Assembly (NCBI GenBank): GCA_036172455.1
Contig: JAXKVY010000001.1
Location: 310,001 to 374,000 of the forward strand
Length of the DNA stretch: 64,000 nt
Reading direction: 5' to 3'
Source of the DNA: Candidatus Izemoplasma sp.
GTDB lineage: Bacteria > Bacillota_I > Bacilli_A > Izemoplasmatales > Izemoplasmataceae
Part shown: positions 1 through 64,000 of the stretch, one piece after another
Position numbering within the stretch: position 1 is the first letter of the stretch
Layout: the number at the start of each line of letters is the position of its first letter
Position numbers and translations under genes: made by a program
The notes under the pieces: generated by a model
Told to the model about the DNA's origin: nothing
Seen by the model: the letters and a program-made list of their open reading frames with translations, nothing else
The model's database searches: none

Positions 1-414
1 CACACCAACAAGGGTTTTTATATTACGGTCTAATACTTTTTTAACATGTCCTTCTTGTCGTGCACCATATGAAAAATCGGTGACATAAACTAAAACATGA
101 TCTTTATTCATTGCCCCATTAATATTGTCGGCAGGAATAAAGACATCTTCTTCTTTTACATCATCTGGAATTAAAAAGCCAAACCCTTTTTCTTTTAAAT
201 CAAGTTTACCCGTCATGTAATTGGTATATTCAATTAATTGGACATTATTTTGATTACTTTCAATAACACGTGCATCTTCAATTAACCCATTGAGGGTTTT
301 CATAAAGGTCACGATCTCATCACTGTCAGTAATATTCATTTTTGCTTTTAATATATCTATACCAACAGGTTCTTCTTGATACGATTCAAGAGCATTTATA
401 ATGCGTTCTTTCAT
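1..414 (-). CDS. rnr: Ribonuclease R, N-terminal part (cut by window edge)
   Basis: An open frame of 138 codons runs from an ATG at 414 off the left edge; the C-terminal catalytic part is not in the window. RNase R is a processive 3'-5' exoribonuclease that degrades structured RNA and works with SmpB in trans-translation. Seen: an N-terminal winged-helix-like stretch, then a cold-shock-type segment with KLDLKEKGFGFLIPDD (about residues 68-83) and EEDVFIPADNINGAM, which is the usual RNase R CSD1 pattern. A clear AGGAGGTG lies about 5 bases before the ATG. It follows secG, the usual Bacillota order secG-rnr-smpB. The secG terminator precedes it, so it depends on readthrough or on a promoter I could not define. 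Confidence 0.9.
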   Translation of the reverse strand, partial: MKERIINALESYQEEPVGIDILKAKMNITDSDEIVTFMKTLNGLIEDARVIESNQNNVQLIEYTNYMTGKLDLKEKGFGFLIPDDVKEEDVFIPADNINGAMNKDHVLVYVTDFSYGARQEGHVKKVLDRNIKTLVGV

Positions 415-436
415 TTTCCCACCTCCTAATTAGTAG

Positions 437-463
437 AGAAAAAAAACACTCTACACGAGTGTT
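437..463 (-). terminator. Terminator after secG
   Basis: A 7-bp stem (AACACTC/GAGTGTT) with a 5-base loop is followed on the minus strand by a run of T. It starts 2 bases after the secG stop and lies only about 23 bases before the rnr start, so rnr expression would need readthrough. Confidence 0.8.
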
Positions 464-464
464 C

Positions 465-686
465 TTAAAGGACAATTGCAATAATACTAACAACAAAGAA
501 TACAACGCTTGTTCCAAGTGTTAGCCGGGTCATTAACAATTCAAACCCTCGTTGTTTTTGGTTATTGAACAACTCGCTTTTTTCACCGGAAAAGGCATTG
601 GCTGCATTATCTTTTGTACTTTGTAAAACAACTAACGTGATTAATAACATACTTACGATTAACAGTATAATATCTATTGATCTCAT
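465..686 (-). CDS. secG: Preprotein translocase subunit SecG
   Basis: The 73-residue product has the size and layout of SecG, the small accessory subunit of the SecYEG channel. There is one membrane helix at about residues 5-22, a polar loop (about 24-48, with NAFSGEKSELF), and a second helix at about 52-72. Both the hairpin topology and the N-A-F-S-G-like loop are typical of Bacillota SecG. An AGGAGG site precedes the ATG. It has its own strong promoter (723-751) and its own terminator. It sits between eno and rnr, as in many Bacillota. Confidence 0.9.
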   Translation of the reverse strand: MRSIDIILLIVSMLLITLVVLQSTKDNAANAFSGEKSELFNNQKQRGFELLMTRLTLGTSVVFFVVSIIAIVL

Positions 687-722
687 TTTGATTCCTCCTA
701 CGCTTTGATGACTGCAATAATC

Positions 723-751
723 ATTTTATCGTGTTTATGGCATTATGTCAA
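723..751 (-). promoter_or_regulatory. Sigma-A promoter of secG
   Basis: On the minus strand there is a perfect TTGACA (746-751), a 17-base spacer and TAAAAT (723-728), about 37 bases ahead of the secG ATG. Confidence 0.8.
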
Positions 752-806
752 TACATATTGCCTGAATTCACCATACTTATTATAGAGAAAAAATGCGTAA
801 ATTTCA

Positions 807-834
807 AGAAAAAAGGAACGATTACTCGTTCCTT
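807..834 (-). terminator. Terminator after eno
   Basis: A perfect 9-bp stem (AAGGAACGA/TCGTTCCTT) with a 4-base loop is followed by a T run on the minus strand, 7 bases after the eno stop codon. Confidence 0.88.
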
Positions 835-840
835 ATGAAT

Positions 841-2130
<1,290 letters not shown>

Positions 2131-2179
2131 TTAATTAACATCTCCTTTTCATTTTTTAAATGCATTCTTTTACAGTTTA

Positions 2180-2208
2180 ATTATAAGCCAAAATGGCTTT
2201 ATTTACAA
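2180..2208 (-). promoter_or_regulatory. Promoter of eno
   Basis: Minus strand TTGTAA (2203-2208), 17-base spacer, perfect TATAAT (2180-2185). The spacer contains a short AGCC/GGCT inverted repeat that could be an operator or may be chance. Confidence 0.65.
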
Positions 2209-2234
2209 ATATTATAGTAAGATTGAAAACACTT

Positions 2235-2675
2235 TCAGTTTGTAGTTCGTTGATATATTAATCCCATACTTATGACTAGAATTATCCATTCAAACGTGTT
2301 TGATATGTTTGAGAATAACTCAGGAAACGGATTTAACAGTTGACCAATGTACACTGGATGATAAAACAATCTCATGAAAAATGGCAACAAATCAAACCCA
2401 AATAACAAGACTTGGAATGTGACCAAACTTAATAAGTAAGCATTTAAGACACTTATTATTGCGATCACACCATAAAGCCAGTGCGTTATCTGATATTGTT
2501 TACGAATATTATTTCCAAGAAACACTATCAATAGTAAGAATATAATAGTAAGTCCCGTATTAATTAATCTCATCAATAGATAATTTGTAAGGCCGTAAAA
2601 CACGCCAACAATTAATGAGCCTAAAAGACTTGCGACAACGACATAAGCCAAATCTATTTTATCAATTTTTGTCAT
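2235..2675 (-). CDS. Small integral membrane protein of unknown function
   Basis: I do not recognise a family. From an ATG at 2675 the product is 146 residues with about four hydrophobic helices: roughly 9-35, 36-52, 64-92 and 121-142. The longer frame begins at 2699, inside the gpmI terminator stem; the internal ATG with GGTGA 6 bases upstream is the better start. The gene lies between gpmI and eno, where other Bacillota have no gene, and follows the gpmI terminator so closely that its expression probably relies on readthrough from gpmI. Confidence 0.65.
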   Translation of the reverse strand: MTKIDKIDLAYVVVASLLGSLIVGVFYGLTNYLLMRLINTGLTIIFLLLIVFLGNNIRKQYQITHWLYGVIAIISVLNAYLLSLVTFQVLLFGFDLLPFFMRLFYHPVYIGQLLNPFPELFSNISNTFEWIILVISMGLIYQRTTN

Positions 2676-2683
2676 AAAATCAC

Positions 2684-2707
2684 CCAAAAAAAGGTGCAAA
2701 GCACCTT
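2684..2707 (-). terminator. Terminator after gpmI
   Basis: AAGGTGC/GCACCTT, a 7-bp stem with a 3-base loop and a following T run on the minus strand. The stem overlaps the gpmI stop codon, and the T run runs into the ribosome binding site of the next gene. Confidence 0.7.
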
Positions 2708-4223
2708 ATTTCTTATTCACTAATGACTTACCAGTCATTTCGCTTGGTTGTTCAACACCGAGATATTCTAACATTGTCGGTGCCACGTCTGCCAAGATAC
2801 CACCATCACGAATGGTAATATCTTTATCGGTAATAATAAGTGGTACTAAATTCGTTGTATGGGCTGTAAAGATGTTTCCATCCTCATCAAGCATTTTTTC
2901 AGCATTTCCATGATCCGCTGTAACAATTGCTACGCCACCTTTATCTAAGATTGCATCAACGACTTTACCAACACATTCATCGACTGTTTCAACAGCTTTG
3001 ATTGTTGCAGGAATATCTCCTGTGTGACCAACCATGTCACAGTTTGCATAATTTAATATAATCGTATCATGTTTATCTGATGCGATTTCATCTAATATTT
3101 TTTCAGTGACCGTGTACGCACTCATCTCAGGTTGCATATCATAAGTCGCTACTTTCGGACTATTCACAAGGACGCGTTTACTGTTTTTGATTTCCTTATC
3201 AACGCCACCATCAAAGAAGAATGTTACATGGGCATATTTTTCAGTTTCGGCAATACGTAATTGATTTAAGCCTGCATCACTGATCACATCACCATACATA
3301 TTATCAAGTTTCTGTAACCCAAACGCGATATCACCTTTGACATTTTCAGAATAACTCATTGTTTGTACGAATGTGATATCATGCGGTCCATTCTTATGCT
3401 CGACACCAGATGCTTCTGGGTTAGATAATGCAGTACTAATTTGGATCGCACGATCAGGTCTAAAGTTCGCAAATATAACGCTGTCTTTATCTTCAATCAT
3501 ACCGTTTTTATTTACCACAAACGGAATCACAAATTCATCCCATATTTTTTCTTTATGGTTCGCTTTAACACCGGCGATTGGATCTTCATAATGCGGTCCT
3601 TTAGCTTGTGTCATAACATCATAATGTTTTTGGATACGTTCCCAGTTTTTATCCCGGTCCATTCCATAATAACGTCCCCCCACTGTGGCAATTTTACCAT
3701 AGTTAATCTCATCCATGTAATCCAGTAATTCTTGAATATAGATTGGCGCAGAATCTGGAGGTACATCCCGTCCATCTAACAAGGCATGAACATATGTTTC
3801 TTCGACGCCTTGATCTTTGGCTAAATCTAAGAACGCTTTAATGTGAAGAATGTGACTATGCACACCACCATCACTTAAGAGTCCCATAATGTGTAGTTTT
3901 GAATCATTGTCTTTTACGTTTTTAATCGCATCAAGATATGTGTCATTCTTAAAAAATGACTTGTCTTCGATAGCTTTATTGATCCGTGTTAACGATTGGT
4001 AAACAACACGTCCGGCACCTAAATTCATGTGTCCAACTTCACTGTTCCCCATTTGTCCTTCTGGTAATCCAACCGCAAGACCGTCTGCACGCATCGTATT
4101 TGTTGGATATTCTTTCATTAATAAATCGACATTAGGCGTATTTGCCATTTTCACGGCATTCCCTGTCTCATTTTCTTCTAAACCAAACCCATCCATAATG
4201 ATAAGCGCTACGGGTTTTTTCAT
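2706..4223 (-). CDS. gpmI: 2,3-bisphosphoglycerate-independent phosphoglycerate mutase
   Basis: Interconverts 3- and 2-phosphoglycerate through a phosphoserine intermediate, using Mn2+. The 505-residue product has the alkaline-phosphatase-like fold motifs: MDGFGLEENETGNAV at the N-terminus, the catalytic serine in GNSEVGHMNLGAGR, HALLDGRDVPPDSA, NFRPDRAIQ, and the late metal site TADHGNAEKM. The open frame extends 8 codons further, but the ATG at 4223 has GAGGTGA 6 bases upstream and gives the usual MKKPVALI start. It heads the glycolytic block followed by eno. A candidate cre site lies upstream, at 4290-4303. Confidence 0.97.
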   Translation of the reverse strand: MKKPVALIIMDGFGLEENETGNAVKMANTPNVDLLMKEYPTNTMRADGLAVGLPEGQMGNSEVGHMNLGAGRVVYQSLTRINKAIEDKSFFKNDTYLDAIKNVKDNDSKLHIMGLLSDGGVHSHILHIKAFLDLAKDQGVEETYVHALLDGRDVPPDSAPIYIQELLDYMDEINYGKIATVGGRYYGMDRDKNWERIQKHYDVMTQAKGPHYEDPIAGVKANHKEKIWDEFVIPFVVNKNGMIEDKDSVIFANFRPDRAIQISTALSNPEASGVEHKNGPHDITFVQTMSYSENVKGDIAFGLQKLDNMYGDVISDAGLNQLRIAETEKYAHVTFFFDGGVDKEIKNSKRVLVNSPKVATYDMQPEMSAYTVTEKILDEIASDKHDTIILNYANCDMVGHTGDIPATIKAVETVDECVGKVVDAILDKGGVAIVTADHGNAEKMLDEDGNIFTAHTTNLVPLIITDKDITIRDGGILADVAPTMLEYLGVEQPSEMTGKSLVNKK

Positions 4224-4245
4224 AGTTATCACCTCTAACAAACAC

Positions 4246-4274
4246 ATTATAGTATAAAAACAGTAAAATTCATA
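4246..4274 (-). promoter_or_regulatory. Candidate promoter of gpmI
   Basis: Minus strand perfect TATAAT at 4246-4251. The hexamer 17 bases upstream (TATGAA, 4269-4274) is a poor match to TTGACA, so only the -10 is convincing. Confidence 0.45.
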
Positions 4275-4289
4275 GTAATATAGCCTATG

Positions 4290-4303
4290 TGATAGCGTTT
4301 ACA
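4290..4303. promoter_or_regulatory. Candidate CcpA cre site between gpmI and the GH13 gene
   Basis: TGATAGCGTTTACA matches 13 of 14 positions of the consensus TGWAARCGYTWNCW. It lies in the 142-base divergent intergenic region, upstream of both predicted promoters, so it could act on either gene. No CcpA gene is in the window. Confidence 0.45.
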
Positions 4304-4342
4304 CATTTAGGTGTATGTATTTCTTTTCTTATCAAAGTATAT

Positions 4343-4348
4343 TATAAT
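4343..4348 (+). promoter_or_regulatory. -10 element of the GH13 gene
   Basis: TATAAT on the plus strand 17 bases before the start codon; no good -35 was found. The transcript would have a very short leader containing GAGGTGA. Confidence 0.45.
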
Positions 4349-4365
4349 GATTGTGAGGTGATTTT

Positions 4366-6450
4366 ATGGCACAACTATATTTAGAAACTGTCCATCAGAT
4401 ATTAAAAGATCAAGTCGGTAAACAAATATATAATTACACGGTTCCTGATTTATGGAACTGTTTTGACTATGATCCCCATAAATTTATTAAAACTCCAGAT
4501 AATGAGTTAATGGTTGATCCCTTTGATTTTTATGCGTCACTTATTGAATCATATATCTTACCTAAGAAAAAGGATAACAAAGATTATCTTAAAAGCTATG
4601 CTCAATTACAGAACCGTTCATTAAATAAACGGAATTATTTACCGGGCGATTGGATAAAAAAAAGCACACTCTATTCAACAATGATACGTGCAAGTGGTGC
4701 ATGGGATCATGACCGTAGTGGTAGATTAGAAGATGCTAATATCTATCAGATGCAGGAAACAGGTAGTTTTATCAAGATGCTTGCGTTGTTACCACTACTT
4801 AAAAAGATGGGTGTTGATGTGGTTTACATGTTACCGATCTCGCTCTTTAGTTTGAAAGATAAAAAAGGCGATTTGGGAAGTCCTTATGGTGTTAAAAGTT
4901 TCACAAAACTAGATCCTAATTTAAAGGATAGTTTAACAGGTGACAGTTTGACAGTGGATGAGGAATTCAAAGCCTTTGTTGAAGCATGTCACATTTTAGA
5001 CATGAAAGTTATCATTGATATTATTCCAAGAACAAACTCAGTAGATAGTGACTTAATCAGAAGTCATCCTGAATGGTTTTATTGGATTAAAGCAAGTGAA
5101 TATGATCAATACAAAACACCAACGATTCCAGGGATTCCACCAACAGCTACACCTACTATCGATATGATGGAACGGGTATATAAAGACCCTGATACCTTAC
5201 GACATATTAATATGTTCCAATATGATCCTAAAACACAAGATAAAGAACTGTGGGAATCAATACGGCGTAAGAAAAATTTATCAAAAGCAATTGAAGAAAC
5301 TTTTGACTTACGGGTAGCACCGGCATTCAGTGATTATATCAATGATCCACAACCACCATGGACTGATGTCACTTTCTTTAGAATGTATGAAGATTTTCCA
5401 AAAGCAACAAAAAAATTCTTAGATACTACTGAACGACCACCTTATATATTATATGATACGATTAAGTCGAATATGTACCCAGGTGATCAACCAAATATGG
5501 GACTTTGGAATACATTAGCCGATATTGTACCCGCTTATCAGCGTGCCTTTGGCATTGATGGTGCACGGATTGATATGGGCCATGCATTACCACGCGAATT
5601 ACTCCATTTAATTATTAGAAAAGCACGCAAAAATGATCCTGACTTTTGTTTTATAGCTGAAGAACTTCAACCACAAAACGCGCACAAAGCAAGAGAAAAT
5701 GAATATAACTTAATTATTAGTAATGGGTTCGTTATGGAACCTCGCTTCTTTGAAGGTAAGTTGCTTGAATTCATTCATCAAAGTATCAATTTACCTATCC
5801 CCGTTTTAGCGATGGGAGAAAGTCATGATACACCTAGACTAGCAGCTCGTGAGGGTGGACCAACTATTGCCAGACTATTAACAATCCTCAATATGTTTAT
5901 GCCTGAGGCAGTCCCCTTCATTAACAGTGGTCAAGAAGTCTATGAAACGCAACCGATGAATACTGGACTTGATTGTCGTGACAATGAACAATATATGCTC
6001 GATCCGAATGATCCGTATTACGGAAAATTAGCGCTGTTTGATAAATATGAATTCCATTATACCAATGATCGTCGCTGGGAATTACCAGATATCTTAGACT
6101 TTATTCGTCCAATAAGAACAAAATACTTACCACAAATTACAAACAAAAAGTACTTTGTCCCACTTTATGGTGACAATCATCCTGACACACTCATTGGTCT
6201 AAGTTATTACAAAAACACCAAGCGTAAAGAACATAATATGTTAATCATACTTGCCAATAGTAATCCATATGATGAAGTGAAGCGAGCTATCCCTATTCAT
6301 ACCTTGAGGGATAAATCACAGAACAAAGCTACTGTAGGTAAGCTTCTCTTTTCAACCCACGAATCTCCAAGGCCATTTACACAGTTTTTCAATGTGAATA
6401 CATTAGATATTCATTTAGGTCCTGGCGAAGTTAAAATTATTGAAATTTAA
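4366..6450 (+). CDS. GH13 (alpha-amylase family) enzyme of unknown specificity
   Basis: A 694-residue cytoplasmic protein without a signal peptide. The (beta/alpha)8 GH13 core is visible: MGVDVVYMLPIS (early strand), MKVIIDIIPR, nucleophile Asp403 in FGIDGARIDMGHALP with Arg401, general acid Glu432 in FCFIAEEL, and His487-Asp488 in MGESHDTPR. A long insert separates the early strands from the catalytic region (about residues 225-330), and a beta-rich C-terminal domain ends in LGPGEVKIIEI. The layout recalls glucanotransferases or GlgE-like maltosyltransferases more than a simple amylase, but I cannot assign the reaction. It is one of only three plus-strand genes. A cre-like site and a TATAAT lie upstream. 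It probably acts on glycogen or maltodextrin, given the glg genes elsewhere in the window. Confidence 0.8.
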   Translation: MAQLYLETVHQILKDQVGKQIYNYTVPDLWNCFDYDPHKFIKTPDNELMVDPFDFYASLIESYILPKKKDNKDYLKSYAQLQNRSLNKRNYLPGDWIKKSTLYSTMIRASGAWDHDRSGRLEDANIYQMQETGSFIKMLALLPLLKKMGVDVVYMLPISLFSLKDKKGDLGSPYGVKSFTKLDPNLKDSLTGDSLTVDEEFKAFVEACHILDMKVIIDIIPRTNSVDSDLIRSHPEWFYWIKASEYDQYKTPTIPGIPPTATPTIDMMERVYKDPDTLRHINMFQYDPKTQDKELWESIRRKKNLSKAIEETFDLRVAPAFSDYINDPQPPWTDVTFFRMYEDFPKATKKFLDTTERPPYILYDTIKSNMYPGDQPNMGLWNTLADIVPAYQRAFGIDGARIDMGHALPRELLHLIIRKARKNDPDFCFIAEELQPQNAHKARENEYNLIISNGFVMEPRFFEGKLLEFIHQSINLPIPVLAMGESHDTPRLAAREGGPTIARLLTILNMFMPEAVPFINSGQEVYETQPMNTGLDCRDNEQYMLDPNDPYYGKLALFDKYEFHYTNDRRWELPDILDFIRPIRTKYLPQITNKKYFVPLYGDNHPDTLIGLSYYKNTKRKEHNMLIILANSNPYDEVKRAIPIHTLRDKSQNKATVGKLLFSTHESPRPFTQFFNVNTLDIHLGPGEVKIIEI

Positions 6451-6454
6451 ATAT

Positions 6455-6485
6455 AAAAAAAGTCTGGTGCGCCAGACTTTTTATT
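6455..6485. terminator. Bidirectional terminator between the GH13 gene and folT
   Basis: AGTCTGG/CCAGACT stem with a 4-base loop, flanked by A and T runs on both sides, between the convergent gene ends at 6450 and 6492. Confidence 0.88.
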
Positions 6486-6491
6486 TGATGT

Positions 6492-7016
6492 CTATGATAA
6501 AGAATGTTTTAGTGTTTCAAGATCGTATGCCAAGACACGGCGATAAAGTACATCGATAACTAACATTTGTAAAGGTAACTTAATTAATAATGTAACAACT
6601 CGCGCTGGGAACATAGCATAACTACCTTCTTGGAAAAAGATATAAAGTTGTAACGTATTAAGACCGAATGTTACGGTGCTTGTCATAAGAACAACTAAGA
6701 TCAGTTTTAACACCGAGTACTCTTTTTTATATAAGAATAACCCTGGCATTATACCCCAAAGCATTGAACTCACTGTAAATAAGTTAAATCCGGTTGCCAA
6801 GTTGGGTACCATAATATTTATCCAGTCCGCTGTGAAGCCACCAATAGCCCCGGCAAGAGGACCAAACATTATACCCACAATCATTAAGGGAATGTCATAA
6901 AAAGTAAAACGATACGTTGCAATGGTCAGACTAAATCCAACTTTTAGTACCGTTGCAATTGCCACTAAAATAGCAATGCGAATTAAAATGTGTAATGTAA
7001 AATGTGTTTTACGCAT
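6492..7016 (-). CDS. folT: Folate ECF transporter substrate-binding (S) component
   Basis: A 174-residue membrane protein with about five to six helices and the ECF S-component pattern: a short basic N-terminus, then IRIAILVAIATVLKVGFS, FYDIPLMIVGIMFGPLAGAI and GFTADWINIM. It would capture folate and deliver it to a shared energising module (EcfA/A'/T), which is not in this window. The assignment to folate rather than another vitamin rests mainly on the tetrahydrofolate riboswitch directly upstream (7071-7158). AGGAGG precedes the ATG. It ends at a terminator shared with the convergent GH13 gene. Confidence 0.88.
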   Translation of the reverse strand: MRKTHFTLHILIRIAILVAIATVLKVGFSLTIATYRFTFYDIPLMIVGIMFGPLAGAIGGFTADWINIMVPNLATGFNLFTVSSMLWGIMPGLFLYKKEYSVLKLILVVLMTSTVTFGLNTLQLYIFFQEGSYAMFPARVVTLLIKLPLQMLVIDVLYRRVLAYDLETLKHSLS

Positions 7017-7020
7017 AAAT

Positions 7021-7060
7021 AAAAAACCTCCTATGTATATTTAGAGGTCCACCTCAAAAA
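7021..7060 (-). promoter_or_regulatory. Expression platform of the folT riboswitch
   Basis: After the aptamer, the minus strand carries GAGGT, then ACCTC, then the folT Shine-Dalgarno TAGGAGGT. The middle ACCTC can pair with either the upstream GAGGT or the SD, so ligand binding probably controls ribosome access. I saw no T-run terminator here, which favours translational control. Confidence 0.6.
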
Positions 7061-7070
7061 AGCTTATTTT

Positions 7071-7158
7071 TCAGCGGACGCACTATTTCACCGCCACATG
7101 TGTGTTCGTTTATACCCAACTTCCCATGGTATAACACTTAACGCGAAATAGCTACTCT
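7071..7158 (-). promoter_or_regulatory. Tetrahydrofolate (THF) riboswitch
   Basis: The minus strand shows the conserved THF aptamer blocks in order: GAGTAG, then TTCGCGTTAAGTG, a variable stem, GGCGGTGAAA, and TGCGTCCGCTGA. The outer halves pair as in the Rfam THF class (pairing AGAGTAGC.. with the 3' block through the central stems). It sits between a strong promoter and folT. Confidence 0.9.
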
Positions 7159-7168
7159 GACAATACTT

Positions 7169-7196
7169 ATTGTATCAAAATAAAAGTCGATGTCAA
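7169..7196 (-). promoter_or_regulatory. Promoter of folT and its riboswitch
   Basis: Minus strand perfect TTGACA (7191-7196), 16-base spacer, TACAAT (7169-7174), about 10 bases before the aptamer. Confidence 0.75.
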
Positions 7197-7212
7197 CAAA
7201 GAAACAATCGAT

Positions 7213-7875
7213 TTATAAAGAAAAATCGATTGGTGTGCGCTGGTTCTTTTTTAAAAAGCTATTAATCTTAGAAAAAACATGTGAACCAAAGAATGAATGT
7301 CTAGCACTTAACGGACTCGGATGACTCGACGATATGACTAAATGATGAGGATTATGAATATAGTCTTTATAAACTTTGGCTTTATTTCCCCAAAATACAA
7401 AGACTTTTGGGGTATCGTTTTGATCAAGTAATGACATGATATCTATCAAAAGCTTTTGCCAGCCCACATTTTTGTGACTGAGAGGAGCATTTTCTTCAAC
7501 AGTTAAAATGGCATTTAACAATAATACACCTTGTCTTGCCCATGTCGTTAAATCTCCATGTTGGGGAATATCTATCCCTAAATCATTGTGCATTTCTTTA
7601 AAAATATTTTTTAGTGATGGCGGAATTTTAATTCCTTTATGTACACTAAAAGCCAGCCCATTGGCTTGGCCTTTGTTATGATATGGATCTTGTCCAATAA
7701 TAACGACTTTAACATCTGAAAAAGGACACTCTTTAAGGGCATTAAACACATCACTTTTGGGTGGATAAATAGTATTTTTTTGATAAGCTTTATTTAAAAC
7801 CGTTATTATTGTGTCAAGATATGATAGATCAGTATACGTTTCTAGTCGTTTTCGCCAATCTTTTGGTAGTTCCAT
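7213..7875 (-). CDS. ung: Uracil-DNA glycosylase (family 1)
   Basis: Removes uracil from DNA to start base-excision repair. The 220 residues match Ung length. Seen: the water-activating loop VVIIGQDPYHNKGQANG with the catalytic Asp, FSVHKGIKIPPSLKNIF, LLLNAILTVEENAPLSHKN, and the DNA-minor-groove loop SSHPSPLSARHSFFGS with the catalytic His. The ATG at 7875 has AGGTGA upstream. It is a single gene between the folT leader and the ppdK terminator. Confidence 0.98.
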   Translation of the reverse strand: MELPKDWRKRLETYTDLSYLDTIITVLNKAYQKNTIYPPKSDVFNALKECPFSDVKVVIIGQDPYHNKGQANGLAFSVHKGIKIPPSLKNIFKEMHNDLGIDIPQHGDLTTWARQGVLLLNAILTVEENAPLSHKNVGWQKLLIDIMSLLDQNDTPKVFVFWGNKAKVYKDYIHNPHHLVISSSHPSPLSARHSFFGSHVFSKINSFLKKNQRTPIDFSL

Positions 7876-7917
7876 ATTATCACCTAATCATAGTATACTA
7901 AAGAGTCCCTGTAAACG

Positions 7918-7949
7918 CAAAAAAAAGATAGCACAAACGTGCTATCTTT
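7918..7949 (-). terminator. Terminator after ppdK
   Basis: An 11-bp perfect stem (AAAGATAGCAC/GTGCTATCTTT), 4-base loop and an eight-base T run on the minus strand, 16 bases past the ppdK stop. Confidence 0.92.
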
Positions 7950-7964
7950 ACATATTAAAATCAA

Positions 7965-10580
7965 TTATTTATTACGAATTTTTGCTTGTGCGGCAGCAAT
8001 AATCGCAACTGGAATACGGAATGGTGAACAAGAGACATAATCTAATCCAGATCTATGGAAGAAATCAATTGATGTAGGTTCTCCACCATGCTCTCCACAA
8101 ACACCAACTACGATGTCGTTATTGACTTTCTTCGCATTGGTTGTTGATAATGCGACTAATTGTCCAACACCATCTTGGTCAACCGCTTGGAATGGGTCGC
8201 GTGGTAAAATTTTCTTATCAGAATATTCTTTTAAGAATTTACCAGCGTCATCACGGCTAAATCCAAATGTCATTTGTGTTAAGTCATTTGTTCCGTAAGA
8301 AATGAAGTCTGCTTCTTTACCAATTTCATTAGCAGTTAATGCAGCACGTGGTGTTTCAACCATTGTACCTACTTTATATTCTAGGTCTACACCTGCTTCT
8401 TTAATTAATGCATCTGCAGTTTCTTTGATGTAATCTTTTAAGTAAGTTAACTCTTTAACTGTAGATACAAGTGGTACCATAATTTCAGGTTTTACAACTT
8501 TACCTTCAGCAGCAACTTCTAGTGCAGCTTGGATAATTGCTTTCACTTGCATAACTGAAATTTCTGGGTAAGTGACACCTAAACGGCATCCACGGTGACC
8601 TAACATTGGGTTGAACTCATGTAATTGGTCAAGTGCTTCGCGTAATTTATCTGCTGTAATATTTAATTCTTTTGCAACTTCTTCCACTTCATCTTCATGA
8701 GGTAAGAACTCATGTAGTGGTGGATCTAATAAACGGATCGTAACAGTTTTACCCGCCATAGCTGAAAAGATTTCTTTAAAGTCTTTTAATTGGTGAGGTA
8801 AGATTTTTTCTAATGCTGCTTCGCGTGCTTCTTTGCTTTCAGCTAAAATCATACGGCGAACATCTAAAATTCTTTCATCATCGAAGAACATATGTTCTGT
8901 ACGACATAATCCAATTCCTTCAGCACCAAATTTAAGAGCTTGTAAGCTATCGCGTTCGTTATCAGCATTTGCTTTAACGCCTAAGTCTTTAATTTCTGCG
9001 GACCATTCTAAAATTTGGGCGAACTCGCCACTAATTTCAGGCACTTTTGTTTTGATTGTTCCAGCGTAAACTTTACCTGTTGAACCATCAATACTAAATG
9101 GTGTTAGTTCTGGATATTTTTTACCATTAATGGTCATATATCCTTCTGCTTCATTAATTGAAAGTTCATTACATCCACTAACGCAGCATTTACCCATACC
9201 GCGAGCTACAACTGCAGCATGTGATGTCATACCACCAAGTTGCGTAACGAAACCTTCACAAACGATCATTCCTTCAATGTCACCAGGAGATGTTTCTTTA
9301 CGGAATAATAATAACTTTTCACCAGTTGTTTCTTTAAGTTCAGCTGCGCGTTCACTGCTAAATACAATTTTACCAGTTGCAGCACCAGGACTTGCAGCAA
9401 GACCGGTTGTTAGTAATTCTCCATTTTCTAGTGATTCTTCATCGAAGACTGGATGTAATAATGCATCAATTGCATTAACATCAATTTGATCTACAGCTTC
9501 TTCTTTACTTAATAATCCTTCTTCAACCATATCAACGGCAATTTTTACACCTGCAGCTGCAGTACGTTTACCATTACGTGTTTGAAGTAAGTATAGTTCG
9601 CCTTCTTCAACAGTAAACTCAATATCTTGCATATTGCGGTAATGTTGTTCTAAGCGTTCGACAATATCCATTAACTCAGCATGAATGTCAGGTGCTTTGT
9701 TAGCGAATTCATCTAATTCTAATGGTGTTCTGATTCCAGCAACGATGTCTTCACCTTGTGCGTTAAATAAGAACTCACCAAAGACTTCTTTTTCACCAGT
9801 TTTTGGATCACGTGTAAATAATACACCTGTACCAGAATTATCACCGGTATTACCAAAGACCATTTCTTGAACGTTTACTGCTGTTCCCCATGCGTCTTCG
9901 ATATTATTATGTTTACGGTAAATCTTCGCACGTGGTGTATCCCATGATTCAAATACCGCATTAACAGACATTTCTAATTGTGTATACGGATCTTGTGGAA
10001 ATGGTTTACCTGTTTCTTTTTTGACGATTTTAAGAAATTCTTCACTTACGAATTTCCAATCATCAGCTGTTAATTCTAAGTCTAAATCATATCCTTTTTC
10101 TTCTTTGACTTTGTCAAGTACGTCCTCGAATAAATCGAATTCAATCCCTTGAACAACTTCTCCGAACATTTGGATAAAACGACGATAGATGTCATAAACG
10201 AATTTTGGATTACCTGTTTTTTCGATCATACCTTTAACCGCGGTATCTGTTAAACCAAGGTTTAAGATTGTATCCATCATACCAGGCATTGATACTCTTG
10301 CTCCACTACGTACACTTAGTAATAATGGGTTCGTATCGCTTCCAAATTCTTTTCCTGTTTCTTCTTCTAGACGTTTTGTATACTTCTTGATGTCATCTAA
10401 TAGTGCTTGTGAGTTTTGTTTTCCATTCTCATAATACGCCGTACACATGTCGGTCGTAATCGTGAAACCTGCAGGAACAGGAAATCCTTCACGTTTCATT
10501 TCTGATAAGTTGGCACCTTTACCTCCAAGCAAATTCTTTTGCTCTTTGGTACCTTCACCAAACATATAAATTCTCTTCAC
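7965..10580 (-). CDS. ppdK: Pyruvate, phosphate dikinase
   Basis: Interconverts pyruvate, ATP and Pi with phosphoenolpyruvate, AMP and PPi. From a GTG at 10580 (AAGGTGA 7 bases upstream) the product is 871 residues, the usual size; the frame is open 26 codons further but without a site. Seen: N-terminal LLGGKGANLSEM, SVRSGARVSMPGMMDTILN, the phospho-His swivelling domain with GGMTSHAAVVARGMGKCCVSG, and the PEP-binding barrel with GLCRTEHMFF, LGHRGCRLGV, GTMVETPRA, and SYGTNDLTQMTFG followed by GVCGEHGGEP (catalytic Cys). A strong promoter precedes it. In an anaerobe it can serve as a PPi-linked glycolytic step or feed gluconeogenesis and glycogen; no pyruvate kinase is in the window. Confidence 0.97.
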   Translation of the reverse strand: MKRIYMFGEGTKEQKNLLGGKGANLSEMKREGFPVPAGFTITTDMCTAYYENGKQNSQALLDDIKKYTKRLEEETGKEFGSDTNPLLLSVRSGARVSMPGMMDTILNLGLTDTAVKGMIEKTGNPKFVYDIYRRFIQMFGEVVQGIEFDLFEDVLDKVKEEKGYDLDLELTADDWKFVSEEFLKIVKKETGKPFPQDPYTQLEMSVNAVFESWDTPRAKIYRKHNNIEDAWGTAVNVQEMVFGNTGDNSGTGVLFTRDPKTGEKEVFGEFLFNAQGEDIVAGIRTPLELDEFANKAPDIHAELMDIVERLEQHYRNMQDIEFTVEEGELYLLQTRNGKRTAAAGVKIAVDMVEEGLLSKEEAVDQIDVNAIDALLHPVFDEESLENGELLTTGLAASPGAATGKIVFSSERAAELKETTGEKLLLFRKETSPGDIEGMIVCEGFVTQLGGMTSHAAVVARGMGKCCVSGCNELSINEAEGYMTINGKKYPELTPFSIDGSTGKVYAGTIKTKVPEISGEFAQILEWSAEIKDLGVKANADNERDSLQALKFGAEGIGLCRTEHMFFDDERILDVRRMILAESKEAREAALEKILPHQLKDFKEIFSAMAGKTVTIRLLDPPLHEFLPHEDEVEEVAKELNITADKLREALDQLHEFNPMLGHRGCRLGVTYPEISVMQVKAIIQAALEVAAEGKVVKPEIMVPLVSTVKELTYLKDYIKETADALIKEAGVDLEYKVGTMVETPRAALTANEIGKEADFISYGTNDLTQMTFGFSRDDAGKFLKEYSDKKILPRDPFQAVDQDGVGQLVALSTTNAKKVNNDIVVGVCGEHGGEPTSIDFFHRSGLDYVSCSPFRIPVAIIAAAQAKIRNK

Positions 10581-10629
10581 TAGAATCACCTTTCTATAAA
10601 TTATATTCTCTCTAAAAAGTCCATTAAAA

Positions 10630-10658
10630 ATTATATCATTGAAATATTTTGTTTGCAA
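10630..10658 (-). promoter_or_regulatory. Promoter of ppdK
   Basis: Minus strand TTGCAA (10653-10658), 17-base spacer, perfect TATAAT (10630-10635); start codon about 50 bases downstream. Confidence 0.75.
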
Positions 10659-10707
10659 CTAATACAATCAAATTATCGCCAATTTATCAGATGATAACGC
10701 TTTTATT

Positions 10708-13029
10708 TTATGCGATTACTTGATACGGCACAATATCGACAATTTTTATTGTGCCATTGATTAATTTCACTGTATATAAATATGATTCACTATAAATTTC
10801 TGTTTCGTTTTGTCTTGTTAAATGAACTCGAAAAATATTGTCTTGATGCGCACTGACCTCAAAATCAAGAATTAAATCACCGACATAACTTCTTAAGTTT
10901 TCACAATCACGATGTTCGACTTCAGAATAAAAATCATCACACGTAAAGTTCCCAATCTCATCATAAGCTAGTGCGTCCATATAATCATCGATGAAGACGG
11001 TCATCTGTGCTTCTGTTATGTGATATGGGATATCTGTAAACAGTGGTGGGATTTTAAAACTATCTCCCATACTTGGAACAGTGATCGTTGTTGTGGTGAT
11101 ATTATCATCAACATCACGTAAACGGTAAGTTATTTCATAAAGCGTTTCATACCGTTTTGTCACAATCATTGAAATATCTTCAACTGTGAGTGACTGATAT
11201 TTTCCTAAGTTAGCTTCTCTTCTTGCAATATAGGCATCCTTATCGTAATGGGGATCAATGGTATCATCATATAATACATCCGATGTTACACTTTCATCAA
11301 GATAGAGCGATTGATACAAGTTCAACTGACGTTCAAACCGGTCTATTTCATTACCATGTTCTGGGTCAACTTCATAAGTGATTTGAACATCTTCTTTATA
11401 AAAATACGCCATGTCATTAATATAGACAGTGACGATTGATTCTACAATTGACGTTACACGTCCATTTTCTTTATAATATTTAACATTAAAGGTATTGTCT
11501 TTTGGTGCATTTTCAACACTAATCAACTCATACGTAAATCCGCGTTCACGCGTATTATAAAAGTCAATAATACAGTCATCTGTTATAAACGCAGCCTCTT
11601 TCGCTTGGTATGCACAATAATCATACGGATTAATCTTTGTAAATTCATAAAAGGCAGCCTCTAATAAGACTTCAGGAATATCTGAAGACATCATATGATA
11701 CTCTTCTTTTTCATAACTCGCAAGGAACCAACGCTTTGCTGTCTGATTATAATCTACGCGGATTTCATATGCTTCTTTTTCTGTGTTATCTAAATTGAAC
11801 GCTTCAACAAGATATTCATTTTCCGCAATATATGTGACTTGCTTAATCTCATATTTACTGTCCACCGATTGGAAAAAGTCTTGCTCGTTTTTACATGTTT
11901 TCACTAAATCAGGCGAGGAGGTTGAGATATATTTATCACAGATACTCGCTTGACTCAACCTACCGTAATCTAGGGCATAGATTGTATTTAGCATATTTTC
12001 TAAATCCTTAGGGCTTAGAAAATTGCTTTCAATCGTGTAATCAAACATATCAAAATAGAGTGTTAAGCTATAGTCTTCAGATAAAATATTGCGGACATCA
12101 AAATACATAGTGAGTTTTTTCTCTCCTGCTAAAATGAGTTTAAACACTAATTCATTATCAATTCGTTCATAATCAAAGATGACCGATTGGCTATCAATCA
12201 GATTCATAATTTCGATACATTCTGTATCAATTTTATTCTCTTGAAAACAGAGATTTCTTACATTACTTGTTGTCACACCACGCATGAACTCATTAATATA
12301 TATTTTAAGTTCATTAAATTCATTAATTACACTTTTATTATAGGTGATAATTTCATCAATTCGCATATCATCACCCAAAGATTCCATGGTGATATAGTAT
12401 TGATACACAATCCGGTAGTCTCTAGCAAGCGCTATATTATAAATATATGTAAACGCGTCGATGCGGAATAACGACACACTGTCAAACTTATCATCAAACA
12501 AACGTAAGTAATCTCGATTCTCTGTACATTCTACCTGCGTTTCTGCTGCGAAATATTCTTGACAAAGGACCTCAGGATCGTCCCGGTCATCTAATGCCAT
12601 AGTCGCATAAAATACAGCAACATCTTCTTTTGTAATATTAGGATTATCATTCATTGTTTGAAATAATACATTCGTAAAATAGATTTCATCGCCAATCATC
12701 TCATACTCGAATACAAACTGAAATACTTGGTTTTTGACACCTCTTTGTTCAACATAAATACTCTCGTTATTGATTGAAACGACAGGCTCACCTTCAAAAT
12801 CATCATTATACAGCAACAAATAATTGGTAAAGACCGCATTACAATCATCTGCATTTCTGACAAAATATCGATCACAAGTCACTGTCTCTGTGGTCGATAT
12901 TTCATCAATGATATCATTAAACTGTACGGTTGCGGTATCAATAATGACATCATCTGTGATACCTTCTTCTTCGCAACCAAATAATATTGTGATACTCATT
13001 AAGAAAACGATCGCTTTAAAGTAACGCAT
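10708..13029 (-). CDS. Large lipoprotein of repeated ~105-residue Cys-pair domains
   Basis: No known family recognised. The 773-residue product has a lipoprotein signal (MRYFKAIVFLMSITILFGC, lipobox Cys19), so it should be anchored on the outer face of the membrane. Beyond Cys19 it has exactly 12 cysteines, in six pairs: 52/63, 156/168, 261/271, 364/379, 472/486 and 697/709. The first five pairs are 103-108 residues apart and the last is 225 on, room for one cysteine-free copy. Each unit begins with a Cys-x2-Tyr/Phe-like helix and is followed by beta-rich, acidic, Tyr/Phe-rich sequence. I infer seven tandem domains of an NTF2-like or similar small fold, each with a possible disulphide. GGGGTGA precedes the ATG. 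It is monocistronic, downstream of the rnf terminator. Function unknown. Confidence 0.8.
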   Translation of the reverse strand: MRYFKAIVFLMSITILFGCEEEGITDDVIIDTATVQFNDIIDEISTTETVTCDRYFVRNADDCNAVFTNYLLLYNDDFEGEPVVSINNESIYVEQRGVKNQVFQFVFEYEMIGDEIYFTNVLFQTMNDNPNITKEDVAVFYATMALDDRDDPEVLCQEYFAAETQVECTENRDYLRLFDDKFDSVSLFRIDAFTYIYNIALARDYRIVYQYYITMESLGDDMRIDEIITYNKSVINEFNELKIYINEFMRGVTTSNVRNLCFQENKIDTECIEIMNLIDSQSVIFDYERIDNELVFKLILAGEKKLTMYFDVRNILSEDYSLTLYFDMFDYTIESNFLSPKDLENMLNTIYALDYGRLSQASICDKYISTSSPDLVKTCKNEQDFFQSVDSKYEIKQVTYIAENEYLVEAFNLDNTEKEAYEIRVDYNQTAKRWFLASYEKEEYHMMSSDIPEVLLEAAFYEFTKINPYDYCAYQAKEAAFITDDCIIDFYNTRERGFTYELISVENAPKDNTFNVKYYKENGRVTSIVESIVTVYINDMAYFYKEDVQITYEVDPEHGNEIDRFERQLNLYQSLYLDESVTSDVLYDDTIDPHYDKDAYIARREANLGKYQSLTVEDISMIVTKRYETLYEITYRLRDVDDNITTTTITVPSMGDSFKIPPLFTDIPYHITEAQMTVFIDDYMDALAYDEIGNFTCDDFYSEVEHRDCENLRSYVGDLILDFEVSAHQDNIFRVHLTRQNETEIYSESYLYTVKLINGTIKIVDIVPYQVIA

Positions 13030-13048
13030 CGTATCACCCCTTTTATCT

Positions 13049-13054
13049 ATTATA
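13049..13054 (-). promoter_or_regulatory. Extended -10 promoter of the lipoprotein gene
   Basis: Minus strand TGGTATAAT (TG-n-TATAAT) 20 bases before the ATG. The -35 region falls inside the rnf terminator and is a weak match. Confidence 0.5.
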
Positions 13055-13062
13055 CCACTTTT

Positions 13063-13095
13063 AAAAAAATCTGCACAATGAAATTCATTGTGCAG
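13063..13095 (-). terminator. Terminator of the rnf operon
   Basis: A 10-bp perfect stem (CTGCACAATG/CATTGTGCAG), 5-base loop and a seven-base T run on the minus strand, 6 bases after the rnfB stop. It confirms that rnfB really ends here. Confidence 0.92.
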
Positions 13096-13101
13096 ACACG
13101 T

Positions 13102-13407
13102 TTATTTTTTGACCTTAATCAGTGTTCCATCTTGATTTGGATGGTCTTTGATATATTCCAAAATCGGATCATAATGTTCATCCTTACCGGGTTTACATGA
13201 AGATAATTGATCAACTTCACCCGCTACAATCCCTTCAGCAAATCCACTACATCCAGGATATCCGCATGCTCCACAGTTATATCCTGGGAGTAGTTCTGTG
13301 ATATCTTCTACGCGGTTATCTGCTTCAACTTTAAATATATCGGCCGCAAAGGCAAGTCCTAATCCTAAGACTAGACCCATAATAGCAAGGGTTAATGTGG
13401 CAGCCAC
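13102..13407 (-). CDS. rnfB: Minimal RnfB (ion-translocating oxidoreductase subunit B), one Fe-S domain only
   Basis: RnfB accepts electrons from ferredoxin in the Rnf Na+/H+ pump. This copy has 101 residues: a membrane anchor (about 3-25) and one [4Fe-4S] domain with Cys45, Cys48, Cys53 and Cys71 (YNCGACGYPGCSGF). Usual RnfB proteins are more than twice as long, because ferredoxin-type domains with two or more extra clusters follow; here they are absent and a strong terminator follows the stop at once, so this is not a frameshift remnant. The GTG start shares its G with the TAG of the upstream small gene, which suggests translational coupling. Another protein may supply the missing clusters. 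Confidence 0.88.
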   Translation of the reverse strand: MAATLTLAIMGLVLGLGLAFAADIFKVEADNRVEDITELLPGYNCGACGYPGCSGFAEGIVAGEVDQLSSCKPGKDEHYDPILEYIKDHPNQDGTLIKVKK

Positions 13408-13568
13408 TATGCATCACCCCGATGCGAACAACTAAAGTTATGACAACTTTTACAAGTAGCCTCATCAATTTTATCAAGCGATGCTTGTGGGACGGGCACT
13501 TTTTTATTCAAGGCATAACTAAGTATATATACCAAAACGAGTGAGCCAATCATAATATATGGTAACAT
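13407..13568 (-). CDS. 53-residue membrane-anchored Cys-rich protein in the rnf operon
   Basis: This small frame lies between rnfA and rnfB, with its ATG at 13568 and its TAG overlapping the rnfB GTG by one base. The ATG follows the rnfA stop with no gap. The product has an N-terminal membrane helix (about residues 4-20), a short polar linker and a terminal cluster TCKSCHNFSCSHRG with Cys39, Cys42 and Cys47. No family can be proved by eye. The size, topology and Cys cluster resemble NqrM, the iron-delivery protein needed to build the metal site between NqrD and NqrE, which are homologues of RnfA and RnfE. FeoB-associated Cys-rich proteins look similar. The CKSCH string also fits a haem-c motif, but no cytochrome c genes are seen. 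An Rnf maturation role is an inference. Confidence 0.75.
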   Translation of the reverse strand: MLPYIMIGSLVLVYILSYALNKKVPVPQASLDKIDEATCKSCHNFSCSHRGDA

Positions 13569-14174
13569 TTAAATCACCCCAACTAAGCCAAAGAAAGCCA
13601 TTGACATAATACCAGCAACGATTAAACTTATCGGAACACCACGCCAAGCCTTTGGAACATTAGCGGCTTCTAAACGCTCACGAATAGACGAAAAAGCAAA
13701 GATTACTAAGCCAAACCCTAATCCGGTACCGATTGCGGTCGATACCGCTATAAATAACCCTTGACCAAACGGGACAGTAGCTCCCCATATATTCGCTATA
13801 TTCCCTTCACTGACACCTAAAATAGCACAGTTTGTCGTGATTAACGGTAAATAAATACCCAGTGATTTATATAATGATGTACTATAGCGTTTGATTACCA
13901 TTTCAACAAATTGTACAAGTGATGCGATAACTAAGATAAATGCAATGGTTGAAATATACTCAATATTATATTGATATAGCACTAAATCATATAATGTATA
14001 GGTTACAGCAGAAGCAATAACCATGACGAATAAGACTGCAGCGCTCATACCAAGTGCACTGCTAGATTTTTTACTGACACCTAAGAAAGGACAAATTCCT
14101 AGAAATTGCATTAAGATGACATTGTTAATTAACATCGCAGAAATGATTGCCGTAGCAAATACTGTAAAACTCAT
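13569..14174 (-). CDS. rnfA: Rnf complex subunit RnfA
   Basis: A 201-residue, six-helix membrane subunit of the Rnf complex, homologous to NqrE. Seen: MTFxxF-like N-terminus, LMQFLGICPFLGVSKK and TTNCAILGVSEG, whose cysteines correspond to those that, together with RnfE, hold the intramembrane iron site in this family; then GTGLGFGLVIFAFSSIRERL. The ATG overlaps the rnfE stop by 4 bases (ATGA). The next gene starts directly after its stop. Confidence 0.96.
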   Translation of the reverse strand: MSFTVFATAIISAMLINNVILMQFLGICPFLGVSKKSSSALGMSAAVLFVMVIASAVTYTLYDLVLYQYNIEYISTIAFILVIASLVQFVEMVIKRYSTSLYKSLGIYLPLITTNCAILGVSEGNIANIWGATVPFGQGLFIAVSTAIGTGLGFGLVIFAFSSIRERLEAANVPKAWRGVPISLIVAGIMSMAFFGLVGVI

Positions 14175-14935
14175 GCTGCCTCACCACTTTCTTTTAAGGC
14201 TTTTGCTTTTTTTCGTGCTAACGCTTCTTTTTTCTTTTGTTCAATCCAGGCTTTTTTTGCCGCAGCTTCTTTCTCTTCTTTTCGAACTTTTTTAAATTGG
14301 AAGAAGGCAAGGATAAACGCGAGGGCAATAAAGGCACCTGGTGGTAAACTAAACATCGCAAGACCAAAATCTTTAATGGTTATTGAATCATCGAATAAAT
14401 GGATAATTAAATCCAATGATAAACTTACCGGCTGATCGACAAAGAATGGTAAGTATTCTCCCCAAACCAGTCCACCAGTAGCTAAGAACTCACGAATTGA
14501 TCCAATTACAATGAGGGCAAAGGTAAATCCTAATGCCATACCTAACCCATCGATAGCACTGTCTAAAACATTATTTTTAGACGCAAACGATTCAGCGCGA
14601 CCTAAGATTAAACAGTTTACAACAATCAATGGAATAAATATACCTAGTGATTCATATAAAGCAAACGCATACGCTTCGGTAAACATCTCAACAAGTGTTA
14701 CAAACGTTGCAATAATAACAATATATGAAGGGGTTCTAACATGTTCTGGGATATAGTGACGCAATAAACTGACGACAATATTACTAAAGGTTAATACAAA
14801 GATAACGAGTAATCCCATCCCAAGTGCAGTTTCAAACGTCGCCGTTACCGCTAAGGCTGGACACATTCCTAAAAGAAATACAAAGATCGGATTTTCGTTA
14901 AAGAACCCTTTTAAGAAGTTTTCTTTTTTACTCAT
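14171..14935 (-). CDS. rnfE: Rnf complex subunit RnfE with a charged C-terminal tail
   Basis: Membrane subunit homologous to NqrD and RnfA. The 254-residue product has the family motifs LLGMCPALAVTA and VVNCLILGRAESFAS (the paired cysteines), then GLGMALGFTFALIVIGSIREF and PPGAFIALAFILAFF. The last ~40 residues are a Lys/Glu/Ala-rich tail (KEEKEAAAKKAWIEQKKKE) longer than is usual for RnfE, probably cytoplasmic and helical. The start chosen is the ATG at 14935 (GGTGAG upstream), overlapping the rnfG stop by 8 bases; the longer frame to 14977 would lie within rnfG. Confidence 0.94.
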   Translation of the reverse strand: MSKKENFLKGFFNENPIFVFLLGMCPALAVTATFETALGMGLLVIFVLTFSNIVVSLLRHYIPEHVRTPSYIVIIATFVTLVEMFTEAYAFALYESLGIFIPLIVVNCLILGRAESFASKNNVLDSAIDGLGMALGFTFALIVIGSIREFLATGGLVWGEYLPFFVDQPVSLSLDLIIHLFDDSITIKDFGLAMFSLPPGAFIALAFILAFFQFKKVRKEEKEAAAKKAWIEQKKKEALARKKAKALKESGEAA

Positions 14936-15449
14936 TTGTCTCACCACCTTCGATATAGTCAACTGTTGCTTGTACAATTGTTTTTACCGATGTATATGTA
15001 TAAGTAGCCCCAGTCTTACTATCATAACTAACATCTGATAGCGATTGATCACTAAGTCGTGGTAAATACGTTTTTTCAATCGTATTAACAAATGTGACCG
15101 TATTAGATGTCGACTGTATCACGACATCGGTGATGGTATTATTAACAACGCCGACTAAGACCGTGACATCACCATAATTGTTCATATCATATCCTTGATA
15201 GGCACGTCCAACTTCTTGTCCGTTACTATCATAGATGATCACTTCTTTCGTTAATACGCCATCTAATGATTTTGTTTCAAGCGTAAACTCTCCGGTTAAA
15301 TCAAACATCTCTTCATACAATGCTAATTCGCGTTTCTGTGTATTCTCTTCAATGACAGGTGATGTTATTGCATTAACACCCCAGATAAAGAATCCACTTA
15401 AGGCACCAATAATAACAAGGACAATAGCTACTTTTAATTTATCCAGCAT
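14928..15449 (-). CDS. rnfG: Rnf complex subunit RnfG (covalent FMN)
   Basis: A 173-residue subunit with one N-terminal membrane helix (about 5-28) and an extracytoplasmic FMN-binding domain. The flavin is attached by phosphoester bond to the last Thr of the S/T-G-A-T motif, seen here as SKTGATYTYTS (Thr149). AGGTG stands 6 bases before the ATG at 15449, inside the end of rnfD. Covalent flavinylation needs ApbE, which is not in the window. Confidence 0.93.
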   Translation of the reverse strand: MLDKLKVAIVLVIIGALSGFFIWGVNAITSPVIEENTQKRELALYEEMFDLTGEFTLETKSLDGVLTKEVIIYDSNGQEVGRAYQGYDMNNYGDVTVLVGVVNNTITDVVIQSTSNTVTFVNTIEKTYLPRLSDQSLSDVSYDSKTGATYTYTSVKTIVQATVDYIEGGETNE

Positions 15450-16509
15450 AAGAAACACCTACTAACGTTACGACAATGGATAAGATAATAATTGCGATAA
15501 AGATGAGTGATCGCTTACGATTAAAGCGAGGATGAGTGACTTTATAGTAATCAAAACTTGTCACAAACATATTCATAATTAAAATACTGAAGACAACACC
15601 TTCTGGTAACGCGCCAAAGATTCGAATAATGAAGGTAATGACCCCTAAGGCAAACCCATAATAGACTCTTGCTGGTTTCGTTATAGGAGATGTAATAGGG
15701 TCTGTGGCCATATAAATTGCACCCAACATTAATCCCCCGCTAAATATGTGATAGAGAGGATACCATAGTCCCAATCCTTGTTGAATGGCAACGGCTAATG
15801 CTAACACAAATACCGTTCCAATATACATTAAAGGTATGCGGATTTCAAAGCTAGTTCTTACTGCTAAATATCCTCCACCTAGTAATAATAATAACGCACT
15901 TGTTTCACCGATACTCCCAGGAATTCCTATTCCTGTAAAAAGATCCATAATTGGATAGTGATTTAAGACATCCGCACTAAACAAATCAGCATTGTTCATA
16001 CTGAGTGCCGTTGCGCCAGCAACGCCATCAATATTAGTTTGATAGGTTGCTAATGTGGCAAAGTTCACGACAACTAAAACACGCGCTACTGCGGCTGGAT
16101 TAAAGATATTTTGTCCCATACCACCAAAGAGTAGTTTGGCAAGTAATATCCCTAATACACCTGAGAGCGCAACAACCCAAAGAGGTGTTTGGTCGGGTAA
16201 GGTTAACCCATAAATCAACCCTGAGGTTACCGCACTAAAGTTGTATAATGAAAATTGCTTATTGATTACTTTAAACGATTCACCTTGCAGCAAATCTTGT
16301 ATTTGATAAAAGACATATTCTGTTACTAACATCGAAACAATACTTGTGAGAATAATCCATAATGCAGGCAATCCAAAACTATAGATTGCAAAAAAAGTTG
16401 CGGGTAATAGGGCAATGGTAACATCGCGCATCATCCTTGGTGCATTCGCATTAGGTCGCCGTAAGTATGGTGATGTCTTTCGAATAATTTTTGGCATAGT
16501 ATTTGTCAT
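15439..16509 (-). CDS. rnfD: Rnf complex subunit RnfD (covalent FMN)
   Basis: A 356-residue polytopic subunit of the ion pump, homologous to NqrB. Seen: NAPRMMRDVTIALLPATFFA near the N-terminus, GGMGQNIFNPAAVARV, the flavinylation motif GVAGATALS (Thr167), and PITKPARVYYGFALGVITF. The ATG at 16509 has AGGTGA 5 bases upstream and begins just after the rnfC stop; an in-frame GTG at 16518 overlaps that stop but lacks a site. Confidence 0.95.
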   Translation of the reverse strand: MTNTMPKIIRKTSPYLRRPNANAPRMMRDVTIALLPATFFAIYSFGLPALWIILTSIVSMLVTEYVFYQIQDLLQGESFKVINKQFSLYNFSAVTSGLIYGLTLPDQTPLWVVALSGVLGILLAKLLFGGMGQNIFNPAAVARVLVVVNFATLATYQTNIDGVAGATALSMNNADLFSADVLNHYPIMDLFTGIGIPGSIGETSALLLLLGGGYLAVRTSFEIRIPLMYIGTVFVLALAVAIQQGLGLWYPLYHIFSGGLMLGAIYMATDPITSPITKPARVYYGFALGVITFIIRIFGALPEGVVFSILIMNMFVTSFDYYKVTHPRFNRKRSLIFIAIIILSIVVTLVGVSYAG

Positions 16510-16514
16510 ATTAA

Positions 16515-17816
16515 TCACCTAATCAATCGTTTGGCTTTACGGACATAATCTGTCACATGAATTTTCGATGTACAGACATACGCACATAAGCCACATTCGA
16601 TACAACGATCCGCGTGTAAACTCTTCATTTGATCTTTATCATTGCGTTTTACTGCATTCATGATCTGAACGGGTTCGAGATGCGCGGGACAACTGTAGAC
16701 ACAACTGCCACAACGTACACACGGTTCTTCTTTATATTCTGTATTTTTTAAGACAATAACACTTGTTGTTGTTTTGGATACAATGACATCGTCACTTACA
16801 GTACTGACCCCCATCATTGGACCACCCATCACAACAAGTACTTCATCAAAATCTTCTTTGTACCCATCACTTTGACGAATTAAATCCTGGATACTCGTTC
16901 CTACACGAACACGGTAATTTTGTGGATAATTAATCGCATCACCCGTTAAGGTAAAGTAACGTTCAACAACCGGTAAGTTATGCTTTACGGCATTATAAAT
17001 ACCGGCAGTGGTACTGACATTAAATCCTAATACGCCATATGACATTGGCAACTCACCATGTGGTACTTCAATGCCTAAAGCATTTTTAAAGACTTCAATT
17101 TCCCACCCTTGAGGATAATAGTTACCAAGTCTAACAACTTCGATATTTAAATCACTATACCGTCGCTCAATCACTTGCGTTAAGACTTCGTATAATGGGT
17201 TTTTATCTGCTTTAATCGCAATCATACCATGCTCACAATTGAGTGCTTGCATAACATACTTTAAGCCCATGATTACTTCTTCTGGTCGATCAAGAATTAA
17301 ACGGTAATCACTACTTAAATACGGTTCACACTCAACCGCATTGACAACGACATGGTTAATGGTCTCTTTTGTAGCTAACTTAATATATGATGGAAAGCCA
17401 CTTCCACCAAGTCCTACTAAGGCCTTTTGTTTAAGAATCTCAACCATATCATCTTGATCCAATTTATCAATCACATGATCCGGACGATCAGTGATGGTTT
17501 TATGATAGGTATTCTTAAAATCATTTTTGATTTCAATGCAATCTACTTTACGACCAGTTCGGTGTAGTTTTTTACCAATTTTACCAATCGTACCACTAAT
17601 TGTCGCGTGAATTGGTTGTTCGAAAAATCCCCCGTGACGGACACCAATGACTTCACCAAAATCAACATGATCTCCTTCATCAACATATAAATCATATGTT
17701 TTACAGCGACCATTTTGTAAGTGAATATAAACAGTCTCTGGATCGAGATATGTTTGTGTTGGTAAGGCCCTGGTTAGTTCCTTATAATCCCGTACCTTTC
17801 TTGATTTTTTAATCAT
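16515..17816 (-). CDS. rnfC: Rnf complex subunit RnfC (NADH-binding, two 4Fe-4S clusters)
   Basis: Peripheral subunit that exchanges electrons with NAD(H). The 433 residues hold the family parts: an N-terminal barrel-sandwich domain (GVRHGGFFEQPIHATISGTI), the nucleotide/FMN-binding GLGGSGFPSYIK (136-147), NAVECEPYLSSD, and two ferredoxin-type motifs, Cys366/369/372/376 and Cys405/408/411/415. GGAGG precedes the ATG. First gene of the rnf set, 14 bases downstream of the phosphoglucomutase gene, so the two are probably transcribed together. Confidence 0.96.
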   Translation of the reverse strand: MIKKSRKVRDYKELTRALPTQTYLDPETVYIHLQNGRCKTYDLYVDEGDHVDFGEVIGVRHGGFFEQPIHATISGTIGKIGKKLHRTGRKVDCIEIKNDFKNTYHKTITDRPDHVIDKLDQDDMVEILKQKALVGLGGSGFPSYIKLATKETINHVVVNAVECEPYLSSDYRLILDRPEEVIMGLKYVMQALNCEHGMIAIKADKNPLYEVLTQVIERRYSDLNIEVVRLGNYYPQGWEIEVFKNALGIEVPHGELPMSYGVLGFNVSTTAGIYNAVKHNLPVVERYFTLTGDAINYPQNYRVRVGTSIQDLIRQSDGYKEDFDEVLVVMGGPMMGVSTVSDDVIVSKTTTSVIVLKNTEYKEEPCVRCGSCVYSCPAHLEPVQIMNAVKRNDKDQMKSLHADRCIECGLCAYVCTSKIHVTDYVRKAKRLIR

Positions 17817-17830
17817 ATTGTTCCTCCACT

Positions 17831-19519
17831 CTAGATGTTATTAATCAATGCTAATACGTCTCTTTTGATATCTTCATTTAAGGTCTTGGCGTGTGCTAAG
17901 TCATCTCCGACTACACCGATATATATTTTCAATTTAGGTTCTGTTCCACTTGGACGAAGGACAAACCATGATCCATCATCTAAGAAAAATTTTAACACAT
18001 TGGATTTCGGTAGCTCAAGTCTATATGATTGATCATCTTTCATACCTTCTTGGGTTAAATAGTCTTCATATTGAACGACAGTTTTACCCGCAATCGTTTG
18101 AGGTTTCTCTTCACGAAAAGTTGATAAGATGTTTGTAATTCGTTCTTCACCACTTTTTCCTTCTAAGCGAATATTGACTAAATCTTCATAGTAATAACCA
18201 TATGTCTCATATAATTCAAGTAAATAATCATATAGTGTTTTTCCTTCTAAGGCTTTTGCTTGTGCAACTTCACTTGCTAATAAGAGTGCTTGAATTGAAT
18301 CTTTGTCACGGACAAAGTCTTGAATGACATACCCATAACTTTCTTCATATCCAAAGACAAACTCGTAGTCAGTATCTTCAATTAATTTTGCTTGTTCACC
18401 AATGAACTTAAATCCCGTTAATGTACTTTTAACATCCATGCCAAAATCTTTTGCGATGGTTGCGCCAAACTCACTTGTTACGATCGTGTTATAGACCATA
18501 CCTTTCTGTGGTAAGGTACCTTGTTCTTGTCGTTTCTTTAGTAAGTAATGGACCAAAATAGCGCCTGTTTGGTTGCCCGTTAATAATTGATACTCTTTGT
18601 TGTGCTTCACAGCAATACCTAATCGATCAGCATCTGGGTCTGTCGCGATAAGTAAATCGGCATCAACTTCTTTCCCTTTTTCAATCGCCATGTTAAAGGC
18701 TTCTTTGTTTTCTGGGTTAGGACTATCAACTGTGCTAAAATTGGGGTCTGGTGTCATCTGTTCAGTAACAGGATACACATCATATCCAGCAACCGTTAAT
18801 GTATCAAGGCCAATGCGAGCACTTGTCCCATGTAATGGGGTAAAGACAATTTTGATTGTCTTGTCCATATTCGGACTCAGTTGTATATCTAAAACGCTTT
18901 TGATATATGCTTGATCAATGGCATCTCCAATAATTGTGATAAACCCTTTTTTACGTGCTGTTTCAAAGGGTAATGATTCAATATCAAATACATCTTCAAT
19001 CGCATTAACATTAGCAATGACTTGATCAGCGTATTTCGGAACTAATTGACAACCATCCTGGTCATAAATCTTATATCCATTATATTCTGGTGGGTTGTGT
19101 GAAGCAGTAACAACAATACCACCCGTAGCATCTAACTCTCTTACTGCAAAAGATAGTTCAGGGGTTGGACGCAATCCATCAAATAAATAAACATGAATCC
19201 CTTGTTGAGCAAGGACACATGCACTTTCTTTCGCAAATTCTTTACTTTTATGTCGATTATCATGTGCAATGACAACACTTGGAGAATCACTTTGTTCTAA
19301 TAGATACTGCGCAAATCCTAAGTTTGCCTTACGAATCGTATAGATATTCATTCGGTTCGTCCCAGGACCAATTTTTCCACGCATACCTCCTGTACCAAAC
19401 TCTAAATCTTTATAAAAGGCATCTTGTAATGCCTCTTCATTCATACCTTCTAATTCTGTTTTAAGGTCTTTATCTAGTTTACTGTAGCTTTTCCATCTTT
19501 CGATTATATTTTTCATCAT
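17831..19519 (-). CDS. pgcA: Phospho-sugar mutase (phosphoglucomutase/phosphomannomutase)
   Basis: Interconverts glucose-1-phosphate and glucose-6-phosphate, linking the glycogen genes to glycolysis. The 562-residue product is of the long alpha-PGM class. Seen: GTGGMRGKIGPGTNRMN, the phosphoserine loop GGIVVTASHNPPEYNGYK, the Mg2+ loop ATDPDADRLGIAV, the sugar loop FGYEESYGYV, and the phosphate-binding RPSGTEPKLKIY. AAGGAG stands 5 bases before the ATG at 19519; an in-frame GTG lies 6 bases further up. A TATAAT-like element is present at about 19551-19556, with a poor -35. The symbol is by analogy with Bacillus. Confidence 0.93.
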   Translation of the reverse strand: MMKNIIERWKSYSKLDKDLKTELEGMNEEALQDAFYKDLEFGTGGMRGKIGPGTNRMNIYTIRKANLGFAQYLLEQSDSPSVVIAHDNRHKSKEFAKESACVLAQQGIHVYLFDGLRPTPELSFAVRELDATGGIVVTASHNPPEYNGYKIYDQDGCQLVPKYADQVIANVNAIEDVFDIESLPFETARKKGFITIIGDAIDQAYIKSVLDIQLSPNMDKTIKIVFTPLHGTSARIGLDTLTVAGYDVYPVTEQMTPDPNFSTVDSPNPENKEAFNMAIEKGKEVDADLLIATDPDADRLGIAVKHNKEYQLLTGNQTGAILVHYLLKKRQEQGTLPQKGMVYNTIVTSEFGATIAKDFGMDVKSTLTGFKFIGEQAKLIEDTDYEFVFGYEESYGYVIQDFVRDKDSIQALLLASEVAQAKALEGKTLYDYLLELYETYGYYYEDLVNIRLEGKSGEERITNILSTFREEKPQTIAGKTVVQYEDYLTQEGMKDDQSYRLELPKSNVLKFFLDDGSWFVLRPSGTEPKLKIYIGVVGDDLAHAKTLNEDIKRDVLALINNI

Positions 19520-19566
19520 TGCCACTCCTTTAATTTCTCAAAAAACCCATTCTATATTATATAATA

Positions 19567-19605
19567 AAAAGACTATTTTTACAATGTAAAATAGTCTTTT
19601 TCTCT
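19567..19605 (-). terminator. Terminator after the peroxiredoxin gene
   Basis: A long A/T-rich hairpin (AAAAGACTATTTT..AAAATAGTCTTTT with one bulged T) with T-rich sequence on the minus-strand 3' side. Confidence 0.75.
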
Positions 19606-19635
19606 ATTAGTTTGTAAACGACCTATGACCAGTCT

Positions 19636-20214
19636 TTATTCCACAAAGTTTTCTCCAGGTTTCCATCCACATGGGACCATTTTACCTTTAACCTCGTTTT
19701 GGAATACTTCTAGTAACCGTAACACTTCATCAACATTACGTCCACCTTCACCATGGTTGATTTGTGCACTTTTCAAAATACCATTTGGTGAAATAATAAA
19801 TGTCCCACGCCAAGCGACACCTTTTTCATCATCTAACACACCATATGCTTCACTTACTTTATGGTTATTATCAGATGCATGGATATGGTTTAAACGTCCT
19901 AAATCTTTGCGGTTTTGCCAAGCTAAGTGACTATGTAAACTGTCCGTTGATGCAGCAATCAATGTTGCCCCTTTTTTCTCAAACTCTTCATTCAACTCAT
20001 TGAAGCGTTGAATCTCAGTCGGACACACAAATGTAAAGTCAAGCGGATAGAAATATAAAACAACCCATTTCCCTTCGTTTAGTAAGTCATCTAGATTAAC
20101 AGATCCAAAGCGATCCATAAATTCACCTTCAGGTAAAACAGCTTCCATTTCAAATTTTGGTGCAGGTTTACCAACCTTTGCACCTGTTACATAAAAATCA
20201 TTTTCAAATGCCAT
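19636..20214 (-). CDS. Typical 2-Cys peroxiredoxin (AhpC/TSA)
   Basis: Reduces peroxides with thiol reductants. The 192-residue product has the peroxidatic Cys64 in PLDFTFVCPTE and the resolving Cys182 in VPCGWKPGENF, as in 2-Cys Prx of the AhpC/Prx1 group. RGTFIISPNG is also typical. The ATG at 20214 has AAGGAG 8 bases upstream. It is monocistronic with its own promoter and terminator. Suggests exposure to oxygen or peroxide despite an anaerobic metabolism. No AhpF is next to it. Confidence 0.95.
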   Translation of the reverse strand: MAFENDFYVTGAKVGKPAPKFEMEAVLPEGEFMDRFGSVNLDDLLNEGKWVVLYFYPLDFTFVCPTEIQRFNELNEEFEKKGATLIAASTDSLHSHLAWQNRKDLGRLNHIHASDNNHKVSEAYGVLDDEKGVAWRGTFIISPNGILKSAQINHGEGGRNVDEVLRLLEVFQNEVKGKMVPCGWKPGENFVE

Positions 20215-20249
20215 AATATTCACTCCTTTTTAATTTATCAACATTATAA

Positions 20250-20277
20250 ATTGTAACATAAAATAGATAATTTTCAA
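20250..20277 (-). promoter_or_regulatory. Promoter of the peroxiredoxin gene
   Basis: Minus strand TTGAAA (20272-20277), 16-base spacer, extended -10 TGTTACAAT (hexamer 20250-20255). No convincing PerR operator was found. Confidence 0.65.
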
Positions 20278-20368
20278 TTAATATGGCTGCTCTTTTAAGT
20301 GTTATTGTCACTATTTAGAAAAAGAGAATAACATTACAATTAAGGGTTGCTTAACTTATTATAACAAA

Positions 20369-20394
20369 AATAACACTTCCGAAGAAGTGTTATT
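20369..20394 (-). terminator. Terminator after ribU
   Basis: AATAACACTTC/GAAGTGTTATT, an 11-bp stem with a 4-base loop, T-rich on the minus-strand 3' side. The next ~90 bases towards the peroxiredoxin promoter hold nothing I can identify. Confidence 0.8.
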
Positions 20395-20413
20395 GATTGT
20401 AGGTTAGACACCC

Positions 20414-21019
20414 TTATTTAAATGATACAATACGTTGGCGATTTAGCAACTCATAAATTGCAAAGAATGATAATGTAATCAATAATCCCTTAATAATATT
20501 AAATGGCGTATAAAGGATTATGATTGTTTGTAAATAACTTGGCGACCCTTCTAGTCCAAATGTGGATAACGTTACCCAGTCTTGGACATCTAAGAATGTC
20601 AAGCCACCCATATAAATTGGTGTGATAAATAAATAGTTAGCTACTACCATTAAAACAGTTACCACCATCGCAACAATTAAGGCCGCAAGATAGCGGTTTA
20701 AGTGGTAAACTTTAATCGCAACAAACATACCACCAACATAGCCCATACTCGCAATAAAAGCAGAAATCTGCCCAATTGCAACTGGTCCAACAGGTCCTTT
20801 GATAATAAGATGCACAACGACTTTTAATAAAGCCACGAGTGATGCTTCTTTCCATCCATATAACATAAAGATAACAAGAACAACGACATCACTTAAATCA
20901 AAAGTTAGAAAAGGTACGAGTGGATATGGAATCTCAACCAACATTAAGACAGCACCTAATGCGGATAAAATTCCTAACGTAACAATTCGATTGGTTCTTA
21001 CACTTGATTCTGTTTTCAT
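20414..21019 (-). CDS. ribU: Riboflavin ECF transporter substrate-binding (S) component
   Basis: A 201-residue membrane protein with about six helices and RibU features: an N-terminal SVRTNRIVTLGILSALGAVL, then LVEIPYPLVPFLTFDLSDV (the conserved D-x-S-D stretch), LKVVVHLIIKG and a C-terminal TPFNIIKGLLITL. It binds riboflavin for a shared ECF module encoded elsewhere. The FMN riboswitch just upstream supports the substrate. AGGAGG precedes the ATG. Confidence 0.95.
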   Translation of the reverse strand: MKTESSVRTNRIVTLGILSALGAVLMLVEIPYPLVPFLTFDLSDVVVLVIFMLYGWKEASLVALLKVVVHLIIKGPVGPVAIGQISAFIASMGYVGGMFVAIKVYHLNRYLAALIVAMVVTVLMVVANYLFITPIYMGGLTFLDVQDWVTLSTFGLEGSPSYLQTIIILYTPFNIIKGLLITLSFFAIYELLNRQRIVSFK

Positions 21020-21042
21020 ATTTATTCCTCCTATTTTTCCAA

Positions 21043-21071
21043 TAAAAAACCAACGAATAAATCTTCGTTAG
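21043..21071 (-). terminator. FMN riboswitch-controlled attenuator ahead of ribU
   Basis: CTAACGAA/TTCGTTGG hairpin with one G.U pair, followed by TTTTTT on the minus strand, between the aptamer and the ribU ribosome binding site. Its position indicates transcriptional attenuation when FMN is bound. Confidence 0.8.
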
Positions 21072-21102
21072 GCATTGTTAAAAGGAATATCAACATATGA
21101 TT

Positions 21103-21213
21103 GATCTTCTCCTATCCAGACTTTACTGTCGGTGTAGGAATTGCACCTACTCCTGTACTCTCGTACTCGCGGACTATACCGCCGGTCGGGAATTTCACCC
21201 TGCCCTGAAGATT
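21103..21213 (-). promoter_or_regulatory. FMN riboswitch (RFN element)
   Basis: The minus strand shows the RFN core: ATCTTCAGGGCAGGGTGAAA, TTCCCGACCGGCGGTA, AGTCCGCGA, GGAGTAGGTGCAATTCCTAC and CCGACAGT..AGTCTGGAT, closed by GAAGAT. Every conserved block of the class is present. Confidence 0.97.
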
Positions 21214-21225
21214 TTATCCAACTAA

Positions 21226-21254
21226 AGTATAGTATAAAAACCGGTAGTTGTCAA
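21226..21254 (-). promoter_or_regulatory. Promoter of ribU and its riboswitch
   Basis: Minus strand perfect TTGACA (21249-21254), 17-base spacer, TATACT (21226-21231), just ahead of the RFN element. Confidence 0.8.
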
Positions 21255-21261
21255 TAAATCT

Positions 21262-21290
21262 AAAAAAAATAGCGACATAGGTCGCTATTT
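21262..21290 (-). terminator. Terminator after glgP
   Basis: AAATAGCGAC/GTCGCTATTT, a 10-bp stem with a 4-base loop and an eight-base T run on the minus strand; it overlaps the glgP stop codon. Confidence 0.92.
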
Positions 21291-23678
21291 AATTTTTTTG
21301 ATATGCCAAATATCTTCTACATATTGTTCAATCGTACGATCACTTGAGAAGTAACCAGATTGTGCAATATTGATAATACTGGCTTTAAACCATGCTTCTT
21401 CATCCTTATACAAGTTATTCGCACGCTCATGTGCTTGACGATAACTTTCAAAATCTTTTAAGACAAAGTATTGATCACGGTCCATGAGATTGTCATAAAT
21501 GTCTTTAAACTCATATTGATCAACAGTATCAAAAAATCCATTCACAAGTTGATTAATAACTAAACGTAAATCTTCATGTTCATGATAGACTTCTTTTGGA
21601 TCATAATCGTTGGTTTCATATAAGTGGTTGACTTCATCACTTTTTAAACCAAACAATATAATATTGTCGTTACCAACGAGTTCTGCAATTTCGACATTGG
21701 CACCATCAAGGGTTCCAATTGTTAAGGCACCATTCATCATAAATTTCATATTTCCTGTTCCGCTGGCTTCTTTTGATGCGGTCGAAATTTGTTCACTTAA
21801 GTCACAGGCTGGCATAATCATTTCAGCATAAGTAACATTGTAGTTTTCAACAAATACTACTTTTAAATAGTCATTGGTGTCGTCATCATGATTGACTTTA
21901 TCAGCAATCGTATTGATGAGTTTAATAATTTTCTTTGCAAAGTGATACCCACTTGCCGCTTTCGCCCCAAATATAAAACTATGTGGATGGTAATTTGCTT
22001 TAAAGTTTTCATCTGTTTTTAGTTTATTATATACATACATGATATGCAGGGCATTCATTAACTGACGTTTGTATTCATGCATCCGTTTTACTTGAATATC
22101 AAAGATGCTTGTCGGATCAAGTTTAATCCCTTGTTCTTCATAAATGCGATCAGCAAGTGCTTCTTTTTTGGTTTGTTTCATTTTTTTAATTAAGCGACGA
22201 TACTTTTTCGTTTTCGCTTTTTTCATCAATTGTTTTAATTCTTCTGGGTGATCATGCCACTCGGTTGTGACTTGATCTAAAATATCGGTTAACTCTTTAT
22301 TAGAATGCATTAACCAACGACGATGTGTAATACCGTTTGTTTTATTATTAAATTTATTAGGATATAACTGATGCCAATCTTTCATTTCAATATTCTTTAA
22401 AATGTTTGTGTGTAATTCAGCAACCCCATTTACACTAAATGATCCAACAATCGCTAAATGTGCCATATGAATTGTATTATGACTAATAATTGCTAATTCA
22501 GTAACTTTATCTTGTGCATAAGATTTGTCTAATAGTTCCTGACAGAATCTCCGGTTAATTTCTTCAATGATCCGGAAGATTCGTGGCAATACTGGCTGTA
22601 ATATTGAGACAGGCCATTTTTCTAACGCTTCTGCTAAAATAGTATGATTGGTATAGGCACATGTCTGTGTCGTAATTTGCCATGCATCCTCCCACTCAAA
22701 ATTGTGATCATCAATTAAAATACGCATTAACTCAGGCACCACTAAACTTGGGTGAGTATCATTGATTTGAATGACGACGTAATTCGGTAAATCAGTTAAA
22801 TCTCTTCCTCTTTCAAGGTGACGATTCACGACACTAAGAACCCCAGCTGCACTAAAGAAATATTGTTGTTTTAAGCGCAAAACTTTTCCTTTGTGCGTTG
22901 TATCATCTGGATACAAGAATCCACTAATTTGGCGGATTTCGCTATCATATTCAAAACTATTTTTATTTTCTGGACGCACTTTTGTTGGTTCTGCGTTCCA
23001 TAGTCTTAAAGATGTCACAACACCATTATGATCACCAACAATCGGCACATCATAAGGGACGGCTCTAATCATCTCATTTGGTTGGTAAACCGCTGTTTCT
23101 TCAGCAACGTATGCTTGACCCCCGAAGGGAATTTCAATCGCTTCTTCTTCTTTTCTGACTTCCCAAACGTAGCCATCTTTTAGCCAATCATCTGGTTTTT
23201 CTATTTGATATCCGTTCTCGATTTCTTGTTCAAAGAATCCGTAACGATAGCGAATCCCATTACCATATCCGGGATAACCAAGTGATGCGATAGAGTCTAA
23301 GAAACACGCCGCAAGGCGTCCTAACCCACCGTTTCCAAGTCCGGCATCTGATTCATAATGTTCTACTTCATTAATATCTATATTTTCTAGTTTTAGGCCT
23401 TCTTCAATCACATCACGCAACCCTAAGTTCATGATATTGTTTGTGATAAGACGTCCCATTAAAAACTCCATAGAAAAATAGTACACTTCTTTTTGGTCAT
23501 TATTGGATAAACGGTCTTTTGTATCCAACCACTGATTGGCTATCGCTTCTGAGACCATTTCACCAAGAACGTTATAACGTTCGCGTGTACTTGCATCATC
23601 TAATGTTTTGATATAGCGTTTTTTTATGCGCTGTTTGTATTCATCTATGAAGGCATATTTGTTTTCAAAAAAAGTCAT
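21285..23678 (-). CDS. glgP: Glycogen/maltodextrin phosphorylase (GT35)
   Basis: Releases glucose-1-phosphate from alpha-glucan with PLP and phosphate. The 797-residue product has YYFSMEFLMGRL, NGGLGRLAACFLDSIASL, GYGIRYR-type sequence (GNGIRYRYGFFEQEI), QINDTHPSLVVPELMR, NGITHRRWL, DIQVKRMHEYKRQLMN and the PLP-lysine signature EASGTGNMKFMMNGAL. The ATG at 23678 has GAGGAG 8 bases upstream. Last gene of the glycogen block; its product is the substrate of the phospho-sugar mutase encoded at 17831-19519. It has a candidate promoter of its own. Confidence 0.97.
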   Translation of the reverse strand: MTFFENKYAFIDEYKQRIKKRYIKTLDDASTRERYNVLGEMVSEAIANQWLDTKDRLSNNDQKEVYYFSMEFLMGRLITNNIMNLGLRDVIEEGLKLENIDINEVEHYESDAGLGNGGLGRLAACFLDSIASLGYPGYGNGIRYRYGFFEQEIENGYQIEKPDDWLKDGYVWEVRKEEEAIEIPFGGQAYVAEETAVYQPNEMIRAVPYDVPIVGDHNGVVTSLRLWNAEPTKVRPENKNSFEYDSEIRQISGFLYPDDTTHKGKVLRLKQQYFFSAAGVLSVVNRHLERGRDLTDLPNYVVIQINDTHPSLVVPELMRILIDDHNFEWEDAWQITTQTCAYTNHTILAEALEKWPVSILQPVLPRIFRIIEEINRRFCQELLDKSYAQDKVTELAIISHNTIHMAHLAIVGSFSVNGVAELHTNILKNIEMKDWHQLYPNKFNNKTNGITHRRWLMHSNKELTDILDQVTTEWHDHPEELKQLMKKAKTKKYRRLIKKMKQTKKEALADRIYEEQGIKLDPTSIFDIQVKRMHEYKRQLMNALHIMYVYNKLKTDENFKANYHPHSFIFGAKAASGYHFAKKIIKLINTIADKVNHDDDTNDYLKVVFVENYNVTYAEMIMPACDLSEQISTASKEASGTGNMKFMMNGALTIGTLDGANVEIAELVGNDNIILFGLKSDEVNHLYETNDYDPKEVYHEHEDLRLVINQLVNGFFDTVDQYEFKDIYDNLMDRDQYFVLKDFESYRQAHERANNLYKDEEAWFKASIINIAQSGYFSSDRTIEQYVEDIWHIKKIK

Positions 23679-23698
23679 TTGTATCACTCCTCGATTCC

Positions 23699-23728
23699 AT
23701 TATACTCCATTTTTGAATCGTCTGTCAC
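23699..23728 (-). promoter_or_regulatory. Candidate promoter of glgP
   Basis: Minus strand GTGACA (23723-23728), 18-base spacer, perfect TATAAT (23699-23704), in the 64-base gap between the glgD-glgA stop and glgP. Confidence 0.5.
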
Positions 23729-23742
23729 ATGAAACCGTTATC

Positions 23743-26160
23743 TTATTCTTGGGCCTCAATGACAATCCGATACAAATCTATATATTTCCGTGCTTGGCGC
23801 TTTAAACTGTAATCCGTTTTCATTGCCCGTTTTTGCATGGTGTCCCAAAGGTCAGGGTGGTTAAAAAAGACATCTTTCGCGGTATCAATTGTTTGGGCTA
23901 AATCATACCCATCATAATTATAGAATTTAAACCCATTCCCACTTCCCGTGATTGGGTCATAATTATCAACTGTATCTGAGAGCCCACCTGTATCTCTTAC
24001 GATCGGTAATGTCCCATACTTAAGGGCAATCATCTGACCAAGACCACATGGCTCATACCGACTTGGCATTAAGAACGCATCCGCGCCTGCATAAATATAA
24101 TTGGGTACAGTTCCATCATAACTTAAGTTTAAACGTACTTGGTTTGGGTACTGTTTCTCTATATTACGTAAAGCCTTTTTATAATGGGAATCCCCCTCAC
24201 CAAGTAACACAAACTGAACACGGTCATCTTTAAGAACATCAGGTAAGACATTTAGTATAATATCAAAGCCTTTTTGTTCTACAATCCGTGTGACCATCCC
24301 TATTACAAAGGTATCATCACCTTTTGGAAGATTCATAATATCCTGTAAATAGGTTTTATTGGCGATTTTGTCATCACGACTACCGATTTGATATTGGGTA
24401 TGAATGAGTTGGTCACGCTGTGGGTTTAACGAACTACTGATCCCATTTAAGATGCCAAAGAAATCGCGTTCACGTTTTATAATAAAGTAGGTTAAGTTCT
24501 TACCATAATATTCATACTTAAGCTCTTCTTTATAGGTAGGTGATACGGTTGATAGTTTTGTTGCTGTATCAATTCCGATTTCTAAAATATTAATTGTTTC
24601 AGCGCGGAAGACAAAGTTTTTAATATTTAGTTTCTGAATCACATCGTTGCTTACTTGACCTTGATACTCAACATTATGTATCGTTAACAAGGTTTTTAAC
24701 CCCTGGTGTTTTGAGTTATCAAGAATCAATGGAATCAGTGATGTGTGCCAGTCATGAATATGAACTAAATCAAAATCATCGATATAATCAAACAGATTAA
24801 CAACTGCTTGGTTAAAAAATGCGAATCTGTCTGGATCATTATCATACCCATAGATTTTGTCAGTATCAAAGAAATCAAAACTTTCAATAAAATAGAACCG
24901 TACGTTTTTGTATAGCCGTGTAAATATGGTTGTCTTGTATTGTTTGTCACCATAGGTTACGACCATTGAAAAGTCACGTTTAATGGTTTCACTAAAATCA
25001 TCTTTAATACGATTATAGTAAGGAATGATAACAGTCACATCAACACCGAGTCGCACTAAGTTACGTGATAATCCACCAATAACATCCGCTAAGCCACCGC
25101 GTTTCATAAATGGATAAGCTTCACTTGCCACCATACAGACCCGAATTTGATCAAAGTTAGTAACTACTTGGCGTTTTTGTGAAATATAAGGAAAATCTTT
25201 CGTACCATTAATATAAGTATCTGCTTTCACAACGGTGCGTTTATCTAAAATGACATTTTCCAAATAAGCGCCTTCTTCGATAAAGCAATTGGACATAATA
25301 TAGCTATTTTTAATGGTCGTGTTTTTTTTAATCACAACATCACGACCAACAATCGTTCGCTCTAAATTACCATCAATGATACTTCCTGATGCTACTGCTG
25401 AGTTTTCAATTTTCGCATGATTTAAATATTTAGCTGGCGGAGCCGTTTTTTCTTTCGAAAAAATATGAACATCTGGTTTAAATATGTTACGTCCACTATC
25501 AAAATGTAACATGTCCAGGTTAGTTATTAAAAAGTCATCGAGCGTTTCTATCAACTGCGTATAACTATCGTGTTGGTATATATTTACCGTTAAACTTGGA
25601 CTATAAGCAACCACATCTAACATCGTTCTATACTGTAACGAATCAGCTGTTTCAATTAAATCAATCAACCGTTTTTTAGATACAATATAGGTTCTTAAGC
25701 GATTGTTTTGATGCATCACTTCCGTGATATCTTTTTGTGAGGCAATATGCGCTTCTAGCACGTCGTTAAAATCAATACTCCATACAATGCTAGATGGCAT
25801 AATAATAGCGTATTCCTGCGTTGAGCGTAAAAAGAACTCAATATGTTCTGACATCCGTTGAAAGGTGATCATTTTACCAGGCATAATATATGCATTTTTA
25901 GGCGGTAAAATAAACAAACCATCCCGACGTCTATCTAAATCCCAACGTTTCCCACTCCCTACATGATCTTGTAAAGAACGATAGTTCCCGTAAGGAAAAA
26001 TTGCCACATTCGTTATCCGTGAATTACGAATATTGGATAACGTAAAATCAATAAGACGAAATTTACCAAAAAATGGTAATGCCCCTGGCATTCGGTGCAG
26101 CGTTAAACTTTCAAAATTGCCTTTATAAGTCGCATCAACAATCGCTAATAGTTCAGCCAT
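23743..26160 (-). CDS. glgDA: GlgD-GlgA fusion: ADP-glucose pyrophosphorylase-like domain joined to glycogen synthase
   Basis: One 805-residue frame joins two proteins that are normally separate. Residues 1 to about 333 are GlgD-like, a non-catalytic regulatory partner of GlgC: ALPFFGKFRLIDFTLSNIRN without the GGxGTRL pyrophosphorylase loop, then a left-handed beta-helix (IENSAVASGSIIDGNLERT). From about 340 a complete GT5 glycogen synthase follows: VCMVASEAYPFMKRGGLADV (usual KTGGL is KRGGL here), HIHDWHTSLIP, TIHNVEYQGQV, GMVTRIVEQKGFDII and PSRYEPCGLGQMIALKYG. The ATG at 26160 overlaps the glgC stop by 8 bases. No stop or frame change separates the parts. The fusion would tether ADP-glucose production to polymer extension (inference). 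Confidence 0.93.
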   Translation of the reverse strand: MAELLAIVDATYKGNFESLTLHRMPGALPFFGKFRLIDFTLSNIRNSRITNVAIFPYGNYRSLQDHVGSGKRWDLDRRRDGLFILPPKNAYIMPGKMITFQRMSEHIEFFLRSTQEYAIIMPSSIVWSIDFNDVLEAHIASQKDITEVMHQNNRLRTYIVSKKRLIDLIETADSLQYRTMLDVVAYSPSLTVNIYQHDSYTQLIETLDDFLITNLDMLHFDSGRNIFKPDVHIFSKEKTAPPAKYLNHAKIENSAVASGSIIDGNLERTIVGRDVVIKKNTTIKNSYIMSNCFIEEGAYLENVILDKRTVVKADTYINGTKDFPYISQKRQVVTNFDQIRVCMVASEAYPFMKRGGLADVIGGLSRNLVRLGVDVTVIIPYYNRIKDDFSETIKRDFSMVVTYGDKQYKTTIFTRLYKNVRFYFIESFDFFDTDKIYGYDNDPDRFAFFNQAVVNLFDYIDDFDLVHIHDWHTSLIPLILDNSKHQGLKTLLTIHNVEYQGQVSNDVIQKLNIKNFVFRAETINILEIGIDTATKLSTVSPTYKEELKYEYYGKNLTYFIIKRERDFFGILNGISSSLNPQRDQLIHTQYQIGSRDDKIANKTYLQDIMNLPKGDDTFVIGMVTRIVEQKGFDIILNVLPDVLKDDRVQFVLLGEGDSHYKKALRNIEKQYPNQVRLNLSYDGTVPNYIYAGADAFLMPSRYEPCGLGQMIALKYGTLPIVRDTGGLSDTVDNYDPITGSGNGFKFYNYDGYDLAQTIDTAKDVFFNHPDLWDTMQKRAMKTDYSLKRQARKYIDLYRIVIEAQE

Positions 26161-27283
26161 TTTTCTCACCCAGTTTCCATAAAAACTCATTATCAACAAC
26201 GGTAATCTCATCAAATTCTAGTTTTGTTTTAGGAAGCAGTACACTGCCTTTTAAAATGATAGCATTCTTGATGAAACACCCTTTCCCAATACGGACGTTT
26301 TCAAAGATAATTGAATCTTTAACAATACTGTCGATTCCCATATAAATGCCACTCCCTAATATACTATGGTATACATCCCCATAGAGTAAACACCCATCAG
26401 CGATGAGTGAGTTATTAATCTGTGATTGTTCACCGATATGATGCGGTGGCAAATTCGAACTTTTGGTATACACAGGAAAGTCCAAATATTCATGTAATTT
26501 TAAATAATGGGGATTGTCTAATAAATCCATGTTCGCATCATACAAACTTTTTACGGTTCCGACATCACGAAAGTACCCTTTAAATGGATAGGCGTAAACT
26601 GCCTTCTTCTCATTTAAAGCAAGGGGTATTATATCATGTCCAAAATCGAATTGGCCGTCTTTTTGTTTGAATAATAACTCTTTTAGGACGTTTGTTTTAA
26701 AGACATAAATACCCATCGATGCTTGGTTGGTTTTAGGATTATCTGGCTTCTCTTCAAAGCTTAAGACTTGATGATTATCATCACAATCTATAATCCCAAA
26801 ACGAGAGGCATCCTGATCTACTGAAAATGTCGCGATGGTAAGATCCGCATGATGTGCTTTATGCGCCTTTAATATGTCACGGTAATCCATTTTATAAATA
26901 TGATCACCACCAAGGACAATCACATGCTTAGGGTCATATTGCGTAATATAATGGAAATGTTGTTGAATCGCATGCGCTGTACCTTTTTGCCATTTTTCGC
27001 CATCACTAGATGTATATGGAGTTAAAAAGGTAATTCCACCATCATTGACATCTAAATCCCATGTGCTACCAAAGGAAATATACCGCATCAACTCATGTGG
27101 TTCATATTGCGTAATAATCCCACAAGTATCAATAGAACTATTGGTTAAGTTGCTTAATACGAAATCAATCAACTTATATTTCCCACCAAACGTCACGGCA
27201 GGTTTTGCCGTGTCTTTTGTGATTTGTTTTAAGCGGGTTCCACGTCCACCTACTAACACCATTGCAACAACATCTTTTTTCAT
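26153..27283 (-). CDS. glgC: Glucose-1-phosphate adenylyltransferase, catalytic subunit
   Basis: Makes ADP-glucose from glucose-1-phosphate and ATP, the committed step of glycogen synthesis. The 376-residue product has the nucleotide-binding LVGGRGTRLKQIT followed by KPAVTFGGKYKLIDF, QYEPHELMRYI, GTAHAIQQ, VIVLGGDHIYKMDY (catalytic Asp), FEEKPDNPK and a C-terminal beta-helix (SLIADGCLLYGDV). It is about 380-430 residues in relatives, so this is complete but on the short side. It stands 11 bases after glgB and overlaps the GlgD-GlgA gene, so the two pyrophosphorylase subunits are co-translated. Confidence 0.97.
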   Translation of the reverse strand: MKKDVVAMVLVGGRGTRLKQITKDTAKPAVTFGGKYKLIDFVLSNLTNSSIDTCGIITQYEPHELMRYISFGSTWDLDVNDGGITFLTPYTSSDGEKWQKGTAHAIQQHFHYITQYDPKHVIVLGGDHIYKMDYRDILKAHKAHHADLTIATFSVDQDASRFGIIDCDDNHQVLSFEEKPDNPKTNQASMGIYVFKTNVLKELLFKQKDGQFDFGHDIIPLALNEKKAVYAYPFKGYFRDVGTVKSLYDANMDLLDNPHYLKLHEYLDFPVYTKSSNLPPHHIGEQSQINNSLIADGCLLYGDVYHSILGSGIYMGIDSIVKDSIIFENVRIGKGCFIKNAIILKGSVLLPKTKLEFDEITVVDNEFLWKLGEKNG

Positions 27284-27294
27284 TTTATCACCTA

Positions 27295-29145
27295 CTAATT
27301 AGGTTTTATAATGGTAATCGATAATGGGCTTAATAAGCATTCTAATGACTGCTCATAGCCATGAATCGATTCATCATTTGTATATAACGTGTCACCATTA
27401 TAAAGATTACTGCCACCATATATATCTTTATCACTATTCATGACTTCTTTGTATGCCCCTTTATTCGGAACACCAAACTTATAGTGTTGATGGACAACAG
27501 GGGTTAAGTTTAAAATAACAATGACAAAATCTTGCTTATCTTTTGCATATCTAATAAAGGTAAAGATAGAGTAGTCGACATTGTTCGCATCAATCCACTC
27601 AAATCCTTCCGTTTGATGATCACATTCATATAATGCTTTATGGTGTTTTACGACATCGTTCATGTCTTTATTAAAACGTTGTGCTCCCTTATGAAGCGGA
27701 TATTGTAAGAGATGCCAGTCCAATTCTGTATAATCCTTCCATTCATGCATTTGGGCAAACTCGCCCCCCATAAATAGCAGTGTTTTTCCTGGATGAGTAA
27801 AAAACAATCCCATTAATGCACGATAATTAGCAAATTTTTGCCAATAATCGCCAGGCATCTTATTGACGAGTGATTTTTTCCCATGAACAACTTCATCATG
27901 GCTTAATGGTAAGACATAATTTTCTGTAAAGGCATAGGTTAATCCAAACGTAATTAAATGGTGATGGTATTTACGATGAACAGGATCTTCTTCAAAATAC
28001 TCAAGTGTATCATTCATCCATCCCATATTCCATTTATAGTTAAAACCAAGTCCACCATGATCGACAGGGTGCGTGACTTTAGGATAAGCTGTTGAATCTT
28101 CAGCAATTAATAACGCATTATCAAACGTTTCAAAAACCTTTTGACTTAAATGACGAATAAACGTCAATGCCCCATCATTAATGCCATTATTGCTGTCACC
28201 TAAGAAATAGATTAAGTTACTTACCGCATCGATGCGGAAGCCATCGACATGGAAGTATTTCATCCAAAACAAGGCATTTGATATTAAATAACTTTGAACT
28301 TCTCCTTTACCAAGGTCTAAATTGGCTGTTCCCCACACTTCATTTTCGCGTTTCCACGCCTCGTCATATTCATATAGAGGTTGTCCATCAAACATGTAAA
28401 GTCCGTGGGCATCTCGACAAATATGACCAGGCACCCAATCGATAATAACTTTGATGTTTTCCTGATGTAAGCGATCAATCAAATACATCAAATCTTTCGG
28501 TACACCAAAGCGGCTAGTTGCGCTGTAATAGCCTGTCCCTTGGTATCCCCAAGATTGATCTAATGGATGCTCCACTAAAGGCATAAATTCGACATGGGTA
28601 AACCCATTCTCTTTTAAATAAGGAATCAATAAATCAACTAGTTCATTGTATTTATGATGTGTGCCATCAGGTTTGACCATCCATGTCCCTAAATGACACT
28701 CATAAATACTCATCTGTTTATCATATGGTCGCTCATCTTCGCGATTATGCATATATTTGGCATCGTTCCAAAAATAGCCATCAATATCATACACTTTACT
28801 TAATTGACCCGGCCGTTCACTTGAGAAAAATGCATAGGGGTCGGCTTTATATAAGACCCGTCCATCATGGGTTTTTATTTCATATTGGTACTCATCCCAT
28901 TCACTTGCTTTCTCAATCTCAATTTGCCAAATACCACTCTCATCGATTTTACGACAATTATGGACCCACGCTTGGTAGTCGTTAAACTCACCTAATACAC
29001 TCACTTCTTTCGCATGTGGTGCCCAAACAGTGAATCTGACACCTACATGGTGTCCGTGATCATCTTTGATAATGTGCGCTCCAAAAACACGATAAGCATC
29101 GTAGAGTTTACCTTGATTAAAGAAATATAAATCGTCTTGATTCAT
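27295..29145 (-). CDS. glgB: 1,4-alpha-glucan branching enzyme (GH13)
   Basis: Introduces alpha-1,6 branches into glycogen. The 616-residue product has an N-terminal CBM48 domain (VRFTVWAPHAKEVSVLGEF), then the GH13 barrel with VIIDWVPGHICRD, nucleophile Asp in FHVDGFRIDAVSNLIY, acid Glu in LIAEDSTAYP, and LPLSHDEVVHGKKSLVNKMP, the branching-enzyme form of the fourth motif. GGAGG precedes the ATG. First of the glgB-glgC-glgDA group; 9 bases separate it from recX upstream. Confidence 0.97.
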   Translation of the reverse strand: MNQDDLYFFNQGKLYDAYRVFGAHIIKDDHGHHVGVRFTVWAPHAKEVSVLGEFNDYQAWVHNCRKIDESGIWQIEIEKASEWDEYQYEIKTHDGRVLYKADPYAFFSSERPGQLSKVYDIDGYFWNDAKYMHNREDERPYDKQMSIYECHLGTWMVKPDGTHHKYNELVDLLIPYLKENGFTHVEFMPLVEHPLDQSWGYQGTGYYSATSRFGVPKDLMYLIDRLHQENIKVIIDWVPGHICRDAHGLYMFDGQPLYEYDEAWKRENEVWGTANLDLGKGEVQSYLISNALFWMKYFHVDGFRIDAVSNLIYFLGDSNNGINDGALTFIRHLSQKVFETFDNALLIAEDSTAYPKVTHPVDHGGLGFNYKWNMGWMNDTLEYFEEDPVHRKYHHHLITFGLTYAFTENYVLPLSHDEVVHGKKSLVNKMPGDYWQKFANYRALMGLFFTHPGKTLLFMGGEFAQMHEWKDYTELDWHLLQYPLHKGAQRFNKDMNDVVKHHKALYECDHQTEGFEWIDANNVDYSIFTFIRYAKDKQDFVIVILNLTPVVHQHYKFGVPNKGAYKEVMNSDKDIYGGSNLYNGDTLYTNDESIHGYEQSLECLLSPLSITIIKPN

Positions 29146-29154
29146 AAGATCCTC

Positions 29155-29913
29155 CTATTCTTCAAGTGTGGCGATTTGTGCACTTGAATATCCTTTTTGT
29201 CGTAACGTTTGTTTCATCGCATATCTACTTACACCTTTGTTGTGTAATTTAGACACATCTTTTTCAAAAGATGATGATTCATCAATCATTTGATCAATTA
29301 TATCCATATGTGCTTGAAAAACTTCATCAATAATATATGATTGAAAACCATAGCGATAAAACTTTTGTTTTAGGCTTTTAATCGCTTTATAATAAGGCTT
29401 TTTTACAGGACGTTGACTCAATTTAATTAACTGTTTACGAATCGTTTCTTTTTGTTCGGGAATATCATAACTGAGTAAGGCCTGATCAATTATAGGTTTG
29501 TCAATTTTCTTTTTGTGTAAGTATTGCCCAATTTTTTTAGGACCATCATGGGAATACATTTTTTTATCTTCTACATACAAACTAGCGTAGCGTTGATCGT
29601 TTAAATAGTTATTTTCTTGTAAGCGATCAATGACTTGTTCGATAACAATTCGGCTATAATCTTTTTTGCGTAAATGTGCTTTTGTTTCCCCAACCGTTCG
29701 CATTTGCCTTGTCACATAACTCAGTGCCTGTTGATAGGCAAGGTCAAAATTAGCGCCTTGTCTAATCTCTTTTATCTCATTTGGCTCTAGTTCTTTTTGG
29801 ACATACAAATGGTATTGACTTAGGGTCTGTTCACTCACATCAAATGCAATACGGTTTGATAATGTAATCCGATAGCCATTTGTCTGTTTGTGAATATCTG
29901 TAATTTTAATCAT
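29155..29913 (-). CDS. recX: Regulatory protein RecX
   Basis: RecX modulates RecA filaments. The 252-residue product is a long Bacillota-type RecX built of three-helix repeats: ALSYVTRQMRTVGETKAHLR, VIDRLQENNYLNDQRYASLY (the conserved L.D..(F/Y)A..Y motif), and later YGFQSYIIDEVF and KGYSSAQIATLEE. It overlaps the ctpA-like gene by 8 bases. RecA is not in the window. Confidence 0.9.
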   Translation of the reverse strand: MIKITDIHKQTNGYRITLSNRIAFDVSEQTLSQYHLYVQKELEPNEIKEIRQGANFDLAYQQALSYVTRQMRTVGETKAHLRKKDYSRIVIEQVIDRLQENNYLNDQRYASLYVEDKKMYSHDGPKKIGQYLHKKKIDKPIIDQALLSYDIPEQKETIRKQLIKLSQRPVKKPYYKAIKSLKQKFYRYGFQSYIIDEVFQAHMDIIDQMIDESSSFEKDVSKLHNKGVSRYAMKQTLRQKGYSSAQIATLEE

Positions 29914-31384
29914 TGTTACTGAAGTAATCTAAGGCTGCTTGTAACTGTGAATCGTTACTTGGGTTATCACGGAATGCATCTAGTGCTGCATTGATGACAG
30001 TTAAAGTAGCTTCATCAATCATACCCGTTGCGGGGATGTTATGATCATTTTGAATATTGATAATAGCACTGTAGGTATCCTGGTCAAAATAACCATCCGT
30101 TCTGACGTTATATCCCATGGTATTAATGATTTGTTGTACATTGGCAATACGGGGATCGACCGTGTCGACTTGTAGTGGACCTTCGTCTATTAAAAAGACT
30201 TTATAGGCTGTTTCAGCACCTGTTGGTTCGACGATGATATCCGGTGTAATGCCATCCGTACCACCATTAAAATGGACCCAATTCCCTTCACTTGTAATCC
30301 ATTTACCAATGGATATATGTAACCGATCCCCCACTGTTGCTTGAACAACCATGTCCGTCTGCATGGTCCCTTTACCGTATGTCACTGTTCCGACTAAAGG
30401 ATAATTCCCTTGTTCTTGCATAGCACTTGCAAAAACTTCTGATGCACTGGCACTATTTTGATTGACAAGCGTAACGATATCATAGGGCTTTGGTGTACTA
30501 TTAGATGCATAATAATTGTTACTGAAGAATTCTCCATCAGAATAATATTCAGTTGAGAACATTGGCTTCCCATTATCCACTAAAAACTCATTCATCATAT
30601 TGTACACTGTCGATAAATGGCCACCGCCATTATTTCGTAAATCAATAACTAATCCATCTATATTTTGCGCTTCTAAGGCTGTGATTGCATCATGAAATTT
30701 ATTGGCTGTTTCATCGCCAAATTGCGTGACTTCAATATAGCCAAGTTTTTGTCCGTTTTTGTTAAATACTTGATAATTAACACTGGCATTTTGGATTACG
30801 GCGCGGGTCATGGTTAATTGAATAATATTATCAACACCTTGACGGAAAATACCAATAACGACATCCGTACCTTCTTCTCCTAAAATCATGTTGATGGTGT
30901 CATAAAAGTTTTGCTCAGTAATATCCACCCCATCAACACTCACAATGATATCATTAGGTAAGATGCCAGCTTCTTCGGCTGGGCCACCTTCCATCACATC
31001 TTCAACAATGATTTGCCCTTCAACAAAGCTCACGCGAACGCCAATGCCGACATAACTTTCTTCAAACCCACTTTGAAATTGTGAGTATTCTTCATAGTCA
31101 AAATAACTTGAATGTGGGTCATTTAATGCATCAAACATCCCGTTCACTGCGCCTTCCATTAACAAGTCTCTTGATGGTTGTGTATAATGATTTTCCATCA
31201 ATGATTCTAAAACTTCTAAGAAAACTTCATCGGTAATGGTTGTTGCACCGTCTTCATTTAACGGCGGATTTTCATCTTGATTGCCCGTATCCTGTGGTTC
31301 AACTGTATCCATGTTGTACCCAATATAAAAACTGGTTCCTATTGCGACGATGAAGGCTAATAAACCTACTAATCGTTTACTCAT
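29906..31384 (-). CDS. C-terminal processing peptidase (S41) with PDZ and peptidoglycan-binding domains
   Basis: A membrane-anchored Ser/Lys protease acting outside the cytoplasm. The 492 residues show an N-terminal signal anchor (VGLLAFIVAIGTSFYIGYNM), a PDZ domain (YVGIGVRVSFVEGQIIVEDV..ILPNDIIVSVDG), the S41 core with catalytic Ser in NQNSASASEVFASA and Lys in VTYGKGTMQ, and a C-terminal PG_binding_1 domain (VQQIINTMGYNVRTDGYFD). This is the CtpA/CtpB layout of Bacillota. Its ATG overlaps the stop of the YitT gene by 4 bases. Substrate unknown. Confidence 0.93.
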   Translation of the reverse strand: MSKRLVGLLAFIVAIGTSFYIGYNMDTVEPQDTGNQDENPPLNEDGATTITDEVFLEVLESLMENHYTQPSRDLLMEGAVNGMFDALNDPHSSYFDYEEYSQFQSGFEESYVGIGVRVSFVEGQIIVEDVMEGGPAEEAGILPNDIIVSVDGVDITEQNFYDTINMILGEEGTDVVIGIFRQGVDNIIQLTMTRAVIQNASVNYQVFNKNGQKLGYIEVTQFGDETANKFHDAITALEAQNIDGLVIDLRNNGGGHLSTVYNMMNEFLVDNGKPMFSTEYYSDGEFFSNNYYASNSTPKPYDIVTLVNQNSASASEVFASAMQEQGNYPLVGTVTYGKGTMQTDMVVQATVGDRLHISIGKWITSEGNWVHFNGGTDGITPDIIVEPTGAETAYKVFLIDEGPLQVDTVDPRIANVQQIINTMGYNVRTDGYFDQDTYSAIINIQNDHNIPATGMIDEATLTVINAALDAFRDNPSNDSQLQAALDYFSNND

Positions 31385-32268
31385 AAATCATCACTCTCTC
31401 TTTCTAAAAATTCACCATGTATTTCTGTAGCCGGGGTGACATACACAAATGCCGTCTCATCAATATGGCTAATTACATTTCTCACTAAATAATATTCTCG
31501 TTTAGTAATGACTGTAATCAGCATTATTTTTTTGGACTCTGAGTACCCACCCTTAATCGGTACTTCTGTCACACCACGACTAATAGAATCATAAATTGAT
31601 TTTTTGATCTCCTGTGGATAATCTGTAATAATTTGTAAGGCTTTTTTCGAAGTACCCCCGACAACCACCATGTCCGCAACTTTACCGCTAATCGCAATCG
31701 CGATTATCGCATAAAGCCCAACAAGTACACTCCCAGATTGGGAAAAGACAATAGTTCCTGCAAGGACAATTAAGCCATCAATTAAATACACACTAAAACT
31801 GATTGGTAAATTAAACACGCGGTTTAAGATTTTAACGGGTATGTCTGTTCCTCCGCTTGTACCACCATATTTAAGCACATAGCCAAAACCAAGTCCAAGT
31901 AGTGCCCCACCAAAAGTGACCGCAATGACATAGTCATTTTCGATATTTAATAAGGGCACAAACTGTTCTAAGATGAACAGGACAAAAGGAAACAGAAGGC
32001 TGCCATAGATACTTCTAAGAAATAGTTTTGTGCCTAAGACAATCCAGCCAACCAACAATAACACCATATTCATCGCAAATACGGTGAGAGAAATTGAAAT
32101 CTTACTTGATACTTCATTCAGTATCATACCGATTCCAGTAACCCCTCCAGCAACTAAATCAACAGGAATTAAAAAGAAATAAAACCCTGAAGCCATCAAA
32201 ATAATACCTAATGAAATCCATCCGTAACGTTCAGGATGACTAATAGGACGTATCCGGTGTTTATCCAT
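31381..32268 (-). CDS. YitT-family membrane protein
   Basis: A 295-residue protein with about five to six membrane helices (from about residue 16, WISLGIILMASGFYFFLIP) and a C-terminal soluble DUF2179 domain (KKALQIITDYPQEIKKSI..RGVTEVPIKGGYSES). Family signs are DLVAGGVTGIGMIL and KYGGTSGGTDIPVKIL. Function of the family is not established; transport is often supposed. It starts 8 bases inside the prfB end and overlaps the protease gene. Confidence 0.9.
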   Translation of the reverse strand: MDKHRIRPISHPERYGWISLGIILMASGFYFFLIPVDLVAGGVTGIGMILNEVSSKISISLTVFAMNMVLLLVGWIVLGTKLFLRSIYGSLLFPFVLFILEQFVPLLNIENDYVIAVTFGGALLGLGFGYVLKYGGTSGGTDIPVKILNRVFNLPISFSVYLIDGLIVLAGTIVFSQSGSVLVGLYAIIAIAISGKVADMVVVGGTSKKALQIITDYPQEIKKSIYDSISRGVTEVPIKGGYSESKKIMLITVITKREYYLVRNVISHIDETAFVYVTPATEIHGEFLERESDDL

Positions 32269-33370
32269 TATGATCGTCCTTTTGTTGCTGTGTTAGATAG
32301 GCTTTGATGAATGGATCTAAATCGCCATCCATAACTTTATCGACATTCCCTGTCTCGTGATTTGTACGATGGTCCTTAACCATTGAGTAAGGATGCATAA
32401 CATATGAACGTATCTGACTTCCAAAAGAGTTAGAAATATCGGTAGACCGATATTTTGCAATATTTTCTTGTTGTTCTTCTAACGCTTTTTGATATAATTT
32501 ACCTTTTAAAATTTGCATTGCCTTATCTTTGTTTTTAATTTGCGACCGTTCATTTTGTACTGTCACAACGATATGAGTAGGTATATGGGTAATCCGTACA
32601 GCACTATCGGTGGTATTAACACTTTGTCCCCCTGCACCACTTGAGCGATAGGTATCAATTTTTAAATCTTTGTCATCAATGTCGATGTCAATATCGCCCT
32701 CAAATTCAGGAATCACTGTAACACTAGCAAAAGACGTATGACGTCTTCCGCCACTATCGAACGGACTAATTCTAACTAAACGGTGAACACCATGTTCTGC
32801 TTTTAAGTAGCCGTAGGCATTATCGCCACGAATCGCAAAAGTAGCACTTTTAATCCCTGCTTCATCCCCAGCTTGGTAATCTAGCACTTCCTGAGTGTAG
32901 CCACTACTTGCGGCATAACGGTTATACATCCGATAAAGCATACTTGCCCAATCTTGTGATTCCGTACCACCAGCTCCTGGATGAATTTCTAAAATCGCAT
33001 TTAAATCATCATATTCCTCTGATAATAACAACAGAATCTCTAAGTTTTCGGCTCGTTTTGTCAGTTGTTTATCATATGTCTCGATATCATCTAGTAAACT
33101 CGCATCTTCTTCAACTAACTCTTTTGATAATTGCAAGTTTTCAATCAAATCATCATATGCCGCTATTTGGTCATAACGTTTTTTTAACCGCTTTAATTGT
33201 TGAATAATATGATTAGCTTCTTGTGGGTTATCCCAAAAAGAAGCATCATAGGTTTGTTTTTGTAACGAATCAATCTCATTTTTTAATGCCTCGAGATCGA
33301 TTAAATTATGGATTTTTTCTTGTTCATTTAAATGGCTTTGAACAATGCCTTTAACATCAGATAGTTGCAT
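32261..33370 (-). CDS. prfB: Peptide chain release factor 2, uninterrupted frame
   Basis: Recognises UGA and UAA stop codons. The 369-residue product has the peptidyl-transferase loop GAGGQSVNTTDSAVRI and the stop-recognition tripeptide SPF in VRISPFDSGGRRHTSF. The N-terminus (IDLEALKNEIDSLQKQTYDASFW after residue 23) is encoded without a break, so the +1 frameshift at codon ~25 used for autoregulation in most bacteria is absent. Its presence shows that UGA is a stop here. Position downstream of secA is standard for Bacillota. Confidence 0.97.
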   Translation of the reverse strand: MQLSDVKGIVQSHLNEQEKIHNLIDLEALKNEIDSLQKQTYDASFWDNPQEANHIIQQLKRLKKRYDQIAAYDDLIENLQLSKELVEEDASLLDDIETYDKQLTKRAENLEILLLLSEEYDDLNAILEIHPGAGGTESQDWASMLYRMYNRYAASSGYTQEVLDYQAGDEAGIKSATFAIRGDNAYGYLKAEHGVHRLVRISPFDSGGRRHTSFASVTVIPEFEGDIDIDIDDKDLKIDTYRSSGAGGQSVNTTDSAVRITHIPTHIVVTVQNERSQIKNKDKAMQILKGKLYQKALEEQQENIAKYRSTDISNSFGSQIRSYVMHPYSMVKDHRTNHETGNVDKVMDGDLDPFIKAYLTQQQKDDHNG

Positions 33371-33387
33371 AATTAATCACCTTCAAG

Positions 33388-33417
33388 AAAGACCCTAGGA
33401 TATCCCTTCGGGTCTTT
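33388..33417 (-). terminator. Possible weak terminator between secA and prfB
   Basis: An 8-bp stem (AAAGACCC/GGGTCTTT) with a 14-base loop just after the secA stop. Only TTT follows on the minus strand, so termination may be partial or the hairpin may protect the message. Confidence 0.4.
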
Positions 33418-33420
33418 ATT

Positions 33421-35925
33421 CTATTTACCATGACAATGTTTATATTTTTTCCCTGAGCCACATGGGCAAGGGTCGTTTCGTCCTACTTTATTGACAGAAC
33501 GTGGTTTTTTCTTTGACTCGATTTCTTTACCACTAGATGTGTGCGTTGGTTTAATCACTTGTACGCGTTCCATATTATCACGGATTTGAGCGCGTAAGAC
33601 ATATCGTGTTACATCTTCATCAATCGCTTCTAACATTTCGTTAAATAACCGATACCCACTATCTTGATATTCGCGTAATGGGTTCATTTGTGCATAACTT
33701 TGCAGGCCAATTGATTGGCGTAATTCACTCATTTGATCGATATGTTCTGTCCAATATGTATCGACCACACGTAAGATAATGGCTTTTAAAAATTCGTTAA
33801 ACTTCTCATCACCAAATTTGTTCAGTTTATAAGTCATATCCTCTTTAACAACATCATAAAGTTCACTGATAACCTCAGGTGCGGGTTTATCTAATTCAGA
33901 CTTACTTATACTGTTTGGCGTAAAGTACCGTCCTGCGAGGACATTATATAATTCACTACTATTAACCATTTGATCTTTAGAATCTTGATTGACATGGGCA
34001 TAAACTGTCCGTTCAATAGAACGATTTATCATTTCACGGGCAATATCAATAATTGAATCTTTAAATAAGATATCACGTCGTTGTTTATAGATTACTTCAC
34101 GTTGTTTACGGTTTACTTCATCATATTGTAATACGGTTTTCCGGCGATCAAAGTTGTTTCCTTCAATTTGTTTTTGGGCCCGTTCTACAATTTTAGAAAA
34201 GATTCCGTAATCGATTGGCTCTTCATCATCAGACCCCCGTGTTTTGGTTAACATCTCCAATTGTCGTTTAAAACGATCGCCACCAAATCGGCGCAACAAA
34301 TCATCTTCTCCTGATAAGAAGAAACGACTATATCCTGGGTCTCCTTGACGTCCACTACGTCCGCGTAACTGATTATCAATCCGGCGTGACTCATGACGTT
34401 CTGTCCCTAATACCGCAAGTCCACCAAGTTCGACAACGCCTTCACCAAGTTTAATGTCTGTCCCACGTCCAGCCATATTGGTTGCGATTGTGACTTGACC
34501 CTTCATTCCTGCTTTTGCGACAATCTCAGCTTCACGCTCATGCTGTTTCGCATTTAAAACATCATGTGGTACCCCTAACCGTTTCAATAGTTTACTGAGC
34601 AATTCTGATGTTTCAATAGAAATGGTCCCGACTAACATGGGTTGCCCAATTTTATGACGGTGTTGTATTTCTTTCGCAATTGCTTTATATTTTGCTTTCA
34701 TTGTCGCGAAGATTAAATCATTATCATCTTGACGGATGACCGGTTTATTGGTTGGTATTTCAACGACAATCATATTATAGATATTTCTGAACTCTTCTTC
34801 CTCAGTTTTCGCTGTCCCTGTCATTCCGGCAAGTTTGCTATACATTCTAAAGTAATTTTGGAATGTTATTGTTGCTAGTGTTGTGGTTTCTTTTTTAATG
34901 TCAACGCCTTCTTTAGCTTCTAATGCTTGATGGAGTCCTTCACTAAATTGGCGTCCATGCATAAGTCGTCCTGTGAAACTATCGACAATAACAACTTTAT
35001 TATCTTGAACAACATAATCAACATCGCGTTCCATTGTAAAATTCGCTTTAATCGCATTGTTTATACTATGTAGTAAACTGACATTATGGATATCATATAG
35101 ATTATCTAATGAAAAGTATTTTTCGGCTCTAGCAATACCGGATTCCGTTAAGTTGACAGCTTTTGTTTTAATATCTAAATCATAATCTTCTTCAGTTAAA
35201 TTTCGCGTAAATGCTTGCGCTTGTAAATATAAGCTACTGGTATTTTTTGCGCCACCACTAATAATTAATGGGGTTCTTGCTTCATCAATTAAGATCGAAT
35301 CAATCTCATCAATAATCGCGTAGTTTAATGGTCTTTGGACCATTTGTTCTTTATAGATAACCATGTGATCACGTAAGTAATCAAATCCTAATTCATTATT
35401 GGTTGAATACAGTACATCACATAAATACGCTTCGCGCTTTTCTTCCTTTGTTAAATCACGTGTATTCAGCCCAACAGTTAGTCCTAACCATCGAAATAAA
35501 TCACCAATTTCACCGTTTGCTTCACGCGCAGCTAAATAATCATTGACTGTGACAATGTGAACACCTTCACCTAATAATCCATTTAAGTAGGCTGGCATAA
35601 CACTGGTTAAGGTTTTCCCTTCACCGGTCTTCATTTCCGCAATATTACCATTATGTATTGAAATAGCCCCCAACAATTGCACATAGTAAGGGGTTAATCC
35701 AACGACACGTGTCGCCGCTTCGCGAACGGTCGCAAAGGCATCAACTAAAATATCATCTTTTGTTTCACCGTTGTTTAATCGTTCTCTAAATTCATCTGTT
35801 TTTGCTTTTAATTCTGCGTCTGACAATGTTTTATATGTATCGCTTAATGCCTCTATTTGATCCGCTATTTTGCGGTTCTTTTTGAGTGCTCGATGTCCTA
35901 AGTCAAACCATTTTTTAAAAAACAT
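33421..35925 (-). CDS. secA: Preprotein translocase ATPase SecA
   Basis: Drives protein export through SecYEG. The 834-residue product has Walker A in AEMKTGEGKTLTS, the DEAD-like IIDEIDSILIDEAR, YLNGLLGEGVHIVTVNDYLA, VTIATNMAGRGTDIKLGEGV, RQGDPGYSRFFLS and a C-terminal zinc motif VGRNDPCPCGSGKKYKHCHG. The ATG at 35925 has GAGGTGAG upstream; a GTG 9 bases further up is less likely. It lies between hpf and prfB, the usual order. Confidence 0.98.
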   Translation of the reverse strand: MFFKKWFDLGHRALKKNRKIADQIEALSDTYKTLSDAELKAKTDEFRERLNNGETKDDILVDAFATVREAATRVVGLTPYYVQLLGAISIHNGNIAEMKTGEGKTLTSVMPAYLNGLLGEGVHIVTVNDYLAAREANGEIGDLFRWLGLTVGLNTRDLTKEEKREAYLCDVLYSTNNELGFDYLRDHMVIYKEQMVQRPLNYAIIDEIDSILIDEARTPLIISGGAKNTSSLYLQAQAFTRNLTEEDYDLDIKTKAVNLTESGIARAEKYFSLDNLYDIHNVSLLHSINNAIKANFTMERDVDYVVQDNKVVIVDSFTGRLMHGRQFSEGLHQALEAKEGVDIKKETTTLATITFQNYFRMYSKLAGMTGTAKTEEEEFRNIYNMIVVEIPTNKPVIRQDDNDLIFATMKAKYKAIAKEIQHRHKIGQPMLVGTISIETSELLSKLLKRLGVPHDVLNAKQHEREAEIVAKAGMKGQVTIATNMAGRGTDIKLGEGVVELGGLAVLGTERHESRRIDNQLRGRSGRQGDPGYSRFFLSGEDDLLRRFGGDRFKRQLEMLTKTRGSDDEEPIDYGIFSKIVERAQKQIEGNNFDRRKTVLQYDEVNRKQREVIYKQRRDILFKDSIIDIAREMINRSIERTVYAHVNQDSKDQMVNSSELYNVLAGRYFTPNSISKSELDKPAPEVISELYDVVKEDMTYKLNKFGDEKFNEFLKAIILRVVDTYWTEHIDQMSELRQSIGLQSYAQMNPLREYQDSGYRLFNEMLEAIDEDVTRYVLRAQIRDNMERVQVIKPTHTSSGKEIESKKKPRSVNKVGRNDPCPCGSGKKYKHCHGK

Positions 35926-35987
35926 GTACCTCACCTCATTTTGTCACATCTATGATATCATATTTATGAACTTTTTGAAAACAAAAC

Positions 35988-36016
35988 TCAAGAAAAATGC
36001 GCCCTTGGGCGCATTT
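35988..36016 (-). terminator. Terminator after hpf
   Basis: A 10-bp stem (AAATGCGCCC/GGGCGCATTT), 2-base loop as drawn (effectively a tetraloop), followed by TTTTTC on the minus strand. Confidence 0.88.
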
Positions 36017-36018
36017 AT

Positions 36019-36558
36019 TTATTCGGTTTCAATAACTCCAAATGTTCCATCATTTCGTGTATAGGCCACACTGACTTGTTTTGTTTTATCATCACGGAAA
36101 ATGAAAAAGTCATGATCCAATACTTTTAGTGCAGTAATGGCTTCATCAACTGTCATTTCTTCAAGCATAATTTCTTTCTTGCGGACAGGTTGCTGTACCA
36201 ATTCCTTTTCAAGTGCTTCAATATCTAAATCATCATGGAAGATATCTTTAACACCATCACGTTGTTGTAAACTGCGTGTAATTTTTGTTTTATGTTTACG
36301 AATTTGTGATTCTAATTTATCAATTGATAAATCAATCGCTGCGTACATGTCTTCATCTGCGACCTCAGCACGCATGGTATAATACTTGGTAGGGATGGTC
36401 ACCTCAACTTTATGATGATCGCTATAAACTTTACAAACCACAAAGGCATCTAACGCCTGTTTGAAATACCGTTCTACTTTTTGTAATTTGTCTTCTGCGT
36501 AATCTCTAATGGCATCGGTTACTTCAAACCCATTTTTCCCTCTAACTTCAACTCTCAT
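36019..36558 (-). CDS. hpf: Ribosome hibernation-promoting factor, long form
   Basis: Causes 70S dimerisation and silencing in stationary phase. The 179-residue length is that of the long form. Seen: N-terminal S30AE domain (residues 1-~100, with RGKNGFEVTDAIRDYAEDKL and YYTMRAEVADEDMYAAIDLS), a linker, then the C-terminal dimerisation domain EMTVDEAITALKVLDHDFFI and YTRNDGTFGVIE. GGGAG lies before the ATG. Located between a comFC remnant and secA. Confidence 0.96.
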   Translation of the reverse strand: MRVEVRGKNGFEVTDAIRDYAEDKLQKVERYFKQALDAFVVCKVYSDHHKVEVTIPTKYYTMRAEVADEDMYAAIDLSIDKLESQIRKHKTKITRSLQQRDGVKDIFHDDLDIEALEKELVQQPVRKKEIMLEEMTVDEAITALKVLDHDFFIFRDDKTKQVSVAYTRNDGTFGVIETE

Positions 36559-36640
36559 CTTTTTCAGCTCCCTTTCAATTTAATATAGTTTATTATAACA
36601 TATAATCAGACTATTGTTTAAGAAATGTGATTTTTTTCTC

Positions 36641-37015
36641 TTACAACAGTGTATCGCGATATAGAAATGCTAAGTATAAAAAACGGCGTGTTAACCCTAA
36701 AACAAGTTTAAACATTGGGCTGTTAAGGAATGTTATTAATGTATCATCATAGTAAAGCATTAGATCACTATCAGAGGTTTTAAAGCCGGTAAACAGGTGA
36801 TGCCCTAGTTCTGTAAATAAGGCGTGATCATCACCATCTTTGTTTTGATCAAATAAATAATGCAAGATTATTTCTTTATCCAACACGGGAATCATGTCTT
36901 CTGTTTTTACATTAACTTTTTTCACACAGTCATCATGGATGACATACGGTGTTTTAAAAAGTGTTTTAAGTGTCATCTGTTTATATAAGTGTTTCTGACA
37001 ATAAATACAATTCAT
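36641..37015 (-). CDS. ComFC-like N-terminal remnant
   Basis: The 124-residue product (ATG at 37015, GGAGG upstream) starts MNCIYCQKHL followed by MTLKTLFKTP, which resembles the zinc-finger N-terminus of the competence protein ComFC, and its place directly before hpf-secA-prfB is where comFC stands in Bacillota. A DDCVKKV stretch keeps a third Cys, but the usual second Cys pair is lost. The phosphoribosyltransferase-like domain with its acidic loop, which forms the last two thirds of ComFC, is missing. So the DNA-uptake function is probably lost. The start codon sits right behind a terminator whose stem contains the ribosome binding site. I am not certain of the homology. Confidence 0.5.
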   Translation of the reverse strand: MNCIYCQKHLYKQMTLKTLFKTPYVIHDDCVKKVNVKTEDMIPVLDKEIILHYLFDQNKDGDDHALFTELGHHLFTGFKTSDSDLMLYYDDTLITFLNSPMFKLVLGLTRRFLYLAFLYRDTLL

Positions 37016-37054
37016 AAAAAAGACCTCCATCCATATAGTATGGATAAAGGTCTT
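37016..37054 (-). terminator. Terminator after the DnaQ-like gene, containing the next gene's ribosome binding site
   Basis: A ~16-bp stem (AAGACCTTTATCCATA / TATGGATGGAGGTCTT with two G.U pairs), 3-base loop, then T6 and immediately ATG of the downstream gene. The GGAGG of that gene lies within the 3' arm of the stem. Confidence 0.75.
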
Positions 37055-37562
37055 ATTTATCTTTTGCGAGTAATTGTTCATAGACTTCATATGTCGCATA
37101 GACATCGCTTAAAGCCCGATGTGCCTGCTTGTTTTCTATTTGGAAAATACGGCACAATGCTTTTAAAGAATAACTTCTAAGTCCTTTTAATCGTTTTCTT
37201 GCTGAGAAAATCGTGTCTTTCACTCTAAATTTAGGATATTTAACCATATATCGCGTACATTCATTTTCAATGAACGGATAATCAAATCGTACTGCGTTAT
37301 GTCCAATTAAAAAATCTACCCCTTCACAAAAGGATATAAATTCTTGTAAAGCAATACCTGGGAAAAGCGCATCTTTAACCATTTCGTTGGTAATGCCATG
37401 AATCGCAATCACATTGTCTGGAATGGTTATCCCGGGATTAATTAATTGTTCAAAAGAATCAACGACTTCACCATTCTTAATACGAAGTGCCCCAATTTCG
37501 ATAATTCGATCTGTTCTTGGATTTAATCCTGTTGTTTCAATATCAAATACAACATAGTCCAT
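37053..37562 (-). CDS. DnaQ-like 3'-5' exonuclease
   Basis: A 169-residue stand-alone exonuclease of the DEDDh type. The three motifs are clear: ExoI VVFDIETTGLNPRTD with DxE, ExoII FLIGHNAVRFDYPFI, and ExoIII AHRALSDVYATYEVY with the His and Asp. It resembles the proofreading domain of PolC or the small PolIII epsilon-like nucleases of Bacillota; its substrate cannot be told from sequence. The ATG at 37562 has GGTGAT upstream. Divergent from the plus-strand gene at 37634. Confidence 0.88.
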   Translation of the reverse strand: MDYVVFDIETTGLNPRTDRIIEIGALRIKNGEVVDSFEQLINPGITIPDNVIAIHGITNEMVKDALFPGIALQEFISFCEGVDFLIGHNAVRFDYPFIENECTRYMVKYPKFRVKDTIFSARKRLKGLRSYSLKALCRIFQIENKQAHRALSDVYATYEVYEQLLAKDK

Positions 37563-37603
37563 AATTATCACCAAAATTAGTATATCACAAAAACAACTTA
37601 TGG

Positions 37604-37609
37604 TATACT
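37604..37609 (+). promoter_or_regulatory. Extended -10 promoter of the tocopherol-cyclase-like gene
   Basis: TGGTATACT on the plus strand, with AAGGAGG 12 bases downstream; no clear -35. Confidence 0.5.
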
Positions 37610-37633
37610 AAAAACAATCAAGGAGGTTGTCTT

Positions 37634-38527
37634 ATGAGCTTATTTTCATATCAATCGTTAAAAGATTCAAACTATTTTGAAGGATGGTATGTTCGAATAA
37701 TTGATCCTGTTATCGAACTTAATATGGCTGTTATATTCGGGATTACGAAAGAATCAACCAATCCTCATGCATTTATTCAAATCGCAAAAGCTGGTCAGAA
37801 AAAAGGGATTTATAGAGCATTTGATCTGTCATTATTCTATTATCATGAGACCTTAGAAACAGTCACTATCGGCAATAATGAGTTGTCGCTTAAACATCTA
37901 CTACTTGATATTGATGATATTAAGTGTAATTTATCGTTTGAAGATGTGTCACTTCAAACAAAGTCATCTATGGGTTTCTTTAAAAAAATGCCCCTTGAGT
38001 GTTATCAAGAGTTACTTTATCCTAATGGTAAAGGGATTGGTAAAATCGAGATGGCGGATGAGAAACACAGCATTAACGCAAATATTTATCTAGAAAAGAC
38101 ATATGGTCACAAATTTCCTCAAAAGTGGATTTGGTGTCAAAGTTCTCACGCTGAATCATCAAACGCAACTATCTCCTTATCAGTGGGTAAAGTTCCTTTC
38201 AAAGGCTTAACTATTAACGGCTTTTTCTTACATCTAGATTTACCGGATAAAGGCTATCATTTTTCATCATACAATCTTTCAAAATTCCTTTATGAAAGTC
38301 ATAAGGGACAGATTACTCTAACCGTTTTAAAGCCGTTTTATAAAGTTATTATTAAAACATCGTTAGATGCTCCAATTAAACTGGTTGGACCAACGGATGG
38401 TGGCAACATGAACCTAGAGGTCTTTGAGAGTTTAACCTCGCATGCAAAAGTTACGCTATATAAACGTAAGAAGATTATCTTTGAAGATACGTTTACGTAT
38501 GTTGGATTAGAAAATACAATGGATTAA
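37634..38527 (+). CDS. Tocopherol-cyclase-like protein of unknown function
   Basis: A 297-residue soluble protein. Motifs YFEGWYVRII near the N-terminus and EKTYGHKFPQKWIWCQSSH in the middle match the lipocalin-like tocopherol cyclase family, whose bacterial members are found in organisms that make no tocopherol. The pattern is beta-rich throughout. AAGGAGG stands before the ATG. One of three plus-strand genes in the window, isolated between two convergent or divergent minus-strand units. A role in binding or modifying a hydrophobic molecule is only a guess. Confidence 0.75.
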   Translation: MSLFSYQSLKDSNYFEGWYVRIIDPVIELNMAVIFGITKESTNPHAFIQIAKAGQKKGIYRAFDLSLFYYHETLETVTIGNNELSLKHLLLDIDDIKCNLSFEDVSLQTKSSMGFFKKMPLECYQELLYPNGKGIGKIEMADEKHSINANIYLEKTYGHKFPQKWIWCQSSHAESSNATISLSVGKVPFKGLTINGFFLHLDLPDKGYHFSSYNLSKFLYESHKGQITLTVLKPFYKVIIKTSLDAPIKLVGPTDGGNMNLEVFESLTSHAKVTLYKRKKIIFEDTFTYVGLENTMD

Positions 38528-38553
38528 AAAAAGCCAACTAAGTTGGCTTTTTA
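38528..38553. terminator. Bidirectional terminator
   Basis: AAAAGCCAACT/AGTTGGCTTTT hairpin flanked by A and T runs, shared by the convergent tocopherol-cyclase-like and butyrate kinase genes. Confidence 0.88.
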
Positions 38554-39618
38554 CATATCATATTTTTGTGCGCGTTGTTTGCCTTCAATGACTAACTTCA
38601 TATTGTAAGCAAGTGCACTGAGTTCGTTTTCACCAGGATAGATAGTGATTTCTCCTAAGTGATCTATGTATTCTAGCAGTGGTTGTAATACATCTTGATT
38701 ATATGCTAGGCCACCGGTAATAATGATCGCATCAAGTTTCCCTTTTGTAATGGCATATAAACTACCAATTTCTTTAGCAATTTGATACACCATAGCATGA
38801 AGGATATCTTTTGCGACGGTACTGCCACTAGCAATCATTTCACTGACTTCTTCAGCATCATTGGTATTTAAATAAGATACAAGTCCACCAAATCCATGAT
38901 TTAGTTTTTGAACTTGTTCTAACGTGTATTGTCCATTAAATGCAAGTTCATACACAGACGCTACCGGTAATCCCCCAGTACGCTCTGGGCTAAATGGTCC
39001 ATCTCCGTCTAAAGCGTTGTTAACATCAACGACTTTGCCTTCTTTGTGAAATCCAACACTAATGCCACCACCTAAGTGAGCAACAATTAGATTGAGATCT
39101 TCATAATTTAAATTATTTTTCTCTGCGTACTGTTTGGCGACCGCTTTTTGATTTAATGCGTGCCATATCGGCTTACGGGTAATACCGTTCAATCCCGATA
39201 TTTTAGCGACATCTTCCATTTCATCAACAATGACAGGGTCAGCGATGTACGCTTTTTTACTAACTTTTTTGGCAAGTGTATCCGCTAATATTCCACCCAA
39301 GTTACTGGCATGTTCCCCATACTTTCCACTTGCTAAATCTTTTTTCATGGCATCATCAACTTCATAAACGCCACTTGCGAGTGATTTCATTAATCCCCCT
39401 CGACCGATAAATCCATCGATTTGGTTTAACCGAATCGCATTCTCTTTTAAGAAGGTTTCAATATCACTGCGTCGTAAAGGGATTTGATCAATTAAATCAT
39501 CATATTTATTGAGTATATCAGAGGAATAGCGGATCGTTTTTTTGTGCACACAGTCATCGCCTTCAAATAAGGCTACTTTAGTTGATGTGCTTCCTGGGTT
39601 GATAGTAAGAATCTTCAT
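38551..39618 (-). CDS. buk: Butyrate (branched-chain fatty acid) kinase
   Basis: Transfers phosphate from butyryl- or branched acyl-phosphate to ADP, yielding ATP. The 355 residues from the ATG at 39618 match Buk length. Seen: ILTINPGSTSTKVALFE at the N-terminus (ASKHA phosphate 1), IVAHLGGGISVGFHKEGKV, VNNALDGDGPFSPERTGGLP, and IIITGGLAYNQDVLQPLLEY. No phosphotransbutyrylase gene is in the window. It is the last gene of the cluster of 2-oxoacid oxidoreductase subunits, which suggests that isobutyrate or similar acids are the true products. Confidence 0.95.
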   Translation of the reverse strand: MKILTINPGSTSTKVALFEGDDCVHKKTIRYSSDILNKYDDLIDQIPLRRSDIETFLKENAIRLNQIDGFIGRGGLMKSLASGVYEVDDAMKKDLASGKYGEHASNLGGILADTLAKKVSKKAYIADPVIVDEMEDVAKISGLNGITRKPIWHALNQKAVAKQYAEKNNLNYEDLNLIVAHLGGGISVGFHKEGKVVDVNNALDGDGPFSPERTGGLPVASVYELAFNGQYTLEQVQKLNHGFGGLVSYLNTNDAEEVSEMIASGSTVAKDILHAMVYQIAKEIGSLYAITKGKLDAIIITGGLAYNQDVLQPLLEYIDHLGEITIYPGENELSALAYNMKLVIEGKQRAQKYDM

Positions 39619-39643
39619 GAGATCCATCCTCTCTTTAAAAATA

Positions 39644-40183
39644 TTACTTAACGATATCGCGTCCGCGATCAAGTGCTTCTTTATTAATGTCAATCAGTTT
39701 TGCTTTCGCACCTGTAAATTTCTGTTTCATTATATCAATAATATCATCGTTCGTAAAGAGATTTGCCGCCTTTAAATAGGCTCCTAACATGACCATGTTT
39801 GCAACTTTTAGGTTACCAATCTCTAGTGCTAAATCATTCGCTTTGACAAGAATAACATTCACATCATCACGAATGTCAACATCTTTTACAAGACTTGCGT
39901 TAATTAATAAGTTTCCACCTGTTTTTAATTTTGGTTGGAATTTAGCAAGCGAAGGTTTGTTCATAATAATTAAAGAATCTGGTGTTGAAATAACAGGACT
40001 CCTTACCGGATCTTCACTGATTGTAACTGAACAATTTGCTGTACCCCCACGGGTCTCTGGTCCATATGATGGAAACCATAATGTGTTAATGTCTTTTTTT
40101 GTTGCAACGTAACTAAGGAGTTGCCCCATTAACATTACACCTTGTCCACCAAATCCGGCAATGATTACTTTTTCATCAATCAT
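39644..40183 (-). CDS. vorC: 2-oxoacid:ferredoxin oxidoreductase, gamma subunit
   Basis: The 179-residue product matches the gamma domain of this enzyme family: IIAGFGGQGVMLMGQLLSYV, then FPSYGPETRGGTANCSVTIS, IIMNKPSLAKFQPKLK and NMVMLGAYLK. It contributes to CoA binding and dimer contact. The ATG overlaps the beta subunit stop by 4 bases. 2-Oxoisovalerate is the likely substrate given buk next door; 2-oxoglutarate and other oxoacids are alternatives. Symbol given by function, since naming of subunits varies. Confidence 0.9.
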   Translation of the reverse strand: MIDEKVIIAGFGGQGVMLMGQLLSYVATKKDINTLWFPSYGPETRGGTANCSVTISEDPVRSPVISTPDSLIIMNKPSLAKFQPKLKTGGNLLINASLVKDVDIRDDVNVILVKANDLALEIGNLKVANMVMLGAYLKAANLFTNDDIIDIMKQKFTGAKAKLIDINKEALDRGRDIVK

Positions 40184-40941
40184 GCGTTATCCTCCTTCGT
40201 TCTATCTTTGTAGACACCTAAAGGATAGTAAGGAATCATATTGTCAACAGCCCAATCTACAGCGTCTTTTGGTGTCATACCCCAGTTAACTGGACAGGTA
40301 GAAATAAATTCTATTAAACTGAATCCTTGATTATTTTTTTGAATTTCAAACGCTTTTTTCAAGGCTTTTTTTGCTTTGTTTACGTGTTTAGGATTATGGA
40401 CACTTACCCGTTCAACATAGGTTGCCCCTGGGATTGTGGCCATCATTTCGGCGATACGTAATGGGAACCCTGAATGTTTTGGATCACGACCATCTGGTGA
40501 TGTGGTCGTTTTTTGGCCAACGAGGGTTGTTGGTGCCATTTGACCACCTGTCATACCATAAATCGCATTATTCACGAATACAATGGTGATATTTTCACCA
40601 CGATGCGCTGCGTGGATTGCTTCTGCAATCCCAATACTTGCGAGGTCTCCATCTCCTTGATATGTAAATACCATAGTATCAGGACGAACCCGTTTTAATC
40701 CTGTCGCAACAGCTGGTGCACGTCCATGTGCCGCTTGGAACATATCGAAACTAAAGAAGTCATAGTTTAAGGCACTACAACCAACACTACCGATTCCAAC
40801 TGAGCGCTCAAGGACGTCTAATTCAGTTAAACATTCAGCAACCAGTTTATGAATAATACCATGGGTACACCCTGGGCAATAACTTAATGGAAAATCTGAT
40901 AATCCTGGTGATTTTTTATATACCGTTTTCGTTTTTGCCAT
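40180..40941 (-). CDS. vorB: 2-oxoacid:ferredoxin oxidoreductase, beta (TPP-binding) subunit
   Basis: A 253-residue subunit that binds thiamine diphosphate. Seen: SYCPGCTHGIIHKLVAE, GIGSVGCSALNYDFF, AAHGRAPAVATGLKRVRPD, and the TPP motif YQGDGDLASIGIAEAIHAAH ending in VNNAIYGMTGGQMAPTT. Start overlaps the alpha stop (TAATG). No ferredoxin cysteines of its own; the delta subunit supplies them. Confidence 0.95.
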   Translation of the reverse strand: MAKTKTVYKKSPGLSDFPLSYCPGCTHGIIHKLVAECLTELDVLERSVGIGSVGCSALNYDFFSFDMFQAAHGRAPAVATGLKRVRPDTMVFTYQGDGDLASIGIAEAIHAAHRGENITIVFVNNAIYGMTGGQMAPTTLVGQKTTTSPDGRDPKHSGFPLRIAEMMATIPGATYVERVSVHNPKHVNKAKKALKKAFEIQKNNQGFSLIEFISTCPVNWGMTPKDAVDWAVDNMIPYYPLGVYKDRTKEDNA

Positions 40942-42002
40942 TATTTCTCACCTACGATTTCTTTCACTTTGTTGACAATTTCCTCTGCCTCAGGAACAAT
41001 CCCGCCAACACGTCCGTAGAAGTGTATCGGATATCTTCCTTCATTGACAATTTTAACGTCGTCTATCATTTGACCAGTTGACATTTCAACGACTAATAAA
41101 TCTTGAACACTTGCTGGAATTTCATCAAATGCTTTACTAGGGAATGGATAAATTGTAATTGGTCTAATAATACCACAGTTGATGCCTTCATCTTCTAACA
41201 TTTCAATCGCACTTCTTGCGATACGAGCTGTCGAACCAAATGCTACAATAGCAATTTCAGCATTCTCCATATTAATGAGTTCGTACCGTTGATGATTGGC
41301 TTTCATTTCATTATATTTATCTAATAATTTATAATTGTGATCTTCTAAATCTTGAGGATCGAGGTATAAACTATTAATAACATTTTTATCACGTTTGCCG
41401 CGCATACCATCTGCGGCCCATGTTTTTTCTTTCAAATCCCACTTAGGGATTTCTTGATCAAAATCGACCGGTTCCATCATTTGACCAATTAATCCATCAA
41501 CCGCAATCATAACAGGGTTTCTAAAATAATCAGCAATATCAAATGATTCTTTAATTAAGTTAACCGCCTCTTGTAAACTTTCAGGTGCAAGAGAATAGAG
41601 ATAGTAATCCCCATTTCCGCCACCACGTGTGATTTGTTTATAATCTGCCTGGCTTGGTTGGATACCTCCAAGACCTGGTCCACCACGCATAACATTAATT
41701 ATTACCGCAGGTAATTCTGCGCCTGTTAAATAACTAATACCTTCTTGTTTCAAGGCAATCCCTGGTGAACTTGAGGAGGTTAATACACGCGCACCACCAC
41801 CAGCTGCACCATAAACCATATTAATAGCAGCAACTTCACTTTCACTCTGGACGAATACTCGTCCATTTTCTTTCATATGTTTACTTAAATATTCTGGCAA
41901 CTCATTTTGGGGTGTGATGGGATAACCATAAAAGGCATCACATCCACCTTTAATTGCTGCGAGTGCCATTGCTTCATTTCCTTTCATCAATACTTTAGCC
42001 AT
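40941..42002 (-). CDS. vorA: 2-oxoacid:ferredoxin oxidoreductase, alpha subunit
   Basis: The 353-residue product carries the pyrimidine-binding and C-terminal transketolase-like domains: MKGNEAMALAAIKGGCDAFY, GYPITPQNELPEYLS, SESEVAAINMVYGAAGGGAR, SSSSPGIALKQEGISYL, RGGPGLGGIQPSQADYKQ, and C-terminal IVAFGSTARIARSAIEML. The GYPITP and GLGGIQP features match enzymes annotated as 3-methyl-2-oxobutanoate dehydrogenase. Its ATG overlaps the ferredoxin subunit stop by 8 bases. Confidence 0.95.
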   Translation of the reverse strand: MAKVLMKGNEAMALAAIKGGCDAFYGYPITPQNELPEYLSKHMKENGRVFVQSESEVAAINMVYGAAGGGARVLTSSSSPGIALKQEGISYLTGAELPAVIINVMRGGPGLGGIQPSQADYKQITRGGGNGDYYLYSLAPESLQEAVNLIKESFDIADYFRNPVMIAVDGLIGQMMEPVDFDQEIPKWDLKEKTWAADGMRGKRDKNVINSLYLDPQDLEDHNYKLLDKYNEMKANHQRYELINMENAEIAIVAFGSTARIARSAIEMLEDEGINCGIIRPITIYPFPSKAFDEIPASVQDLLVVEMSTGQMIDDVKIVNEGRYPIHFYGRVGGIVPEAEEIVNKVKEIVGEK

Positions 42003-42231
42003 TGTTAGCCTCCTTCAGAAATCGCTCGACAGTAATGACAGAGTCTGGACACATGGTCGCACAGAATCCACAACCAATGCATTTTTCCATATCTGTGACC
42101 ATCAATGGAGTGTACCCTTTTTTATTGGTCCGAGATTCATCTAATTTTAAGATATGAACAGGACAATAAAAGGTACATAAGTTACACCCTTTACAGGTGT
42201 CTTCTTCGATAAAAATTCTTCCTTTTGCCAC
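41995..42231 (-). CDS. vorD: 2-oxoacid:ferredoxin oxidoreductase, delta (2x[4Fe-4S]) subunit
   Basis: A 78-residue ferredoxin-like subunit with two complete motifs, Cys13/16/19/23 (CKGCNLCTFYCP) and Cys51/54/57/61 (CIGCGFCATMCP), passing electrons to free ferredoxin. It is second in the operon, after the P-loop gene, with GGAGG before the ATG. Confidence 0.95.
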   Translation of the reverse strand: MAKGRIFIEEDTCKGCNLCTFYCPVHILKLDESRTNKKGYTPLMVTDMEKCIGCGFCATMCPDSVITVERFLKEANNG

Positions 42232-42242
42232 GATCGTTCCTC

Positions 42243-42893
42243 CTATAATCTTTGTTTTGCTATATATCTATGTAGAATAAGCTTTTCACCTTTGAATGAT
42301 CTAGATGTGTCAATGGATTCATCAATTGCTGTGTAAACAATCGGGACATGCAACTCTCTTGCGACAGATGCAATAACTTGTTCACCATTTAAAATATCAT
42401 CTTCCGTTGTTTCTTGCATCAAGTTCGTATTATTGATTAAACCTGTAACTTTAAGCTGACTTTCCGCTTCATACATAGCAATCGTTTTTAATATATCCTC
42501 TTTAGTTTGCGTTTCAGGACGAAATGTATTTACCGTTACTAAGAAATCAATCTCATCCGGATCTTTTATCTTATGTAAAAACTGATGCAAGACACGAACC
42601 CCATTTTCAGTACCACCAAGATCATATATGGCAGTCACATTTGGATGGGTAAAAGGAATCGCCCCTTCACCACTTACAAAGGGTAAATCTGAATTACGCA
42701 TGCCTTTAATCGTTGATTCAACTAAGTGGATATCATTCTCTTTTAATAATGTGTCTAATTCTCGAGATCGGAAGTAGACATTGATGATATCTAAATCGAC
42801 TAAATAATTAATTTTATGTGTCAATGCAAGTTCTACAGATATTTCACTTTTACCACTTCCATAGTGGCCAGCAATAATTGTAATCCGTTTCAT
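42243..42893 (-). CDS. P-loop ATPase at the head of the 2-oxoacid oxidoreductase operon
   Basis: A 216-residue protein with Walker A GHYGSGKSE at residues 9-17, a switch-like LVDLDIINVYFRSRE, and YDLGGTENG in the Walker B/switch II region. It belongs to the MinD/ParA/CobQ-like superfamily of SIMIBI ATPases. Its first place in the vor operon suggests a part in assembling Fe-S clusters or the enzyme complex, but this is inference. The ribosome binding site (AAGTGAG) is weaker than those of its neighbours. Confidence 0.75.
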   Translation of the reverse strand: MKRITIIAGHYGSGKSEISVELALTHKINYLVDLDIINVYFRSRELDTLLKENDIHLVESTIKGMRNSDLPFVSGEGAIPFTHPNVTAIYDLGGTENGVRVLHQFLHKIKDPDEIDFLVTVNTFRPETQTKEDILKTIAMYEAESQLKVTGLINNTNLMQETTEDDILNGEQVIASVARELHVPIVYTAIDESIDTSRSFKGEKLILHRYIAKQRL

Positions 42894-42934
42894 TATTTTT
42901 TGCTCACTTTCTTAGGTGCTTTTATCATTTTAAA

Positions 42935-42948
42935 TGAAAGCGTTTTTA
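42935..42948. promoter_or_regulatory. CcpA cre site in the vor-buk promoter region
   Basis: TGAAAGCGTTTTTA matches 13 of 14 consensus positions (TGWAARCGYTWNCW). It starts about 10 bases downstream of the -10, overlapping the start of the transcript, the classic place for repression by sugar. Confidence 0.65.
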
Positions 42949-42958
42949 CACCATTATT

Positions 42959-42987
42959 ATTATATCATTTTAAAAATCTACTTTCAA
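42959..42987 (-). promoter_or_regulatory. Promoter of the vor-buk operon
   Basis: Minus strand TTGAAA (42982-42987), 17-base spacer, perfect TATAAT (42959-42964). Confidence 0.8.
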
Positions 42988-43036
42988 CAAATCACGCATT
43001 TGAAATGAAAAAAATAATCATTTTACACTCATAGAT

Positions 43037-43060
43037 AAAATGGCTATCTTTAGCCATTTT
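43037..43060. terminator. Terminator after the Pr6Pr gene
   Basis: AAAATGGCTA/TAGCCATTTT, a perfect 10-bp stem with a 4-base loop, about 30 bases past the stop at 43089; T-rich on both sides, slightly better on the plus strand. Confidence 0.7.
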
Positions 43061-43088
43061 ATTTTTACTGATTAGCATTGATAGTGAA

Positions 43089-43664
43089 TTATTTTTGTGA
43101 AAATATTTTCACAATCCCCATTGACAAAATTAAATAGATGATAAATATAGCTATTACAAATAAACTAACTCTGAGTAGTCCAGCATTAATAAAATCAAAA
43201 AACGGGTAAATAGGATTATTTGTTAGCGCGCTGTAATTGAGTGCAAACCCCAAATAATAAATAGGAAAAATCATCCATAACGCAATATGCTCAATCATAA
43301 AGTTTTTATTCTCATATTGAATAAAATACCCAATCGCAAGTAATGGTGTCACATAATGATTCATAATGTTCGATAAGATGTATAATCCTTCTGGTGTATA
43401 CGTCCAACTCAAGAGCGTAATATAGACAACCATTGTGATTGTGATGTTGATATAAATACCACCTTTTAATCGATCAATCCAGTGCCAATTTAAAGCCTTA
43501 CCAAGAAATAATAGTAATACAAAAACATTACTCCAAATTGTGAAGTATTTAAATAAGCTTAAAAAGGATATTATTGGACTCTCACTAAGTAAACTAACAA
43601 TCATATTTGTAAGGAGTCCAATACTACTGGTCAGCACGATTAAATAAGCCATTTTTGTTTTCAT
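43089..43664 (-). CDS. Pr6Pr-family membrane protein
   Basis: A 191-residue membrane protein with six predicted helices. Motifs YFTIWSNVFVLLLFL, NHYVTPLLAIGYF and NPIYPFFDFINAG fit the Pr6Pr/FAR-17a/AIG1-like family, a conserved bacterial family without a known function. The His in MNHYVTP is the conserved one. Single gene between the leuS terminator and its own. Confidence 0.8.
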   Translation of the reverse strand: MKTKMAYLIVLTSSIGLLTNMIVSLLSESPIISFLSLFKYFTIWSNVFVLLLFLGKALNWHWIDRLKGGIYINITITMVVYITLLSWTYTPEGLYILSNIMNHYVTPLLAIGYFIQYENKNFMIEHIALWMIFPIYYLGFALNYSALTNNPIYPFFDFINAGLLRVSLFVIAIFIIYLILSMGIVKIFSQK

Positions 43665-43692
43665 TCATCCACCTCCACTACCTATTATATCA

Positions 43693-43725
43693 CAAAAAAA
43701 AGTGCAAGGATAAATTCCTTGCACT
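43693..43725 (-). terminator. Terminator after leuS
   Basis: AGTGCAAGGA/TCCTTGCACT, 10-bp stem, 5-base loop, then eight T on the minus strand; overlaps the leuS stop codon. Confidence 0.92.
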
Positions 43726-46123
43726 AAACGACAAAATTAACGAGCTTATTGGGTACATATATTGTTTTTTTAATCGCTTTATCTTCTAAATACGGTATTA
43801 TTTTTTCTTGCGTTTTGGCAAGCTCAATTACCGAAGATTTATCTTGATTAAGCTCTATAGCGACATTATCTCGGACTTTACCATTAACCATGATGGCAAT
43901 CTCAATAGTGGATTCAACCAACTTATTTTCGTCATACTCTGGCCACTCAACAAATGTCATATCGTCTTTGTGTCCTAAGTTAGACCATAATTCTTCACAT
44001 AAGTGTGGTGCGAATGGATAAATCAGTTTTAAGAATGCTTCATAATCTGCTTGTTGAATATGTGATACTTTGTTTAACTCATTAGCTAATGTCATTAGTT
44101 TTGCTATCGCTGTATTAAACTTCACAGCTTCAATATCTTCTGATACCCCTTTGATGGTCTGATTCAGTAAGATTTCATAATCTTTATGTGGCTTATTAGA
44201 AACTTTATCTTCTAAGCGAGCTACTTTATCTAAAAAGCGTCGAGCCCCTTTAACCCCACTATCGCTCCATGGCGTTGCTTGTTCATAATCACCAATAAAG
44301 AGAATATATAGACGTAATGTATCTGCGCCATACTCTTCAATAATTTCTAACGGATTGACTATATTGCCTTTTGATTTACTCATCTTATCTCCGTCAGTAC
44401 CCAATATAAGTCCTTGAGCGGTACGTTTTTTATAAGGTTCTTCGGTTGGGACTACACCAATATCATATAAGAATTGATGCCAGAATCGTGAATAAATAAC
44501 ATGGCGTGTAACATGTTCCATACCACCGTTATACCAATCAACTTCTAGCCAATACTTTAGTTTATCAAAATCAGCAAGTTCTTGGTCATTATGTGGGTCA
44601 GTATAGCGTAAGAAATACCAACTACTACCAGCCCATTGTGGCATAGTGTCCGTTTCACGTTTCGCGTCATGACCACATTTCGGACAAGTGGTATTGACAA
44701 ATGATGGAATATTCGCAAGTGGGCTTTCCCCATCTTCACCAGGTTTAAAATCATCTATATCAGGTAATTCAAGTGGTAAGTCTTCTTCTGGGACTGGCAC
44801 CATACCACAATGTTCACAGTGAACAATTGGAATGGGTTCTCCCCAATAACGTTGACGATTAAATGCCCAGTCCTTCATTTTATAGTTGACAGCACGCTTC
44901 CCAATGTCTTGTTCTTCTAAATAGTGAATGATCTTTTGTTTTGCTTCTTTGACATCTAGACCATTCAAGATATCACTGTTTATCAGTATCCCTTCAGCGG
45001 TATCCGTGTAGGCTTCTTTCGTAATATCGCCACCCTGGATAACTTCAACAATGTCACAGTCAAATTTTTGTGCAAATTCATAATCTCTAGTATCATGAGC
45101 CGGAACGGCCATTATAGCGCCAGTACCATACCCAATCATAACATAGTCGGCAACAAAAATAGGCATCTCTTTTTGGGTTAACGGATTCAGCGCAACAAGT
45201 CCATCAAGTTTAACCCCTGTTTTATCTTTCGCCAACTCTACACGTTCAAATTCCGTTTTCAATTTTGCTTGTTCCTGGTATGCTTTAACATCATCCATAT
45301 TATTAATACGGTTGGCTTGATGTTTTAAAATCGGATGCTCTGGGGCAACAACCATAAACGTAGCGCCATATAATGTATCTGGCCGTGTCGTATACACCTC
45401 TAACGACTCACCAACATCTTTTATAGGAAAGGTTACATGAGCCCCTGTCGACTTACCAATCCAGTTCTCTTGTTCAATTCGTATGCGCGGTAAGGTATCT
45501 AGGTCTTTTAATCCTTGTAATAATCTTTCAGCATAGTCTGTTATTTTTAAGAACCATACGTCTTTTTCTTTTTGGACAACAGGTGTATCACATCGATCAC
45601 ATTTACCACCTTGTGAATCCTCATTTGATAACACGACTTTACAACTCGGACAATAATTAACATATGTTGTATCACGGAAGGCCAAACCTTTTTTAAATAG
45701 CTGAATAAAAATCCATTGGGTCCATTTATAATACGAAGGATCTGTTGTATCAACTTGCCGATCAAAATCAAAGCTGAATCCAGCTTTTTTAAGTTGATTT
45801 AAAAAGGTTTTAATATTTTTATCTGTTACCTCGCGAGGGTGCGTATTGGTTTTAATCGCATAGTTTTCTGTCGGTAAGCCAAAAGCATCAAAGCCGATTG
45901 GGAATAAGACATTATATCCTTCCATTCGACGTTTACGAGCAACAATCTCTAAACTTGAGTAAGCTCTAATATGACCAACGTGCATTCCAATCCCTGATGG
46001 GTATGGAAATTCCACTAACGCATAATATTTTTCTTTATCAGAAAAATCTTCTGCCTTAAACCGTTTGTTGTCATACCAGTGTTTTTGCCATTTGGCTTCT
46101 ATTTCTTTGTGATTATACTGCAT
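43724..46123 (-). CDS. leuS: Leucyl-tRNA synthetase
   Basis: Charges tRNA-Leu. The 799-residue class I synthetase has the HIGH form PYPSGIGMHVGHIRAY, a zinc-like insert (CPSCKVVLSNEDSQGGKC), the editing domain (TTRPDTLYGATFMVVAPEHP and YGTGAIMAVPAHDTRD), WYNGGMEHVTRHVIYSRFW, and KMSKSKGNIVNP. AAGGAGATG precedes the ATG. Controlled by the T-box leader upstream. Confidence 0.98.
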   Translation of the reverse strand: MQYNHKEIEAKWQKHWYDNKRFKAEDFSDKEKYYALVEFPYPSGIGMHVGHIRAYSSLEIVARKRRMEGYNVLFPIGFDAFGLPTENYAIKTNTHPREVTDKNIKTFLNQLKKAGFSFDFDRQVDTTDPSYYKWTQWIFIQLFKKGLAFRDTTYVNYCPSCKVVLSNEDSQGGKCDRCDTPVVQKEKDVWFLKITDYAERLLQGLKDLDTLPRIRIEQENWIGKSTGAHVTFPIKDVGESLEVYTTRPDTLYGATFMVVAPEHPILKHQANRINNMDDVKAYQEQAKLKTEFERVELAKDKTGVKLDGLVALNPLTQKEMPIFVADYVMIGYGTGAIMAVPAHDTRDYEFAQKFDCDIVEVIQGGDITKEAYTDTAEGILINSDILNGLDVKEAKQKIIHYLEEQDIGKRAVNYKMKDWAFNRQRYWGEPIPIVHCEHCGMVPVPEEDLPLELPDIDDFKPGEDGESPLANIPSFVNTTCPKCGHDAKRETDTMPQWAGSSWYFLRYTDPHNDQELADFDKLKYWLEVDWYNGGMEHVTRHVIYSRFWHQFLYDIGVVPTEEPYKKRTAQGLILGTDGDKMSKSKGNIVNPLEIIEEYGADTLRLYILFIGDYEQATPWSDSGVKGARRFLDKVARLEDKVSNKPHKDYEILLNQTIKGVSEDIEAVKFNTAIAKLMTLANELNKVSHIQQADYEAFLKLIYPFAPHLCEELWSNLGHKDDMTFVEWPEYDENKLVESTIEIAIMVNGKVRDNVAIELNQDKSSVIELAKTQEKIIPYLEDKAIKKTIYVPNKLVNFVV

Positions 46124-46144
46124 ATGATCATCTCCTTAATATAT

Positions 46145-46172
46145 AAAAAAATCGTCCTTTAAAAAAGGACGA
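46145..46172 (-). terminator. T-box attenuator of leuS
   Basis: TCGTCCTTT/AAAGGACGA stem followed by seven T on the minus strand, between the T-box sequence and leuS. Its 5' arm adjoins the T-box, which pairs instead in the antiterminator when uncharged tRNA binds. Confidence 0.9.
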
Positions 46173-46365
46173 AATAATTTCCGCGGTACCACCTTTGTTC
46201 TAGTTGCCTAGCACTTAACTCTTTAACGCAGAGATACGGTATTAACTCACGGGTTGCGCTAATACTGCTCCTTAGACTAATTCGACACACTGTCATCCTA
46301 ATTCTCAGCACCATTAGGTCTCTTAAATGCAGCTATGTTTACTCTTTCTAGTTCTTCACATCTAA
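46145..46365 (-). promoter_or_regulatory. T-box riboswitch (leucine)
   Basis: The minus strand carries the hallmark AAGGTGGTACCGCGGAAA with the attenuator just after, and upstream a Stem I region with AGAAAGAGTAA, GGTGCTGAGAATTAGGATG and GTGTCGAATTAGTCT. The likely specifier is TTA (46278-46280) after GAA, a leucine codon. Together with the attenuator it fills almost the whole 304-base gap between leuS and the next gene. Confidence 0.93.
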
Positions 46366-46369
46366 TACA

Positions 46370-46398
46370 AGCATATCATACAAGAAATCGTTAATCAA
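46370..46398 (-). promoter_or_regulatory. Candidate promoter of the leuS T-box transcript
   Basis: Minus strand TTGATT (46393-46398), 17-base spacer, TATGCT (46370-46375). An overlapping TATGAT is an alternative -10. Confidence 0.5.
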
Positions 46399-46427
46399 GT
46401 ATTATTGCTTGGTGATAAATGGTTATA

Positions 46428-46742
46428 TTAAAACGCTGTTAATAAACTCATTGCCCAACCTAAAGCGGCAAGTATAATGTTTAACCCAACCAATCCAAGG
46501 ACACCATAAATAACGCCTAGCCAGTATTCAGATTTATCCTTCTGATAACGGAAAATCCCCATAATAAGCAAGCCTAATAATAAAGCACCACCAACAAATA
46601 CGGTAATCATCGCTCCCGTCATACCCATCCATGGATTGTTTATTGACATAACAGCTACGATTGCGCCAATTAATATACTGAAAATAACCGTTAAAATAGC
46701 TACTGCGACAACCGTTAATATCCCTTTAATCATCTGATTCAT
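46428..46742 (-). CDS. Small membrane protein of unknown function
   Basis: A 104-residue protein with three hydrophobic helices (about residues 6-30, 41-64 and 76-102), Gly-rich and short-looped, and one basic loop (RYQKDKSEYW). No family recognised. AAGGAGG precedes the ATG and a promoter lies upstream. Not followed by an evident terminator before the leuS promoter region. Confidence 0.65.
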   Translation of the reverse strand: MNQMIKGILTVVAVAILTVIFSILIGAIVAVMSINNPWMGMTGAMITVFVGGALLLGLLIMGIFRYQKDKSEYWLGVIYGVLGLVGLNIILAALGWAMSLLTAF

Positions 46743-46773
46743 ATATGTGCCTCCTTAGGAATCTCATATCTTT

Positions 46774-46802
46774 ATTATAAGGCCAAGTCTCAAAAAAAGC
46801 AA
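46774..46802 (-). promoter_or_regulatory. Promoter of the small membrane protein gene
   Basis: Minus strand TTGCTT (46797-46802), 17-base spacer, perfect TATAAT (46774-46779). Confidence 0.5.
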
Positions 46803-46820
46803 AATCTAAATTAAAACAGA

Positions 46821-46860
46821 TAAAAACCTCTTTAATCAGATACTATTCTGAATAAAGAGG
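46821..46860 (-). terminator. Terminator after the DUF1189-like gene
   Basis: A 13-base imperfect stem (CCTCTTTAATCAG / CTGAATAAAGAGG) with TTTTT following on the minus strand. Confidence 0.8.
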
Positions 46861-46911
46861 CAGTCTTTTAAAATGTTTTTTAATTGTATAATATGTTACA
46901 ATAAGAAGGTC

Positions 46912-47757
46912 TTATTCATCGTTTTCATCATTATTTTGTGTCTTTTGATTCGTGTGTAGACGACGAAATAGCTCTCGACTCAACGCATTATTCTGTCTAA
47001 ACGCAATCAAAATTAAAATTACAATTAAGAAGAAACTTAGACTAAAGAGACTATCGAAGATTAAGATTAAATATAAAGCTGTTCCTGCGTAAGCAGTCAT
47101 AACAAATAGATCACGGTATTTAATCGGCTTAAAGCGCATATTCATAAACCAACTACTGATCAGCACAAAAATCATAAATAATATAAAATTAGAGATAATT
47201 TCCATTATAATCATAATTGGTGCGAAAATCGGCTTTTGTGACAATAAAAAAGTATTAATACCATTCACTAATTCAGTATAAAATTGATCAGGATCTGTCT
47301 CTTGTAAAGCAAAATCAAGATTATGCAAACTCTCTGGTAAATCACTTATTTTTAAAGTCACAGCATTTACTAAGGTCCCATTAAACACAAGGGCTACATT
47401 ATCTTTATGAAAAATAATATTGTACCCTTCTGCGTACATATCTGGATTAATACTGCCGTAAGAATCAATGTGATAACGAATAAACCCATCAACATACACT
47501 TCTTCTCTTAACGCAGAATCACAAGTTACTGTCGCATCTACCACAGCGCACTTGTCGCCTATCACAGTCATTTCATTCTTAATATATTCTTGTGTATTAG
47601 GTCGAATTCCATTAAATGTGACCATTTCGATGGTTGTTCTGGTACTGAGTAAGGCCGCAAAAAATAAGACATATAAAATAACAAGGATTACTTTATCTTT
47701 TCGAAATTCAACAATTCTTGTTGGATTGACTAAACTGTCACGAAAACGTTCATACAT
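46912..47757 (-). CDS. DUF1189-like membrane protein
   Basis: A 281-residue membrane protein: an N-terminal cytoplasmic stretch (YERFRDSLVNPTRIVEFRKDK), one helix at about 26-43, a ~120-residue extracytoplasmic region with a Cys pair (GDKCAVVDATVTC), and three to four helices from about 180. This layout fits DUF1189 proteins of Bacillota, function unknown. The ATG at 47757 has AAGGTGA upstream; the frame is open further but extends into the divergent promoter region. A TATAAT is present upstream, without a good -35. Confidence 0.65.
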   Translation of the reverse strand: MYERFRDSLVNPTRIVEFRKDKVILVILYVLFFAALLSTRTTIEMVTFNGIRPNTQEYIKNEMTVIGDKCAVVDATVTCDSALREEVYVDGFIRYHIDSYGSINPDMYAEGYNIIFHKDNVALVFNGTLVNAVTLKISDLPESLHNLDFALQETDPDQFYTELVNGINTFLLSQKPIFAPIMIIMEIISNFILFMIFVLISSWFMNMRFKPIKYRDLFVMTAYAGTALYLILIFDSLFSLSFFLIVILILIAFRQNNALSRELFRRLHTNQKTQNNDENDE

Positions 47758-47828
47758 AGTATCACCTTTTGCTATTATAACATAAATTTTTAAAAAGATG
47801 TGGTAAAATAAAGAATAGGTGAAAAAAA

Positions 47829-48794
47829 ATGATAAAAAATTTAATGACAAAAGAAAAACGATATAATACCTTAAGTGCCTATTTAAAAGCTAAATACGGT
47901 AAAAAGGTTTTTAAGGTTGCCTTAGATGGCGGATTTACTTGCCCAAATAAAGATGGGTCTAAAGGTACTAAAGGCTGTATTTATTGCACACCACTTGGCA
48001 GTGGTGACTTCGCTGGTAATAAAGATAATACCATCACAAAACAATTTTCAAACATAAAAGCTAGAATGTCTCAAAAATGGTCTGATGCCTACACGATTGC
48101 GTATTTTCAAGCAAATACAAACACCTATAAACCCGTACAAGAATTGGATGCCTTATATAACGAAGCCCTTATGGCGGACGATTCAATTGTAGGGTTAAAT
48201 ATTGGAACGCGTTGTGATGCATTAACAGACGAGGTATATACGTTACTTGAATCATATAATCAAAAAACTGATTTAACTGTTGAACTCGGTCTTCAATCGA
48301 TTCATGATAAAACCAGTAAATTTATCAACAGATTGCATTCACTTGAATGCTTTGAAACCGCGGTCAAAGAACTTAGAAAGCGCAATATTGAGGTAGTCGT
48401 TCATATTATTAATGGCTTTCATATTGAATCAAAAGCGGATATGATTGAGACTGTTAAATACTTGAACCAATTTGATATACAAGGTGTTAAAATTCATCTC
48501 TTACATGTGATGAAACACACACAATTAGGTCACTTATATGAGAAAGACCCGTTTTCAATCTTATCCCTTAATGAATATGTAGATATCGTATGTGATCAAC
48601 TAGAATGGCTTAGAGATGATATCATTATCCATAGACTCACTGGGGATGCACCTAAAGCGTTATTAATTGAACCGAAATGGAGTCTTAAAAAATTTGTTGT
48701 AATGAATGAAATCGATAAAGAAATGCGACGGCGTGACACGTATCAAGGTGCAAAATATCATAAAAATACCAAAAGAGAACCCATTCTAAATTAA
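47829..48794 (+). CDS. TIGR01212-family radical SAM protein (YtqA-like)
   Basis: A 321-residue radical SAM enzyme. The iron-sulphur site is Cys38-x11-Cys50-x2-Cys53 (FTCPNKDGSKGTKGCIYC), the wider spacing typical of the TIGR01212 family related to Elp3. LNIGTRCDALTDEV, VELGLQSIHDKTSKFINR and VHIINGFHIESKADM follow the family pattern. The reaction is not established for the family. AGGTGA stands before the ATG. Its last 4 bases overlap the end of the convergent citXG gene. Confidence 0.88.
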   Translation: MIKNLMTKEKRYNTLSAYLKAKYGKKVFKVALDGGFTCPNKDGSKGTKGCIYCTPLGSGDFAGNKDNTITKQFSNIKARMSQKWSDAYTIAYFQANTNTYKPVQELDALYNEALMADDSIVGLNIGTRCDALTDEVYTLLESYNQKTDLTVELGLQSIHDKTSKFINRLHSLECFETAVKELRKRNIEVVVHIINGFHIESKADMIETVKYLNQFDIQGVKIHLLHVMKHTQLGHLYEKDPFSILSLNEYVDIVCDQLEWLRDDIIIHRLTGDAPKALLIEPKWSLKKFVVMNEIDKEMRRRDTYQGAKYHKNTKREPILN

Positions 48795-48812
48795 ATGTGT
48801 TCTCTTTTTAAA
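48772..48812. terminator. Hairpin at the overlapping convergent gene ends
   Basis: AAAAGAGAACCCA .. GTGTTCTCTTTTT forms a stem spanning both stop codons and flanked by A and T runs; likely terminates in both directions. Confidence 0.6.
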
Positions 48813-50029
48813 TAGGGTTTGAACGTTTCAAATAAGCGAGATATAACCCATAAATCAGCACTACCACCCGGTGAGATACCTGCTTTTTTGTAGGTGTTAC
48901 TCAACGCATTATACCGTGCATGGTTATGGGGATATCCTCCCTGTTCAATCAATGCCTTGATCTCTTTTTTGACACGCTTTAATGTTTCATAAGAGGTTTT
49001 ATGAATGATTGTCGTATCATCTATGTTAGCCATAAAATATAATAATCTATCATAGTCAGTATTAAACGGTGGTTGATTTAAAACAACATCAAATCCATCT
49101 AACGCAATGCCTCTTACGCCTTTGGTCTGATAATCAATATAACTTCTATCCCCAGCTGTTTGGGGAAGTTTTAAATTGTTATAATAATCCCCCACAATAC
49201 TGTTTGCTAAAGTTGTTAAGTTGTTATGAAAATGCGCGATGGAATGTCCTGAAACAATTGCTTGTTTTAGCACCGGCAAGAAGATACCTAAGAGAAATAT
49301 TAACCCTTTATGGGTATTGATGCCTTCGGTAGCCTCAAACATTGCTTTTTCAGCGTTCAATCCAATCGCTTTCAGTTTTTTTGAATCGTCTTCTTCTAAA
49401 TACGCTTTTATAAAAGGTTTTAACGCACGAATACTTGCAAGAAATGTGTCAGAATTCATATCCTTATGACACCCTGCATCCTTGTTACTTACCAGTCCAA
49501 AACAAGGGTAAAGGTTAACTTCTTCAATCATTGATTCAATGGTGATATGTGTCATGTACGCAGTTAAGGCGTTATGCATGATCGATGTCATTATGGAACG
49601 AACGTCTTCAACCGAATGAGCTTGGGATCTTACACAATGATGCGCTAAATCATCACAGATGATACATTGTCGCGGGCGCTTTCGTGTGAGCGGATGTTGA
49701 TGGTAGACATCAATGTCTATAAGCCGGCCTAAAGCACTATCGTCTTCTAACGCAACCATATGGTCTTTTACCAGTTTAGGATCTCTTTTTACTATATATA
49801 AGAAGTAATTCCCATCGACACTTTCATGATAACTATGACGTATTATGTGCGAGTTAAACTGAGTCTGTAATTGAATGTGATAGTACGTTATAATCCATTG
49901 AAACGCTTTAGGGTTTTTATCGGGACCTACCATGTTTAATTTTAGTACAACACATGTCTTATTAGGAAACGCAGTCATCACTCTTTGAATGTGATGACTG
50001 CGTGCTTCTCGTGCGGATAAAATATCCAT
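48791..50029 (-). CDS. citXG: CitX-CitG fusion: prosthetic-group maturation of citrate/citramalate lyase
   Basis: Makes and attaches the phosphoribosyl-dephospho-CoA group of the acyl carrier subunit. In the 412-residue product the N-terminal ~150 residues are CitX (transferase), with LGRLIDIDVY and RQCIICDDLAHHCVRSQAHS; the rest is CitG (triphosphoribosyl-dephospho-CoA synthase), with EEVNLYPCFGLVSNKDAG, CHKDM, GINTHKGLIFLLG and SPGGSADLW. The start ATG overlaps the citC stop (TAATG); an upstream ATG at 50044 would lie in citC. Fused CitXG proteins are known. Last gene of the glutamate-degradation operon. Confidence 0.92.
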   Translation of the reverse strand: MDILSAREARSHHIQRVMTAFPNKTCVVLKLNMVGPDKNPKAFQWIITYYHIQLQTQFNSHIIRHSYHESVDGNYFLYIVKRDPKLVKDHMVALEDDSALGRLIDIDVYHQHPLTRKRPRQCIICDDLAHHCVRSQAHSVEDVRSIMTSIMHNALTAYMTHITIESMIEEVNLYPCFGLVSNKDAGCHKDMNSDTFLASIRALKPFIKAYLEEDDSKKLKAIGLNAEKAMFEATEGINTHKGLIFLLGIFLPVLKQAIVSGHSIAHFHNNLTTLANSIVGDYYNNLKLPQTAGDRSYIDYQTKGVRGIALDGFDVVLNQPPFNTDYDRLLYFMANIDDTTIIHKTSYETLKRVKKEIKALIEQGGYPHNHARYNALSNTYKKAGISPGGSADLWVISRLFETFKPYLKREHI

Positions 50030-51048
50030 TAATGACGACTCCATTCACTATTTTGAATGGCATTGATGACTTTTTGTCCTTGATCACTCTTTAAGTATTC
50101 AAAAGTAACATCAGGTACATAAGGTTTCACTTTATCCAATTTGTTTGCGCGAATCAATTTACGTACAAAAGATGCACTAATTGGGTGATTAAACAGTTCT
50201 TTCCGCTTTATAATTTTTATATGATTTCCTAGGTGATCTTTGAGAACAGTATTATATTTTTTCGTGTTATAACTATAGGGTTCTTCACCTAAATATCGGC
50301 ATGTAATATTAAAAATCGGGACAAAGTATTCTTTATAGACTAAGACATCAATTAGCGTTTGTTCATCTTTAATTAATTGGTCTTCTTTTAAAAAGTATTT
50401 AGGGAATGTGATTTTTGAAACCAAGTAGTCTAATGTGGGTAATACCGTCACATTATCCATGTGTTTTGTTGCTTTTTTAATGAGTGAAAATCGATCTTCA
50501 AATGGAAATTTACTCACATCTTCACTCACGACAAAGACCAAAACATGGTCGTGCTCATCTGCGGCTGTTTCGACAAGATGTAAATGACCTAATGTCATCG
50601 GATTAGCGTTCATAATAATAGCAGCATGTTCTTCATCTGATACATTATAATCATGCTTTAAGTTAGTTAATACGTGATCAATAGTATCCCCACCTTCAAG
50701 CAGGGTTGTATTCATCGTTTTTACGAGTGTTTTCATATGCAGTGTTTCAAAAATCTTTTGATTATCATTTGGGGTATAGACAAAATAATGATGCACGTTT
50801 TTTGCATCAAGGACTTTCACCAAATGATGAAATAATTTGGTCATAATTTGGTTGTCTTGATAGTTTGGATCAACTAAGAAGCATTTCATCACATTGTTCG
50901 CTAAAGACGCTGTCCCAATGATTGTTTCTTGATCGTAAGCCAAAACTGAGTATGTGACGTCATTATCACATGTCATATTAAATTGTTTTAAAAATGCGTT
51001 ACGATCTGTTCTTTCAGAATCAAGTAATACTTCTTTAATTTCAATCAT
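50029..51048 (-). CDS. citC: [Citrate (pro-3S)-lyase] ligase (acetylating), CitC
   Basis: Activates the lyase by acetylating the thiol of its prosthetic group with acetate and ATP. The 339-residue product has an N-terminal GNAT-like region (SLANNVMKCFLVDPNYQDN) and a C-terminal nucleotidyltransferase domain with IIMNANPMTLGHLHLVE and FVVSEDVSKFPFEDRFSL, ending ISASFVRKLI. The ATG lies one base after the citF stop, with AAGAAGGGA upstream. Confidence 0.94.
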   Translation of the reverse strand: MIEIKEVLLDSERTDRNAFLKQFNMTCDNDVTYSVLAYDQETIIGTASLANNVMKCFLVDPNYQDNQIMTKLFHHLVKVLDAKNVHHYFVYTPNDNQKIFETLHMKTLVKTMNTTLLEGGDTIDHVLTNLKHDYNVSDEEHAAIIMNANPMTLGHLHLVETAADEHDHVLVFVVSEDVSKFPFEDRFSLIKKATKHMDNVTVLPTLDYLVSKITFPKYFLKEDQLIKDEQTLIDVLVYKEYFVPIFNITCRYLGEEPYSYNTKKYNTVLKDHLGNHIKIIKRKELFNHPISASFVRKLIRANKLDKVKPYVPDVTFEYLKSDQGQKVINAIQNSEWSRH

Positions 51049-51049
51049 G

Positions 51050-52462
51050 CTATCCCTTCTTTTTATAGAGTGTGTCAATCCGGTTATAATCACGATCTAA
51101 TATATAGCCTATTGGCTCGTGTGACTGCCCTATCTCTTTTGGTTTACCGGTATAGTTTTCTGCAATGTTTTTTAATGTGTCAATTGGTAAGAGATTAATA
51201 TTGGTTTGTGATAATTCATTAATTAAATCCTCACGGTTAGGATTAATTGCAACACCACGCTCTGTCACAAAAATATCAATGTGTTGTCCTGGTGTAGTAA
51301 TTGTTGTAACCCGGTCTTTTACAATGGGTATCCGTCCCTTGATTAAAGGTGAGACAACAATGGTTACATTTGCTTCTTCAGCAACGTCATGATGGCCACC
51401 ACTACCTCCAATAATGGTATTGAAAGAATCGGTAGTGACATTACAATTGAAGTTAACATCTATTTCGGTTGCGCCTAATATGACAAAGTCTAACGCTTTA
51501 ATCACACGGGTATCATCCTGTGGGTTCGCATATTTTGATGCACTAATGGCATGATGATGTTCATACTGACTGATTGACTCAACGGCACGTAAATCAAAAC
51601 ATTGTACATCATATAACTCTTCTACGAGTCCTTCTGTTAACATATTAACATGATAAGCTGTAATTCCGCCACTAAAAAACTGAGCTTTTATATTAGATGT
51701 TTCCATATATTGACGTAAATAATCGGTAACTTTAAGGCTTATACCTCCGGCTCCACTTTGGTAAGAAAAGCCTGATTTCATAGATGATAAAGACGTTAAT
51801 ATTGTTGCTGCCGTATGTGCAATTTTAACGCCAATGGGATTGGTTGTGAGTTGTGTTATCCCTGAGACAATCCCTTTTGGATCACCAATACTTTCTACGG
51901 TAATCACATAATCAACATGACGTCCATCTATTTGTGGATTAATGAGCGTTTCATCAACAATATTATCAGTTATTAATACGACAATATCAGCATGTTCACT
52001 ATCAGCAACAGCATAGCCTAAACTACCACATCGGCTAGGTCCAATCGTTCCTGTTCCATTTCCATTTTGATCAACCGTAGGAACCGCTAAATAGGCAATA
52101 TTAATCGACTCTTTTCCCTCGATAATGCCTCTTGCTCTAGTCCCATGACTGGTCATAAGTAGGTTCCCTTTTAAGCCATACTCAGAGATATATTCGCCAA
52201 CATCACCATTAATATAACTTGTTGTAATATCGGTAATTTGTCCGCGTTTAATGAGTGATAATATACGATGGTATGAGGGAAAAATAGCACTTGGATGAAG
52301 ATGGATATCTTTCACATTATACGCTTCATAGATACTTAAAACACGATTAATCACATCATCACCATTACGAAGATGATGATGAAACGAGATATGTTTATGT
52401 TCATGAATATTAATATGTTCAAATAGGTCGGGGATGCTGTTTAAAAATACCGGTTTACTCAT
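51050..52462 (-). CDS. citF: Citrate/citramalate lyase alpha subunit (acyl-ACP transferase)
   Basis: Exchanges the acetyl group on the acyl carrier for citrate or citramalate. The 470-residue product has ISFHHHLRNGDDVINRVL, ITTSYINGDVGEYISEYG, TSHGTRARGIIEGKESI, GPSRCGSLGYAVADSEHADI, FQSGAGG-type sequence (FSYQSGAGGISLKV) and IIGGSGGHHDVAEEANVT. About 510 residues is more usual, so it is slightly short. Several ATGs stand in line at the start; I chose the last one, which overlaps the citE stop by 8 bases. By context the substrate is more likely citramalate. Confidence 0.93.
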   Translation of the reverse strand: MSKPVFLNSIPDLFEHINIHEHKHISFHHHLRNGDDVINRVLSIYEAYNVKDIHLHPSAIFPSYHRILSLIKRGQITDITTSYINGDVGEYISEYGLKGNLLMTSHGTRARGIIEGKESINIAYLAVPTVDQNGNGTGTIGPSRCGSLGYAVADSEHADIVVLITDNIVDETLINPQIDGRHVDYVITVESIGDPKGIVSGITQLTTNPIGVKIAHTAATILTSLSSMKSGFSYQSGAGGISLKVTDYLRQYMETSNIKAQFFSGGITAYHVNMLTEGLVEELYDVQCFDLRAVESISQYEHHHAISASKYANPQDDTRVIKALDFVILGATEIDVNFNCNVTTDSFNTIIGGSGGHHDVAEEANVTIVVSPLIKGRIPIVKDRVTTITTPGQHIDIFVTERGVAINPNREDLINELSQTNINLLPIDTLKNIAENYTGKPKEIGQSHEPIGYILDRDYNRIDTLYKKKG

Positions 52463-53285
52463 CATCATCACCAGCTAGTATGCCGGCATGTTTAGCGTCC
52501 GTTAAGACTTGCTTGGCCCGGTTTATAATTGGCTTATCAATCATTTTACCATCTAAGCTAAATGCGCCTTTACCGTTCTGCTTGGCTTTGGCAATAATCC
52601 GCTTGGCGTGATGAATTGCTTGTTCATTTGGGATAAACTGTTGGTTTATATCTGCGACTTGGTTAGGATGAATAGCTGTTTTTCCTGTAAAACCAATTGA
52701 TTTGGCAATGCGTGTATCCTTAATTAACCCAACAGTGTCATTTGGCTTTGTAAATGGCGTATCGATGGCTTCAATGCCAGCGGCATGTGCAGCATAACAA
52801 ATCTGATGTCTAGCAAATTGAATTTCATCACCGTCACTTGTCCGTTCTATCCGTAATGTTTGGGTTAAATCTTCTGCGCCTAATATCAGACCAATCACTT
52901 GCGTTGAATCTGCGATTTTTAATGCATTCATTACACTTCTAGGTGTTTCGATCAATGCGATAAGGGGCTTATCGGTGAGTGACGCTACTTGCGATATTAG
53001 TGATTTACTAGCTTTTGGTATCACATACCCTTTAATCGCGGTTTGATTTAATGTATCAATTTCTTGTGGCATAGCATATTGATAATCATTGACGCGAACA
53101 TAGATATCAGTATCTTGGATATCAAATGTCTCTAAAAATGTCTGAACAAGATCTAATGCCGCATCTTTATCACTTACATCAACACTATCTTCTAAATCTA
53201 TAATAATCGCATCGGCATTAAAAACATCGAGAGTTTGAATCATCGATGGGGTATTGCCTGGAATAAATAAATAACTCCTATTCAA
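52455..53285 (-). CDS. citE: Citrate/citramalate lyase beta subunit (acyl-CoA lyase)
   Basis: Splits the citryl- or citramalyl-thioester to acetyl-ACP and oxaloacetate or pyruvate. The 276-residue barrel has RSYLFIPGNTPSMIQTL, ADAIIIDLEDSV, DIYVRVND, LIALIETPRSVMNAL, LILGAEDLTQTL and GFTGKTAIHPNQV. I place the start at TTG 53285, with GAGGTGG 6 bases upstream and an 8-base overlap with citD; a GTG three codons earlier is the alternative. Confidence 0.92.
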   Translation of the reverse strand: MNRSYLFIPGNTPSMIQTLDVFNADAIIIDLEDSVDVSDKDAALDLVQTFLETFDIQDTDIYVRVNDYQYAMPQEIDTLNQTAIKGYVIPKASKSLISQVASLTDKPLIALIETPRSVMNALKIADSTQVIGLILGAEDLTQTLRIERTSDGDEIQFARHQICYAAHAAGIEAIDTPFTKPNDTVGLIKDTRIAKSIGFTGKTAIHPNQVADINQQFIPNEQAIHHAKRIIAKAKQNGKGAFSLDGKMIDKPIINRAKQVLTDAKHAGILAGDDDE

Positions 53286-53532
53286 GATAACCACCTCGTC
53301 TAAGTGCGGTTAATGTACGTGCTTTAATTGTATAATCAAGCGCACCTTTATCATGACAGGTTATGTTAATATGTTGTATATCATGTTCGTTTAAAACTTG
53401 CTTTATCACGGCGTGTATTTGATCACCAAATTGCGCTTTGACAACACTTTCGATATGAATATCTAACTGCTCACTCTCAGCGACTTTAATTAAACAATCA
53501 CCCGATTCAAACGTTCCGGCTTGAGCCATCAT
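53278..53532 (-). CDS. citD: Citrate/citramalate lyase acyl carrier protein (gamma subunit)
   Basis: An 84-residue carrier protein. Ser10 in AGTFESGDCLIKV is the attachment site of the dephospho-CoA derived group. VVKAQFGDQIHAVIKQVL and CHDKGALDYTIKAR are the other conserved parts. Start ATG overlaps the methylaspartase stop (ATGA). Confidence 0.95.
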   Translation of the reverse strand: MMAQAGTFESGDCLIKVAESEQLDIHIESVVKAQFGDQIHAVIKQVLNEHDIQHINITCHDKGALDYTIKARTLTALRRGGYLE

Positions 53533-54782
53533 TGTTTTGCCTTTCTGTGGTGAATTCGTGCTAAGGTACGATTCATTTCATTGTTTACAATCATGATCCC
53601 TTCATCTGTGCCCATACCCGGTTTTGCTAAACACTGTGTGGCATCACATGCGATGGCAATATTCGTTGTAATTTCAGCACTAATATTGGTTTCATTACAC
53701 GTTCCCCCACTATAGGCACCGATGCCTCTTTCATGACAATAGTTAAGCGCTTCAATAATATTATTAACGCCGCCTAAGTCTGGGGTTTTTACTTGTACCA
53801 TATGACAGGCATCATGATCCGCAAAATACTTTACATCTTCTAAGGTGTTACACCATTCATCCGCAACGATTTCAATTGATGAGCGGTAACTTTCAAGTCC
53901 TTCTTTGATAGCTTTTAATGCTTCCATGGTGTCTTTTCTATTGTCTGCATCAATCGGTCCTTCTATTCGAAGTTTAAATGGTGCAGCGGCGTCTTCTAAG
54001 GAAAGTAAGTACTTTACAATTTTATCGATATTATCATCAAAAATAATCGCAATTGTGCCATACACATCAATATGAAAAACGGGGTTATAGTCTTTTCTAA
54101 CGCGTAAATCTAACACGCGTTTACGTAACCATTCTACATAGTGATAAAGAATTTCACCCTTGTACCCCAGTTTTTGATTAATATTATTAATTAATGCGTG
54201 TGGCATAACTTCAACTTCTTTAATGATCATTTTATCAACGTTAGTATATCTATCGTCTCCACTTTGAGCAAAAATCGGGATTCGTTCATACGTCTTTTTT
54301 GCGATGTCATACTCTTTACGAATCACTTCTGCAATGGTTAATCCGGTAGCTTTCGCCGTTGCATCGAGTAATGCCTGACTAATCCCATAGCGAAGTGCTG
54401 AATGAAGTCGATGGCCATCGACTTCTAAATGGTCAATCAATTTTACATTCGCTTTAAAGGTCGATACATCCATCCCAATTAACTGAGGAATAATGTGTTC
54501 TTTTAATACGGTTATCGCATCTTCCGCTAGAAACAATGGATCTCGACCACCAGCTCCACTATATTGAACAGCGGCGGCGTCACCGACTGCGATCATACCA
54601 TTTTCTAACAATAACTGGATACTGACCGCTTCTCCTTTTTGTCTGACTTGGGTAAATTTATCTGTTTTTACTTCACCAAGGTAGGTAAACCCATCATTTT
54701 CAGCCCCTGCTTTGATTGCTAACTGGTCATCAAAAAAGAAACCAGTCAAACTTTTACTTACAATCACATCTTGTATTTTCAT
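53529..54782 (-). CDS. mal: Methylaspartate ammonia-lyase
   Basis: Eliminates ammonia from (2S,3S)-3-methylaspartate to give mesaconate; enolase superfamily. The 417-residue product has the family parts SKSLTGFFFDDQLAIKAGAE, AVQYSGAGGRDPLF, FHIDVYGTIAIIFDDN, RIEGPIDADNRKDTMEAL, IVADEWCNTLEDVKYF, MVQVKTPDLGGVNNII (catalytic Lys) and GAYSGGTCNETNISAEI. It stands 2 bases after glmE. Confidence 0.97.
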   Translation of the reverse strand: MKIQDVIVSKSLTGFFFDDQLAIKAGAENDGFTYLGEVKTDKFTQVRQKGEAVSIQLLLENGMIAVGDAAAVQYSGAGGRDPLFLAEDAITVLKEHIIPQLIGMDVSTFKANVKLIDHLEVDGHRLHSALRYGISQALLDATAKATGLTIAEVIRKEYDIAKKTYERIPIFAQSGDDRYTNVDKMIIKEVEVMPHALINNINQKLGYKGEILYHYVEWLRKRVLDLRVRKDYNPVFHIDVYGTIAIIFDDNIDKIVKYLLSLEDAAAPFKLRIEGPIDADNRKDTMEALKAIKEGLESYRSSIEIVADEWCNTLEDVKYFADHDACHMVQVKTPDLGGVNNIIEALNYCHERGIGAYSGGTCNETNISAEITTNIAIACDATQCLAKPGMGTDEGIMIVNNEMNRTLARIHHRKAKQ

Positions 54783-54784
54783 CG

Positions 54785-56242
54785 TTATTCTCCTTTGTCG
54801 CCAACAAGATTTCCATTAGCTACAGCATAAATGTCATCAATCACAAGATTGACATCTAATGGACGATTTTGTTGGTTTGCACGTTCTTGTAGTTTTTTGT
54901 CATGATAGGCTTTTATCGTATCTGAAAAAGCAAGATTACCAAACTCAAGAATACGAATTTTTCCATCTAAGTCTCTTGCGGGTAAAATTTTTCCATTGTT
55001 TAATTCACTAGGCGCAAAAGGGATATCAATTAGACCATTTTTAAAGGCTTTGATGACACCTCGTGCTAAATCCCCTTTACCGACGCGAACAATTTCGTGA
55101 ATAAGTTCATCTACTTCAGCCTTAATTTGTGTCATTTCTTCTTCTAATTCAGGGGAATCAGAAAGTTCTTGATCTTTTAATAATTGTGTTACATAACGAC
55201 TTGTTTTTAAGCCCATAGCATTGGCTTCTTTGGTAGGAATACCGAATGATTCATGGACGGTTTTTGTAATCATTTTGGTCGCTTTACCAAGTGCTGCTAC
55301 GGTACTTGCATACCCAATCAACGCACTGGCTTGACTCTCATCTGATGGGAAACCACCCATCCATTGATGAAACACAGTGGTAACAAAAACATCGTTGTAT
55401 CCAAAGCGTTTTAAATATGCATTGGTTTGTGCTTCTAATGTTCTTAGTGCGGCAACATCTTGAATCATATTTCCACCTTGTCCATAGCCAACCGTAATAT
55501 TCTTAACGCCTTGTTCTGCCGCAAGTAGTGATTCAATAATGGCCACAGTATTACTAATTGATGGGGGGACAAGCGTTCCTGTTAGTGGACCGAATGGTTC
55601 ACGGTTAAGTTCAACACCATGTTCCTGATAATATCCGACTAAACGATCACAATATTGCCAATACTTAATTGTATCTTCTAATGAAATATTTTTAGCATAA
55701 GGGATGTTGTAACTAATTCCACCACCTTCGTTACTGGTCCAACCTGAGGCATGAATGATTTCTGATAATAATCTTGCATCAGGGGTACCGTGTCGCGCTT
55801 GTAATGGCGAAGATACTTCGTTAACAACACGCGTACATCCTTCAACACCATAGTTGACACAGGGAAATCCGTTGAGTAGTGATCGTCCTTGTTTTTCTGA
55901 TTCTTTAATCCCATCTTCGGCATTATTATAACGGTTATGGCGTGTATATGAATCTATTGTTGATGGCAAAAAATCTGCGCCACCTTCGGTTTCTAAATAC
56001 TGTAACAGTTTAATATGTTCCTCTAACAAAGCAACCCCTGCACGTGGTTGAACTAAGGTGATGCCAGCTTTTTTTGCTTGACGTAATTTATACGCAAAAT
56101 GTTTTTCTTTTGGCAATGCTTTTAACTTAGCTACTGCTTTGTCTAAATCTAAATCAGGATGTTCTCCTGTTTTCCACTGACTTAAGACTTCCTTACGGAT
56201 TGCCAAGAATTCGTCTAGAGGTATTTTTTTATTTGATATCAT
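54785..56242 (-). CDS. glmE: Glutamate mutase epsilon subunit
   Basis: Catalytic barrel of adenosylcobalamin-dependent glutamate mutase, which turns glutamate into 3-methylaspartate. The 485-residue product matches the known subunit length. Seen: [88 protein letters not shown] and [19 protein letters not shown]. The gene lies 10 bases downstream of glmL. Confidence 0.97.
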
Positions 56243-56252
56243 GATTAGCTCC

Positions 56253-57641
56253 TTACATTAAGTATTGTTTCATTAGTTTAAGTGCGAGTTTTGGGTATTT
56301 CTGACTTAATAAGCCCATTGCGGCTAATATATATGATTGATCGATCAAAATCGAAGGATTAGTCGGTCTGAGTTCTAATGCTTTATTTGATTTTTTATTG
56401 ACTTGATTTAAGATTCGTTTGGCATCCTTGTGATTGATAAGTACGCCACCTGTCCCAATAACATATTGGATACCCGTTAAATCTTTACCTGTTTGATAAT
56501 ACATATCACCAAGTGGTGTATGGACTACTTCAACGTGTCCAACGTGGCGGCTAACTGACACATCACAACAGATTTTTGCGATCGCTTTATCAAATTCTTC
56601 TTCGTCTTTTGTTTTAGGAATAAAATCTATTTCTTGGCTTCGACGATTTAATGATTTTTCAATATCATGATTACAAGTATCATCTTCTTCAAAATATTTC
56701 TTAAACTCATAATTGCTGACAAGGCTGAGTAACGCACGCGCACTATAACGCATACCTAAATCACCTTCAACAGTCCGTTTTGCAAAAGGTTCTTCGAGCC
56801 CTTTTAAGATAACTTCTGTCCGTTTCGGGAAACCTTCACCAATCGTATGAACATCCGTCGTTGCCCCACCAATATCAATAACGATTAATTCACCATAGCC
56901 TTCTTGGTCTTCATAGCCCTTGCTGAGTAATTCTGCGGCTTTGAGAACAGCTTCAGGTGTTGGCATGATAATGTCACCAATTTTTTCTGCGGCTTTAGAA
57001 ATCCCTTTTGCATCGATAATTTGATCAATGAAAATTTTACGAATTTGATTCTTTGCTTCCGTAACGTTAAGTTTCTTAAGTTTAGGCATCACATTCGCGA
57101 CAAAATAATATTCAAGATTTGTATTTGCAAAGATATCTTCTATCTCATCATAAGCATCTTTATTCCCTGCCACAATAATCGGCACATCTATGTCAATTTC
57201 TTTTAAGCGTTTCGCGTTATGAATAATACATTCTTGGTTACCACCATCGGTCCCACCAGCAAGTAATATAATATCAATGTTTTTTTCTTTTAACGATCTT
57301 GCTTCACGTTTTGTCATATGATGGGTATACACAGCATCTACAATCGCTCCCGCCCCCAAACATGCGCGCTTAGCAGCTTCTACAGTCAGTTCTTCGACAA
57401 GGCCAATTGCCGCCATCTTTAAACCGCCTGCAGCACTACTGCATGCAGAAACACCAGCAATCTCACTGATTCCTGGGTGATCATCCATTAAATGTTTAAA
57501 TGCACGGTCATATCCTTCTAATACATTTGTTTCAACAGTTGTAGGTGCTTTTGCAGTCCCTATAATATACTCATTTTCTAAGTCAACAGCAGTGAGTTTT
57601 GTGTAAGTAGATCCAAAATCAACCAATAAATAAGGTTTCAC
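56253..57641 (-). CDS. glmL: Glutamate mutase-associated reactivase-like protein GlmL (MutL)
   Basis: A 462-residue ASKHA ATPase-like protein thought to reactivate glutamate mutase by exchanging damaged cobalamin. Seen: [20 protein letters not shown] (phosphate 1), [56 protein letters not shown] (phosphate 2) and [19 protein letters not shown]. It overlaps the glmS stop by one base. Standard member of glutamate mutase operons. Confidence 0.95.
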
Positions 57642-58045
57642 TAGTTACCAATATCCTCCCTCAAATCCTCGAGTGCATCTTCTATTTTTTGTCCGGGTCC
57701 ATAAACACGATCAAATCCCATATCCATAAAACGTTTTTTAACTTCGGTAAAGTCTTGTTTACCAACAACAATATTTCCTCCGACATAAAGTTTTACATGC
57801 CCGATACCGGCTTCTTCACATTTCTCTTTCATAAATTTACAATCCATTTCGCCATGTCCATAGAGACTAGATACTAAAATCGCTTCTGCGCCAGTTTCAA
57901 TGGCAGCGTTAATAAAGTCTTCTTGTGTAGACAAGACACCAATATTCACAACCTCATATCCATTGTTCGATAAGACATAATCCATGATCTTATTCCCGAC
58001 TGCATGTACATCTGCTCCTATGACTCCAATTACGACTGTTTTCAT
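57641..58045 (-). CDS. glmS: Glutamate mutase sigma subunit (B12-binding)
   Basis: A 134-residue cobalamin-binding subunit. The DxHxxG motif that ligates cobalt is seen in [17 protein letters not shown] (Asp, His16, Gly), followed by [12 protein letters not shown] and [22 protein letters not shown] precedes the ATG. First known gene of the operon, 21 bases after a leader terminator. Confidence 0.97.
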
Positions 58046-58065
58046 CTAGTATTCTCCTTTAATTA

Positions 58066-58103
58066 TGTAAAAAGGATGATTGCTTCAAGAGCTATCATCC
58101 TTT
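58066..58103 (-). terminator. Leader terminator (attenuator) ahead of glmS
   Basis: AAAGGATGAT/ATCATCCTTT, a perfect 10-bp stem with a 13-base loop (which itself can form GCT/AGC) and TTTTT on the minus strand, ending about 20 bases before the glmS start. Placed inside the operon's 5' leader, it suggests attenuation. Confidence 0.8.
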
Positions 58104-58111
58104 ATTTTTAG

Positions 58112-58198
58112 TTAATTGAAATAAAGGTCGTTTTTTATTACAAAAACGGCGACAGATTTTACAACTTTGAGTTTGTTGTAAAGGTTTTTTTCCATCAT
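58112..58198 (-). CDS. Possible leader micro-ORF of the glutamate mutase operon
   Basis: A 28-codon frame (ATGATG, with AGAGG about 8 bases upstream) in the glmS leader, coding MMEKNLYNKLKVVKSVAVFV and eight more. Its codons 3-5 contain A AAA AAC (58184-58190), a classic -1 slippery heptamer in the right phase, just ahead of a hairpin (TTTACAAC/GTTGTAAA). A -1 shift would give a 36-residue-scale peptide with the Cys string SCKICRRFCNKKR ending at 58095. Neither peptide is recognised. Could be chance or a homopolymer miscall. Confidence 0.35.
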   Translation of the reverse strand: MMEKNLYNKLKVVKSVAVFVIKNDLYFN

Positions 58199-58242
58199 TT
58201 TCCGACCTCTATAAAAATATAATTGTCCAATTCACATTACTT

Positions 58243-58270
58243 ATTATACATCCTTTATGTCAGAAATCAA
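58243..58270 (-). promoter_or_regulatory. Promoter of the glutamate mutase-citramalate lyase operon
   Basis: Minus strand TTGATT (58265-58270), 16-base spacer, perfect TATAAT (58243-58248). The leader to glmS is about 190 bases and holds hairpins, a micro-ORF and a terminator. Confidence 0.65.
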
Positions 58271-58288
58271 GGGTTTTTCAAGTTTTTT

Positions 58289-58302
58289 TGTAAGCGCTTT
58301 AC
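58289..58302. promoter_or_regulatory. Candidate CcpA cre site upstream of the glm operon promoter
   Basis: TGTAAGCGCTTTAC, 12 of 14 consensus matches with a perfect core. It is centred about 60 bases upstream of the expected transcript start, a distance at which CcpA can activate, as known for acetate kinase in Bacillus. Confidence 0.45.
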
Positions 58303-58331
58303 TATATTTGTTTTTTTCACTATTTTTTTCA

Positions 58332-58360
58332 TTAAAAAAGAGCCTTTTATTAAGGCTCTT
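58332..58360 (-). terminator. Terminator of the priA-fmt-metK-lemA unit
   Basis: AAGAGCCTT/AAGGCTCTT, 9-bp stem, 5-base loop, then TTTTTTAAT on the minus strand; overlaps the stop of the LemA-like gene. Confidence 0.9.
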
Positions 58361-58835
58361 ATCCGAAATATTCTTTAACTTCTAACTCCAACTTTATAGC
58401 TAAATACCGCGTAGGAAAAATGTTAATTGTTTGGTTATATAATAAAACTTTGGAATTATATGTACGCCGTGTTTTTTGTAGTGAACGAAATGCCTTTTTC
58501 AACGGTTTTAAATCCGGGTCCTCTTGCCATTCGATAATACTGTATAAATTTCTTAACGCACTGAAAATATCTTGTCGTTGGTGTAAGAAAAGTTTTCGAA
58601 TTTTATCTTTACGATATTTTTGTAAAATCTTTAAAGGGACGTTGGCTTCAGGCACATCAAAAAACGTTTTGTGTGTCAAATAGACAGTTAGTGTATGTTC
58701 AATTTGTCGATAAAACTGTACTTCTAATTCAGTAACCTGACGCCATAGATTTAATAAGCGTAATCGTATTGTATATATTACGATAATGACAATTACGATT
58801 AATGATACTAAGAAGATCCAATCCCAAACAGTCAT
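58359..58835 (-). CDS. LemA-like membrane protein
   Basis: A 158-residue protein with one N-terminal membrane helix (about 5-25) and a helical cytoplasmic or external part. The C-terminus TYNSKVLLYNQTINIFPTRY with following L-E-V-K-E-Y-F matches the end of LemA proteins (YN..V..YN..I..FP). The N-terminal half is divergent, lacking the usual N-N-D-L stretch after the helix. Function of LemA is unknown. It is 19 bases downstream of metK. Confidence 0.6.
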   Translation of the reverse strand: MTVWDWIFLVSLIVIVIIVIYTIRLRLLNLWRQVTELEVQFYRQIEHTLTVYLTHKTFFDVPEANVPLKILQKYRKDKIRKLFLHQRQDIFSALRNLYSIIEWQEDPDLKPLKKAFRSLQKTRRTYNSKVLLYNQTINIFPTRYLAIKLELEVKEYFG

Positions 58836-58854
58836 AACATTGCCTCCTCAACAA

Positions 58855-60012
58855 TTATAAATAATGTTTTAAATCATCTACTTTATCAAGTTGTTCCCAA
58901 GGAAGAGATAGATCGTCGCGACCAAAATGTCCATAAGTAGCGGTTTGTTTATAAATCGGGCGTTTTAAATCTAGCCCATCAATTATCCCTTTAGGAGATA
59001 AATCAAAATTTTCTTCAATCGCTTTTACGATTGTTTCTTCAGCGACATGCGCTGTATTAAATGTCTCTACGAATATGCTCATAGGCTTGGCAACGCCGAT
59101 GGCATAGGATAATTGAATTTCACATTTATCAGCCAGTCCAGCCGCAACGATATTTTTAGCGACATATCTTGCTGCGTACGCTGCACTTCTGTCAACTTTT
59201 GATGGATCTTTCCCACTGAAGGCACCCCCACCATGTCGGCCAACGCCACCATAGGTATCAATGATGATTTTTCGACCAGTTACTCCTGCGTCTCCTTGAG
59301 GACCACCAATCACGAATTTACCTGTTGGGTTAATAAAGAATTTGGTCTTATCATCAATTAATGCATCATCTATCACTTGTGCAATAACATGCGCTTTTAA
59401 ATCGTTTTTTAATGTCTCTTGTGAGACTGTTCGACTATGTTGCGTTGACAACACAATCGCATCAACACGTAATGGGTTTCCATTCTCATCGAATTCCATT
59501 GTTACTTGGGTTTTTCCATCAGGACGCAAATATTTTAATGTGCCATCTTTTCTGACTTCACTTAAGCGTCGTGCGAGTTTATGGGCTAAGTCGATGGTGA
59601 TTGGCATGTAGGTTTTCGTTTCATTAGTGGCATAGCCAAACATAATCCCTTGATCACCAGCCCCTTGTTCCTTATGGTTACTTTCATCTTCATTAACCCC
59701 CTGTGCAATATCAGATGATTGTTCATCTATAGCTACTAAAACGGCTAAATTTTCGGCATCAAATCCATATTTGCCACGATCATATCCGATATCTTTGACG
59801 GTTTTACGAACCAGTTTTTGTATATCAATATACGATGTGGTTGTGATTTCACCTGCGATTAATACTAAGCCTGTTGTCACAGTGGTTTCAACAGCGACTC
59901 TAGCATCTTTATCTTTCTCTAAAATAGCGTCTAATATCGCATCACTTATCTGATCACATATCTTATCTGGATGACCCTCTGTAACACTTTCTGATGTAAA
60001 AAATCGATTCAT
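58855..60012 (-). CDS. metK: S-adenosylmethionine synthetase
   Basis: Forms SAM from methionine and ATP. The 385-residue product has [66 protein letters not shown]-like [20 protein letters not shown], and [19 protein letters not shown] at 60012 with AGGAGTGA upstream. No SAM riboswitch; it is translated from an operon with the HD-domain gene, 5 bases apart. Confidence 0.98.
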
Positions 60013-60017
60013 TGCTT

Positions 60018-61637
60018 TCACTCCTCTTGAAACTTATAATTATCATAAACTTTTTCAAAATCCATTTGATATCGTAAGAACCGATCTAAGATATATGGTT
60101 CAACATACTCCTTAAACTCAAGTTGTAACAAATCAATGGCACGTTTATGTTTCAGTTCATTTTTATAATTACGGTCTTGCCGTAAAATGTCATAGACTTC
60201 TGATAATAAAATAATTTGCCCCTCTTGCGATCGTTGTACGCGTTTCATTTTTTCAGTAAACGCAGGATCGGCAGTTTTTTCAAAGTGTGCCCTCACAATA
60301 TCTTCACTTTTTTGATTGAGCTGTAGACGTTTGATAATGACACTTCCAAGAATGGTTTTCTCACGAATATTGGTATAATCTTTCTCCGTTAAACTATCTT
60401 TATCCTCATACTCTAAAATATTCAAATCTTTTAATTTATCAATGTGGATGACTGAATAATCATAGATTTCACTGCACACATTATTACTCAAGCCAAGGAC
60501 TCTACCAAGGCGCAAGGCAAGTTCAGCTACGCGGTGAACATCTTCTCGGTCTTGATTGATGGTATGCGAATTGAACACGTTAATGACATCAAATACATCA
60601 CCAACAACTGCTTTAAAATCACGTTCCATACCACGTCTTTTAACAAGTTCTTCTTTCCGTTTATTATTCATCATTTGTCCAATAGATACACTAGAATAAA
60701 GGGCTAAATAAAATACAACCAAAACCAGCGTTCGAAGTAATATATCAATTGTCACATTGGTATGTGTGACAAATAAGTAGTTATACAATGTCATGATATC
60801 GCTTGAATAGCGATATAATGGATACATAATAAAGATATGAATTATAAACATCAAGACAAATACCCATTTAAACAATATCCGGAGTAATGTCGCATCTTGA
60901 TACAGCGCGATAACAACCAAACTAAAATAGATTAAGATATATCCAGCTTGGGCAATCGACATATCGGTCATATAACTAAGAATTTGGTTTTGTGCAACTA
61001 CGCCACTAATGGTGGTATCATTTATGATATCGAGTAAATTTATATTACCTGCACTCACACGTAACTTAATATAAACAGCAAAACTGGCTAAAAGTATATA
61101 AATACTTCCTATATACATTGCCATTTGTTGCTTGATTAACGTTCGTGGTTCTTCATTAATAATCCGTTTCAAGGTTGTATTAATCGCAAGCATAACGACT
61201 CCAAAACCAGCAATAATGATATAGTTAGAGTTACTTTGATTACCAATAAATGTAAAAATAATGAACACAATGTTGATAACCCATAATATATTCTTGTTAA
61301 CCCGGTTACGGCGATATAACACACTGGTGTCATCCAAAATATCAACACCCGCTTCAAAGTTGAATCGCTCGGTGAATTTACGAATAAACCACCGATAATA
61401 TACGCGAACTTTACGTCGGAATGTTGATGTTTCATGTACTTCTTTTTTCTTGTCTTCTTTATAATAAGCTCCAGCTTTTTGAGCAATATTTTTAAAGAAG
61501 CTGGCGAGTTTATCAATAAACGTCTGTTTATTAGGATCTACGCCTTTATTAAGCTTTTCATAATATTTTTTCAATTCTTCTGGTTCTTCTTTATCAGAAC
61601 TAAAAAAATCATCTAGGCGTTTATTATTTTTCGCCAT
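60018..61637 (-). CDS. Membrane protein with a degenerate HD-GYP-like domain
   Basis: A 539-residue protein. Residues 1-~110 are polar and basic, with a long charged linker. About seven hydrophobic helices follow between ~115 and 310, then a cytoplasmic domain from ~330 whose helix pattern is that of HD-GYP phosphodiesterases: [80 protein letters not shown]. The metal residues are largely lost (HD appears as HID, HHE as HFE, and GYP is absent), so it may sense rather than cleave. Not a known named family to me. Lies between pgpA and metK. Start ATG 61637 with GGGGTGA. Confidence 0.65.
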
Positions 61638-61656
61638 AAGGGTCACCCCTCTCTAT

Positions 61657-62214
61657 CTAGATGTCAAGTTGTATCTCTTCAATATTAGGATCTTTTCGTG
61701 CTTCTTCTTCATTTGTCATTTGTGCAACACGTGTACTAGCAGCAGCTGCAATCGCACCTACGATATCATCTAAAAACGTATGACAAATCCCATTTTCTTT
61801 TTTACCATCACTGTTTAATCGATCGACAACCAATGGTTTATTAACATCGATATCACCAAAGTTAGTCTTTCCAATTGTACCATAAAGTCCTGCGAGTTCA
61901 AGTCCAAATAACTCATCAATTCCAAACATTCCTAAATCTGTCTTTAGAATATTTAGTATAGGCCCTTTAAATGCCCCTTCATCGGTTAAGCGATCAATCT
62001 CGGCACCTAATTGTAAAATATGGAATGTATCCCGTAAACTTAGAATTTTGCGCACCGAATCGACACAATCTGCCATCGAAATCTTATTTGACCATTTTGA
62101 TTGTTGACGGTAAGCAATCTCAGCAATTTCTTTGACCGTTACTGTTCGTTCATTCAGTGTTGCAATATTCATATTTAACATTTCATCTCGCGAATAAAGC
62201 GACCGTTCTTTCAT
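61657..62214 (-). CDS. pgpA: Phosphatidylglycerophosphatase A family protein
   Basis: A 185-residue soluble protein of the Bacillota PgpA-like (YutG) group. Seen: VTVKEIAEIAYRQQSKW, LQLGAEIDRL, MFGIDELFGLELAGLYGTIG, TNFGDIDVNKP and HTFLDDIVGAIAAAASTRVA, the conserved acidic motif. It may dephosphorylate phosphatidylglycerol phosphate in phospholipid synthesis, although the soluble group is also found in other roles. AGGAGG precedes the ATG. Confidence 0.85.
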   Translation of the reverse strand: MKERSLYSRDEMLNMNIATLNERTVTVKEIAEIAYRQQSKWSNKISMADCVDSVRKILSLRDTFHILQLGAEIDRLTDEGAFKGPILNILKTDLGMFGIDELFGLELAGLYGTIGKTNFGDIDVNKPLVVDRLNSDGKKENGICHTFLDDIVGAIAAAASTRVAQMTNEEEARKDPNIEEIQLDI

Positions 62215-62261
62215 AATGACCTCCTAGTAATAATGTAATTATATTATATCATAGAAATTGC

Positions 62262-63206
62262 TTAATGAAACACTTTTCTTAAGGTTATTAGTTTACGACC
62301 TGCCCCGTTAAGAAACTGAATTGATGGCATTTTTATCTTCCCTGCTAATTGTACTTCATAAATATCAAGATACCCATCTTTCACTTTAATGGTAAAGAAA
62401 CGTTTTTCAATACCGACTACTGTCCCATTTTCAAGCGCTTCATCTTCTTTTTTTAGTGGCTTATCTGAAACACGAGCATCATAGATTTTAAGCCGTTGAT
62501 CATCAATCTTTAAATAACATCCTGGCTCAGGTAAAAAGGCACGTAATTGACAGTCAAGTTCATCCTTTGACCGGCTAAGATCCAATCGCTCTTCATACTT
62601 TTTAATATTATAGGCGTATGTAACCTGTGTCTCATCTTGTTTAATCCGAGGCGCTGTTCCGTCAATAATACTTGGTAGCGTGTCCAATAGCAGGTCACGT
62701 CCAAGTAAACTCAGTTTATCAAACAACGTTCCTGTTGTATCCTCGTTAGTAATAGGAATCGAACGTTGAGCGATGATATCTCCACTATCCATTGCCATTG
62801 CCATATACATGATGGTTATTCCTGTTTCCTTATGACCGCGCATAATAGCTCGCTGAATAGGTGCGCCACCACGTAACTTCGGCAATAAACTACCATGTAC
62901 ATTTATTGCGCCAAGTGGGGGCGCAAATAGTACTTCTTTGGGTATGATTTGGCCATACGCTGCTGTGATGATGATATCTGGTTGCGTTTCAATAATGTGA
63001 TCATAATCGGTTTTAATTCGGTCTGGTTGAAACACAGGAATGTCTAACGATTTCGCAGTAATTTTAACTGGGGGTTCTTGCAAGCGTTGTTTTCTCCCCA
63101 CTTTTTTATCTGGTTGCGTGACAACTAAATCAACGCCATATTGTTCATGAACAGCTTGTAAAATTGGAACAGCAAATTCAGGTGTTCCCATAAATACTAC
63201 TTTCAT
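62262..63206 (-). CDS. fmt: Methionyl-tRNA formyltransferase
   Basis: Formylates initiator Met-tRNA. The 314 residues match the family: MKVVFMGTPEFAVPILQA, VTQPDKKVGRKQRLQEPPVK, ITAAYGQIIPKEVL, INVHGSLLPKLRGGAPIQRA (catalytic Asn/His) and MAMDSGDIIAQ with the catalytic Asp, plus the C-terminal tRNA-binding domain. It follows priA by 12 bases. It needs formyl-tetrahydrofolate, in line with the folate uptake gene at 6492-7016. Confidence 0.98.
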   Translation of the reverse strand: MKVVFMGTPEFAVPILQAVHEQYGVDLVVTQPDKKVGRKQRLQEPPVKITAKSLDIPVFQPDRIKTDYDHIIETQPDIIITAAYGQIIPKEVLFAPPLGAINVHGSLLPKLRGGAPIQRAIMRGHKETGITIMYMAMAMDSGDIIAQRSIPITNEDTTGTLFDKLSLLGRDLLLDTLPSIIDGTAPRIKQDETQVTYAYNIKKYEERLDLSRSKDELDCQLRAFLPEPGCYLKIDDQRLKIYDARVSDKPLKKEDEALENGTVVGIEKRFFTIKVKDGYLDIYEVQLAGKIKMPSIQFLNGAGRKLITLRKVFH

Positions 63207-63218
63207 TTCAAATCACTC

Positions 63219-64000
63219 CTATAATAAGTTTGGATGACGGTCTATTGCAATAATACATTCATCATGGTAAGTATCATATACATTTTGTAACACATCATGA
63301 ATGTTATGTTCTTCTTCATATTTGATTATAATTTGTGCTCTATAGCGATTATTTATACGGGCAACTTTTGGTAAAACTGGTCCTAAAACTTGTGGATTAT
63401 TCAACGCATCCTTACGTATTTTTAATACAATTTTAGTCCCTATTTTAAGGACTTTTTTAACGTCTTGATCACTGACTATTATTTGGACCAATTGTTTTAT
63501 TGGGCGATAACCACTTAACTCTCTAATCGCAATCTCTTCTTTATAAAAGCCGATGTAGTCATGCCGTTTGGCATACTGTATTGCATAGTGATCTTCGTTA
63601 TAGGTTTGAATCACCACTTCACCTTGAATCTGATGTCTCCCTGCCCGACCGCTGACTTGCGTTAATAATTGAAATGTTTTTTCAATGGCTTTGTAATCTG
63701 GTAAATGGAGTGACATGTCCGCTGCTAATACACCAACCAGTGTGACATTCGGGTAATCTAATCCCTTCGCAATCATTTGCGTTCCGATGAGTATGTCCCC
63801 TTTATGTTCAAACTCATGCAAGAGTTTTTCGTGACTATTTTTTCGTGTCGTTGTGTCTCTATCCATACGGATGACACGGGCACTTGGAAACATCTTTTCA
63901 ATGAGTTCTTGTACTTTCTCAGTGCCAATCCCCATATACCTGATATGGGTACTTTGACAACTTGGACACACGCTAGGATTTGATGTTTCATGGCCACAAT
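63219..64000 (-). CDS. priA: Primosomal protein N' (PriA), C-terminal part
   Basis: The frame enters from the right edge and is open from the last bases of the window; about 260 codons are present, roughly the last third of the helicase. Seen: part of the zinc-binding region (CGHE..SVCPSCQSTHIRY), EKVQELIEKMFPSARVIRMD, DILIGTQMIAKGLDYPNVTL (helicase motif), GVLAADMSLHLPDYKAIEKT and VSGRAGRHQIQGEVVIQTYN (motif VI). PriA restarts stalled replication forks. It precedes fmt, as in most Bacillota. Confidence 0.95.
   Translation of the reverse strand, partial: CGHETSNPSVCPSCQSTHIRYMGIGTEKVQELIEKMFPSARVIRMDRDTTTRKNSHEKLLHEFEHKGDILIGTQMIAKGLDYPNVTLVGVLAADMSLHLPDYKAIEKTFQLLTQVSGRAGRHQIQGEVVIQTYNEDHYAIQYAKRHDYIGFYKEEIAIRELSGYRPIKQLVQIIVSDQDVKKVLKIGTKIVLKIRKDALNNPQVLGPVLPKVARINNRYRAQIIIKYEEEHNIHDVLQNVYDTYHDECIIAIDRHPNLL

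Follow-up and report, generated by a model that had tools for sequence, protein, structure and literature searches.

The window, a stretch of 64,000 nucleotides from a Candidatus Izemoplasma genome, carries an rnf operon in which a gene of 53 codons lies between rnfA and a short form of rnfB. The gene encodes a small one-helix protein with a cysteine cluster, here called the small Cys protein. It is a real gene under strong purifying selection; practically all genomes with a short-RnfB pump have kept it and hardly any others have it. Our leading interpretation, to which we assign a probability of about one half, is that it is an accessory factor dedicated to a separate Rnf lineage with short RnfB, i.e. 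a membrane-tethered helper for iron or Fe-S clusters. On the best reading of the comparisons below, such a helper would work like NqrM or RseC, yet belong to neither family.

A small gene between rnfA and rnfB

The operon has the order rnfC-D-G-E-A-small Cys gene-rnfB (Table 1). There is zero gap between the stop of rnfA (13569) and the ATG of the small Cys gene (13568), and its TAG has one G, at 13407, in common with the GTG of rnfB. The same Shine-Dalgarno-like octamer lies 4-5 nt 5' of both start codons. RnfB has 101 aa; the PF04060 Fe-S domain is its sole domain and the 2[4Fe-4S] ferredoxin domain is lacking. Read from the translations, the intramembrane cysteines are located in GICPFLG and TTNCAILG of RnfA and in GMCPALA and VVNCLILG of RnfE; the true start of rnfE is probably inside the listed frame, at MSKKENF... 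The initial annotation had described a complete, unannotated frame directly after rnfA with a stop overlapping the rnfB start by one base, RnfA and RnfE with both cysteines each, and an unusually short RnfB. All of this was confirmed, ‘unannotated’ in the sense that the window protein matched no Pfam or NCBIfam model at E<=1. Directly 3' of rnfB this genus has a gene for a 773-aa putative lipoprotein (10708-13029, minus strand); many relatives have pyruvate phosphate dikinase in this place.

Table 1. Features of the rnf operon, with positions as numbered in the window.
Feature	Position	Strand	Product, details and basis
small Cys protein gene, 53 codons	13407-13568	minus	MLPYIMIGSLVLVYILSYALNKKVPVPQASLDKIDEATCKSCHNFSCSHRGDA and stop, 53 aa, ATG start
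parts of the small Cys protein	TM helix about residues 2-23; cytosolic C39-x2-C42-x4-C47		sequence, conservation, model
GGGGTGAT, Shine-Dalgarno-like, before the small Cys gene, within the rnfA 3' end	13573-13580	minus	sequence
GGGGTGAT, Shine-Dalgarno-like, for rnfB, within the small Cys gene 3' end	13413-13420	minus	sequence
rnfB, short form, GTG start	13102-13407	minus	101 aa; TM and one PF04060 Fe-S domain
rnfA, both intramembrane cysteines present	13569-14174	minus	frame reading and domain search
rnfE, both intramembrane cysteines present	14171-14977	minus	frame reading and domain search
rnfG, FMN-binding domain	14928-15458	minus	domain search
rnfD	15439-16518	minus	domain search
rnfC	16515-17816	minus	domain search

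The copy in the closest congener is 96% identical; 20 codons differ synonymously and 3 non-synonymously (dN/dS about 0.06). Four of the five alternative frames had the reverse pattern and all five contained stops. Because the codon changes are mostly synonymous and the other frames carry stops, the frame is not a chance ORF; conservation in relatives equally ruled this out. When 60 relatives were searched at the protein level, most proved to have the gene, and its usual position was precisely between rnfA and a short rnfB. A profile search of contigs with a 6-row alignment returned close relatives from Candidatus Izimaplasma/Izemoplasma and Mycoplasmatota MAGs. Thus, the search for small frames between rnfA and rnfB which the initial annotation had proposed found a frame in the same place in many genomes. 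In a paper on Peloplasma the Rnf genes MDI6452240-41 and 43 are listed and 42 is omitted (PMC11122141). Gene 42 may be the small Cys gene, skipped by annotation.

Features of the small Cys protein

The helix is clear across 101 members of the family (mean hydropathy 2.6), and in 99 of these the positive charge is higher after the helix than before. Since the C-side of the helix is more positive, the positive-inside rule predicts that the cysteines face the cytosol; by this charge bias the topology would be N-out/C-in. Of the 101 members, 87 have the motif C-x2-C-x4-C and 11 have C-x2-C-x5-C. An extra cysteine between helix and motif is present in 66/101 and absent from the window protein. The helix and three cysteines described by the initial annotation are conserved across the family. 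In fact, among 68 members the three cysteines are the only invariant positions. In the otherwise loosely conserved remainder, LNxKTPxP is a conserved stretch that separates the helix from the cysteines; the looseness also suits a structural tail. An AlphaFold model of the window protein has a helix at residues 2-23 and a mostly loose tail (mean pLDDT 83). A profile search against the PDB gave helix-level matches only (best E 0.34).

The same genome contains a paralogue (G000, C4:56944-57078; locus L021), located divergent to pdhA, whose product has C-x2-C-x5-C and one additional C-terminal cysteine. The paralogue group to which it belongs is often divergent to pdhA or htpG, a setting which recurs in other genomes.

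The gene is retained with the short-RnfB pump

The phyletic distribution was examined in 245 genomes of the phylum, comparing the A1 profile at E<1e-4 with PF02508 (RnfA/RnfE). The A1 profile was positive in 69 genomes and PF02508 in 82; every one of the 69 belonged to the 82. At this threshold the small Cys gene was absent from all 163 genomes without an Rnf-Nqr pair. Sixty-six of 75 copies were located directly after rnfA on the same strand. The 13 exceptions, i.e. Rnf-Nqr genomes below the A1 threshold, were inspected individually. This yielded five more copies and brought the count to 74/82. One adjoins ung (G037) and a divergent one is in place between the operon genes (G288). Three genomes of family f12 (G116, G229, G262) have versions of 35-41 aa in place with C-x2-C-x2/3-C; as these minimal copies were found by reading the intergenic gap, they are weaker evidence. 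The remaining genomes were without the gene. No RnfB is present in G076, G112, G150, G156 and G290; their complex is Nqr-like and includes an NqrF-type protein (domains Fer2, FAD and NAD, Pfam-checked in G076 and in the window's own genome). G201 and G234 have distant Rnf-Nqr homologues only. In G286 RnfB is full-length, with 267 aa and Fer4 repeats.

Two further scans covered 392 genomes and compared the small Cys gene with PF04060; G303 and G374 were left outside the classes. A PF04060 protein was also present in 116 of the 118 small-gene positives. Of the other two, G250 was a FeoB-associated protein beside feoB and G266 was a genuine orphan, a copy kept though neither RnfB nor an Rnf-Nqr pair was detected. 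G381, G388 and G407, which have a long RnfB, were without the gene, whereas the short-RnfB members of their family f10 have it, as have those of f21. The full-length-RnfB operons of G388, G407 and G381 (L232, L233 and L234) probably represent a different, horizontally acquired Rnf lineage. They have an ApbE-like lipoprotein nearby, and the rnfA frame of G407 is broken into two.

In a single-gene tree of RnfA (FastTree) all sampled short-RnfB complexes formed one clade with the long-RnfB complexes outside. As far as this tree goes, short RnfB and the small Cys gene appear to be shared marks of one Rnf lineage. Because both trace to one lineage, their association counts as a single evolutionary event. 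The stronger functional evidence is the retention of the gene throughout this lineage, even when unlinked, and its absence from the sampled genomes with Nqr-like complexes only or with long RnfB. The initial annotation had suggested, as one of two possibilities, an electron-carrying partner of the short RnfB. The partnership as such gained support from occurrence with short-RnfB Rnf and absence at full-length RnfB, albeit with the weight of one event.

Linkage to rnf was not universal. The sister families f2 and f3 have the gene directly upstream of ung, away from rnf, and f21, f22 and G265 have it in the aspS-deaminase region. The neighbours of family members are rnf, ung, the aspS region, pdhA or htpG. 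Copy number and RnfB clusters are not related 1:1; in G013, for example, a single copy goes with two short-RnfB clusters. A strict one-copy-per-cluster subunit was therefore rejected. Unlinked copies, a copy number independent of RnfB and a sequence that is loose apart from the cysteines fit an accessory gene better than a core subunit, and co-retention without linkage is typical of helper genes.

The main rival to a helper, which we consider rather unlikely, is a permanent small subunit beside the short RnfB. It would replace part of the lost ferredoxin domain, either as a docking element for ferredoxin in solution or with one Fe-S cluster of its own in the electron path. The association with short-RnfB Rnf, the absence from the four long-RnfB genomes G286, G381, G388 and G407, the overlap of the small gene stop with the rnfB start and the fourth cysteine in two thirds of the members are all in its favour. 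However, only three cysteines are invariant, the fourth is missing in the window protein itself and the spacing is not a ferredoxin motif. The location outside the operon in several families and the unmatched copy number also speak against a permanent subunit. In addition, the long-RnfB operons represent another Rnf lineage, which makes this a contrast between lineages.

Across the phylum, almost all genomes with Rnf have an RnfB without the ferredoxin domain, in frames of about 92-150 aa. An RnfB with two Fe-S domains (183-187 aa) occurs in G272 and G421. At both loci (L238 and L237, respectively) a CsoR/DUF156-like small gene is downstream of rnfB, and G421 has a second small Cys gene copy nearby.

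Comparison with NqrM

PMC12174285, a 2025 review of RNF and NQR, and annotated sequences were the sources on NqrM. According to the review, which names NqrM for Nqr only, the protein seems to be needed for the Nqr [2Fe-2S] (PMC12174285). Like NqrM, the small Cys protein has a single N-terminal helix, a basic [KR]K[ST] turn and a Cys-rich cytosolic tail; the size is similar and the gene adjoins those of the partner pump, here rnfA. Alphaproteobacterial NqrM even has C-x2-C. The cysteine pattern of NqrM is GSCGG plus C-x-C-x3-C, however, whereas the small Cys family has C-x2-C-x3-6-C and no GSCGG. NqrM goes with Nqr; the small Cys gene is encoded with Rnf and absent beside the Nqr-like-only complexes of the phylum. 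A search with the NqrM model PF04400 gave no hit above the curated cut-off in 61 genomes, and no member of alignments A1, A2 and A3 was listed as matching it. Profile-profile alignment (hhalign) returned a probability of 34%, which column-shuffled NqrM tails equalled or exceeded in 13-30 of 150 cases. Thus, a likeness which looked convincing side by side failed in profile and shuffle tests, and a true NqrM homologue that fills the RnfA/RnfE [2Fe-2S] site is very improbable.

The other suggestion of the initial annotation was that the gene does for Rnf what NqrM does for Nqr. The comparison with the NqrM profile which it proposed left homology undetectable, and kinship with NqrM found no support. 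What stands is a conserved, Rnf-linked and co-retained one-helix protein with predicted cytosolic cysteines, for which such a function is plausible. Filling of the RnfA/RnfE iron centre as a general task was weakened as well, since genomes with Nqr-like complexes only keep an RnfA/E-type pair without the gene. Because long-RnfB and Nqr-like complexes of the phylum do without it, maturation of RnfA/E as such needs no small Cys gene.

FeoB-associated proteins and RseC

The best profile-profile match was to the FeoB-associated proteins (PF12669). These are alike in design: about 45-65 aa, one helix, then a basic turn and a cytosolic Cys cluster, and their motif is commonly associated with iron binding (PMC8749426). 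The hhalign probability was 95% (91% when trimmed) and 1/150 shuffles was as good; as both profiles consist of a short helix and cysteines, convergence is possible. In hmmscan 11 of 14 ung-linked members weakly matched PF12669 (best E 1.4e-4); the window protein had no match at E<=10 and no member tested reached the 27-bit cut-off. Conversely, the PF12669 model found several small-gene loci below cut-off, with 17.7-21.8 bits for the loci listed. The small Cys family differs in being rnf-linked, not feoB-linked, and in its LNxKTPxP stretch. Adjacency or fusion to FeoB was not found in the family; the feoB-linked match in G250 is a different protein.

RseC is another membrane protein tied to Rnf; in Parabacteroides rseC adjoins rnfB. 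The last three of its cysteines (C-x2-C-x5-C) are able to hold an O2-sensitive Fe-S cluster and enable Rsx function (PMC11729352), and rseC deletion in C. ljungdahlii abolishes autotrophy and lowers rnf transcripts during autotrophy (PMC9124969). Among the Clostridia, Blautia and Terrisporobacter are named as having Rnf operons that lack rseC (PMC9124969). A regulator or redox sensor of the RseC type, which would adjust the expression or activity of rnf via an O2- or iron-sensitive cluster, was considered. The cytosolic motif of the small Cys protein, C-x2-C-x4/5-C, resembles that of RseC, and RseC is practically absent from the phylum (two weak matches over cut-off in 245 genomes). Yet RseC has 140-160 aa with two helices after the cysteines, whereas the small Cys protein has mostly 35-100 aa and one helix before them. 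The alignment covered about 19 columns only, without the two RseC helices. A column-shuffle control indicated that spacing matters, which says nothing of relatedness. With the RseC/MucC profile (PF04246) no match was seen among the members tested apart from one at E 0.11. Finally, a membrane protein of 53 aa leaves no space for DNA binding by a separate part. A role as RseC-type regulator is thus improbable.

For other phyla, the Rnf and Nqr operons came from records labelled as plasmids. The operons compared from Clostridia, Fusobacterium and E. coli had no small gene between rnfA and rnfB. Their RnfB resembles the small Cys protein in having a single helix N-terminal to cytosolic Fe-S cysteines and in being encoded by a neighbouring gene; it differs in being full-length (192-429 aa) with ferredoxin clusters.

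Proposed role of the small Cys protein

From these data we infer that the protein binds iron or a cluster, that it is accessory rather than stoichiometric, and which clients it may serve. The helper would be anchored by its one helix with the N-terminus outside, placing C-x2-C-x4/5-C at the cytosolic membrane surface. There the Cys site may transiently bind ferrous iron or a nascent Fe-S cluster and pass it to membrane-bound Rnf apo-subunits made alongside. Candidate recipients are the [4Fe-4S] domain of RnfB, the intramembrane [2Fe-2S] of RnfA/RnfE, or both; gene adjacency and translational overlap do not favour one over the other. The scaffold would be that of the FeoB-associated Cys-rich membrane proteins, the work that of NqrM for Nqr or of RseC for Rsx/Rnf.

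Tentatively, and with somewhat more doubt than confidence, we go one step further. The small Cys proteins may be a new family and an obligate partner of the short-RnfB Rnf branch in wall-less bacteria, in which the electron-input ferredoxin domain was lost and a FeoB-associated-like Cys protein took over one step in cluster supply or in electron entry. This would be the first known Fe-S helper dedicated to Rnf outside the RseC type. The gene is a testable candidate for the making of the Rnf intramembrane [2Fe-2S] or the RnfB clusters across a whole bacterial phylum. It also marks a separate Rnf branch with a minimal RnfB, a minimal electron-entry subunit worth its own study. More generally, the data suggest that Cys mini-proteins of the FeoB-associated type are a module which can be reused wherever iron is handled at the membrane.

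Further Rnf and Nqr-like clusters in the same genome

A second Rnf cluster (G000, C4:95000-111000; L093) has no small gene in place. It encodes a [FeFe]-hydrogenase-like protein, a NuoF-type Fe-S protein, RnfC, D, G, E, A and a short RnfB; its RnfG has 650 aa with three FMN-binding matches. Another cluster (G000, C2:309000-321000; L092) contains Nqr-like RnfD-G-E-A and an NqrF-like protein and is without NqrA, RnfC and RnfB. No NqrM was found in this genome, which carries the Nqr-like cluster. Judged by its gene content, L092 appears to be a composite Nqr/Rnf complex.
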